A DNA stretch of 44,300 nucleotides from Candidatus Flavonifractor merdigallinarum. Lineage in GTDB: Bacteria > Bacillota > Clostridia > Oscillospirales > Oscillospiraceae. This document shows positions 1-44,300 of the stretch, one piece after another. A program made the translations under genes and the position numbers. Within the stretch, counting starts at the first letter, position 1. Each line of letters opens with the position of its first letter. Location of the stretch: positions 1 through 44,300 of the forward strand of contig DXDX01000216.1 in assembly GCA_019115265.1 (NCBI GenBank), given 5' to 3'. The notes beneath the pieces were generated by a model that saw only the letters and a program-made list of their open reading frames with translations, ran no database searches and was not told the DNA's origin.

Positions 1-151
1 GGCCGCCCTTTTGGAGGGGAGTGGAGAGGGGAACGAGAAGTTCCCCTCTCCGCCTTTTCTTTCCCCGGTTTCTTTTCCGCGAAAAGAAATCGGGCGCTGT
101 CCGCGTAGGACGCCCGCGCGGCGAGCGCAAACATCCCCCGCCTTGGGCGGG
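1..151. repeat. Right part of a dispersed hairpin-rich repeat (copy 1, truncated by window start)
   Basis: Near-identical to 26398..26540 and 38640..38789; ends in GCCCGCGCGGCGAGCGCAAACATCCCC followed by a CCCGCC-TTG-GGCGGG hairpin. Confidence 0.9.
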
Positions 152-162
152 TAGCACCCTTT

Positions 163-876
163 TTACTCTGGTGTCAATGCCCGGCGCAGATGCTCCATAG
201 CCCGGCGCTCAATGCGGGAAATCTGCACCTGAGACACCCCCAGCACCTTGGCGGTCCGGTCCTGGGTAAAGCCCCGGTAGTAGCGCAGGGCCACCACCTG
301 CCGCTCCCGCTCGGGCAGGGCGGCCACCGCACTGCGCAGGGTCTCCCGCTCCAGTACTCCCTCCTCAAAGCTGTCCTCCCCCAGCAGGCTCTCCAGGGTA
401 AGCCCCTCCCCCGTCTCCATCTGGAGGGAGGCCACCGGCTGTCCCGCCTCCTCCGCCGCGGCAATCTCCTCGGCGCTCAGACCAGTCTCCGCCACCAGCT
501 CGGAGAGGGTGGGCTCTCGGCCCAGAGCGGTGGAGAGCTTCTCCCGGGCGGTGCGGATGCTGCCGCAGCGCTCCTTCAACCCCCGGCTCACCTTCACCGC
601 CCCGTCGTCCCGCAGAAAACGGCGAATCTCACCGGCGATTTTGGGCACAGCGTAGGTGGAGAACTGACAGCCAAAGGCGGGGTCAAATCCCCGCACCGCC
701 TTCAAAAAGCCCAGGCAGCCCAGCTGGTACAGATCGTCCGGCTCCACGCCCCGGCCATAGTAGCGCCGCACAATCCCCCAGATGAGGCCCGCGTTGTCCT
801 CCAAAATTTGCGCACAGGCCTCATTGTCTCCCTTTCGGGCCTCCTCCAACAGCTCCGGGGTGTCCGCTACGCTCAC
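163..876 (-). CDS. sigF: RNA polymerase sporulation sigma factor SigF
   Basis: Sigma-70 region 2 and 4 motifs (DLYQLGCLGFLKAVRGFDP, VSQVQISRIERRAMEHLR); directly downstream of spoIIAA-spoIIAB. Confidence 0.93.
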   Translation of the reverse strand: MSVADTPELLEEARKGDNEACAQILEDNAGLIWGIVRRYYGRGVEPDDLYQLGCLGFLKAVRGFDPAFGCQFSTYAVPKIAGEIRRFLRDDGAVKVSRGLKERCGSIRTAREKLSTALGREPTLSELVAETGLSAEEIAAAEEAGQPVASLQMETGEGLTLESLLGEDSFEEGVLERETLRSAVAALPERERQVVALRYYRGFTQDRTAKVLGVSQVQISRIERRAMEHLRRALTPE

Positions 877-1322
877 GCGGGCGCGCCCATGCGCCGGGAA
901 ATCCGCCGGCGCATCACCACCGTGGTTCCCCGTCCGGGCCGGGAGCGCACCCGGACGGTATCCATAAAGCTCTCCATAATGGTAAAGCCCATGCCGGAGC
1001 GCTCCTCCCCGCCGGTGGTGAAGAGGGGAGAGCGGGCCTTGTCCACATCCTCAATGCCCACGCCGGTATCCTTGACCACAATCTCCACCGTGCGGTCCTC
1101 AAAGAGCCGCAGGCGCATCTGCACCACCCCCAGGCTGTTGGGGTAGGCGTGGACGATGCAGTTGGTCACCGCCTCGCTGACGGCGGTCTTGATGTCGTTG
1201 ACCTCCTCCAAGGTGGGGTCCAGCTGGGCCACGAAGCAGGCCGCCGCCGCCCGGGCAAAGCCCTCATTGGCCGAACAGCTGGGAAAGCGCAGAAGCGCCT
1301 CGTTGCTGCTTTGCTGTTTCAT
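873..1322 (-). CDS. spoIIAB: Anti-sigma F factor SpoIIAB (serine kinase, GHKL ATPase)
   Basis: GHKL motifs (EAVTNCIVHAYPN, VKDTGVGIED, GMGFTIMESFMD); operon position. Confidence 0.93.
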   Translation of the reverse strand: MKQQSSNEALLRFPSCSANEGFARAAAACFVAQLDPTLEEVNDIKTAVSEAVTNCIVHAYPNSLGVVQMRLRLFEDRTVEIVVKDTGVGIEDVDKARSPLFTTGGEERSGMGFTIMESFMDTVRVRSRPGRGTTVVMRRRISRRMGAPA

Positions 1323-1365
1323 ATGTATGCTCCCTCCCCGGGTGGGCCGTTGTGCCCGCCCGCTC

Positions 1366-1671
1366 TTATTCCACCGTGACCAGACGCTCCACGCCGGCGG
1401 CCCGCAGCACCTTGCCCGCCTGCTCCGGCACGCCCGCCAGGCGCAGCTGGCCTCCCAGAGACTGGACCTGCCGCCAGGTGCGCAGCACCACCGCGATGCC
1501 GGAGCTGTCCATAAAGGTCACCCCCGACAAATCCAGAATCAGCTCCCGGGGCGCGGTGGTGTCCACCAGGTTTTCCAGCTCCCGCATCAGCGAGCGGGCC
1601 CGGTGGTGGTCCACCTCCCCCCGCAGCAGCGCGGTGCGCACCCGCCCTTCTCCCGTGCAGGTGATTGCCAT
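1366..1671 (-). CDS. spoIIAA: Anti-sigma F factor antagonist SpoIIAA (STAS domain)
   Basis: STAS motif LILDLSGVTFMDSSGIAVVL; start chosen at MAITCTGEG, preceded by AAAGGAGG. Confidence 0.92.
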   Translation of the reverse strand: MAITCTGEGRVRTALLRGEVDHHRARSLMRELENLVDTTAPRELILDLSGVTFMDSSGIAVVLRTWRQVQSLGGQLRLAGVPEQAGKVLRAAGVERLVTVE

Positions 1672-1707
1672 GGCTTGTCCCTCCTTTGATGCCCCAACCT
1701 GCGGGGA

Positions 1708-1748
1708 CAAAAAAATCGCCTCATACCAATTTCTGGTATGAGGCGATT
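1708..1748 (-). terminator. Rho-independent terminator of the sigma54 regulator gene
   Basis: 15-bp stem AATCGCCTCATACCA / TGGTATGAGGCGATT followed on the minus strand by TTTTTTT. Confidence 0.9.
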
Positions 1749-1751
1749 ATA
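1746..1751 (-). promoter_or_regulatory. Candidate -10 box (TATAAT) for the spoIIA operon, overlapping the terminator stem
   Basis: TATAAT on the minus strand; TTCGACGG (0A-box-like) lies about 25 nt upstream. Confidence 0.4.
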
Positions 1752-1785
1752 CCCGATGCCCGCCGCACAATCCGTCGAAGGGGTG

Positions 1786-2772
1786 TCAGCGCAGTTCATA
1801 TTCCGAAATCTTGTTGAAAAGCTGCCGGGCGCTGATGCCCAGACGCCGGGCGGCTTCCGTCACATTTTGGCCGGTCTGCTCCAGCACCCAGCGGAGATAC
1901 TCCGCCTCGCTCTTGCGCTTGAACTCCTTCCAGCTCAGGATGGTGTCAAAGCGGGGGCGGGGTTTGGGCTCCTCGGTGGGGGTCAAATCGTAGAGCACCG
2001 GCAGACCCCGCTCAGTGATAACCCCGTCCTCCGAGAGGACCACCATCCGGTCCACAATGTTTTTCATCTCCCGGAGGTTGCCGGGATAGTTGTAGTGCAT
2101 GAGAAAGTCCCACGCCTTGGGCACAATGGTGGTGATGTCCCGGTGGAACTCCGCCTGGGCCCGCTGGAGGAAAAAGCGCACCAAATCCTCAATGTCCTCC
2201 GGCCGCTCCCGCACAGACGGGATGCGGATGACAATAGTGCTGATGCGGTAGAGGAAATCCTCCCGCATCCGCCCCGCCCGGATTTCGGTATAGGGGTCCT
2301 TATTGGTGGCAGAGAGCAGACGGAATTCCACCTGCTGGGACTGGTTGGCCCCGATGCGCTCAATCTGTTTGGTCTCAATGGCGCGCAGGAGTTTTACCTG
2401 GGTGCTCAGACTCACATCCCCAATCTCGTCAATAAAGAGGGTGCCGGTGTTGGCCTGCTCAAACCGCCCCTCCCGCGCCCGGGTGGCCCCGGTAAAGGCC
2501 CCCTGTTCATGGCCGAACAGCTCCGACTCCAGCAGGGTATCCGGGTAGGCGCTGCAATTGACCACCACAAAGGGCCGCTCGCTCCGGTCGCTGCACGCGT
2601 GGATATACCGCGCCACCACATCCTTGCCCGTGCCAGACTCCCCCAGAATCATCACATTCACATTGGAGTCGGCCACATTTTCACAGTTGCGCAGGGCGTC
2701 CAGATAGGTTTTGGATTTAGACTCCAGGAAGAACGACTGGCGCATTTCTTCCTTTGTTGGCATTTTAGACAT
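1786..2772 (-). CDS. Sigma54-interacting transcriptional activator (AAA+ plus Fis-type HTH), no N-terminal sensor domain
   Basis: Walker [15 protein letters not shown] loop, C-terminal [20 protein letters not shown]; only about 30 aa before the AAA+ core. Confidence 0.92.
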
Positions 2773-2815
2773 ACTATCCCCGATTTCTGTGTTGCTTTTT
2801 TCGTAAGTTGCCTAT

Positions 2816-2844
2816 ATTGTACCAGAACATTCCTTCATATGCAA
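2816..2844 (-). promoter_or_regulatory. Candidate sigmaA promoter for the sigma54 activator gene
   Basis: Minus strand TTGCAT - 17 bp - TACAAT. Confidence 0.5.
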
Positions 2845-2885
2845 GAAAAAATTTTCTCACCTCGAAAAAAGTCCTCAGAATATCC

Positions 2886-2905
2886 TAAGTATTTCCAAAT
2901 ACTTA
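2886..2905. promoter_or_regulatory. Candidate upstream activator sequence for the sigma54 activator
   Basis: Perfect inverted repeat TAAGTATTT-CC-AAATACTTA about 100 bp upstream of the -24 element. Confidence 0.55.
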
Positions 2906-2994
2906 AATCGTGGTTACAAAAATTGTTTGCATAGATAATCGCGATGACTTTCCAAATCCTTTATTTAAAAAATTTTTGGTGGAGTATGCCCAAA

Positions 2995-3011
2995 TTGGCA
3001 CGCCGCTTGCA
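2995..3011 (+). promoter_or_regulatory. Sigma54 (-24/-12) promoter of the grdX operon 1
   Basis: TTGGCACGCCGCTTGCA matches TTGGCAC-N5-TTGCA, with GG and GC 12 bp apart. Confidence 0.9.
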
Positions 3012-3055
3012 TTATATATAGGCAGAACGCCGGAAGAAAAGGAGCGCGATCCACC

Positions 3056-3463
3056 ATGGGATATACAGTGGTCACCAACAACGTGCGGTGCCGGGACCGG
3101 TATGAGGGCGAGTACGATGTGGTCTACAATGAGGACTGGACCTATCTGGAGGTTTTGCTTCAGGTGCGCAATCTGGTCCAGGATGGTGCAAAGCTCATCA
3201 CCCATCCCATGGCCGGCAGTCTGAAGCCCAACCAGACCCCCTTCCGCTCGGTGGTGGTGGGGACCTACTCCATGGAGGACAAAGAACCCTGGGAGGATGT
3301 CATGCTGATTGAAAACAGCATTGACTCCTGTCAGAAGTTCCTCCGGGGCCGTCCTCTCCCCAACTGGCCGGAGGACATCAAGAAGGACTGCCGAACGCTG
3401 GATCTCTCCTTTATCGAAGGCGCGATGGCAAGGGCACCCCGGTGCCCAGGGACTACCGAATGA
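3056..3463 (+). CDS. grdX: GrdX family protein
   Basis: Shares VTNN, HPMAGSLKPNQTPFRSV and IEGA segments with the second GrdX at 15812..16198; first gene of a grd operon. Confidence 0.8.
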   Translation: MGYTVVTNNVRCRDRYEGEYDVVYNEDWTYLEVLLQVRNLVQDGAKLITHPMAGSLKPNQTPFRSVVVGTYSMEDKEPWEDVMLIENSIDSCQKFLRGRPLPNWPEDIKKDCRTLDLSFIEGAMARAPRCPGTTE

Positions 3464-3472
3464 AAGTGAGGA

Positions 3473-4765
3473 ATGACAATGAGACTAGAACTTGGCAAGA
3501 TCCACATCAAAGATGTGCAGTTCGGCGCTGAGACAAAGGTCGAGGCTGGCGTTCTCTATGTGAACGAGGAAGCGATCCGCAAGTTGGTCCTGGAGGATGA
3601 GCGCATTATCGGGTGCCGTGTCGAACTGGCGCACCCCGGCGAGTCCTGCCGTATCACCCCCGTCAAGGACGTGCTGGAGCCCCGCGTGAAGGTCTCCGGC
3701 GGCGGTGAGATTTTCCCCGGTGCCCTGAACAAGGTGGGCCAGGTGGGCAGCGGCCGCACCCACTGCCTGGACGGCGCCTGCGTGGTCACGGTCGGTAAGA
3801 TCGTCGGCTTCCAGGAAGGTGTCATTGACATGTCCGGCCCCGCCGCGGACTACTGCCCCTTCTCCAAGACCCAGAACGTCTGTGTGGTCATCGAGCCCAA
3901 GGACGGCCTGGAGACCCATGACTACGAGCAGGCCGGCCGTATGGTGGGCCTGAAGGTCGCCAACTATCTGGGCGAGTTTGCCCGCGATCTGGAGCCCGAC
4001 GAGGTGGTCGTCTATGAGACCAAGCCTCTGCTGGAGCAGATCGCCGAGTATCCCGACCTGCCCAAGGTGGGCTATCTGCACATGCTGCAGTCCCAGGGCC
4101 TGCTCCACGACACCTTCTACTATGGCGTGGACGCCAAGACCTTTATCCCCACCCTGATGTACCCCACCGAGATCATGGACGGCGCCATCGTCTCCGGTAA
4201 CTGCGTGGCCCCCTGCGACAAGGTGACCACCTATCACCACTTCCACAACCCCGTTATTGAGGACCTCTACAAGCATCACGGCAAGGACCTCAACTTCGTG
4301 GGCGTCATCCTGACCAACGAGAACGTGTTCCTGGCCGACAAGGAGCGCTGCTCCGACATGGTCGCCAAGCTGGCCAAGTACATCGGCCTGGACGGCATCC
4401 TCATCACCGAGGAAGGCTACGGCAACCCCGATACCGACCTGATGATGAACTGCCGCAAGGTGCAGCAGGCTGGCGTGGATGTGGTTCTCATCACCGACGA
4501 GTTCCCCGGCCGCGACGGTAAGTCCCTGTCCCTGGCCGACGCCTGTAACGAAGCGGACGCTCTGGCCTCCTGCGGCAACGGCAACGTGGTCATCCACTTC
4601 CCGCCCATGGATCGCCTCATCGGCATGACCGACTACATCGAGATGCAGATCGGCGGCTGGGCCGGCTGTAAGAATGACGACGGCAGCTTCGACGCGGAGA
4701 TTCAGATCATCATCGCTTCCACCATCGCCAACGGCTTTAACAAGCTGGCGGCCAGAGGGTACTAA
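3473..4765 (+). CDS. Glycine/sarcosine/betaine reductase component B proprotein, GrdE/GrdG/GrdI-like
   Basis: MRLELGKIHIKDVQFG, SGNCVAPCDKVTTYHH (region expected to hold the pyruvoyl-forming Cys), GYGNPDTDLMMNCRK; real start may be the ATG at 3479. Confidence 0.88.
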   Translation: MTMRLELGKIHIKDVQFGAETKVEAGVLYVNEEAIRKLVLEDERIIGCRVELAHPGESCRITPVKDVLEPRVKVSGGGEIFPGALNKVGQVGSGRTHCLDGACVVTVGKIVGFQEGVIDMSGPAADYCPFSKTQNVCVVIEPKDGLETHDYEQAGRMVGLKVANYLGEFARDLEPDEVVVYETKPLLEQIAEYPDLPKVGYLHMLQSQGLLHDTFYYGVDAKTFIPTLMYPTEIMDGAIVSGNCVAPCDKVTTYHHFHNPVIEDLYKHHGKDLNFVGVILTNENVFLADKERCSDMVAKLAKYIGLDGILITEEGYGNPDTDLMMNCRKVQQAGVDVVLITDEFPGRDGKSLSLADACNEADALASCGNGNVVIHFPPMDRLIGMTDYIEMQIGGWAGCKNDDGSFDAEIQIIIASTIANGFNKLAARGY

Positions 4766-4783
4766 TAGAGGAGGTGTGCCTTA

Positions 4784-6091
4784 ATGGATAAAATCAGAGT
4801 TGTTCACTACATTAACAACTTCTTCGCCGGCATCGGCGGCGAGGAAAAGGCCGATATTCCCCCCGAGATCCGTCCCGGCACCGTAGGCCCCGGCCTGGCG
4901 CTGCAGCAGGGTCTGGGCGATGAGTTTGAGGTCGTTGCCACCGCCATCTGCGGCGACAGCCACTTCGGCGCCAATCTGGAAGAGGATACCGCCAAGCTCC
5001 TGGACATGATCGCCGAGTATAAGCCCCAGCTCTTTGTGGCTGGTCCCGCGTTCAACGCCGGCCGTTATGGCGTGGCCTGCGGCACCATGGCCAAGGCTGT
5101 GGAGGAGAAGCTGGGCATCCCCGTCGTCACCGGTATGTATGTGGAGAACCCCGGCGTTGACATGTTCCGCAAGGACCTGTTCATCATCGCCACCGGCGAC
5201 TCCGCCGCTGACATGCGCAAGTCCATGCCCAAGATGGCCGCTCTGGCCAAGAAGCTGGCCAAGGGCGAGGAAGTGCTGGGTCCCTCGGTGGAAGGGTATC
5301 ATGAGCGGGGCATCCGTGTCAACTACTTCGCCGATGTCCGCGGCTCCGAGCGCGGCATCCAGATGCTGCTGAAGAAGATGGCCAAGCAGCCCTTCGAGAC
5401 CGAGTATCCCATGCCTGTCTTTGACCGTGTGCCTCCCGCCCCTCCGGTCACCGATATGAAGCACGCCAAGATCGCGGTGGTTACCTCCGGCGGTATCGTG
5501 CCTCAGGGCAACCCCGACCACATCGAGTCCTCCTCCGCCACCAAGTGGGGCCTGTACTCCATCGAGGGTATGGACCACATGGACAAGAAGGACTTCATGA
5601 CCATCCATGGCGGCTACGACCGCGCGTTCGTCACCGAGGACCCCGACCTGGTTGTGCCTCTGGACGTGCTGCGTGAGCTGGAGAAGGAAGGCGAGTTCGG
5701 CGAGCTGGCCAACTACTTCATCACCACCACCGGTACCGGTACTTCCACCGGCAACGCCAAGCGTTTCGGCGAGGAGTTCGTGCCCAAGCTTCTGGAGGAT
5801 AACATTACCGCGGTTATCCTCACCTCCACGTGAGGCACCTGCACGCGTTGCGGTGCAACGATGGTAAAAGAAATTGAGCGCGCTGGTATCCCCGTGGTTC
5901 ATATGTGTACGGTTGTGCCTATCTCCAAGACGATCGGTGCCAACCGCATCATCCCCGCCATCGGTATCCCCTATCCTCTGGGCGATCCCCATCTGGGCGA
6001 GGAGGGCAGCTACAAGCTGCGCATGAAGCTGGTTAAGCGGGCCCTGAAGGCGCTCCAGACCCCCGTGGACGGCCAGACTGTGTTTGAGTAA
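4784..6091 (+). CDS. Selenocysteine-containing reductase component B subunit, GrdB/GrdF/GrdH-like (in-frame UGA at 5831..5833)
   Basis: ORF 4784..5833 (ends ILTST) continues in frame after TGA as GTCTRCGATMVKEIERAGIPVVHMCTVVPIS; SECIS-like hairpin follows the UGA. Confidence 0.93.
5831..5860 (+). promoter_or_regulatory. UGA Sec codon and SECIS-like hairpin
   Basis: TGAGGCACCTGCACGCGTTGCGGTGCAACG; GCACC pairs with GGTGC; nearly identical element in the second grdB. Confidence 0.75.
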
Positions 6092-6198
6092 TCCTCTGCC
6101 ACGGCCCTAGCGGCCTGATGTGTATGCTGTGTACGGGGGCACGCGAAGGCATTTTACCTCCGCGCGCCCCCGTTCCCGATTTGTGAAAGGGGCGTTTT

Positions 6199-7314
6199 AT
6201 GGATAAGCCTGTCGTAAAACCCGGTCGTGTACTTACTTATGCTGGCGCTTTCATGGCCTTCCTCATCGGCTCCGGCTTCGCCACCGGCCAGGAGGTTCTG
6301 CAGTACTTTGCCGCCTATGGTCTGGGCGGCGGTCTGGTAGTGGCGCTCTTGTGTGTGGTCGCTTTCATCTTTGTGGGCGGCTGCTTCATTGCCGCTGGTA
6401 AGCGCGAGAAGTTTGAAAAGGGCAGCGACGTCTACCGCTACTACTGTGGCAAATACATCGGCACATTCTACGATTATTTCTCCATCATCTTTATCTTCTG
6501 TTCCTTCATCGTCATGATGGGCGGCGCCGGCTCCACCATTTATGAGCGCTTTGGTCTGCCCACCTGGACCGGCAGCGTGGGCATGATGGTCCTGGTGTGC
6601 ATCGTCACCCTGCTGGGCCTGAACGGCCTCATTGAAGTCATCGGTAAGATGGGTCCGGCCATTGCAGTTATTGCCATCTGCCTGGGTGTTTACAGCTTCC
6701 TGTCCAATCCCAGCGGCGTCACCGAGAGCAGCGCTATGCTGACCTCTGGTGAAATTCCCATCGGCTCCGGCGCCGGCGTTTTGAACCGCGTGGGCACCAG
6801 CCCCGTGTCCTCCGCCAGCTCCTATGTGGGCTTCTGTATGCTGTGGCTGGCCGCCTTCCTAGCCGCCATGGGCAAGGACACCAACAGCGTCCGTGAGGGC
6901 GTGTTCGGCACCACTGCCGGCGCCATCGGCTTCACTCTGGGCTGCACCACCACTATGCTGGGTCTGCTGGCCTACCTGCCCGATGTGTACGCCTCCGCTA
7001 TCCCCAACCTGATTCTGGCTGGCCGGATTGCTCAGTGGCTGTCCATCCTCTTCTCTGTCATCATCTTCTGCGGCATTTTTACCACTGCCGTACCTCTGCT
7101 GTGGCAGGTTTCCTCCCGCTTCACCAAGGAGGGTACCTCCGCTTTCAAGATCACTACGGTGGTCTGCGCTGTGGTTGGCACCATCATTGCCATGTTCATC
7201 CCCTTCCAGACTCTGGTCAACGTGATCTACGGCATCAACGGCTATGTGGGTATTATCCTGCTGCTCTTTATCATTGTGAAGGAAGTTCGTCGTCTCATGG
7301 CCAAGAAGGCCTGA
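6199..7314 (+). CDS. YkvI-like multi-pass membrane transporter
   Basis: Hydrophobic multi-TM protein; N-terminal AFMAFLIGSGFATGQEVLQYFAAYG typical of YkvI-type transporters; downstream of and co-directional with the grd operon. Confidence 0.7.
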   Translation: MDKPVVKPGRVLTYAGAFMAFLIGSGFATGQEVLQYFAAYGLGGGLVVALLCVVAFIFVGGCFIAAGKREKFEKGSDVYRYYCGKYIGTFYDYFSIIFIFCSFIVMMGGAGSTIYERFGLPTWTGSVGMMVLVCIVTLLGLNGLIEVIGKMGPAIAVIAICLGVYSFLSNPSGVTESSAMLTSGEIPIGSGAGVLNRVGTSPVSSASSYVGFCMLWLAAFLAAMGKDTNSVREGVFGTTAGAIGFTLGCTTTMLGLLAYLPDVYASAIPNLILAGRIAQWLSILFSVIIFCGIFTTAVPLLWQVSSRFTKEGTSAFKITTVVCAVVGTIIAMFIPFQTLVNVIYGINGYVGIILLLFIIVKEVRRLMAKKA

Positions 7315-7351
7315 TACGCTTGGGTTATCTCTCTCTCACCTCCCTTTTATA

Positions 7352-7391
7352 CACCAAGGCGCGGAATCCGGCCGGATTCCGCGCCTTGGTG
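7352..7391. repeat. 40-bp perfect palindrome
   Basis: CACCAAGGCGCGGAATCCGG|CCGGATTCCGCGCCTTGGTG; no following T-tract on either strand. Confidence 0.9.
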
Positions 7392-7479
7392 CGTATCGCG
7401 GCTGGATTCTCCGTTGCCGCAGATTGGAAAACATGGTATGATGGAGTCAAAGAATGGAACCAGAATGGAGGGGGCCCGT

Positions 7480-9987
7480 ATGAAATACAGACGCAGCAGC
7501 CTTTCGATCCGCAGCCTCTTTCTGGCCGTCATCCTCCTGATTTTTTTTCTCTTCTCCCTCATCAGCCTCCATTTGGTACGCAATTTTATTTGCAGCAACA
7601 CCCAGATCATGGGGGAAGAAATCGCCCGCAGCTTCTCAGTCAACGAGGATTCCCATCTCTATGCCTATGAGCTGCTGCTGAAAAACGCCGTCCGCTGGCT
7701 CCAGGGGCAGCTGGGTGAGGGGAACGACCAGTCCCAGCTCCAGGAGTGGATGCAGAATTACCTCACCTATATCCAGGACACACTGGGCTCTCAGGATATC
7801 GACCTGTATGCCGTCCTGGATGGGTGCATGGTGGGGACCAATGACTGGGAGTGTGATACAGATCTGGACCCCACGGAGCAGAGCTGGTATCAGATGGCCA
7901 TTGCCGCCAAAGGCACCACTATTTATTCCGACTCCTACACCGATGCAGTCACCGGTCAGAGTGTCATTACCATCGCCCAGTCCGTTGGCTCCACCGAAAA
8001 TGTGCTGGCCATTGACCTCTATCCCCAGCACTTTCAACACTGGGCCAACGTGGATTTTCTCCCGCCGGGCAGCTCTTATTTTCTGTGCGACTCGGCCGGT
8101 ACTGTGCTGTGCTACACCACCAACGGCACCAGTCAGATTTCCGATGTGCAGAGCTACGCCGACGCCCTCAACGCCAAAATTGAGTCTGGAGAGCTGTCCA
8201 ATACCATCTCTCTCTTCCGAAACAGCGGCGAACGATACGGTGTCTATCACCGCCATACCACCAATGGCTGGATTTCCATTATCACCATCCCCTATCAGTA
8301 TCTTTTCCATGGCCTGGATGAGCTGATTTTGTGGTATGTGGGGATTTTTACCCTCTTTCTGCTGCTCAGTGCCATGATGTACCTGCGGGAGCGGCATCTC
8401 AACCACCAGGTCGCCTTGAATCAGGAGACGGTGCGCATCCTGGGCGAGTCCTATTACGCCATCTACCGCATCAATTTCCACACTGAGACCTATACAATGT
8501 TGAAACATGATGACGCCCAGTACATCAACCTGCCCCCCCGCGGGGATTATAAAGAGTTTCTCAACTTTCTGCACCGTGTGATGGACCCGGAGGTCTACGC
8601 GGAATTTGAGGATAGCTTCTCCCTTTCCAGCATCCGCCGCCTGGTGGAGCGGAAGGTCCGGGACTACGGCGGCGATTTTCAGCGCCGCTTCCCCGATGGA
8701 AACCGGTGGGTCAATGTCCGGCTTCTCTTTGACAACTCCCTCCGGCGGGGGGAGGCCATTCTCTGTTTCCGGGAGGTGGACGAGGAAAAGCGCCGCCAGC
8801 TCCAGCATACAGAGCTTTTAAAAGAATCCCTTCTGGCCTCACAGAACAACGCCAAGGTGCGCAGCCTGTTCTTTGCCAACATGTCCCACGACATGCGCAC
8901 CCCCCTCAACGCCATTCTAGGCCTCTCGGAGCTGGCCACCCACACCCTCAACAACCCCCAGCAGACGGAGGACTATCTGCACAAGATTACGCTGTCCAGC
9001 AAGCACCTGCTTAACCTCATTAACGATGTGCTGGAGATGTCCAAATATGAACAGGGCCACTATGCGCTGGACTTACAGCCCTTTGACCTGCAAAAGCAGC
9101 TGGAGGAAATGCTGGATGTGTTCCACCTCCAGGCCCAGCAGGAGCACAAGCGCTTCCAGGTCTGTTTCCAGATTCACAACACCCGTGTTGAGGGCGATTT
9201 TTTCCGCATCCAGCAGATTCTCAACAATCTGCTCTCCAACGCCTTTAAATTTACCGCGCCAGGTCAGTCCATCTCCCTCTCAGTGCGCCAGCTGGACGAC
9301 GGTTCCCACAGCCAGTATCAGTTTGTGGTGGCGGACACAGGCGCTGGCATGTCCAAGGAGTTTTTGTCCCGCCTCTTCGTCCCCTTTGAACGGGAGACCC
9401 GCTTCGGGGCCAAATACGTCAGTGGGACCGGTCTGGGAATGCCCATCGTACACAACATCGTCTTGCAGATGGGCGGAGAAATTCATGTGGAGAGCGCTCT
9501 GGGAGAGGGCACCACCATCACGGTTACTCTTCCTCTGGCGCTCCAGGCGGGCGCGGAAGAGCCCGCCGCCCCCGCAGCCCCCGTAGAGCCTGTCTCCCTG
9601 TCTGGCCGACGCCTGCTGCTGGCGGAGGACAACCCCCTCAATATGGAACTGGCCACGGAGATGCTCCGCCTCAAGGGAGTGGAGGTCACACAGGCCTGGA
9701 ATGGCCGGGAGGCGGTGGAACAGTTCCAGTCCTCGCCCAGTGGCTGGTTTGACGCCATTTTGATGGATATGCAGATGCCGGAGATGAGCGGCTGTGAGGC
9801 CGCCCGGGCCATCCGTGCCCTCCCCCGCCCAGACGCCAAGGAAATCCCCATTGTGGCCGTGACTGCCAACGCCTATGCCGAGGATGTAGCCGCCACTCTG
9901 GCCGCCGGTATGAACGCCCATATCGCCAAGCCCATTGACTTCTCCCTTCTGGAGCAGACCCTGGGCCGGTTCCTCACCCACACCTGA
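7480..9987 (+). CDS. Hybrid sensor histidine kinase with C-terminal receiver domain
   Basis: N-terminal TM and extracellular region, H-box MSHDMRTPLNAIL, ATPase N/G boxes, receiver LLAEDNPLNMELA..ILMDMQMPEMSG; RBS-proximal start chosen at MKYRRSS. Confidence 0.9.
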   Translation: MKYRRSSLSIRSLFLAVILLIFFLFSLISLHLVRNFICSNTQIMGEEIARSFSVNEDSHLYAYELLLKNAVRWLQGQLGEGNDQSQLQEWMQNYLTYIQDTLGSQDIDLYAVLDGCMVGTNDWECDTDLDPTEQSWYQMAIAAKGTTIYSDSYTDAVTGQSVITIAQSVGSTENVLAIDLYPQHFQHWANVDFLPPGSSYFLCDSAGTVLCYTTNGTSQISDVQSYADALNAKIESGELSNTISLFRNSGERYGVYHRHTTNGWISIITIPYQYLFHGLDELILWYVGIFTLFLLLSAMMYLRERHLNHQVALNQETVRILGESYYAIYRINFHTETYTMLKHDDAQYINLPPRGDYKEFLNFLHRVMDPEVYAEFEDSFSLSSIRRLVERKVRDYGGDFQRRFPDGNRWVNVRLLFDNSLRRGEAILCFREVDEEKRRQLQHTELLKESLLASQNNAKVRSLFFANMSHDMRTPLNAILGLSELATHTLNNPQQTEDYLHKITLSSKHLLNLINDVLEMSKYEQGHYALDLQPFDLQKQLEEMLDVFHLQAQQEHKRFQVCFQIHNTRVEGDFFRIQQILNNLLSNAFKFTAPGQSISLSVRQLDDGSHSQYQFVVADTGAGMSKEFLSRLFVPFERETRFGAKYVSGTGLGMPIVHNIVLQMGGEIHVESALGEGTTITVTLPLALQAGAEEPAAPAAPVEPVSLSGRRLLLAEDNPLNMELATEMLRLKGVEVTQAWNGREAVEQFQSSPSGWFDAILMDMQMPEMSGCEAARAIRALPRPDAKEIPIVAVTANAYAEDVAATLAAGMNAHIAKPIDFSLLEQTLGRFLTHT

Positions 9988-9989
9988 TG

Positions 9990-10027
9990 AAATCCCCGGC
10001 GTCTCTCTGGGAGAGACGCCGGATTTT
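9990..10027 (+). terminator. Rho-independent terminator after the hybrid kinase gene
   Basis: CCGGCGTCTCTC-TGG-GAGAGACGCCGG followed by ATTTT. Confidence 0.8.
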
Positions 10028-10067
10028 CGTACCATATTCGGTCATTGAGGAGGATAATCAGGGAAAG

Positions 10068-10093
10068 TCGACTTTTTCGTCGAAAACAGTCGA
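10068..10093. promoter_or_regulatory. Candidate 0A-box cluster upstream of spo0A
   Basis: Three TCGA cores in 26 bp; TTCGTCGAAAA resembles the 0A box TTTGTCGAAAA. Confidence 0.45.
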
Positions 10094-10125
10094 GAAGTTT
10101 ACATCCATTATTTGTCAGAAAGACC

Positions 10126-10154
10126 TTGCATCAGCTGTCTGATTATGGTAAATT
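10126..10154 (+). promoter_or_regulatory. Candidate spo0A promoter
   Basis: TTGCAT - 17 bp - TAAATT with extended -10 TGG. Confidence 0.45.
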
Positions 10155-10224
10155 GTTAGAGGATCGATCAGACGCTCTGGCCAGGCGGACGAAATGGATT
10201 TCAAGATTGGAAGAAGGAATCGAC

Positions 10225-10989
10225 ATGGACACTGTAAAGCGAGTCTTGATCGCAGACGCCAGTGAAGAATTTCGCCGGCTGCTCTGCGACGCCGTTTCCA
10301 ACGAGCCCGACCTGGAGCTGGTGGGCGAAACCGGCGACGGCAGCGAGGCCCTGCGCCTCATCCGGGAAGAACTGCCCGATTTGGTGGTGATGGATCTGGT
10401 CCTGTCTGGAATGGATGGCCTGGAGGTGCTCCAGGCTCTGCATGGGCTGGAATTCCGTCCCCAGGTGCTGGTCCTCTCCAGCTTCGTACGCAGCAGCGTG
10501 GCCGATCTGGCCGCCTCGGAGGGGGCCGACTACTACCTGATGAAGCCCTGCCGCATCCCCACCGTGCTGGAGCGGCTGCGCCAGATGGTCCATCTTCATA
10601 CGGCGGATGAGGATGAGGCCCCTTCTGGCCATAGCCAGAGCCTGGAGAGTGTGGTCACCTCCATCATCCACGAGATTGGCGTGCCCGCCCACATCAAAGG
10701 GTATCAGTATCTGCGTGAGGCCATCATCATCGCGGTCAAGGACATGGATGTCATCAACGCCGTCACCAAAATTCTCTATCCCGAGGTGGCCAAGCATTTC
10801 GGCACCACCGCCAGCCGGGTGGAGCGGGCCATCCGCCACGCCATTGAGGTGGCCTGGGACCGGGGCGATTTGGAGACGCTGCAAAAGTATTTTGGCTATA
10901 CGGTGAGCAACGCCAAGGGCAAGCCCACCAATTCCGAGTTTATCGCCATGATTGCCGACCGCCTCCAGCTCCAGCGCAAGGAGCAGTGA
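10225..10989 (+). CDS. spo0A: Sporulation transcription factor Spo0A
   Basis: C-terminal [19 protein letters not shown] and [36 protein letters not shown] signature; N-terminal receiver. Confidence 0.93.
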
Positions 10990-11003
10990 ACATAGCGCCG
11001 CAA

Positions 11004-11036
11004 GAGCCGCTGATTTGATTCAGCGGCTCCTTTTTT
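11004..11036 (+). terminator. Rho-independent terminator of spo0A
   Basis: GAGCCGCTGA-TTTGAT-TCAGCGGCTC followed by CTTTTTT. Confidence 0.93.
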
Positions 11037-11148
11037 GTATAATAGGGTGAGGCTGTTTCAGAATTGTAGTTCAAATTTCAGAGCGTTTTCAGGTTAAGGC
11101 AGTATACTGTGGAAAACCATGACACACCTGCACAGAGGAGTGATTGAC

Positions 11149-11826
11149 ATGCGAATTCTGATTGTAGAAGATGAGACACGTCTGGCCGAGACGTTGGGGC
11201 AGATTATGGAAGAACAGCACTACCAGGTCGATGTGGTCAACGACGGCGCAGACGGTCTGGATTACGCCCTGTCGGGCCAATATGATTTGGTGCTGCTGGA
11301 TGTAATGCTCCCCAAGCTGGACGGGTTTGAGGTGGCGCGGCGGCTGCGGGCGGCTCACATCTCCACCCCCATCCTCATGCTCACCGCCCGGGACGACACC
11401 GGCGACAAAATCACCGGCCTGGACTGCGGCGCGGACGACTATATGACCAAGCCCTTCGACTCGGGGGAGCTGCTGGCCCGTGTGCGGGCCCTCACCCGGC
11501 GGCAGGGAGAGGTGCTATCCCAGAGCCTGATGGTCTCCGACCTGACCCTCAACCTGTCCACACGCTGCCTGAGCTGTGCGGGCAAATCGGTCCGTCTGGG
11601 CTTTAAAGAATTTGACGTGCTCCGCCTGCTGATGGCCGCCCCCCGGGCCGTCATCCCCAAAGAGGACATCATCTCCAAGGTCTGGGGTATTGAGTCGGAC
11701 GCGGAGGACAACAATGTGGAGGTCTACATCTCCTTTCTGCGGAAGAAATTTCACTTCCTGGGCACCCGGGTCTCCATCGGCACCGTGCGCAAGGTGGGGT
11801 ATCACCTGGAATATCCCCTAAGCTGA
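11149..11826 (+). CDS. OmpR-family response regulator
   Basis: MRILIVEDETRLAE, LVLLDVMLPKLDGFE, winged-helix C-terminus. Confidence 0.93.
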   Translation: MRILIVEDETRLAETLGQIMEEQHYQVDVVNDGADGLDYALSGQYDLVLLDVMLPKLDGFEVARRLRAAHISTPILMLTARDDTGDKITGLDCGADDYMTKPFDSGELLARVRALTRRQGEVLSQSLMVSDLTLNLSTRCLSCAGKSVRLGFKEFDVLRLLMAAPRAVIPKEDIISKVWGIESDAEDNNVEVYISFLRKKFHFLGTRVSIGTVRKVGYHLEYPLS

Positions 11827-11836
11827 GGAACGGGCG

Positions 11837-13150
11837 ATGATTCAAAAGCTGCGGCGCAAGTTTATCCTCATCAATATGCTGCTGGTCAGTGTGGTGCTGG
11901 TGGTGGTGCTGGCGTTTCTGATGGGCTCCACCTCCCAGCGTCTGCGGGACCAGAGCCGGGACGCCATGCGCCTGGCCCTCAAATGGGAGGATGAGGATTT
12001 GCCGGTGCGCATTGAAATCGACCTGCCCCCCCGGGAATCGGATGAGACCTACCAGCAGCCCGGCAGCCGGCAACTGGCCATGGTGCCGGTCTTTACCGTC
12101 ACGCTGGATGAAAATGGGGAGATTCTCTCCACCGCGCTGGGCGGCAACATCACCGTCAGTGAGAGCGCTCTGGAGGAGGCCATCTCCCAGGTTCTGAACT
12201 CCGGCCAGACGGAGGGGACCCTCTCCCATCCCCGCCTGCGCTTTTTGGTGGATGCCACGCCGGACAGCGTACAGCGCATCGCCTTTGCCGACTGGAGCTG
12301 GGAGGTGGAAAATCTCATGTCCCTGGCGGTCACATCCCTGCTTATGGGCATCGGGGCACTGTTCTGCTTCTTCCTGGTGAGCCTGTTTCTCTCCAATATG
12401 GCCCTGCGCCCGGTGGAAAAGGCCTGGGAGCAGCAGCGGCAGTTTGTAGCCGACGCCTCCCACGAGCTCAAAACCCCCTTAACCGTCATTCTGGCCAACG
12501 CCGGGATTCTCCTCTCCCACCCGGAGGACACGGTGGCCCAACAACAGAAATGGATTACCTTCATTCAGGATGAGGCGGTGCAGATGCGCAGTCTGGTGGA
12601 GGATTTGCTGTTTCTGGCCCGCAACGACGCCGCCCGCCAGCCCATCCAGTTTGCCTCCCTCTCCATGAGCGAGCTCACCACCAGCTGTGCGCTCCTCTTT
12701 GAGTCGGTGGCCTTTGAGGCGGGCATCACACTGGAGAGCGACATCCAGCCTGACCTCACCATTCAGGGGGATGAGGGGCAGCTACGCCGCCTGGTGATGA
12801 TTTTGCTGGACAACGCGGTGAAATACGCCGGAGACCACGGCAAAGTGACCCTCACCCTCTCCCGCCTTCAGGAAAAACTGCGCCTCTCGGTGGTCAACAG
12901 CGGCCCCCCCATCCCGCCGGAGCACCTGCCCCACCTGTTTGAGCGCTTCTACCGGGCGGACAGTTCCCGCTCCCGGGAGAAGGGCGGGTATGGTCTGGGG
13001 CTCTCCATCGCACAGGCCATTGTACAGGCCCACGGCGGCCGGATTACCGTCACCAGCTCCGCCCAGAGCGGCACCTGTTTTACCGCCCTGCTGCCCATCA
13101 CCCACCGCCACCGGGGCCGCTCCACCCCCTCTCTCCCTTCCAAAGCATAA
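11837..13150 (+). CDS. Sensor histidine kinase
   Basis: H-box ADASHELKTPLTVIL, LLDNAVKYA, ERFYRADSSRSREKGGYGLGLSIAQAI. Confidence 0.93.
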   Translation: MIQKLRRKFILINMLLVSVVLVVVLAFLMGSTSQRLRDQSRDAMRLALKWEDEDLPVRIEIDLPPRESDETYQQPGSRQLAMVPVFTVTLDENGEILSTALGGNITVSESALEEAISQVLNSGQTEGTLSHPRLRFLVDATPDSVQRIAFADWSWEVENLMSLAVTSLLMGIGALFCFFLVSLFLSNMALRPVEKAWEQQRQFVADASHELKTPLTVILANAGILLSHPEDTVAQQQKWITFIQDEAVQMRSLVEDLLFLARNDAARQPIQFASLSMSELTTSCALLFESVAFEAGITLESDIQPDLTIQGDEGQLRRLVMILLDNAVKYAGDHGKVTLTLSRLQEKLRLSVVNSGPPIPPEHLPHLFERFYRADSSRSREKGGYGLGLSIAQAIVQAHGGRITVTSSAQSGTCFTALLPITHRHRGRSTPSLPSKA

Positions 13151-13188
13151 AAACTCCCCCCGCCGCGCTGAGCGCGGCGGGGGGAGTT
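13146..13188 (-). terminator. Rho-independent terminator of grd operon 2 (convergent with the kinase gene)
   Basis: AACTCCCCCCGCCGCGC-TGA-GCGCGGCGGGGGGAGTT, T-tract on the minus strand. Confidence 0.85.
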
Positions 13189-13201
13189 CCACATTTGTGG
13201 A

Positions 13202-14506
13202 TTAGTCGAAGATGGTCTGCTCTTCCACAGGAGTCTGGAAGGCGTTGAGGGCCTTCTCCACCAGCTTATAGCGCAGCTCGAACTCCTCCTCGTGGGTGAG
13301 AGCCGGGTTGCCCAGGGGGTGGGGAATGGCGATGGTGGGCACAATCCGGTTGGCGCCCACGGTCATGGAAATGGGGGTGACGGTGCACATGTGAACCACA
13401 GTGACACCGGCGCGCTCGATCTCTTTTACCATCGTTGCACCGCAACGAGTGCAGGTGCCTCACGTGGAGGTCAGGATGGCGGCCTTAATGCCAGCATCCC
13501 GCAGCTCCTTGCCGATGGCCTCACCGAACTTCTTGGCGCTGGCCACGGCAGTGCCGTTGCCGACGGTGGTGAAGAAGTAGGGATAGATGCCGCCGATCTT
13601 GCCTTCCTTCTCCATCTTACGCAGCACGTCCACGGGCAGGACGCGGTCGGGGTCCTCGTTGGCGTAGACCGGATCGTAGCCGCCGTGAGCGGTCTCGTGG
13701 TCAGCGGAAGTCAGATCCTCAAAGCCGCTGATGTCGTAACGGCCAAACTTGGAGGCGGAGGAGGACTCAATGTGGTCGGGGTTGCCCTTGGGCACGATAC
13801 CACCGGAGGTCACCAGAGCGATGGTGGTGTGAGCCAGGTCGGTGATGGCAGCACCGGGAGCCACGCGGTCAAAGGAGGGCATGGGGAACTCGGTGGTGTA
13901 GGGCTTGCCGGCCAGCTTGTTGAGCAGCATCTTCACAGCACGGGTGGAGCCGCGCTCCTGCTCGAAGAAGTTGACGCGCAGGCCGTTGGGCATGTAGCCC
14001 TCCTCGGCGGAGGCGCCGATCTTCTCGCCCTTGGCCAGCTTCAGGGCCAGGGAAGCCATCTTGGGGGCAGCGTCACGCATGCCGGCGGCGCTGTTCTTGG
14101 TGGCGATGATGTAGACCTTGGTCTTGAACATGTCGGCGCCGGGGTTCTCCTCGTACATACCGGTGACGACAGGCAGTTTCAGCTCGTCCTTCACGGCAGC
14201 GGCCACGGTGCCGCAGGCCACGCCGTAACGGCCGGCGTTGAAGGCGGGGCCGCAGATGACCACATCGGGCTTCGCGGCGGAAATCATGTCCAGGACGGTC
14301 TTCTTGGCCACGTCCAGGTTCTCGTTGAAGTAGGAGTCACCGCAGATCACGGTGCCCACGATCTCGGCCTCGCCCTTGAACGCGGCGTTCAGAGCCAGAC
14401 CGGGACCCACAGCGCCCTCCCGATACTCGGGGGCGTAGTCGGCCTTCTCTTCGCCGCCGATCTGGGCGAAGAACTGGTTGATATAATGAACAACTCTCAG
14501 ACTCAT
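13202..14506 (-). CDS. grdB: Glycine reductase component B selenoprotein subunit GrdB (in-frame UGA at 13460..13462)
   Basis: ORFs 14506..13460 and 13432..13202 are in frame: ILTST-U-GTCTRCGATMVKEIERAGVTVVHMC; SECIS-like hairpin follows. Confidence 0.93.
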
Positions 14507-14524
14507 TACCGTTCCCCTCCTTAC

Positions 14525-15805
14525 TTAGCGGGCGCTGAGCTTGTTGAAGCCCATCTCGTTGGTGGCGCCGGTGATCACCTGCAGCTCGGCATCAATGCTG
14601 CCGTCAGCGTTCAGCGAACCGTCGTGGCCGCCGGCGATGATGTCAGCCGCCTCAATGTGGCCGATCACCTTGTCCATCTTGGGCAGGTGGATGACCATGT
14701 TGGCGTTACCGCCGGTCACCACAGCGTCGGCAGCGGCGTCGGCGTCAGCCAGGGACTGGGAAGCGCCGTCCTGACCGGCGTACTCGTCGGTGATGATGAC
14801 GGTCTTGATGCCAGCACCCTCCAGCTTCTTGCAGTTCATGATGAGATCGGTATCGGGGTTACCGAACCCCTCCTGGCTCACCAGGGCGCCGTCCAGCTCC
14901 AGGAAGGAGGCCAGCTTGGTGGACCAGTCGGAGGAGCGCTCCTTGTCGGCCAGGTACACGTTCTCGTTGGTGATGATGACACCCACGAAGTTCAGGGTCT
15001 TGCCGTGCTGCTCCAGCAGGTCGTGGATGACGGGGTTGTTCAGGTGGTGATAAGTGGTGTTCTTATCGCAGGCGGACACGCAGTTGCCGCTCAGGATGGC
15101 GCCGTCCATGGTCTCGGTGGGGTTGAGGATGGTGGGCATGGAGCGCTTCATATCCACACCGTACACATAGGTGTCGTGGAGCAGGCCCTGGCTCTGGAGC
15201 ATCAGGACATAGCCCACGCGGGGCAGGTTGGGATACTTCTCCTTGCCGCTCATGACGCCGTCGGTCTCATAGACCTTGGTCTCGTCGGGAGTCAGGTTGC
15301 GGGCCAGCTCACCCAGGTAGGTGGCGGCCTTCAGGCCGGCCATCCGGATGGCGTGCTCGTGCTGGTGCTGCTTGATGCCCTCCTTGGGCTCGCAGATCAT
15401 GACCAAGTTGTTCAGCTTGGAGAAGGGGGTGTACTCGGCGCCGGGGCCGGTCATGTCGATGATACCCTCCTGGAAGCCCACCACCTTACCGGTGGTGACC
15501 ACGGCGCAGCCCTTCAGAACATGGGTCTTGCCGCTGCCCACGGTGGTAACCTTGGAGATCATGCCGGGGAACACGCCGCCGGGGCCCTCCACCTTCACGC
15601 GGGGCTCGATGACGTCCTTAACGGGGATAACACGCACGGACTCGCCGGGATGAACCACCTCGAAGTCAACCGAGGCCAGGTCCTCGTCCTCCAGGAGCAG
15701 AGCGCGCAGCTCCTCCACGTTCACGTAGAGGGTGCCGTTCTCCACCTTGGAGCAGTCGCCGAGCTTAATGTCGCTGATGTGAATTTCGCCAAGTTCCAGC
15801 CGCAT
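14525..15805 (-). CDS. grdE: Glycine reductase component B proprotein GrdE
   Basis: MRLELGEIHISDIKLG, SGNCVSACDKNTTYHHLNNPVI, GFGNPDTDLIMNCKK; glycine riboswitch upstream. Confidence 0.9.
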   Translation of the reverse strand: MRLELGEIHISDIKLGDCSKVENGTLYVNVEELRALLLEDEDLASVDFEVVHPGESVRVIPVKDVIEPRVKVEGPGGVFPGMISKVTTVGSGKTHVLKGCAVVTTGKVVGFQEGIIDMTGPGAEYTPFSKLNNLVMICEPKEGIKQHQHEHAIRMAGLKAATYLGELARNLTPDETKVYETDGVMSGKEKYPNLPRVGYVLMLQSQGLLHDTYVYGVDMKRSMPTILNPTETMDGAILSGNCVSACDKNTTYHHLNNPVIHDLLEQHGKTLNFVGVIITNENVYLADKERSSDWSTKLASFLELDGALVSQEGFGNPDTDLIMNCKKLEGAGIKTVIITDEYAGQDGASQSLADADAAADAVVTGGNANMVIHLPKMDKVIGHIEAADIIAGGHDGSLNADGSIDAELQVITGATNEMGFNKLSAR

Positions 15806-15811
15806 AAGTTC

Positions 15812-16198
15812 TCACTCTCCTTTTTTTAATTGCGGGGCAATGGCCCCATCGATGAGCCGAAAATCGATCTCCGCAAAGTCCTCCCGCATAGCGGGCGGGG
15901 CGTCCTCCCCCCGCTGGAAGCGGGGTTTGAACTGCCGCAGCATCCCCAGCGCGCCCTCGATGAGTTCCAGCGATTCCATGTCCACGCTGCCCGTCTCCTC
16001 GGTGAGTGCCACCGAGCGGAAAGGCGTCTCATTGGGCTTGACGCTGCCGGCCAGCGGATGGGTCAGCAGCTTGTGCCCCTTGTGGACCAGGTCGCGCACT
16101 GTCTTTAGCACGTCGACATGTCCGCCGTCCACGAACTGGAGGGGACAGAGACTTCCATAGACTGCACGGACCTTTTCGTTGTTCGTCACCACAAGCAC
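15812..16198 (-). CDS. grdX: GrdX family protein
   Basis: VVTNN, HPLAGSVKPNETPFRSVAL; paralogous to 3056..3463; first gene of operon. Confidence 0.82.
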   Translation of the reverse strand: MLVVTNNEKVRAVYGSLCPLQFVDGGHVDVLKTVRDLVHKGHKLLTHPLAGSVKPNETPFRSVALTEETGSVDMESLELIEGALGMLRQFKPRFQRGEDAPPAMREDFAEIDFRLIDGAIAPQLKKGE

Positions 16199-16221
16199 GT
16201 TGGTTCGCTCCTTTGCAGATA

Positions 16222-16277
16222 AAAACAGAGTACGGTTCAGGATACATCACATGACTTGTATCCGCCCCGTACTCTGT
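16222..16277 (-). terminator. Expression-platform terminator of the glycine riboswitch
   Basis: Minus strand CAGAGTACGG..GGATACA...TGTATC..CCGTACTCTGTTTTTA. Confidence 0.85.
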
Positions 16278-16465
16278 AATAGACCTGAGAGTTTCCCCCC
16301 GTGCAGGGGGTTGCACCTTCGGTGCCATGCTGACGCATGGGCTTTTCAGAGCTCTGTCCGGCTGCGGTACGGTTACCTGAGAAATTCCAGCTCCACTCGG
16401 CATCATGAAGCCTTTATACCTTCGGTGTCCGGGTCCAAATGGCCCGGCGCTCTCCCGCAGCTTTC
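16268..16465 (-). ncRNA. Tandem glycine riboswitch
   Basis: Two tandem modules on the minus strand, each with a GAGAGC/CAGAGC start, CACCGAAGG and CTCAGGT; upstream of grdX-grdE-grdB. Confidence 0.92.
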
Positions 16466-16573
16466 ATCCAGTTATATTTGTTTTTTCGATGGCTGTATTA
16501 TAGCATATCGTCTTTTTGAATACAACCCCTCAAAATTTTTACGTCACGATTATTTAATTTTGCCGATTTTTCT

Positions 16574-17539
16574 CTACGATTTGCCCAAAATGGTGTGAAA
16601 AAAATTGCTCACATCCAAATCGTGTGTTGGAATGCTGCTCCAAGAAAATTGACTGACCAGTTCAGCTGGGGAGACCGGCTCCGGGCGGTCCAGCAGCCCG
16701 GCCAGGGCGGCCAGATGGCCGGTCAGCTCCTGGGGGGTGAAGCGCCGGCGCAGCTCTCCCAGATCCAGATCCCGCTCCCGTTTGGACAGCCTCCGCCCGT
16801 TCTCCGCCACCAGCAGAGGGACATGATAAAAGGTGGGGGGCGTCATCCCCAGCAGGCGGTAGAGGTACATCTGCCGGGGGGTGGAGGAGAGCAGGTCCGC
16901 TCCCCGCACCACCTGGGTGATCGCCATCTCCCCGTCATCCGCCACCACCGCCAGCTGATAGGCGTAAACCCCGTCCGAACGGCGGATGAGAAAGTCCGAA
17001 TGGCCGGCATGCAGCTGTTCTTCATAATGCCCGATGTGTCCATCTATAAAAGACATTGATTCTGTCGATACCATCAGACGCCAGGCCGGGCGGCGGGTGC
17101 GCTCCAGCTCCGCCCGCTCTTCCTGGGAGAGGGTGCGGCACCGCCCGCTGTACCACTCCTGACCGTCCCCCCGGTGGGGGGCGGAGGCGGCCAGGCGCTC
17201 CGCTCGGGTGCAGTAACAGGGGTAGACCAGCCCCTTTTCCTCTAAGGTGCGAAAACACTGGGCATAGTACTCCGTTCGCTCGCTCTGGGAATAGGGGCCG
17301 TGGGGACCTCCCACCTCATACCCCTCATCCCAGTCCAGCCCCAGCCAGCGCAAATCGTCCGCCAGCAGTTGGGCGTACTCCGGCCGGCAGCGGTCGGGGT
17401 CCAAATCCTCCATCCGCAGCACCATGGTTCCACCCGCCGAGCGCACCGACAGCCACGCCAGCAGCGCGGTAAAGAGGTTGCCCAGGTGCATCCGCCCGCT
17501 GGGGCTGGGGGCAAAGCGCCCCCTGACGTTTGTCTCCAT
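16574..17539 (-). CDS. gluQRS: Glutamyl-Q tRNA(Asp) synthetase
   Basis: GRFAPSPSGRMHLGNL (HIGH region), MEDLDPDRCRPEY, RRLSKRERD (KMSKS-like); start set at METNVRG rather than the 693-aa ORF start. Confidence 0.9.
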   Translation of the reverse strand: METNVRGRFAPSPSGRMHLGNLFTALLAWLSVRSAGGTMVLRMEDLDPDRCRPEYAQLLADDLRWLGLDWDEGYEVGGPHGPYSQSERTEYYAQCFRTLEEKGLVYPCYCTRAERLAASAPHRGDGQEWYSGRCRTLSQEERAELERTRRPAWRLMVSTESMSFIDGHIGHYEEQLHAGHSDFLIRRSDGVYAYQLAVVADDGEMAITQVVRGADLLSSTPRQMYLYRLLGMTPPTFYHVPLLVAENGRRLSKRERDLDLGELRRRFTPQELTGHLAALAGLLDRPEPVSPAELVSQFSWSSIPTHDLDVSNFFHTILGKS

Positions 17540-17666
17540 CTCTTCCACTCCCCTTTCCGTCCGTCCAGTATACCACAGTTTTGGACCTGGGGTACTCTTT
17601 TTTCCCGCCTTGCAAGTTCTGGAGGAATATAGTATAATGAGTTCAAATTCAAACTGCATCGTTCTG

Positions 17667-17760
17667 CACTCCGAGCAAACGCGCCTACGGGCTGACTGCC
17701 TATGGCGCCGCGCCGATGGGTGGCACGGGAAACCGGGCCGCCTTCCGCTTTTGAAAAGGA
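17667..17760 (+). ncRNA. Moco (molybdenum cofactor) RNA motif / riboswitch, copy 1
   Basis: CTCCGAG..GCCTACGGGCT..GCCGATGGGTGGCACGGGAAACCGGGCCGCCTTCCG, upstream of moe/moa genes and followed by a terminator. Confidence 0.82.
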
Positions 17761-17808
17761 GTCGCTTCCCAACGGGGGTATCATACCCCCGCTGTTTCCA
17801 CACCTGGA

Positions 17809-17837
17809 AGCGCCGCCTGGTCACGGGCGGCGCTTTT
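17809..17837 (+). terminator. Terminator of the Moco-riboswitch expression platform
   Basis: AGCGCCGCC-loop-GGCGGCGCT followed by TTTT, 40 nt before the first moe ATG. Confidence 0.8.
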
Positions 17838-17875
17838 TCGCGTACAGACGGTATAAGATAAGGAGGAGTTCCCCC

Positions 17876-18901
17876 ATGAAGCTCATTGAAACCCGCCAGG
17901 CCGTGGGCCATGTGCTCTGCCATGATTTGACCCAGATTATCCCCGGCGTGACTAAGGACGCTCGCTTTCGTAAGGGCCACATTGTCATGGAAGAGGACAT
18001 CCCTGTCCTCCTCTCCATGGGCAAGGACCACCTGTATGTCTGGGAAAAGACCGAGGGGATGCTCCACGAGGATGAGGCCGCTCAGCGTCTGCGGACGCTG
18101 GCCCAGAATGCGTATATGACTGCTACCGACGTGAAAGAGGGCAAGATTGAGCTGAAAGCCGCCATTCACGGCCTGTTCCGGGTGGATGTGGAGCGGCTGT
18201 ACGCCGTCAACTGTCAGGACGAGGTGATGATCGCCACCCGCCACACCAACACCGTGGTCCATCCGGGGGACAAGCTGGCCGGAATGCGGGTCATTCCCCT
18301 GGTGGTCTCCGAGGAGACGGTGCAGGCCGCAGAGCGGGCCGCTGGAGATAAGCCCCTTCTGGAGCTGCTCCCCTTTGTGCGCAAAACGGCGGCCATTGTC
18401 ACCACCGGCAGCGAGGTCTTTTATGGCCGGATTGAGGACAAGTTTACTCCGGTCATTCGGGCGAAGCTGGAGCAGTTTGGGATAGAGGTCCGCTCGGAGG
18501 TGAAAGTCCCCGACGACCGTGCCCAGATTATCTCCGCCATTCAGGCCGCCCACGAGAGCGGCGCGGAGCTGATTCTCTGCACCGGCGGCATGAGCGTGGA
18601 CCCCGACGACCAGACCCCCGGCGCCATCAAAGCCGCCGGTGTGGAGGTGGTCCACTACGGCGCTCCCGTTCTCCCCGGCGCCATGTTCCTGCTGGGCTAC
18701 TTCCCCGACGGCACCCCGGTGATGGGCCTGCCCGGCTGCGTCATGTACGCCAAAGCCACCATTTTCGACCTCATTCTCCCCCGGGTGCTATGTAACCTGC
18801 CGGTAAGCCGTTCGGATTTGGCCCGTCTGGGCCACGGCGGGCTTTGCTTGGGGTGCGAGAGCTGCCACTACCCCATCTGTCCCTTTGGTAAGGAGGCGTA
18901 G
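17876..18901 (+). CDS. Molybdopterin-binding MoeA-like protein with C-terminal Cys motif
   Basis: TTGSEVFYGRIEDKF and CTGGMSVDPDDQTPGAI (MoCF-binding fold); C-terminal CLGCESCHYPICPFG. Confidence 0.82.
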   Translation: MKLIETRQAVGHVLCHDLTQIIPGVTKDARFRKGHIVMEEDIPVLLSMGKDHLYVWEKTEGMLHEDEAAQRLRTLAQNAYMTATDVKEGKIELKAAIHGLFRVDVERLYAVNCQDEVMIATRHTNTVVHPGDKLAGMRVIPLVVSEETVQAAERAAGDKPLLELLPFVRKTAAIVTTGSEVFYGRIEDKFTPVIRAKLEQFGIEVRSEVKVPDDRAQIISAIQAAHESGAELILCTGGMSVDPDDQTPGAIKAAGVEVVHYGAPVLPGAMFLLGYFPDGTPVMGLPGCVMYAKATIFDLILPRVLCNLPVSRSDLARLGHGGLCLGCESCHYPICPFGKEA

Positions 18902-18904
18902 GGG

Positions 18905-20110
18905 ATGCAGACCCACATCGAACTGGAAGAGGCGGTGGAGCTGATTACCGCCTCCCTCTCCCCGCTGGGGACGGAGCTTCTGCCCCGTCTGGAGGCTTTG
19001 GGGTGCACCCTGGCCCAGGACCTCCCCGCCCCCATGGACCAGCCCCCCTTTGACCGCTCCCCGCTGGACGGCTACGCCCTGCGCAGCGCCGATTTGGTTG
19101 GGGCCAGCCGGGAGCACCCGGTGGTGTTGCCGGTGGTGGAGATTGTGTACGCCGGCGGCGTGCCCTCCCGCCCGCTGGCGGCAGGGGAGGCTATGCGCAT
19201 TATGACCGGGGCTATGCTCCCCATCGGCTGTGACTGTGTGCTCCAGCACGAGCGCACCAACAACGGCATGGAGCAGGTGGAGATTTACGCCCCCCTCTCC
19301 CCCCATCAGAACTACTGTGACCGGGGGGAGGACTACCGGGCGGGGACGGTTCTGCTCCCCGCCGGGATGGTGCTGGACGCCGCCGCCATTGGGGTACTGG
19401 CCAGCGCGGGAATCTGTCAGGTACCGGTGCACCGCCGCCCGGTGGTGGGAATACTCTCCACTGGGGACGAGGTGGTCCCGCCGGAAACGCATCCCCTCCC
19501 CCCTGGCAAAATCTACGGCTCCAATCAAGATTTGCTCACCGCCCGCCTGCGGGAGCTGGGCATTCGCGAGGTGCGCTGTGTCCTCTCCCCCGATGAACCC
19601 CAGGCGGTGGCGGACACCATGGCGGAGCTCTTGAACACCTGTGATATCCTCCTCACCACCGGCGGGGTGTCGGCGGGAGACAAGGATATTTTCCATGAGG
19701 CGCTCCCTCTGCTGGGGGTGGAGCGGGTATTCTGGAAGGTCAACCTGAAACCGGGCACCCCGGTAATGTACTCCCTCAAAGACGGGAAACCCATCCTCTC
19801 TCTGTCGGGCAACCCCTTTGCCGCCGCCGCCACCTTTGAGCTGCTGGCCCGCCCCCTTCTGGCGGCCCTGACGGGGGAGGCGCACTTCGCCCTCACCTCA
19901 CTCACCGCCGTGACGGAGGACGGCTTTCCCAAAGCGAGCCCCGGCCGCCGCTTCCTGCGGGGAGTCTACCGCCGGGGCCGTGTGGCGCTGACGGGGAAGA
20001 ACTCCTCGGGCCTGCTCGCCTCTCTGGTGGGGTGCAACTGTCTGGTGGATCTGCCCGCCGGATCGCCCCCGGTGGAGGCGGGGCAGACGGTGCGTATTCT
20101 GCTTCTCTGA
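18905..20110 (+). CDS. moeA: Molybdopterin molybdotransferase MoeA
   Basis: PPFDRSPLDGYALR, ILSTGDEVV, LTTGGVSAGDKD, LSLSGNPFAAAATFE. Confidence 0.92.
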   Translation: MQTHIELEEAVELITASLSPLGTELLPRLEALGCTLAQDLPAPMDQPPFDRSPLDGYALRSADLVGASREHPVVLPVVEIVYAGGVPSRPLAAGEAMRIMTGAMLPIGCDCVLQHERTNNGMEQVEIYAPLSPHQNYCDRGEDYRAGTVLLPAGMVLDAAAIGVLASAGICQVPVHRRPVVGILSTGDEVVPPETHPLPPGKIYGSNQDLLTARLRELGIREVRCVLSPDEPQAVADTMAELLNTCDILLTTGGVSAGDKDIFHEALPLLGVERVFWKVNLKPGTPVMYSLKDGKPILSLSGNPFAAAATFELLARPLLAALTGEAHFALTSLTAVTEDGFPKASPGRRFLRGVYRRGRVALTGKNSSGLLASLVGCNCLVDLPAGSPPVEAGQTVRILLL

Positions 20111-20134
20111 TCGTTACTCTGGAGGTTTTTTCCG

Positions 20135-21112
20135 ATGGAACCGAAATTCAACCACTTCGACGACGCGGGCAACGCCATTATGGTGGATGTCTCCGCCAAA
20201 GCCCCCACCCACCGCCTGGCGGTGGCCCAGGGGAAAATCAAGGTCTCTCCGGCGGTACTGGAGGCTATCACCGGCCACACCGCCGCCAAGGGGGATGTGC
20301 TGGGGGTGGCCCGTGTGGCGGGGATTCTGGCCACCAAGCGCACCTCGGAGCTCATTCCCCTGTGTCATCCGCTGGCCCTGGCCCACTGCTCCGTGGACTT
20401 CACCATCCTCCCGGAAGAGTGCGCCGTACTGGCGGAGTGTACCGCCAAACTAGACGCCAAGACCGGGGTGGAGATGGAGGCCCTCACCGGGGTATCGGTT
20501 GCCCTGCTCACCATCTATGACATGTGCAAAGCGGTGGACAAGAGTATGGAAATCTCCGACATCCACCTGGTTTATAAGGAAGGGGGCAAGTCGGGAACCT
20601 ATCGCAACCCCGGACACTCTGGCCCCGCCGTGGTGGCGGTGAGCGGGGTGAAAAACTCCGGTAAGACCACCCTCATTGCCGCGATGCTTCCCCATCTGAC
20701 TGCCAGAGGGCTCAAAGTGGCCACCATCAAGCACGACGGCCACACCTTCCTCTCCGATCCGCCCGGCACCGACACGGGCCGCCATATGGAGGCCGGGGCC
20801 TGGGGGACCGCCATTTTTGATACAGAGAAATATAAGGTGGTCCGCCGGGGTGAGGTGGACGAGCGGGCGCTCATCCAGCGCTTCCCCGACGCCGATCTGG
20901 TGCTGCTGGAGGGGTTCAAGCACTCCCCCTGGCCCAAGCTGGAGGTGGTCCGCGCGGGCAACTCGGCACAGCCGGTGTGCGACCCCGCCACCCTGCTGGC
21001 CCTGGTCACGGATTTGGATTTGACAGTGGAGGGCGTCCCCACCATCCCCTTGGATGGGGCGCGGGCCGCCCAAATCGTCCTGGACTACCTGGAACGGGAG
21101 GGACGGCTGTGA
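20135..21112 (+). CDS. moaC: MoaC-MobB fusion (cyclic pyranopterin monophosphate synthase plus molybdopterin-guanine dinucleotide GTPase domain)
   Basis: Moa[37 protein letters not shown]; then MobB P-loop [13 protein letters not shown] and IKHDGH. Confidence 0.92.
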
Positions 21113-22086
21113 TTGACGGACAGGGCCGCACCATTGACTATCTGCGCATCTCGGTTACCGACCGGTGCAATCTGTGCTGCGTCTACTGTATGCCCCCGGA
21201 GGGGGTGGAGTGGATGCCCCACGCCGACCTGCTCTCCTATGAGGAGATTATCCGCCTGTGTCACCTCTTTGCCCGCCTGGGGGTGCGCAAGGTGCGCCTC
21301 ACCGGGGGGGAACCGCTGGCCCGGAAGGGCCTTCCCCAGCTGGTGGCGGGCATCCGCGCCATTCCAGGCATTGAGAGCGTGTCCATGACCACCAACGGCA
21401 TTGCGCTAGCCGAGCAGCTGCCCGCCCTTCTGGACGCGGGCCTCTCGGCGGTGAATCTCAGCCTGGACACCCTGGACCGGGCACAGTACGCCGCCATCAC
21501 CCGGCGGGACAAGCTGGAGGACGCCCTCCGGGGCCTCCACGCCGCTCTGGACGCCCCCGGCCTGCGGGTGAAGCTCAACTGCGTCCCTATGGGGGAGAAC
21601 GACGGGCAGCTGGTCCCGCTGGCCGCGCTGGCCCAAGACCACGATTTGGCGGTGCGCTTCATTGAGCTTATGCCCATCGGCCTGGGGGGCGGCCTCCCCG
21701 GCCGCACCGAGGAGGAGGTCCGCGCCCGGCTGGAGGCCGCCTTTGGCCCCATGATCCCCTGTTCTGAAACCCTGGGGGCCGGGCCGGGCCACTACTTCAC
21801 GCTCCCCCATTTCCTGGGAAAAGTGGGTTTCATCAGCGCCATGACCCACCAGTTCTGCCACCAGTGCAACCGGGTGCGCCTCACCGCTACCGGCTTTTTG
21901 AAAACCTGCCTCCAGTATGAGACGGGGGTGGATTTGCGGGCGCTCCTGCGGGGCGGGGCGGATGATGGTGTGCTGGAGGCCGCCATCGCCGCCGCCATCC
22001 AGCACAAGCCGCTCCGCCACCACTTTGGGGACGCCGCCGTCCAGCGGGCGGACGAGCGGCACAACATGCATCAAATTGGGGGGTAA
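21109..22086 (+). CDS. moaA: GTP 3',8-cyclase MoaA (radical SAM)
   Basis: [29 protein letters not shown]-terminal [22 protein letters not shown] start overlapping the moaC-mobB stop. Confidence 0.93.
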
Positions 22087-22117
22087 GTCTCCTAGATTCA
22101 ATGACGAGGTGTAGAAT

Positions 22118-23035
22118 ATGGGCAAGGTAATTGCTGTTTGTATCAGCGAGCAAAAGGGCACCCAAAAGCACCCGGTGGACACGGCCCATCTGGTGGAGGA
22201 CTGGGGCATTGAGGGGGACGCCCACGCAGGCAAGTGGCACCGGCAGGTGTCTCTCCTCTCCCACAACAAAATCGAGGCGTTCCGGGCCCGGGGCGCGGAG
22301 GTATCCGACGGGGCTTTTGGAGAGAACCTCATTGTGGAGGGCATCGACTTTGCCGCCCTCCCCATCGGCACCAAATTCTACTGCAACGACGTAGTGCTCC
22401 AGCTCACCCAGATTGGCAAGGAGTGCCACAACGGCTGTGAGATTTTTAAAAAAATGGGCGAGTGCATCATGCCCAAGCAGGGGGTGTTTACCAAGGTCCT
22501 TCACGGCGGCGACATCCGCCCCGGAGATGAACTGCGTTTGGAGCTCCCCTTCCGGGCGGCGGTCATCACCGTCAGCGACTCCGGCGCGGCGGGGAAGCGG
22601 GCCGATTTGAGCGGCCCCACCATCTGCACGATTTTAAAGGAGGCGGGCTATCCGGTGGTCCACACCGCTCTCCTCCCCGACGAGCGGGAGGAACTGGCCG
22701 AAGAACTGCGGCGCATTGCGGATGAAGGGGTGGCCGATTTGCTGCTCACCACCGGCGGCACCGGCTTCTCCCCCCGGGACTGGACCCCGGAGGCCACCAA
22801 AGATGTCATTGAGCGGGAGGTCCCCGGCATCCCGGAGGCCATGCGCGCCCTCTCCCTCCAAATCACCCCCCGGGCTATGCTCACCCGCTCGGCGGCGGGT
22901 ATCCGGGGCAAGACCCTCATCATCAACCTGCCCGGCAGCCCCAAGGCGGTGCGGGAGTGCCTAGAGTACATCCTGCCTCCCCTCTCCCACGGGCTGGAGA
23001 TTTTGCTGGGCACCGCGGGCAACTGTGCCCGGTAG
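22118..23035 (+). CDS. MOSC domain - MogA/MoaB fusion protein
   Basis: N-terminal MOSC (GIEGDAHAGKWHRQVSLLS, GAFGENLIVEG, CHNGCEIF) fused to MogA-like (ITVSDSGAAGKRADLSGP, LLTTGGTGFSPRDWTPEAT). Confidence 0.9.
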   Translation: MGKVIAVCISEQKGTQKHPVDTAHLVEDWGIEGDAHAGKWHRQVSLLSHNKIEAFRARGAEVSDGAFGENLIVEGIDFAALPIGTKFYCNDVVLQLTQIGKECHNGCEIFKKMGECIMPKQGVFTKVLHGGDIRPGDELRLELPFRAAVITVSDSGAAGKRADLSGPTICTILKEAGYPVVHTALLPDEREELAEELRRIADEGVADLLLTTGGTGFSPRDWTPEATKDVIEREVPGIPEAMRALSLQITPRAMLTRSAAGIRGKTLIINLPGSPKAVRECLEYILPPLSHGLEILLGTAGNCAR

Positions 23036-23100
23036 CCGGTCCCCACTCCGGCGCTCTGCCGGTTTGGATTGGGAAATTTCAGGAAAAGAGGTGAATCTGC

Positions 23101-23313
23101 ATGAAACTCAGCGCCAGAAATCAGCTCAAGGGCACGGTGGTATCCATCGAGGAGGGCGCCGTCAACGGCATTGTCAAAATTGACATTGGCGGCGGCAACG
23201 TCATCTCCTCCACCATCTCTATGAGCGCCATCCGGGAACTGGATTTGAAGGTGGGTAAGACCGCTTACGCCGTCATCAAGGCCACTTCTGTCATGGTGGG
23301 TGTGGACGACTGA
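23101..23313 (+). CDS. Molbindin-like TOBE/Mop domain protein
   Basis: 70 aa; MKLSARNQLKGTVVSIEEGAVNGIVKIDIGGGNVISS..IKATSVMVGVDD. Confidence 0.9.
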   Translation: MKLSARNQLKGTVVSIEEGAVNGIVKIDIGGGNVISSTISMSAIRELDLKVGKTAYAVIKATSVMVGVDD

Positions 23314-23329
23314 TCCACCCAAGACCCAA

Positions 23330-23415
23330 AACTTCGAGTCTGTCCGCCTACGGCCTTTTGAGCTAGGGCGGCGGACCAATGGGTCGGCCCGGAAACAGGC
23401 CGGCCTACCGAATTT
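23330..23415 (+). ncRNA. Moco RNA motif, copy 2
   Basis: TTCGAG..CCGCCTACGG..GGCGGACCAATGGGTCGGCCCGGAAACAGGCCGGCCTACCG aligns with copy 1; just upstream of modA. Confidence 0.75.
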
Positions 23416-23434
23416 GTAAAGGAGTTTTATCCCC

Positions 23435-24313
23435 ATGAAAAAAATGCTGTCTCTCGCCCTGGCCCTCTCTCTGGGCGTCAGTCTCACCGCCTGCGGCGGT
23501 ACCGCCTCCCAGCCCTCTCAGGCTCCCGCCTCCCAGCAGCCCTCCCCAACTATCTCCGCTGAGAGCGGTGGGGAGGCGGTGGAGCTGACTGTCTTTGCCG
23601 CGGCCTCCATGGAGGCCACCCTCACCGAGATTGCCGACCTCTACAAAGAGGTGGAGCCCAATGTGACCCTCACCTTTACCTTTGACTCTTCGGGCACCCT
23701 CAAGACTCAGATTGAAGAGGGCGCGCCCTGTGATATTTTCATCTCCGCCGCTCAGAAGCAGATGAACCAGCTGGACAGCGCCGACACCACCGGCACCAAT
23801 GAGGGCGGTCTGGACTTTGTGTACTCGGACACACGCATCAATCTGGTGGAAAACAAGGTGGTGCTGGCCGTCCCGGACGACAACCTCAAGGACATTCAGT
23901 CCTTCCAGGATTTGGCCACCGACAAGCTCTCCCTGCTGTGTCTGGGCAACGACGATGTGCCGGTGGGGGCCTACTCCCTCCAGATTCTGGACACCCTGGG
24001 CATTGACATCGCCGGCCTGGAGGCGGACGGCAAAGTGACCTACGCCTCTAACGTCTCCGAAGTGGCCAACCAGGTGAAGGAGGGTGCGGTAGACTGCGGC
24101 ATCATCTACGCCACCGACGCCTTTACCTATAAACTCAATGTGGTGGACCAGGCCACTGCCGATATGTGCGACCAGGTCATCTACCCCGCCGCCGTGATGA
24201 AGAGCGGCACCGAGGGCTCCAAGGATGCCGCCCAGGCCTTTTTGGACTACCTCCACACCGACGCTGACGCGGTAGCGGTACTGGAGGGGGTGGGCTTTAC
24301 AGTGCTGAACTGA
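23435..24313 (+). CDS. modA: Molybdate ABC transporter substrate-binding protein ModA
   Basis: Lipoprotein signal (LTACGG), FAAASMEATLTEIADLYK, DSSGTLKTQIEEGAPCDIFISA. Confidence 0.9.
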   Translation: MKKMLSLALALSLGVSLTACGGTASQPSQAPASQQPSPTISAESGGEAVELTVFAAASMEATLTEIADLYKEVEPNVTLTFTFDSSGTLKTQIEEGAPCDIFISAAQKQMNQLDSADTTGTNEGGLDFVYSDTRINLVENKVVLAVPDDNLKDIQSFQDLATDKLSLLCLGNDDVPVGAYSLQILDTLGIDIAGLEADGKVTYASNVSEVANQVKEGAVDCGIIYATDAFTYKLNVVDQATADMCDQVIYPAAVMKSGTEGSKDAAQAFLDYLHTDADAVAVLEGVGFTVLN

Positions 24314-24354
24314 GATGACCCCCTCCCCACTTCTCATGGAAAGGGGGCCATCCT

Positions 24355-25044
24355 TTGGACTGGTACCCGCTCTATAACTCGCTGCGCATTGCCGCAGTAT
24401 CTACTATCCTCATTTTCTTCTTGGGGATTGTCTGCGCCTACTATGTGGCCAAGCTCCCCCGGCTGGTGAAGGGGGTGCTGGACGTGGTGCTCACCCTCCC
24501 TCTGGTGCTCCCGCCCACAGTGGTGGGCTACTTTCTGCTGCGCCTGCTGGGCCCCAAGCGGGTGGTGGGCCTGTGGTTTCTGGAGACCTTTGATGTACGC
24601 CTCACCATGGTGTGGTACTCCGCCATTTTTGCCTCAGCGGTGGTGGCCTTCCCCCTCATGTACCGCACCGCCCGGGGGGCCTTCGAGTCCTTTGATGAGA
24701 CGCTGGCCCAGTCGGCCCAGACCTTGGGCCTCTCCAACACCTGGATTTTCTGGCGGGTGCGGATGCCCTGCTGCAAGCAGGGAATTCTGGCCGGGACGGT
24801 GCTGGCCTTCGCCCGGGCGCTGGGGGAGTACGGCGCCACCGCCATGATTGCCGGGTACACCCCCGGCAAAACCGCCACCATCTCCACCACCGTCTATCAG
24901 CTCTGGCGCACCGGCGACGACGAAACCGCCATGCAGTGGGTGCTGGTGAATCTGGCCATCTCGGCGGTGGTGCTCCTCACGGTCAATATGATGGAGCGGC
25001 GGGACCGCGCCGTCCGCTCCAGGCGAAAGGGGGCGGCCGCATGA
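24355..25044 (+). CDS. modB: Molybdate ABC transporter permease ModB (TTG start)
   Basis: Multi-TM, LPLVLPPTVVGYFLL and RALGEYGATAMIAG. Confidence 0.9.
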   Translation: MDWYPLYNSLRIAAVSTILIFFLGIVCAYYVAKLPRLVKGVLDVVLTLPLVLPPTVVGYFLLRLLGPKRVVGLWFLETFDVRLTMVWYSAIFASAVVAFPLMYRTARGAFESFDETLAQSAQTLGLSNTWIFWRVRMPCCKQGILAGTVLAFARALGEYGATAMIAGYTPGKTATISTTVYQLWRTGDDETAMQWVLVNLAISAVVLLTVNMMERRDRAVRSRRKGAAA

Positions 25045-26099
25045 GTTTATTCGTGGACATTTTCAAGGATTTCGGCTCTTTTCAGCTCAATGTGTCCTTT
25101 GAGAGCCCGTCCGGCGTGCTGGGTCTGCTTGGGGCCTCGGGGTGCGGCAAGTCCATGACCCTCCGGTGTATTGCTGGAATCGTCAAGCCCGACCGGGGGC
25201 GCATTGTCCTCCAGGGCCGCACCCTCTTTGACTCAGAGCGGCACATTGATTTGCCGCCCCAGCAGCGCCGTGTGGGCCTGCTCTTCCAGAATTACGCCCT
25301 CTTCCCCAACCTGACCGTGGAGCAGAATCTGCTGGCGGGCATGTGCCGGGAGAAAGACCGCGCCGCCAAGCAAAAACGGCTCGCGGAACTTCTGGAGCGC
25401 TTCTACCTCACCGGGCTGGAGCGCCGCCGCCCCGCCCAGCTCTCCGGCGGACAGCAGCAGCGGGTGGCGCTGGGGCGTATTCTGGCCGGGGACCCGGAGG
25501 TGCTGTTGCTGGATGAGCCCTTCTCCGCTCTGGACAGCTACCTGCGCTGGCAGCTGGAGCTGGAGATGATGGAGGTGCTGGAGCGCTTTGGCAAGCCGGT
25601 GGTGCTGGTCACACACAGCCGGGATGAGGTGGTGCGCCTGTGCCAGACGGTGTGCGTGCTGGACCAGGGCCGTTCTTCCCCGACCCACAGCGTCCAGGAG
25701 CTCTTTGACGCCCCCAAGACGGTGGCCGCCTGTCTCCTCTCGGGATGCAAGAACCTCTCCCGGGCGAATCCCACCCCGGACGGCGGTATTGAGGCGCTGG
25801 ACTGGGGGGTGACGCTGACCTGTGAACAGCCGCTCCCGGCGGGGCTGACCCATGTGGGGGTGCGGGCCCACTTCCTCCACCCAGTGGAGACGCCTGGGCC
25901 CAATGTCATCCCCTGTTCGGTGGAGCGGGTGATTGATAACCTCTTTTCCACCATTGTGATGCTCTCCACCCCCGGCGGAAACCAGGGGCACTCTCTCCTC
26001 CGCCTGGAGCTGGACAAAGAGCGCTGGGCCGCGCTGGGCAATCCCAAAACGCTGCTCCTGCGCATGGAGCCCCATGATTTGCTCCTTCTCACCTCCTGA
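25041..26099 (+). CDS. modC: Molybdate ABC transporter ATP-binding protein ModC
   Basis: LLGASGCGKSMTLRCIAG, LSGGQQQRVALGRIL, LLDEPFSALD; ATGA overlap with modB. Confidence 0.92.
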   Translation: MSLFVDIFKDFGSFQLNVSFESPSGVLGLLGASGCGKSMTLRCIAGIVKPDRGRIVLQGRTLFDSERHIDLPPQQRRVGLLFQNYALFPNLTVEQNLLAGMCREKDRAAKQKRLAELLERFYLTGLERRRPAQLSGGQQQRVALGRILAGDPEVLLLDEPFSALDSYLRWQLELEMMEVLERFGKPVVLVTHSRDEVVRLCQTVCVLDQGRSSPTHSVQELFDAPKTVAACLLSGCKNLSRANPTPDGGIEALDWGVTLTCEQPLPAGLTHVGVRAHFLHPVETPGPNVIPCSVERVIDNLFSTIVMLSTPGGNQGHSLLRLELDKERWAALGNPKTLLLRMEPHDLLLLTS

Positions 26100-26100
26100 A

Positions 26101-26540
26101 TGTGTGCTCGCCGCACGGGCCGCCTGCTCGGCGGGAGCACCGCTTTCTTTGCCAAAGAAAGCGGTGGGAAAGAAAGCGCAGAGGGGACGCTGCCCCCTCT
26201 GCACTCCCCCCAATGCGCAACCCGGCTAAAGTTCCACTGCGGTGGGATTGCGCAAGCTCGGTACCATTTAAACCAGGCTTTCCGCCTATGAGGAAAGCGT
26301 TGTACTGCCTTGCAATACAGGTGACCCCTATATGGGAAAGTCTGTTGCCACAGAACAAGCTATAAGTCAGCACCCCTAAATTGGGCGGCCCCCTAAAAAG
26401 GCCGCCCTTTTGGAGGGGAGTGGAGAGGGGAACGAGAAGTTCCCCTCTCCGTCTTTTCTTTCCCCGGTTTCTTTTCTGCGAAAAGAAATCGGGCGCTGTC
26501 TGCGTAGGACGCCCGCGCGGCGAGCGCAAACATCCCCCAG
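26101..26540. repeat. Dispersed hairpin-rich repeat, copy 2
   Basis: Near-identical to 38340..38779; inverted arms; starts just after the modC stop codon. Confidence 0.9.
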
Positions 26541-26563
26541 CGTTGGGAACGCTCTCTGTAAGA

Positions 26564-26607
26564 CGCAAAAAGGGACGTTGCAGAATTCACCCTTCTGCAA
26601 CGTCCCT
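26564..26607 (-). terminator. Rho-independent terminator of the homocysteine synthase-like gene
   Basis: Minus strand GGGACGTTGCAG..CTGCAACGTCCC followed by TTTTT. Confidence 0.88.
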
Positions 26608-26623
26608 GTCTGTTTCACTGTGC

Positions 26624-27907
26624 TTACACCTGCGCCAACGCCTTGTCCAAATCGGCCAGGATGTCATTCACATCCTCAATGCCCACCGAGAAGCGCACCA
26701 AATCGGGGGACACCCCAGCAGCCTGCAGCTCCTCGTCGTTCATCTGCCGGTGGGTGGTGGAGGCAGGATGGAGGGTGCAGGTCTTTGCATCCGCCACATG
26801 GGTGGCGATGGAGGCCAGCTCCAGCCCCTCCATAAACTTGGAGGCCGCCGCCCGTCCGCCCTTCACGCCGAAGGAGACCACACCGCAGGAGCCGTTGGGC
26901 AGATACTTCTGGGCCAGCTCATGGTAGGGGTCGCCGGGCAGGCCGGGATAGCGCACCCAGGCCACCTTCTCATGGCTCTGGAGGTGCTTGGCCACGATGA
27001 GGGCGTTTTCACAGTGGCGGGGCATCCGCAGATGGAGGGTCTCCAGACCCACGTTGAGGAAATAGGCGTTCATGGGGGCGGGGCTGGCGCCCAAGTCCCG
27101 CATCAGCTGGACCACCGCCTTGGTGATGTAGGCGCCGCCCAGACCAAACCGCTCGGTATAGGTGATGCCGTGATAGCTCTCATCCGGGGTGGTGAGGCCG
27201 GGGAACTTGTCCGCGTGGGCATTCCAGTCAAACTTGCCGCTGTCCACAATGGCGCCGCCCACCGCGTTGGCGTGGCCGTCCATATACTTGGTGGTGGAGT
27301 GGGTGACAATGTCGGCCCCATGCTCGAAGGGGCGGCAGTTGATGGGGGTGGCAAAGGTGTTGTCCACAATGAGGGGCACTCCGTGGGCGTGGGCGGCCTT
27401 GGAGAACTTCTCAAAGTCCAGCACCGCCAGGGCGGGGTTGGCAATGGTCTCCCCAAAGACCGCCTTGGTGTTGGGCCGGAAAGCGGCGTCCAGCTCTTCA
27501 GGGGTGCAGTCGGGCTCCACAAAGGTGAAGTCAATGCCCATCCGCTTCATGGTGACGGCAAAGAGGTTGTAAGTGCCGCCGTAGATGGCGGAGGAGGCCA
27601 CCACATGGTCCCCGCAGGAGGCGATGTTGAACACCGCGAAGAAGGAGGCCGCCTGGCCGGAAGAGGTCAGCATGGCGGCGGTGCCCCCCTCCAGGGCGCA
27701 GATTTTGGCGGCGACACTGTCGCTGGTGGGGTTCTGGAGGCGGGTGTAGAAATACCCGGAAGCCTCCAAATCAAAGAGCTTGCCCATAGCCTCGCCGCTC
27801 TCATAGCGGAAGGTGGTGGACTGGATGATAGGAATGTTGCGGGGCTCGCCGTTGGCGGGGCGATAGCCAGCATGGAGGCACTGGGTGCCGGGGCGTTGCT
27901 GAGACAT
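26624..27907 (-). CDS. O-acetylhomoserine aminocarboxypropyltransferase / homocysteine synthase-like PLP enzyme
   Basis: Cys/Met metabolism PLP family: YFYTRLQNPTSDSVAAKICALEGG, HSTTKYMDGHANAVGG, HPASTTHRQM; start set at MSQQRPGTQCLHAGY. Confidence 0.88.
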   Translation of the reverse strand: MSQQRPGTQCLHAGYRPANGEPRNIPIIQSTTFRYESGEAMGKLFDLEASGYFYTRLQNPTSDSVAAKICALEGGTAAMLTSSGQAASFFAVFNIASCGDHVVASSAIYGGTYNLFAVTMKRMGIDFTFVEPDCTPEELDAAFRPNTKAVFGETIANPALAVLDFEKFSKAAHAHGVPLIVDNTFATPINCRPFEHGADIVTHSTTKYMDGHANAVGGAIVDSGKFDWNAHADKFPGLTTPDESYHGITYTERFGLGGAYITKAVVQLMRDLGASPAPMNAYFLNVGLETLHLRMPRHCENALIVAKHLQSHEKVAWVRYPGLPGDPYHELAQKYLPNGSCGVVSFGVKGGRAAASKFMEGLELASIATHVADAKTCTLHPASTTHRQMNDEELQAAGVSPDLVRFSVGIEDVNDILADLDKALAQV

Positions 27908-27995
27908 TTCGGACATCCTTTCTCTTCCGGCGCCGGACACAGGCTCCAGAGCGCGCGGGCATTTGTAACTATACTACGCTAGTGTATAAAACTTG

Positions 27996-28910
27996 TCAAC
28001 TCTTTTCCAGACTGGCGTCGGGGGTCAGCGGACGCTCCAGCTCCAGCCCGTCCCGGGCGGCCAGGCGCTGCCCCTCCACCAGAATCTGCACCGCCTGAAT
28101 GGAGTCCAGATTTCCGGCCATGGTGTTGACCACCGAATAGATGAGCAGGTGGAGGGTGCTCTCATCCTCCGGCAGCCCCTCCTGAAACGGGGCGGAGAAG
28201 TCCACATAACAGATGCCGTCCTCCACCGTCACCCCCCGCACCTCAGTCCCGGCGGGGAGCACTGGGGACAGGCTCTCATAGGTGGGACCGGCCAGTAGCG
28301 ACTCCAGCAGGGCCCGGCTGAGAGACGCCTCGCCCGTCAGGTAGAGGGGGCGGTACTCCACCCCCAGCCCCTCCCCGCTGCTGCGGGGAAACCAGAGCGC
28401 GGCGGTCATCTCCACCAGATCCTCCTCCCCACCCTGGAGTAAAATCTGCTCCGGGGTCAGCAAGGTGGCCGGGGTATTTTCACTGCTCAGCCCCTCCACG
28501 GTAATGGCGAGGCCCTCCACCCCCTCCAACTGGCACAGGGTGAGGGTGAGACAGGCGTTGGCCAGGGTGAGGGACACCCCGGACAGGCCGTCATACTGTT
28601 CAGACAAGTCCAGGTGGAGAATGCCATCCTCCACCACAAGCCCCCGCACCTCCACCCCCTGGGGAAAGGGATTGGAGAGTCCTTCCCCGCTGGGGCCGTC
28701 CAGCAGAGCCTGTACCGCGGCCCAGGCCAAATTTTCCTCCCCGGTCTCCGGGGTCCAGGCCTCTGCCGACAGGGCGGAGTCCGCCGTGTCCCGCTCATCC
28801 AGAAAATAGAGCAGATACCCGCCCGCCGGGGCGGTGGGGATGGACGCCCCCGTCCCGGAACAGCCGCACAGCAGAGACAGCGCGGTAAAGAGAGGAATCA
28901 GGCGTCTCAT
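27996..28910 (-). CDS. GerMN-domain lipoprotein (two GerMN-like repeats)
   Basis: Lipobox LLCGCSG; repeated VEVRGLVVEDGILHLDLSEQY / TEVRGVTVEDGICYVDFSAPF. Confidence 0.82.
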   Translation of the reverse strand: MRRLIPLFTALSLLCGCSGTGASIPTAPAGGYLLYFLDERDTADSALSAEAWTPETGEENLAWAAVQALLDGPSGEGLSNPFPQGVEVRGLVVEDGILHLDLSEQYDGLSGVSLTLANACLTLTLCQLEGVEGLAITVEGLSSENTPATLLTPEQILLQGGEEDLVEMTAALWFPRSSGEGLGVEYRPLYLTGEASLSRALLESLLAGPTYESLSPVLPAGTEVRGVTVEDGICYVDFSAPFQEGLPEDESTLHLLIYSVVNTMAGNLDSIQAVQILVEGQRLAARDGLELERPLTPDASLEKS

Positions 28911-30364
28911 GGGCTCTCCTCCTTCCAGTGGGGGAAGGTGACCTCAAAACAGGTCCCCTCCGGGATGCGGCGGCGGACCTCCACGGTGCCGCCGTGCTGC
29001 CGGGCGGTGTCCCGCACGATGGACAGCCCCAGTCCGGTGCCGCCCGCGGCCCGGGACCGGGCTTTATCCACCCGGTAGAAGCGCTCAAAAATTTTGGGCA
29101 AATCCGCCTCGGGGATGCCCACGCCGGTGTCCTCCACCCGGAGGACCACCAAGTCCCCCTCTTTCTGCGTGTGACCCCGGCGCAGGAAGAGACTCACCAT
29201 CACCTCTCCCCCGGTTTTATTGTACTTCACCGCGTTTTCCATCAGGTTAAAGGCAATCTGGGACAGATCGTCCTCAGTGGCCAGCACCGTGCACCCATCG
29301 GTCAAATCCAGGGAAAAGGTGACCTCGCTCTTCTGGGCCAGGGGAAGGAGCATCCGCTTGGCCCGCAGCACCACCGCTTTTACATCCACCGGAACCAAGT
29401 GGGTGGGCGGGGCGGTGTCCATGCGGGTGAGGGTGAGAAGTTTTTCAGTGATACGGGTGAGCCGCTCGGCCTCATCGCCAATGTCGGTGACAAACTCCCG
29501 GGCCGTCTCACTGTCCATGTGCTCGCTCTGGAGGATGGAGTCGCTGAGCAGGCGGATGGAGGCCAGGGGGGTTTTAAGCTCGTGGGAGGCGTCGGAGACA
29601 AAGCGGCGGCGGACCTCGTCGGTGGTCTGGAGCCGTCCGGTGAGCTCGTTAAACTCCTCCGCCAGCTGGGAAAGCTCATCCCCGCCGGGCATGCTCACCC
29701 GGTAGCTGTATTCCCCCTCCCGCACACTGCGGATGCCCTGGAGGAGTACCCCCACCCGCCGGGTGAGCGCTTTGGTGAGCACCACACTGAAGAGAAGAGC
29801 CACCGCGCAGACAATGATGGAAATACGCATCAGATTTTCCTGAAGGTCCTGGAGCAGCTGGGCCTGTTCCTCGTCAAACTCATACAGGTACACCGCCCCC
29901 TGGGTCATACCCCGGTAGAGGATGGGGGCGGCGGCCCGGCTGCGGAAGCTCTTCTCCCGGTACTCGGAGCGGAACACATCCTCCCCGCCCAGCGCGGTGA
30001 CCACCTCCCACAGCAGGGCGTAGGTCCCACGGGCGTTGCCCACCTCGCTGGTATCGTAGAACACTAGCCCGTCCGGGGCAGTGACCATGAGGCGGTCCAC
30101 CCCTGTTACCCCCAGCTTGGTGAGGGTGGCCTCCACCCCCTCGGCGGTGAGGGGCTCACTTCCCGCCAGGGTGGAGGTGATAATGTCCGCCTGCCGCCAG
30201 AGAGAGTCCTTTTTGGACTGAAAGACCATATCCTGGGAGATCACAATGGGGTAGGTGTTCAGAAAAAGCACCAGCGCCAGGATGATAATTCCGTAGCTGA
30301 AGAGGAATTTGGTTTGCAGGGAATGCCAGACCGGCATCTTCCACCTGCGCGGCTGTGACGCCAT
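28907..30364 (-). CDS. Sensor histidine kinase (TM - extracellular - HAMP - HisKA)
   Basis: VSDASHELKTPLASIRLL, HAMP-like GDELSQLAEEFNELTGRL, ATPase motifs. Confidence 0.93.
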   Translation of the reverse strand: MASQPRRWKMPVWHSLQTKFLFSYGIIILALVLFLNTYPIVISQDMVFQSKKDSLWRQADIITSTLAGSEPLTAEGVEATLTKLGVTGVDRLMVTAPDGLVFYDTSEVGNARGTYALLWEVVTALGGEDVFRSEYREKSFRSRAAAPILYRGMTQGAVYLYEFDEEQAQLLQDLQENLMRISIIVCAVALLFSVVLTKALTRRVGVLLQGIRSVREGEYSYRVSMPGGDELSQLAEEFNELTGRLQTTDEVRRRFVSDASHELKTPLASIRLLSDSILQSEHMDSETAREFVTDIGDEAERLTRITEKLLTLTRMDTAPPTHLVPVDVKAVVLRAKRMLLPLAQKSEVTFSLDLTDGCTVLATEDDLSQIAFNLMENAVKYNKTGGEVMVSLFLRRGHTQKEGDLVVLRVEDTGVGIPEADLPKIFERFYRVDKARSRAAGGTGLGLSIVRDTARQHGGTVEVRRRIPEGTCFEVTFPHWKEESP

Positions 30365-30385
30365 GGGCGCTCACCTCCCGACGGA

Positions 30386-31069
30386 TCAGGCATTTTTCAG
30401 GTAGTAGCCCACACCCCACTTGGTCAGGATGTAGGTGGGCCGGGCGGGATCCAGCTCCAGCTTCTCCCGCAGGCGGCGGACATGGACATCCACGGTGCGG
30501 TAGTCCCCGGCGTACTCATACCCCCACACCACATTGAGGAGATTTTCCCGGCTGTACACCCGCCCCGGGTTGCGCATGAGCAGCTCCATGAGGTCAAACT
30601 CCTTGGCGGTCAAATCCACCGGCGTACCGTCCTTCCAGGCGGAGCGCTCGTCGGGGTCCAGGGTGATGTGGCCGATGGTGAGCCTTCCGGCCTTCTCCTT
30701 CTGGGCGGCCATGCCGGCCCGGCGGAGGAGCGCCCGCACCCGGGCTTTCAGCTCCAGGATATTAAAGGGCTTGGTGATGTAGTCGTCCGCACCGCACTCA
30801 AAGCCGATGATTTTGTCGGTGTCCTCGCTGCGGGCGGTGAGGATGATGATGGGCACATTGGAGAACTCCCGGATGCGCATACAGGCCTGCAAGCCGTCAA
30901 TTTTGGGCATCATCAAGTCCAGGAGAATGAGGTCAAAGCCGCCCCCCCGGGCCAGCTCCACCGCCGCCTCTCCATCGTAGGCCACCTCCACCTGGTAGCC
31001 CTCGCTCTCCAGGTTGAACTTGATCCCCTTCACCAGCACCTTCTCATCGTCCACAACCAATATTTTCAT
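30386..31069 (-). CDS. OmpR-family response regulator
   Basis: MKILVVDDEKVLV, LILLDLMMPKIDGLQ, C-terminal winged helix YRTVDVHVRRLREKLE. Confidence 0.94.
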   Translation of the reverse strand: MKILVVDDEKVLVKGIKFNLESEGYQVEVAYDGEAAVELARGGGFDLILLDLMMPKIDGLQACMRIREFSNVPIIILTARSEDTDKIIGFECGADDYITKPFNILELKARVRALLRRAGMAAQKEKAGRLTIGHITLDPDERSAWKDGTPVDLTAKEFDLMELLMRNPGRVYSRENLLNVVWGYEYAGDYRTVDVHVRRLREKLELDPARPTYILTKWGVGYYLKNA

Positions 31070-31084
31070 GCCTTGGCTCCTCTC

Positions 31085-31531
31085 TCATTCCACGGTCACA
31101 TAGTCGATCAGCCCCTGCAAGGTGGCCTCCCCAATGCCGGATACCCGGGTCAAATCCTCCGGGATGCGGAAGGGCCCGTTGGCCGCCCGGTCGTCCACAA
31201 TGGCCTGGGCCCGGGTGGGCCCAATGCCGGGCAGGCGCTCCAGCTCCTCGGCGGTGGCGGTGTTGATGTTGATCTTCTCGCCGGGGAGCACCTTGTCGGA
31301 GGGCTCAGCGGATTGCGAGGGCGTTGGGCTCTCCTCCGCCGCGGAGGGCTCCGGGGTAGGCTCGGTGAGGGTGGCCTCCGTCCGGGTGAGTCTGTACTGG
31401 GTCTCCACCTGAATGGGGGATGCACTGCGGCTCCCCCGGAGCATCCACCCGGCGGTAAAGGACACCGCCACGGCGGTCAGAAGGATTGCCACTCCCTCCA
31501 GTCGGGAAATCTTCACCTTTCTCCCTCCCAT
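31085..31531 (-). CDS. ComEA-like helix-hairpin-helix protein
   Basis: N-terminal TM segment; ININTATAEELERLPGIGPTRAQAIVDDRAANGPF. Confidence 0.87.
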   Translation of the reverse strand: MGGRKVKISRLEGVAILLTAVAVSFTAGWMLRGSRSASPIQVETQYRLTRTEATLTEPTPEPSAAEESPTPSQSAEPSDKVLPGEKININTATAEELERLPGIGPTRAQAIVDDRAANGPFRIPEDLTRVSGIGEATLQGLIDYVTVE

Positions 31532-31668
31532 TCCGTTGCATTTGGGCCTTTTATTTGCTATAATGTGTCTACATCATGTGTCTGAGTTTGACATGTTTCT
31601 CCCCCGTTTTTCCGGGAGCGCGTATCCTCTCGATTATACTATTATATCACAGCAGTGAGGAGTTTCCT

Positions 31669-33060
31669 ATGAAAAAAAACCGTATCCTGTCCGCACTCTT
31701 GTTGTTCACCCTGCTCGCCGGGTTTCTGCTGCCCGCCTCCGCTCTGGCGGCGGAGGGAAGCGGCAGCGCCATCCTGGACTCGCTCACCGTTCAGGCCAAG
31801 GCCGCCATTCTGGTGGATGACGACTACGGCGAGATTCTCTTTGAGCAGAACGCCCACGAGAAGAATTACCCCGCTTCCATCACCAAGGTTATGACCACCA
31901 TGCTGGTCATTGAGGCAGTGGACCGGGGGGAGGCCGCCCTCACCGACATTGTGACGGTGGGCAATCAGGTCAACCTGGGCATTGGGGAAGGCGGCTCCGG
32001 CGTGGGCCTGAAAGAGGGGGAACAGCTGAGTCTGGAGGATCTCCTCTACTGCGCCCTCACCGCCTCCGCCAACGAGGCGTGCAACGCCCTGGCCCAGTAC
32101 CTGTGCGGCGATGTGGCCACCTTTGTGGAGCGCATGAACCAGCAGGCCGCCGAGCTGGGGATGGAGAACACCCACTTTGCCAACACACACGGCTACCACG
32201 ACGACAACCACTATACCACCGCCTATGACATCTATCTCATGTGCCATGAGGCCATGAAGCACCCCACCTTCCGCACCATTGTCTCCTCGGTGGGCCACAC
32301 GGTGCCCGCCACCAACCTGAGCGCGGCCCGGGAACTCCACGAAACCAACGCCCTGGTGTCCACCTGGCGCATCACCGGCTACTGGTACCGCTATGCCACC
32401 GGCATCAAGACCGGCTCCACCCCGGAGGCAGGCTACTGCCTGGCCTCCTCGGCCACCAAGAACGACCGCAACCTCATCGCGGTGGTGCTGGGCGCGGAGA
32501 ACCCCACCAACGCCGACGGCTCTGTCAACCGCCTGCAATTCTCCGAGAGCAGCCGCCTTTTGGAGATCGGCTTCAACGACTTCTCCCGTCAGACCATTCT
32601 GGACGAGACCACCAGCGACTTCCCCGAGGTGTTCGTCACCCTCTCCAGCGGCGCCAACTATGTGACGGTGCAGCCCTCCGGCAGTCTGGAGGCCACCTTG
32701 CCCAACGACATTGACCCGGCCAAATTCGAGCGAAAGGTGGATTTGGCTACCGAGGTGGAGGCCCCGGTGGAACAGGGCCAGAAGCTGGGCACCATCACCA
32801 TGATGTACAACGACCAGAGCTACGGCCAGCTGGATCTGGTGGCCACCACCTCGGTGGAGCGCTCCGAGCTTCTCTACCGCATAGACCGCATTCAAAAATT
32901 CTTTGACCAGCTGTGGGTCAAGCTGGCTCTGGCCGCTCTGGGTGTGCTGATCCTGGTGCTGGTTATCCGCTTCCTACTGCTGGGCCGGGGCCGGAACCGC
33001 TATGGCGCCAGCCGCCGGACCTCCCGCAAGTCCCGTTACTCGGGACGCCGCCGCCGTTAA
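31669..33060 (+). CDS. D-alanyl-D-alanine carboxypeptidase (peptidase S11)
   Basis: YPASITKVMTTMLVIE (SxxK), SANEACNALAQYL, KTGSTPEAGYCL. Confidence 0.93.
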   Translation: MKKNRILSALLLFTLLAGFLLPASALAAEGSGSAILDSLTVQAKAAILVDDDYGEILFEQNAHEKNYPASITKVMTTMLVIEAVDRGEAALTDIVTVGNQVNLGIGEGGSGVGLKEGEQLSLEDLLYCALTASANEACNALAQYLCGDVATFVERMNQQAAELGMENTHFANTHGYHDDNHYTTAYDIYLMCHEAMKHPTFRTIVSSVGHTVPATNLSAARELHETNALVSTWRITGYWYRYATGIKTGSTPEAGYCLASSATKNDRNLIAVVLGAENPTNADGSVNRLQFSESSRLLEIGFNDFSRQTILDETTSDFPEVFVTLSSGANYVTVQPSGSLEATLPNDIDPAKFERKVDLATEVEAPVEQGQKLGTITMMYNDQSYGQLDLVATTSVERSELLYRIDRIQKFFDQLWVKLALAALGVLILVLVIRFLLLGRGRNRYGASRRTSRKSRYSGRRRR

Positions 33061-33137
33061 TTTTAGGTACATCCGCCCCGGGCGGGCCGCACTTCGGCTC
33101 CCCGGGGCCTCTTATTATGATGAAAAGGAGCAACCGC

Positions 33138-33734
33138 ATGGCAAAGCAAAAGCGAAACACCAAGGGCCGCATCATTGAGGCGGCCTGGCAGCTCTTCTAC
33201 CAGCAGGGCTATGACGACACCACCGTGGAGGAGATTATTGAGGCCTCCGGCACCTCCCGCGGCTCCTTTTACCACTATTTTGAGGGAAAAGACGCCCTCC
33301 TCTCCTCGGTGTCCTACCTCTTTGACCAGAAATACGAACAGCTGATGGAGACCATGGACCCGGAGATGGACCGCTTTGAGGTACTGATGTACCTCAACCG
33401 GGAGCTCTTTGCCATGATTGAAAACTCCATCTCGCTTGATTTGCTGGCCCGGCTCTACTCCTCCCAGCTCATCACACGGGGGGACAAGCACCTTTTGAAC
33501 CACAACCGCACCTATTATAAACTTCTGCGGCAGATTGTCCTCCAGGGGCAGCAGCGTGGGGAGCTGCGGGGGGATGTGACCGTCAATGAGATGGTGCGGG
33601 TATACGCCCTGTGCGAGCGGGCTCTCATCTACGACTGGTGTCTCTCCAGCGGGGACTACTCCCTGCTCCAGTATGGGCGGACCATGATGCCCATGTTTTT
33701 TCAGGGATTTCGGTCTCCGTCAAAAAATTTGTAG
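33138..33734 (+). CDS. TetR/AcrR family regulator
   Basis: N-terminal HTH IIEAAWQLFYQQGYDDTTVEEIIEASGTSRGSFYHYFEGKDAL; AAAAGGAG RBS. Confidence 0.9.
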   Translation: MAKQKRNTKGRIIEAAWQLFYQQGYDDTTVEEIIEASGTSRGSFYHYFEGKDALLSSVSYLFDQKYEQLMETMDPEMDRFEVLMYLNRELFAMIENSISLDLLARLYSSQLITRGDKHLLNHNRTYYKLLRQIVLQGQQRGELRGDVTVNEMVRVYALCERALIYDWCLSSGDYSLLQYGRTMMPMFFQGFRSPSKNL

Positions 33735-33925
33735 AAATTGTATAAATCATAAATTTAGAAGAATTCCACTCTTAAAACCCTTGCAGCAAAAGTAGTTTTA
33801 GAAAAAATTCTGAAATAGTGTACAGACTTTATTCTATACATCGTTCTGCATGTTGTTCTGCTTTTGTCTGTGCTATAATATCTCTCAATGTACGCCCCGT
33901 GGGGGCGGAGAGAGGAAGGAATGTT

Positions 33926-35449
33926 ATGACACAGGCACTGATCTTGCTGGCCATTGTGGTCTACCTGGGCGCCATGCTCTGGGTAGGCGTGGCCTACTCC
34001 AAGAAGAACAACTCGGTGGATGACTTCTATCTGGGCGGGCGGAAGCTGGGCCCCTTTGTCACCGCCATGAGCGCGGAGGCCTCCGATATGTCCTCCTGGC
34101 TCTTGATGGGACTGCCGGGCGTGGCCTATCTCACGGGCCTGGCGGAGGCCAGCTGGACCGCCATCGGTCTGGCGGTGGGTACGTATCTCAACTGGCTCAT
34201 TGTGGCCCGGCGTATCCGCCGCTACTCCCACCAGCTGGGGGCGATTACAGTCCCCCAGTTCTTCTCCAAGCGCTGGGGGGACCAGCGCAATCTGCTCTCG
34301 GCCATCTCGGCAATCGTCATCATTATTTTCTTCATCCCCTACACCGCCTCTGGCTTCTCCGCCTGCGGCAAGCTCTTCTCCAGCCTCTTTGGGGTGGACT
34401 ATGTGACAGCGATGCTGGTCAGCGCTGCGGTGATTGTGCTCTATACCGTGATGGGCGGCTTTTTGGCCGCCTCCTTTACCGACTTGGTGCAGTCCATCAT
34501 TATGACCATCGCTCTGGTGGTGGTCCTGGGCTTTGGCGTGACCAGCGCCGGGGGACTGAACGCGGTGATGGACAACGCCCAGTCTATGGCCGGGTATCTG
34601 TCCCTCTCCTCCATCTATGACCCGGCCTCCGGCAGCTCCAATCCTTACAGCGTGCTCACCATCTGCTCCCTGCTGGCCTGGGGTCTGGGCTACTTTGGAA
34701 TGCCCCACATTCTGCTGCGCTTCATGGCCATTGAGGACGAGAAGAAGCTCAGCCTCTCCCGCCGGGTGGCCTCCTCCTGGGTGGTCATCTCCATGGGCGT
34801 GGCCATCTTCATCGGCGTGGTGGGCAACGGCATGAGCCGGGCCGGTGTGCTGGAAAACCTCTCCGACTCGGAGACCATCATTGTCCACATCGCCACCCTC
34901 ATCAGTGAACACGGGACGCTGGCCGCGCTGCTGGCCGGTGTGATTCTGGCGGGCATTCTGGCCGCCACCATGTCCACCGCCGACTCCCAGCTGCTGGCCG
35001 CGTCCTCCTCGGTGTCTCAGGATTTGGGCAACGACTTTTTGAAGCTGGACCTCACCGGGCGCAAGGGCATGGTGGTGGCCCGGAGTGTGATGGTGCTCAT
35101 CGCTCTGGTGGCCGCTTTCCTGGCCCGGGACCCCAACAGCTCGGTGTTCCGGGTGGTGTCCTTCGCCTGGGCGGGCTTTGGCTCCGCCTTCGGCCCGGTG
35201 ATGCTCTTTGCCCTCTTCTGGAAGCGCTCCAACCGGTGGGGCGCTCTGGCGGGCATGATTGTGGGCGGCGCCATGGTGTTTATCTGGAAGTACCTGGTCG
35301 CCCCCATGGGCGGCGTGTGGGCCATCTATGAGCTGCTCCCCGCCTTCCTGTGCGCCAGCATCGCCATTGTGGTGGTGTCTCTGCTCACCCCCGCGCCGGA
35401 TCGGAACATCCTTGAGTCCTTTGAGTCCTACAACCGTCCCCAGGCGTAA
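33926..35449 (+). CDS. putP: Sodium/proline symporter (SSS family)
   Basis: DDFYLGGRKLGPFVTAMSAEASDMSSWLLMGLPG, ATMSTADSQLLAASSSVSQD. Confidence 0.9.
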   Translation: MTQALILLAIVVYLGAMLWVGVAYSKKNNSVDDFYLGGRKLGPFVTAMSAEASDMSSWLLMGLPGVAYLTGLAEASWTAIGLAVGTYLNWLIVARRIRRYSHQLGAITVPQFFSKRWGDQRNLLSAISAIVIIIFFIPYTASGFSACGKLFSSLFGVDYVTAMLVSAAVIVLYTVMGGFLAASFTDLVQSIIMTIALVVVLGFGVTSAGGLNAVMDNAQSMAGYLSLSSIYDPASGSSNPYSVLTICSLLAWGLGYFGMPHILLRFMAIEDEKKLSLSRRVASSWVVISMGVAIFIGVVGNGMSRAGVLENLSDSETIIVHIATLISEHGTLAALLAGVILAGILAATMSTADSQLLAASSSVSQDLGNDFLKLDLTGRKGMVVARSVMVLIALVAAFLARDPNSSVFRVVSFAWAGFGSAFGPVMLFALFWKRSNRWGALAGMIVGGAMVFIWKYLVAPMGGVWAIYELLPAFLCASIAIVVVSLLTPAPDRNILESFESYNRPQA

Positions 35450-35488
35450 AAAATTCCGCCGGAGCACTCAGCTCCGGCGGAATTTTTT
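35448..35488. terminator. Bidirectional Rho-independent terminator (putP / RNase J)
   Basis: AAAAAATTCCGCCGGAGC-ACTCA-GCTCCGGCGGAATTTTTT. Confidence 0.93.
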
Positions 35489-37145
35489 ACACTTCCATAA
35501 TGACAGGGAGAATCATGGGGTTGCGCTTGGTCTTTTTGTAGAGGAAATTGGAGAGGTCGTTTTTCATCTCCGCCTTGATGGCGGCCCAGTCGGTGCAGTG
35601 CTCCTGCTGGCAGCTCTCCAGGGCGTTGACCGCCACACGGCGCAGCTCTTCCATGAGTCCCTCGGACTCCTTCACATAGACAAAGCCCCGGGTGATGATG
35701 TCCGGCCCGGAGACCACGCTGCCGTCCTCGCTGGACATGGAGACCACCGCCACAATCATACCGTCCTCGGCCAGATGCTTGCGGTCCCGCAGCACCACGC
35801 TGCCCACATCGCCCACACCGTAGCCGTCCACAAACACCTTGCCGGCGGGGACGGTGCCATTGATCTTGGCGGAGTTCTGGGTCAGCTCCATCACCTTGCC
35901 GATGTCGCTGATGAGGATGCGGCGGGGGTCCATCCCCATCTCCTGAGCCAGCTTGGAGTGGGTTTTGAGCATCCGCTGCTCGCCGTGGACGGGGATAAAG
36001 AACTTGGGCTTCACCAGAGCGTGGATGATCTTCAGCTCCTCCTGGCAGGCGTGGCCGGACACATGGAGGGGTCCGCTGCGCTCGTTGATCACCTCGGCGT
36101 CCTTGCGGTAAAGCTCATTGATGACGCTGCCGATGGCGTGCTCATTGCCGGGAATGGCGGAGGCGGAGAGAATCACCCGGTCCCCGGCCCGGATTTCCAC
36201 CTGCTTGTGGGTGTTGAAGGCCATCCGGGTGAGGGCGGACATGGTCTCCCCCTGGCTCCCGGTGGTAATGATGCACACCTTGTTGTCCGGCAGGCTCTTG
36301 ATGTGATTTACATCCACCAGCACCCCGTCGGGAATCTGCATATAGCCCAGCTCCACCGACACCTTCATGGCGTTCTCCATGCTCCGCCCGGTGACGGCCA
36401 CCTTGCGGCCATACTTGGCGGCCACCGAGATCACCTGCTGGATGCGGTCCACGTTGGAGGCGAAGGTGGTAACAATGATGCGGCTGTCGCACCCCCGGAA
36501 CAGGGCGTCGAAGGAGGCGCCCACGCTCCGCTCACTTTTGGTGAAACCGGGGCGCTCCACATTGGTGGAGTCGGCCAGCAGGGCCAGTACGCCCTTCTTC
36601 CCCAGCTCGCCCAGGCGGGTCAAATCGGTCATCCCGCCCTGAATGGGGGTGGGATCGATTTTGAAGTCGCCGGTGTGGATGACGGTCCCGATGGGTGTCT
36701 TGATGGCAAAGGCCACCGCGTCCGCGATGGAGTGGTTCACATGGATAAACTCCACCGAGAACTTCCCCACCTTGACCACCTCGCCCGCCTCACAGGTAAC
36801 AAGCTTGGTCTTGTCCAGCAGGCGGTGCTCCTCCAGCTTGAGCTTCACCAGGCCCGCGGTCATGCGGGTGGCGTAGATGGGCACGTTGACGCTGCGCAGC
36901 AGGTAGGGAATGGAGCCGATGTGGTCCTCATGCCCGTGGGTGAGGAAAATGCCCCGAATCCGGTCCCGGTTCTTGATGAGATAGGTAAAATCGGGAATGA
37001 CCACGTCAATGCCGTACATGTCGTCATCGGGGAAACCCATTCCCACATCCACCACAATGATGTCCCCGCCGTACTCATAGACGGTGAGGTTCTTTCCAAT
37101 CTCATTGAGGCCGCCCAGAGAGATAATTTTCAGTTTTTCAGCCAT
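35487..37145 (-). CDS. rnj: Ribonuclease J
   Basis: LGGLNEIGKNLTVYEY, FLTHGHEDHIGSIPYLL, HVSGHACQEELK, IPVHGEQRM. Confidence 0.93.
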   Translation of the reverse strand: MAEKLKIISLGGLNEIGKNLTVYEYGGDIIVVDVGMGFPDDDMYGIDVVIPDFTYLIKNRDRIRGIFLTHGHEDHIGSIPYLLRSVNVPIYATRMTAGLVKLKLEEHRLLDKTKLVTCEAGEVVKVGKFSVEFIHVNHSIADAVAFAIKTPIGTVIHTGDFKIDPTPIQGGMTDLTRLGELGKKGVLALLADSTNVERPGFTKSERSVGASFDALFRGCDSRIIVTTFASNVDRIQQVISVAAKYGRKVAVTGRSMENAMKVSVELGYMQIPDGVLVDVNHIKSLPDNKVCIITTGSQGETMSALTRMAFNTHKQVEIRAGDRVILSASAIPGNEHAIGSVINELYRKDAEVINERSGPLHVSGHACQEELKIIHALVKPKFFIPVHGEQRMLKTHSKLAQEMGMDPRRILISDIGKVMELTQNSAKINGTVPAGKVFVDGYGVGDVGSVVLRDRKHLAEDGMIVAVVSMSSEDGSVVSGPDIITRGFVYVKESEGLMEELRRVAVNALESCQQEHCTDWAAIKAEMKNDLSNFLYKKTKRNPMILPVIMEV

Positions 37146-37529
37146 GAAATCTGTTAACACTCCTTTGAATTTTGATTTTTATTCACATTTCGTCCACAAG
37201 GGACCTTGTTCCGCATAGAGAAAAGACAGACACAGCGCCGTGCTCCGGGCGCACCAAAAGAGGGGCGGACGCTCCCGCCTCTTTCCGGCCCTGCCTCGCC
37301 GGAAAAATGGGAAAACGCATCCGTCCGAATCACCCGGATTCAAGCTGTGTACCAGCGGCCACAGGGCGCAGACAGCGCCAGCGGCCTGAAACCAAAGAAC
37401 GGCCCGCACTGTGGGGCCCCGGTCCGCAAGACCCGCCGCCGCGTCAGGGACGCCCAGGGGCCGTGCGGAAAAAGCGTGCGCAGAAAGCACATCTGCGCGG
37501 ACAGGCTCTCTGCCTGCCCAGTACAGAGC

Positions 37530-37560
37530 ATTGTACCATACTTATCCGAAAATGTACAAT
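37530..37560. promoter_or_regulatory. Symmetric bidirectional promoter
   Basis: Plus: TTGTAC-18-TACAAT; minus: TTGTAC-18-TACAAT from the same bases. Confidence 0.6.
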
Positions 37561-37710
37561 GTTATTTTTCCTCTCTTCTCTGGATTGTATCTCGTTTCCC
37601 CCCATCTCATACCCCTTACCACCCAATTTTTCTGGGCAGAGGGGCTGTGCTGTGGTACAATAAAGCGAAATCGGTCCCGCGCCGGAGCGGGAGAAACGGA
37701 GGACAACGCT

Positions 37711-37947
37711 ATGGACGAACTGAGGCCGGGCCGGTACCGCCATTTCAAGGGGAAAGAATATCAGCTTCTGGGGACGGCCCGCCACTCGGAGACGGAGGAG
37801 CTGATGGTCCTGTACCGCCCGCTGTACGGAGAGGGCGGGCTGTGGGTGCGCCCCGCCGCCATGTGGTCGGAGTGGGTGGAGCGGGACGGCTATGCTGGTC
37901 CCCGGTTTACCCTGATTGCGGAAGAACAACAGGAGGATTCAGAATGA
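37711..37947 (+). CDS. DUF1653 family protein
   Basis: RPGRYRHFKGKEYQLLGTARHSETEELMVLYRPLYGEGGLWVRPAAMW. Confidence 0.88.
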   Translation: MDELRPGRYRHFKGKEYQLLGTARHSETEELMVLYRPLYGEGGLWVRPAAMWSEWVERDGYAGPRFTLIAEEQQEDSE

Positions 37948-38276
37948 ACATCCAGATTTTCGGCACATCCAAGTGCTTTGATACGAAAAAAGCCCAGCGC
38001 TACTTCAAGGAGCGCCGGGTGAAGTTTCAGATGGTGGATTTACAAAAATATGGCATCAGCCGCGGGGAGCTGACCAGCGTCAAAAACGCGGTGGGGCTAA
38101 AGAATCTCCTCAACGAAAAACACCCGGACGCCGCGCTGGTGAGCTATCTGGCCTACGACGAGGACAAGCTGGAAAAGCTGCTGGAAGAGCCCAGACTGCT
38201 GCGCACCCCCATTGTGCGCAACGGCAAGCAGGCCACAGTGGGCTACTGCCCCGAGGTGTGGAAAACCTGGGAGTAA
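37944..38276 (+). CDS. ArsC/Spx family protein
   Basis: MNIQIFGTSKCFDTKKAQRYFKERRVKFQMVDL..RTPIVRNGKQATVGY; ATGA overlap with DUF1653 gene. Confidence 0.87.
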   Translation: MNIQIFGTSKCFDTKKAQRYFKERRVKFQMVDLQKYGISRGELTSVKNAVGLKNLLNEKHPDAALVSYLAYDEDKLEKLLEEPRLLRTPIVRNGKQATVGYCPEVWKTWE

Positions 38277-38320
38277 GCAGCCGATATGGGGGACCACCCA
38301 ATCCAACTGGAGACTTTCTG

Positions 38321-38789
38321 CCCAGCCAAGCCGGGAAATTTTGCGCTCGCCGCGCGGGCCGCTTACCCAGCGGGGGCACCGCTTTCTTTGCAAAGAAAGC
38401 GGTGGGAAAGAAAGCGCAGAGGGGGGCGCTGCCCCCTCTGCACTCCCCCCAATGCGCATCCGGGCTAAAGTTCCACTGCGGTGGAATTTCCCAAGCTCGG
38501 CGCCATTTGAACGGAGCGTTCCGCCTATGAGGAAAGTGTTGTATTGCCATGCAAGACAGGTAACCTCGATTTGGGAAAGTCTGTTGCCACAGAAAAAGCC
38601 ATAAATTTGCACCCACAAATGGGGCGGCCCCCGAAAAAGGCCGCCCTTTTGGAGGGGAGTGGAGAGGGGAACGAGAAGTTCCCCTCTCCGCCTTTTCTTT
38701 TCCCGGTTTCTTTTCTGCGAAAAGAAATCGGGCACCACCCGCGTAGGGTGCCCGCGCGGCGAGCGCAAACATCCCCCGGCTTGGCTGGG
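38321..38789. repeat. Dispersed hairpin-rich repeat, copy 3 (most complete inverted ends)
   Basis: Exact terminal inverted repeats CCCAGCCAAGCCGGG/CCCGGCTTGGCTGGG and TTTGCGCTCGCCGCGCGGGC/GCCCGCGCGGCGAGCGCAAA. Confidence 0.92.
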
Positions 38790-38811
38790 TGCCCACACTC
38801 AACCCCTTCCG

Positions 38812-41800
38812 TTACAATTCCACACCCTGGTCCAGTGCAAAGAACCACAGCACCCGGCGGGCCACCTGTTTTCCAGTGATGCGCTCCAACGCTCCAGTGT
38901 AGGTATCCATTTGTCCGCGGTAGCCCTCCACCCGCTCGGCCACGGTCTGGGCGTTTACCCGGTCGGTCTTGAAGTCGATGAGCGTGAGCCCCTCCGCCGT
39001 CTCAAAAAAGAGGTCAATGACGCCCTGGAGGAGCACCTCCTCCCCCTCTCCCGCCTCCGGCCAGTAGCGCCGGGCGGGGGACAACAGGGAGAATTTGAAC
39101 TCCCGGCGCAGATTGGAGGCCCCCCGCACCTCCTGCCCCAGAGGGGAGGCGAAAAAGGCGGCGATGGGTTTGGGGTTGACCGCCGCCCCCTGCTCCGGCG
39201 TGAGGAAGGCCTGGTCCACCAGGCGTTGAATCTCCCCCTTAATCTGAGCCACCGAATGGGTCTGGGCAAAGTCGATGTACTCCAGTACCAGATGGAGGGC
39301 AGAGCCCCGCTGGGCGGGGGTGAGGCCCCGCTCCTCCTGGGCAAAGCGGGGACGGCGCAGGTCGGGCTGCACACTCTGAGGGACTGTCTCCCCGCCGGCA
39401 GACTCGGCGGCCTCCTGGTCCAGCGCTCTCCCCTTGAGCTGGGTGGCGGTGAGCTTGGAGGGGAGCGCCACATCGGCGCTGTGGGGGTACTGCCAGGAGA
39501 GACGGCGCAGCAACTCCCCGTCCACCTTCCCCTGGACGTTCTCGGTCTCCTCCACCCGACGGCGGGGCGGGGCGGCCAGAGCGTCTCCCTTTACCCAGCG
39601 GATGTCCCACTTGGGCCCCAGCTCCACCCGGGACGGCGGGGCACTCCCCCCGGACGCATCCCGCAGAGGAGCCCCCTCCGGGCGGCACAGCACGGGGAGC
39701 AGCACCCACTGTCCCACCGACGCGCAGTCGGCCAGCGCCTGGGGGGCGGCGGGACAGCCCGCGTCGGGGAGGAGCTTAGCGATGTCCCTTCCGCCGCCGG
39801 TGAGGGCGACGGACAAAATGAGCTTCTCCCGCGCCCGGGTCATAGCCACATACAGCAGACGCAGCTCCTCCGCCATCATCTCATACTCCAGCTGCCGGGC
39901 CACTGCCCGGCGGGCCAGGGTAGGATACTCAATCTGCCGCTCCAAATCCAGCCGCTTGGGTCCCACGCCCAGCTGCGGGTGAAAGAGAATGGGGCGCTGC
40001 ACGTCCTCCCGGTTGAGCCGCCGGGACAGCCCGCACAGCAGCACCACGGGGAACTCCAGCCCCTTGGAGCGGTGGATGGACAGAATCCGCACCCCGTTCC
40101 CCCCGCCGGCGCTGGGTGCGGCAATGCGCTCCCCCCGGGCCTGGAGGCCGCTCAGGTAGGACAGAAAGCCAAACAGCCCCCGGTGTCCCGCCCCCTCAAA
40201 CCGCCGGGCCAGCTCCGCCAGCAGGAGCAAATTGGCCTGCCGCTCTTCCCCGTCGGACATGGCCCCAAAGACCCCCATCAGATTGGAGCCGTCATAGAGC
40301 TTCCACAGCAGTTGATAGCAGCTCAAATCCCCCGCCCCGAAGCGCAGCCGCTCCAGCTCGGCCAGAAAGGCGGCGCAGGCGGAGTCACCCTCCTGGGCTG
40401 CTCCCTCCACAGCGCTGAAGTAGTCCATCTCCCGCCGTCCGGCCCGGATTTGGGCCAGCTGGTCGGCGGTAAAGCCGTACACCGGCGAGCGGAGCACCGC
40501 GATGAGGGGGACGTCCTGCCGGGGGTTGTCCACCACCTGGAGGAGGGAGAGAGCCACATGCACCTCGGTGGAGGCGAAAAAGTCGCTTCCACCCTCCGCC
40601 TCCCAGGGGATGCCCCGCTCGCCCAGGGCGCGGGCGTAGTGGTGGAGCACTGTATTGGGGGAGCGGAGCAGAATGACCACATCCCCCTCGGTGATGGGGC
40701 GGGTGCTCTCCGGCCCCTCCGGGATGGGGAAGCCCTCATCCAGCAGCTGCCGAATGCGCCGGGCGGCAAAGCGGGCCTCCTGCAAGTCCTTGGACACCTT
40801 GGCGGCCTGCTCCTCTTTCGGCGTCTCCTCTCCCTCTGGCTCGTCCTCGGTCAAATCCAGGGCGTCCAGCTCCACCGCGTACCGGGGGTCCCGCTCTTCC
40901 GGTACGGGCCGCCCGGGGTAGAGGGCCTGCTCGTCGGTGTAGTCCATCTCCCCGAACTCCTCCGACATGAGGCCCCGGAAGAGGTAGTTGGCCCCCTCCA
41001 GCACCTCCGCGCGGGAGCGGAAGTTGCGGGAGAGGACAATGCGCCGCTCCTCCCCCTCCTTCGCCTGGGTGTAGGGCACAAAGGAGCGGTATTTTTCCAG
41101 AAAAATGGTGGGGTCGGCCAGACGGAAGCGGTAGATGGACTGCTTCACATCCCCCACCATGAAGAGGTTGGTCCCATCCCGGGAGAGGGCGGTGCAGATG
41201 GCATTCTGTACTGCGTTGGTGTCCTGGAACTCGTCCACCATAATCTCGTCGTACCGCCCGGAGAGCTGTCGGGCCAGCTCGGTGGGCCCCTCCGACCCCA
41301 CCAGAAGGCGCACCGTGAGGTGCTCCAAATCGGAGAAGTCCAGCACACCCCGGCGCTGCTTTTCGGCGGTATAGGCCGCCTCAAAGTCCCGCACCAGGGC
41401 AAAGAGGGCCTTCACTGCCGGATACACCGCCCGCAAATCCGCCAGCAGATCGCGGCTGCCGTCCTGAAAGCCCTCAGCCAGCTTTTCCATGCGCTTTTTG
41501 CATCGGCTGCGCAGCTCCTTTACCTGTTCGGTGTCGGCGCATCCCCCGCTCACCCGCTTGCGCCCCGGCGTGGGAAAGGGGATGGGCAGGGCGGCACAGG
41601 CCGCGTCCCACCCCCGCTCCGCCGCCGCGGCAAAGGCGGTGAGCCCCTCCAGCGTGGCGGAGAGAGATGGGGTGTAATTGGCGGAAAAGGTGTCGTCACA
41701 CTGGCACAAATCCAGAGCTCTTGCCATCTGTCCCGCCCAGTAGCGGGCCTGTTTGGCCGCGTCCGCCAGCAGCAGACGGCCCCACACCGTCTCCCCCGCG

Positions 41801-42417
41801 TCGGACACCCCCTCCAGGGCGAATGCCTCCTCCTGCTGGGCGAGCCAGGCCGCCGGGTCGGGGTGACTCTGCACCCGCCCCCGTACATCCAGCACGATTT
41901 CCTCCAGGCGGCTGTCGTCCCGGCCTGCGGACATGGTATCCACCAGAAGGGAGAAGTCGTCCCCCTCCTGCAAGTGCTCATACCGCTTTTCCAGCACATC
42001 GGTGAGGGCGTCCAGCATCAAGAGCCCCGCCTCTCCCTCGTCCAGCAGGCGGAAGTCAGGCTCCAAATCCAGAAGGTGCCCCTGTTCCCGCAGAATCTGG
42101 GCGCACAGGGCATGGACGGTGGAAATTTGGGCCTTGTAGACCAGGGTGGCCTGACGGCGCAGGTGGCCGTCCTCCGGGTGGCGGGCCATACGCTGGGAGA
42201 GCTCCTCCACAATGCGCCCCCGTAGCTCCGCCGCCGCCGCGCGGGTATAGGTAATGACCAGGAAGCGGTCCACATCCAGGCCCTCCTTCTCCACCCGGTC
42301 CACCAGGCGCTCCACCAGCACCCGCGTCTTACCCGAGCCCGCCGCCGCCGACACCAGAAGGCCGCCCCCCCGGTTGTCCACCACGGCCTGTTGTTCCTTT
42401 GTCAGGGAAATCTCCAT
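38812..42417 (-). CDS. addA: ATP-dependent helicase/nuclease subunit A
   Basis: UvrD-type: LTKEQQAVVDNRGGGLLVSAAAGSGKTRVLVERL, VDEFQDTNAVQ, LFMVGDVKQSIYRFRLADP, nuclease motif LIDFKTDR. Confidence 0.95.
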   Translation of the reverse strand: MEISLTKEQQAVVDNRGGGLLVSAAAGSGKTRVLVERLVDRVEKEGLDVDRFLVITYTRAAAAELRGRIVEELSQRMARHPEDGHLRRQATLVYKAQISTVHALCAQILREQGHLLDLEPDFRLLDEGEAGLLMLDALTDVLEKRYEHLQEGDDFSLLVDTMSAGRDDSRLEEIVLDVRGRVQSHPDPAAWLAQQEEAFALEGVSDAGETVWGRLLLADAAKQARYWAGQMARALDLCQCDDTFSANYTPSLSATLEGLTAFAAAAERGWDAACAALPIPFPTPGRKRVSGGCADTEQVKELRSRCKKRMEKLAEGFQDGSRDLLADLRAVYPAVKALFALVRDFEAAYTAEKQRRGVLDFSDLEHLTVRLLVGSEGPTELARQLSGRYDEIMVDEFQDTNAVQNAICTALSRDGTNLFMVGDVKQSIYRFRLADPTIFLEKYRSFVPYTQAKEGEERRIVLSRNFRSRAEVLEGANYLFRGLMSEEFGEMDYTDEQALYPGRPVPEERDPRYAVELDALDLTEDEPEGEETPKEEQAAKVSKDLQEARFAARRIRQLLDEGFPIPEGPESTRPITEGDVVILLRSPNTVLHHYARALGERGIPWEAEGGSDFFASTEVHVALSLLQVVDNPRQDVPLIAVLRSPVYGFTADQLAQIRAGRREMDYFSAVEGAAQEGDSACAAFLAELERLRFGAGDLSCYQLLWKLYDGSNLMGVFGAMSDGEERQANLLLLAELARRFEGAGHRGLFGFLSYLSGLQARGERIAAPSAGGGNGVRILSIHRSKGLEFPVVLLCGLSRRLNREDVQRPILFHPQLGVGPKRLDLERQIEYPTLARRAVARQLEYEMMAEELRLLYVAMTRAREKLILSVALTGGGRDIAKLLPDAGCPAAPQALADCASVGQWVLLPVLCRPEGAPLRDASGGSAPPSRVELGPKWDIRWVKGDALAAPPRRRVEETENVQGKVDGELLRRLSWQYPHSADVALPSKLTATQLKGRALDQEAAESAGGETVPQSVQPDLRRPRFAQEERGLTPAQRGSALHLVLEYIDFAQTHSVAQIKGEIQRLVDQAFLTPEQGAAVNPKPIAAFFASPLGQEVRGASNLRREFKFSLLSPARRYWPEAGEGEEVLLQGVIDLFFETAEGLTLIDFKTDRVNAQTVAERVEGYRGQMDTYTGALERITGKQVARRVLWFFALDQGVEL

Positions 42418-42429
42418 GGGCTATCCTCC

Positions 42430-44300
42430 TTACTCCTGGTCCTCTTCCAGCTCCCGCCAGAACGCCTCCCCCCGGACCGTGGGCAGGTAGCGCTTGTGGT
42501 CGCCGCCGTATCCCTCCTCAAAGTGGCAGGCGGCGGTGTAGTCGCACCACACACAGGCGTTGCGCTCCGGCCCCCGCCAGAAGGGGTCGGCGGCGATGTT
42601 GCCGGCGGCCAGCTCCCCGGCGATGTCCCGCAGCAGGCGGCCAATGTGCCGTTCCAGCTTGCCCAGCCGCTCGGCGGACACCAGGGCGTCGCCGGTGATG
42701 GCCCCGGTGCGGCTGGACACCTTCACCGGCAGGAAGCGGATGCCCCCGCTCCCCGGGTGCTCCATGGCGGTGAGCACCGGCTCCTCATTCAAAATGAGCC
42801 CCTTGCGGCGCAGCTCCTGGTCCACCGCCCGGCGGCGCTCCGCCTCGGTCATGGCCCGGCTCCCGGCCACCACCGCGTCACGGGCGGGGAGGTACAGCAC
42901 CCCGGCGGGGACAATCTCCCGCCCGCCCAGACGCGCTCTGCCCTCCCGCTTCAATGTGAAGAGGTAGAGAAGCATCTGCACCCCCAGGCCGTTCCAGATG
43001 TCGGTGAGGTCGAAGGACTTGCGGCCCGTCTTGTAGTCCACCACACGCAGGTAGAGCTTGCCGTTTTCCACCCAGCCGTCCACCCGGTCCACAAAGCCGG
43101 ACACACTTACCGTCACCCCGTCCACCGTGAACTGCACCGGGGGCAAATCCTTCTCGCTGCCAAAGCCCAGCTCAAAGGCGATGGGCTGGAAGTCGGAGAC
43201 GGACAGCTCCTCCACCACATTGTCCACCACGGCGTACACGGTGCGCATCAGACGCCGGAAGAGGTAGCGGAAGCGGGGCGTCTCCCGCTCCAGGCCGCCC
43301 AGGCGCTCCTGCACATAGCGCTCCACAATTTCCCGGGTAAGGGCGCGCAGCTCTTCCCGCTCCGGCGGCGGGGCCACCGGGCGGGTGCCCTCCTCGGTGA
43401 GGGTACGCAGCACCTGTTCCAGCACATAGTGGACAAATTCCCCGTACTCCGGGGCGTGAAAGCCCGCCGGCTTGCGGGCCCGTACCTGCAAGCCGTACTG
43501 CATGAAGTAGGCGAAGTGGCAGGACTTGAGCTTATCCATCCGGCTGGCGGACAGGGGCACCCGGCTGCCATAGAGGGCGGCCACCGCCGCCGGGGAGAGG
43601 TGTCCCCGCTCCAGGGCGGCGGCCCGCTCCATCCGCTCCACCAGGGGGGTGTACTCCGGCATAGCGCGCAGGGTGGCCCCCACATTGGGATACCGCCCGG
43701 CGCACAGCAGGGCGGGCCGGGGGGCGGAGAGGCGGAACACCGGGCCGCCCTCCCGCTCCACCCGCAGGGAGGGGAACAGCCCCCGGAGACGGCCCACCAG
43801 GAAACAGGGCCGCAATTCCTCCCCGCCGCTCCCCCTCTCCGGCCAGCTGATGGCGCACCACTCGGTGGGCAGGGCCAGCGTCTCATAGAGAATGGTCATC
43901 TCCCGATAGAGCTTATCGGTGAGAGTGGGGGCCAGCTCCAGCCCAAAGGAGGCCAGCAAACTCCGGTCGTCGTCGTTGAGAAGGCCGGGGGCGGGGGCGG
44001 CCTGGGGCACCGCCCCGTCGTGGGCCCCCAGCACCAGCAGCGCCCGGCAGGGCTTATGGGCCAGACGGGGCATTTCCCCGGCGCTCACCCGGTCCAGAGA
44101 GACGGGGATGCTGCCCACGTCGTACTGGGAGAGCACCAGGGGGAAGAGCTTGGCAAACTCCTCCTGGTCCATCACCACTTCCTCTAAGGTGTGGGCGCAC
44201 TGCTCCAGAACATCGCATAAAATGTCCCACAACTGCCGGTACTCGTCGGCCAGGGCGGGCTCTCCCCGCTGCCGCAGGGCCTCCTCCCGCTCCAGCAGCC
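42430..44300 (-). CDS. addB: ATP-dependent helicase/deoxyribonuclease subunit B (5' end lies beyond window)
   Basis: Nuclease region VVDYKTGRKSFDL, Cys motif near C-terminus (CVWCDYTAACHF); adjacent to addA; frame stays open to the window edge. Confidence 0.92.
   Translation of the reverse strand, partial: LLEREEALRQRGEPALADEYRQLWDILCDVLEQCAHTLEEVVMDQEEFAKLFPLVLSQYDVGSIPVSLDRVSAGEMPRLAHKPCRALLVLGAHDGAVPQAAPAPGLLNDDDRSLLASFGLELAPTLTDKLYREMTILYETLALPTEWCAISWPERGSGGEELRPCFLVGRLRGLFPSLRVEREGGPVFRLSAPRPALLCAGRYPNVGATLRAMPEYTPLVERMERAAALERGHLSPAAVAALYGSRVPLSASRMDKLKSCHFAYFMQYGLQVRARKPAGFHAPEYGEFVHYVLEQVLRTLTEEGTRPVAPPPEREELRALTREIVERYVQERLGGLERETPRFRYLFRRLMRTVYAVVDNVVEELSVSDFQPIAFELGFGSEKDLPPVQFTVDGVTVSVSGFVDRVDGWVENGKLYLRVVDYKTGRKSFDLTDIWNGLGVQMLLYLFTLKREGRARLGGREIVPAGVLYLPARDAVVAGSRAMTEAERRRAVDQELRRKGLILNEEPVLTAMEHPGSGGIRFLPVKVSSRTGAITGDALVSAERLGKLERHIGRLLRDIAGELAAGNIAADPFWRGPERNACVWCDYTAACHFEEGYGGDHKRYLPTVRGEAFWRELEEDQE

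Follow-up and report, generated by a model that had tools for sequence, protein, structure and literature searches.

The window analysed here comprises all 44,300 bases of one contig in a Flavonifractor-group draft genome, a MAG of 2.58 Mb in 219 contigs that is 82% complete. It contains two copies in full, and a third cut off by the contig end, of a non-coding element of roughly 450 bases, of which the whole genome holds approximately 195 arms (approximately 100 copies). Other structured elements also lie in the window: two molybdenum/tungsten cofactor riboswitches (17657-17777 and 23320-23440, both on the plus strand), two glycine riboswitch aptamers side by side (16272-16467, minus strand), and two SECIS elements (5834-5871, plus strand; 13422-13459, minus strand) directly 3' of GRDB-family selenoprotein frames, which terminate at what is presumably the selenocysteine codon.

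The element consists of two inverted arms flanking a species-specific centre. From its outer end inward, each arm runs through a chain of hairpins: hp1 with a T-run, hp2, hp3, the long hairpin hp4, the linker GGGAAAGAAAG, hp5, and the motif ACTCCCC. The neighbouring units hp2 (N4-TC-GCC-N4'-R-GGC) and hp3 (N4-TR-N3-N4'-R-N3'-C) share the form N4-TN-N3-N4'-R-N3', in which N4 and N4' form the stem and the loop bases N3 pair with N3', which follows just downstream. The two pairings are thus interleaved, as in a pseudoknot. Simultaneous formation of both stems of a unit would be sterically tight, with a one-base linker across a 4-pair stem, and the two may be alternative hairpins.

Copy 3 (38321-38789, plus strand) is a complete element with a centre, both outermost hairpins and inverted arms that are 74-76% complementary. 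Direct reading places hp1 (CCCAGCCAAGCCGGG followed by AAATTTT), which has the shape of an inward terminator, at 38321-38342; across the elements, windows at hp1 fold more stably (-8.7 kcal/mol) than controls lying farther outward (-5.1 kcal/mol). The next units are hp2 (38343-38359; GCGC-TC-GCC-GCGC-G-GGC), with stem allele GCGC and a loop GCC complementary to GGC, and hp3 (38360-38377; CGCT-TA-CCC-AGCG-G-GGG-C), with stem allele CGCT and a loop CCC complementary to GGG. The long hairpin hp4 (CACCGCTTTCTTTG/CAAAGAAAGCGGTG) occupies 38377-38404, and the linker GGGAAAGAAAG with hp5 (ACTCCCCCC) occupies 38404-38450, all on the plus strand; the order of linker and hp5 is the same in other genera. 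Beyond the centre (38451-38621, no strand assigned) lies a terminator-like hairpin, GGGCGGCC/GGCCGCCC then TTTT (38622-38650, plus strand, direct reading), which is conserved in Flavonifractor sp. An92. The right arm (38651-38789) reads inward on the minus strand and contains hp5' (38661-38689), hp4' (38702-38732), hp3' (near 38733-38750), hp2' (38754-38766) and hp1' (38775-38789).

The initial annotation had described a dispersed repeat in three copies, and all its coordinates check. However, the copy at 1-151 (plus strand) is a right arm alone, the contig beginning inside the element, and copy 2 (26104-26553, plus strand) lacks the left outermost hairpin. In copy 2, hp2 starts 4 bases past a stop codon, the right hp1' (AGCGTT-GGG-AACGCT) lies at 26539-26553, and the ordinary terminator of a neighbouring PLP-enzyme gene is retained beside it (26566-26612, minus strand). 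The stem reported to differ among the copies reads GGGC-GCT-GTCC-GCGTA-GGAC-GCCC in copy 1 (92-115), GTCT/GGAC with one G-T pair in copy 2 (26491-26514), and ACCC/GGGT in copy 3 (38730-38753), exactly as proposed; the related left-arm stems CCGCT/AGCGG and CCGCC/GGCGG and two long hairpins are likewise present.

We searched related genomes with the exact arm pattern TCGCCNNNNRGGCNNNNTRNNCNNNNRGNNC. It matches 195 times in the source genome (reversed pattern, 3), 79 times in An92, a genome that is 99% complete, and 0-14 times in eight other genus members (reversed pattern 0-3 in these and An92). Both An92 and Pseudoflavonifractor gallinarum belong to the GTDB genus set of the source genome. Forty long copies could be aligned, with identities of 80-100%. 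Within a species the arm cores are far more alike (medians 0.94-0.97) than the centre (0.84-0.88); the centre differs between species, and that of An92 is shorter by approximately 75 bases. The plan recurs in other species with hairpins of different sequence, e.g., hp4 CCAGGGTCCTTTC/GAAAGGACCCTGG. Many contigs of the draft begin inside the element (e.g., G000 C12, C18, C52 and C109), which indicates that the repeat fragments the assembly, so that the true copy number may be higher; the breakage of the draft genome is thereby partly explained. Reduced forms also exist. By sequence reading, P. gallinarum has a single-arm copy between regulator-like and MutS-like genes (L093, about 2560-2650), and a mini-copy (L197, G000:C78:11003-11094), in which hp2-hp3 arms stand head to head, resembles a deletion between two hp4 hairpins.

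The three copies in the window are insufficient to establish covariation, but the claim is true on the wider set of copies. The hp3 stem is perfectly paired in 89/100 arms of the source genome, 44/44 of An92 and 17/18 of other species (shuffle means approximately 24, 16 and 6). The pairing of the hp3 loop with its flank, which the initial annotation overlooked, is perfect in 93/100 and 43/44 arms of the first two sets. Among chance matches to the pattern outside the genus pair, the corresponding numbers are 0/31 for the stem and 1/31 for the loop. For hp2, the stem variants GCGC, GTCC, GTGC and GCCC each occur with the matching partner, and the stem is perfect in 82/92, 65/70 and 15/16 unique arms of the three sets. 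Pairs with letters fixed by the search pattern (TCGCC, GGC, and the last loop base with its partner) were excluded as evidence. When 465 column pairs were ranked with correction for column background, all five variable true pairs fell within the top nine. For 31 arms drawn from eight genomes, 99.3% of cells are paired as the structure requires, a share that drops to 34-47% when the structure is slid by one to three columns, and 83 cells carry double changes compared with 27 after shuffling, a control that leaves relatedness among arms in place. Double changes occur in two of the three hp3 loop pairs, while the hp2 loop pairing is invariant. The arms thus have interleaved stems with compensatory changes, as in an H-type pseudoknot.

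In An92, copies whose centres share at least 97% identity disagree at 2.8 of 4 stem variants, the same as distant copies. The stem variants are unrelated to centre similarity and do not follow copy relatedness, and the copies are mosaic; this comparison rests on the bin for An92 and on that for 94-97% identity, the high-identity bin of the source genome being dominated by the short copy L167 and left out. Stem mismatches at neutral rates, which would have spoken against the initial annotation, are not what the wider arm set contains. That the structure is preserved by folding and not by letters is strongly supported. The original reading, that selection acts on structure, in RNA or in single-stranded DNA, and not on protein, is supported: the covariation is strong, and we rejected protein coding, as the three overlapping ORFs match no Pfam family. 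A mirror-repeat or triplex reading of the TTTCTTT tracts was also dropped, being inconsistent across species.

Are the two ends of an element independent of each other? Compared with within-species shuffles of the oriented arms, elements whose two ends match in their hp2 variant are too rare (9 of 60; 18.0 expected, p-value 0.005), and so are those whose ends match in their hp3 variant (6 of 60; 12.7 expected, p-value 0.009). In DNA nearest-neighbour folding of native whole elements, end-to-end pairing (0.61) prevails over local pairing (0.01-0.16), and giving both ends identical letters in silico raises the predicted end-to-end pairing from 0.61 to 0.997. Since native folding favours the end-to-end form, local folding would require separately exposed arms, protein, or the interleaved pairing that the folding does not model. 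Avoidance of a rod, or counter-selection of long perfect palindromes in replication, would both explain why the ends differ.

The genomic setting is strongly biased. The elements lie in 29 convergent, 25 tandem and 0 divergent positions, compared with 10, 72 and 41 for background gaps of at least 60 bases between genes, as called by a simple codon-usage finder. Almost all copies directly follow stop codons; the median distance to the gene is 37 bases where a stop codon faces the element and about 130 where a start does. The orthologous site beside copy 2 is empty in 8/8 relatives, and those at the two genes flanking copy 3 are empty in 9/9 and 8/8. Target-site duplication is not seen (longest shared flank word 5.95, compared with 5.92 shuffled; n=58), although very short ones are possible.

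Database searches place the element in no known family. No Rfam covariance model matches above its gathering score, a lenient search gave chance-level matches only, and the phage and plasmid collections contain no match. We found no description of the repeat in the literature, the search reaching few subscription journals. Nor did a transposase sharing the ends, which the initial annotation suggested looking for, come to light. The Y1 transposase (PF01797) is absent from the two copy-richest genomes, the source genome and An92, and present in some copy-poor relatives; the source genome has no reverse transcriptase. We rejected both enzymes as the mobiliser, since they are absent from the source genome and do not track copy number in the genus. 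Among the matches listed, no widely spaced arm pair enclosing a gene was noticed. As the MAG is 82% complete, the enzyme gene could be missing from it.

We give about even chances to the interpretation that this is a non-autonomous interspersed mobile element working like a REPIN or a palindromic MITE, its folded strand recognised by a putative enzyme. The element has many copies, empty sites in relatives, no coding capacity, no target duplication, local hairpin arms with interleaved loop-to-flank pairing, and placement after stop codons. Mobility is most likely, judging from a comparison of sites between species. The two inverted arms flank a centre that changes freely, and an enzyme acting in trans might recognise each arm as a folded single strand, by its shape and by the constant letters of loop and linker, which would leave the stem letters free to change in step. 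Differing end variants would fold locally better because two identical arms would pair into a rod, and copies with different end variants may move better or survive longer. Insertion after genes would be tolerated because the outermost hairpins and T-runs can act as inward terminators.

The terminator-like ends also invite an unlikely but serious alternative, in which the repeat is an RNA element of gene 3' ends whose transcribed arms terminate, protect or process mRNAs, selection acting on RNA after insertion. The position of the copies just past stop codons and never between divergent genes would suit it. So would the outer hairpins: T-runs follow the inward-pointing hairpins, and in 74/116 ends the final 6 bases include 3 T or more. 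Moreover, the two genes around copy 3 have no other terminator in the downstream sequence examined, while several orthologs of one of them, an ArsC-like gene, have their own. However, G-T mismatches in the stems are not in excess of A-C mismatches (18 vs 13, p-value 0.47), so we rejected strand bias as a sign of RNA folding; copy 3 contains no promoter-like site, and a consensus terminator scan of it misses hp1. The scrambling of stem variants among near-identical copies is also unexpected of a conserved RNA gene. The same enrichment between convergent genes, and the same terminator-like hairpins, could indicate that the host retains the element as a portable terminator working in both directions, or as a domain boundary, with the hairpins serving only to terminate transcription or to bind gyrase or nucleoid proteins. 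We give this only a small probability: arm matches range from 0 to 195 among species of one genus, unlike a host-essential function, and a simple terminator has no need of loop-to-flank covariation.

Slightly less probable again is an origin of the covariation in mutation, by template switching in short inverted repeats and gene conversion among approximately 200 arms. The copies are indeed mosaic, and the mini-copy points to deletion between arms. Yet a stem of 3-4 bases offers very little length for correction of this kind, and inverted copying yields A-B-B'-A' and not the interleaved A-B-A'-B'. Different ends are favoured rather than homogenised, and the plan persists in other species whose hairpins have different sequences.

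The arm covariance model, whose E-values are rough, matches 41/201 genomes and 30/106 genera of Oscillospiraceae. In 18 genomes among the matches listed, the order is mostly hp4, a GAAAGAA-like linker, hp5 and an AATCCC-like tail; these related arms of other genera (L233-L250) keep the hp4-linker-hp5 order with different letters. Outside the genus, the exact hp2-hp3 pattern gives only chance matches. The matches in other genera may all belong to one mobile family, or they may be hairpin repeats of a broader class. It is a tentative proposal, to which we give somewhat less than an even chance, that a single family of mobile elements is identified by its fold and not by its letters, with tandem interleaved units at each end, stem variants that re-assort between copies and tend to be unlike at the two ends, letting each arm fold by itself, an undescribed structure-specific enzyme, and a spread through Oscillospiraceae. 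Should the relatives in approximately 30 genera belong to the family of this element, a widespread feature of gut Firmicutes genomes that now goes unannotated would gain a name. If the mobile-element reading is true, the copies form a natural data set, with many replicates, on a fold kept while its letters change.

Pneumococcal BOX, RUP and SPRITE are short, interspersed, structured and modular repeats, mostly near gene 3' ends, with SPRITE being terminator-like (PMC3049150). The element resembles these bacterial MITEs in all these respects, and has the terminal inverted repeats and non-coding nature of a MITE without its target-site duplication; it differs in sequence and architecture, and no partner insertion sequence was identified. 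With IS200/IS605-type ends it shares the lack of target duplication and, as a proposed analogy, recognition of a folded single strand. However, no such transposase was found in the source genome or An92, and the pairing is interleaved within one hairpin unit, whereas in IS200/IS605 it joins guide to cleavage site. REPINs are inverted doublets of REP sequences in Pseudomonas and Escherichia, for which compensatory changes have been reported (PMC3116915). Like REPINs and BIMEs, the element has inverted, structured (palindromic) ends around a variable spacer and is extragenic, high in copy number and non-autonomous (PMC3116915). Strict membership fails on the tag and the transposase: neither GTAG nor CGTC occurs at either end in any of 58 elements, within the 12 bases before hp2 that were scanned, and the copy-richest genomes lack Y1. 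The arms of approximately 130 bases with four or five hairpins and loop-to-flank pairing are also unlike REPINs, and so is the behaviour of the stem variants, which re-assort from copy to copy and tend to be unlike at the two ends of an element. The authors of the REPIN study set a clover fold, recognised by the transposase, against a rod fold (PMC3116915). If our reading is true, the element offers a testable case for the clover fold, not the rod fold, as the target of the mobilising enzyme.
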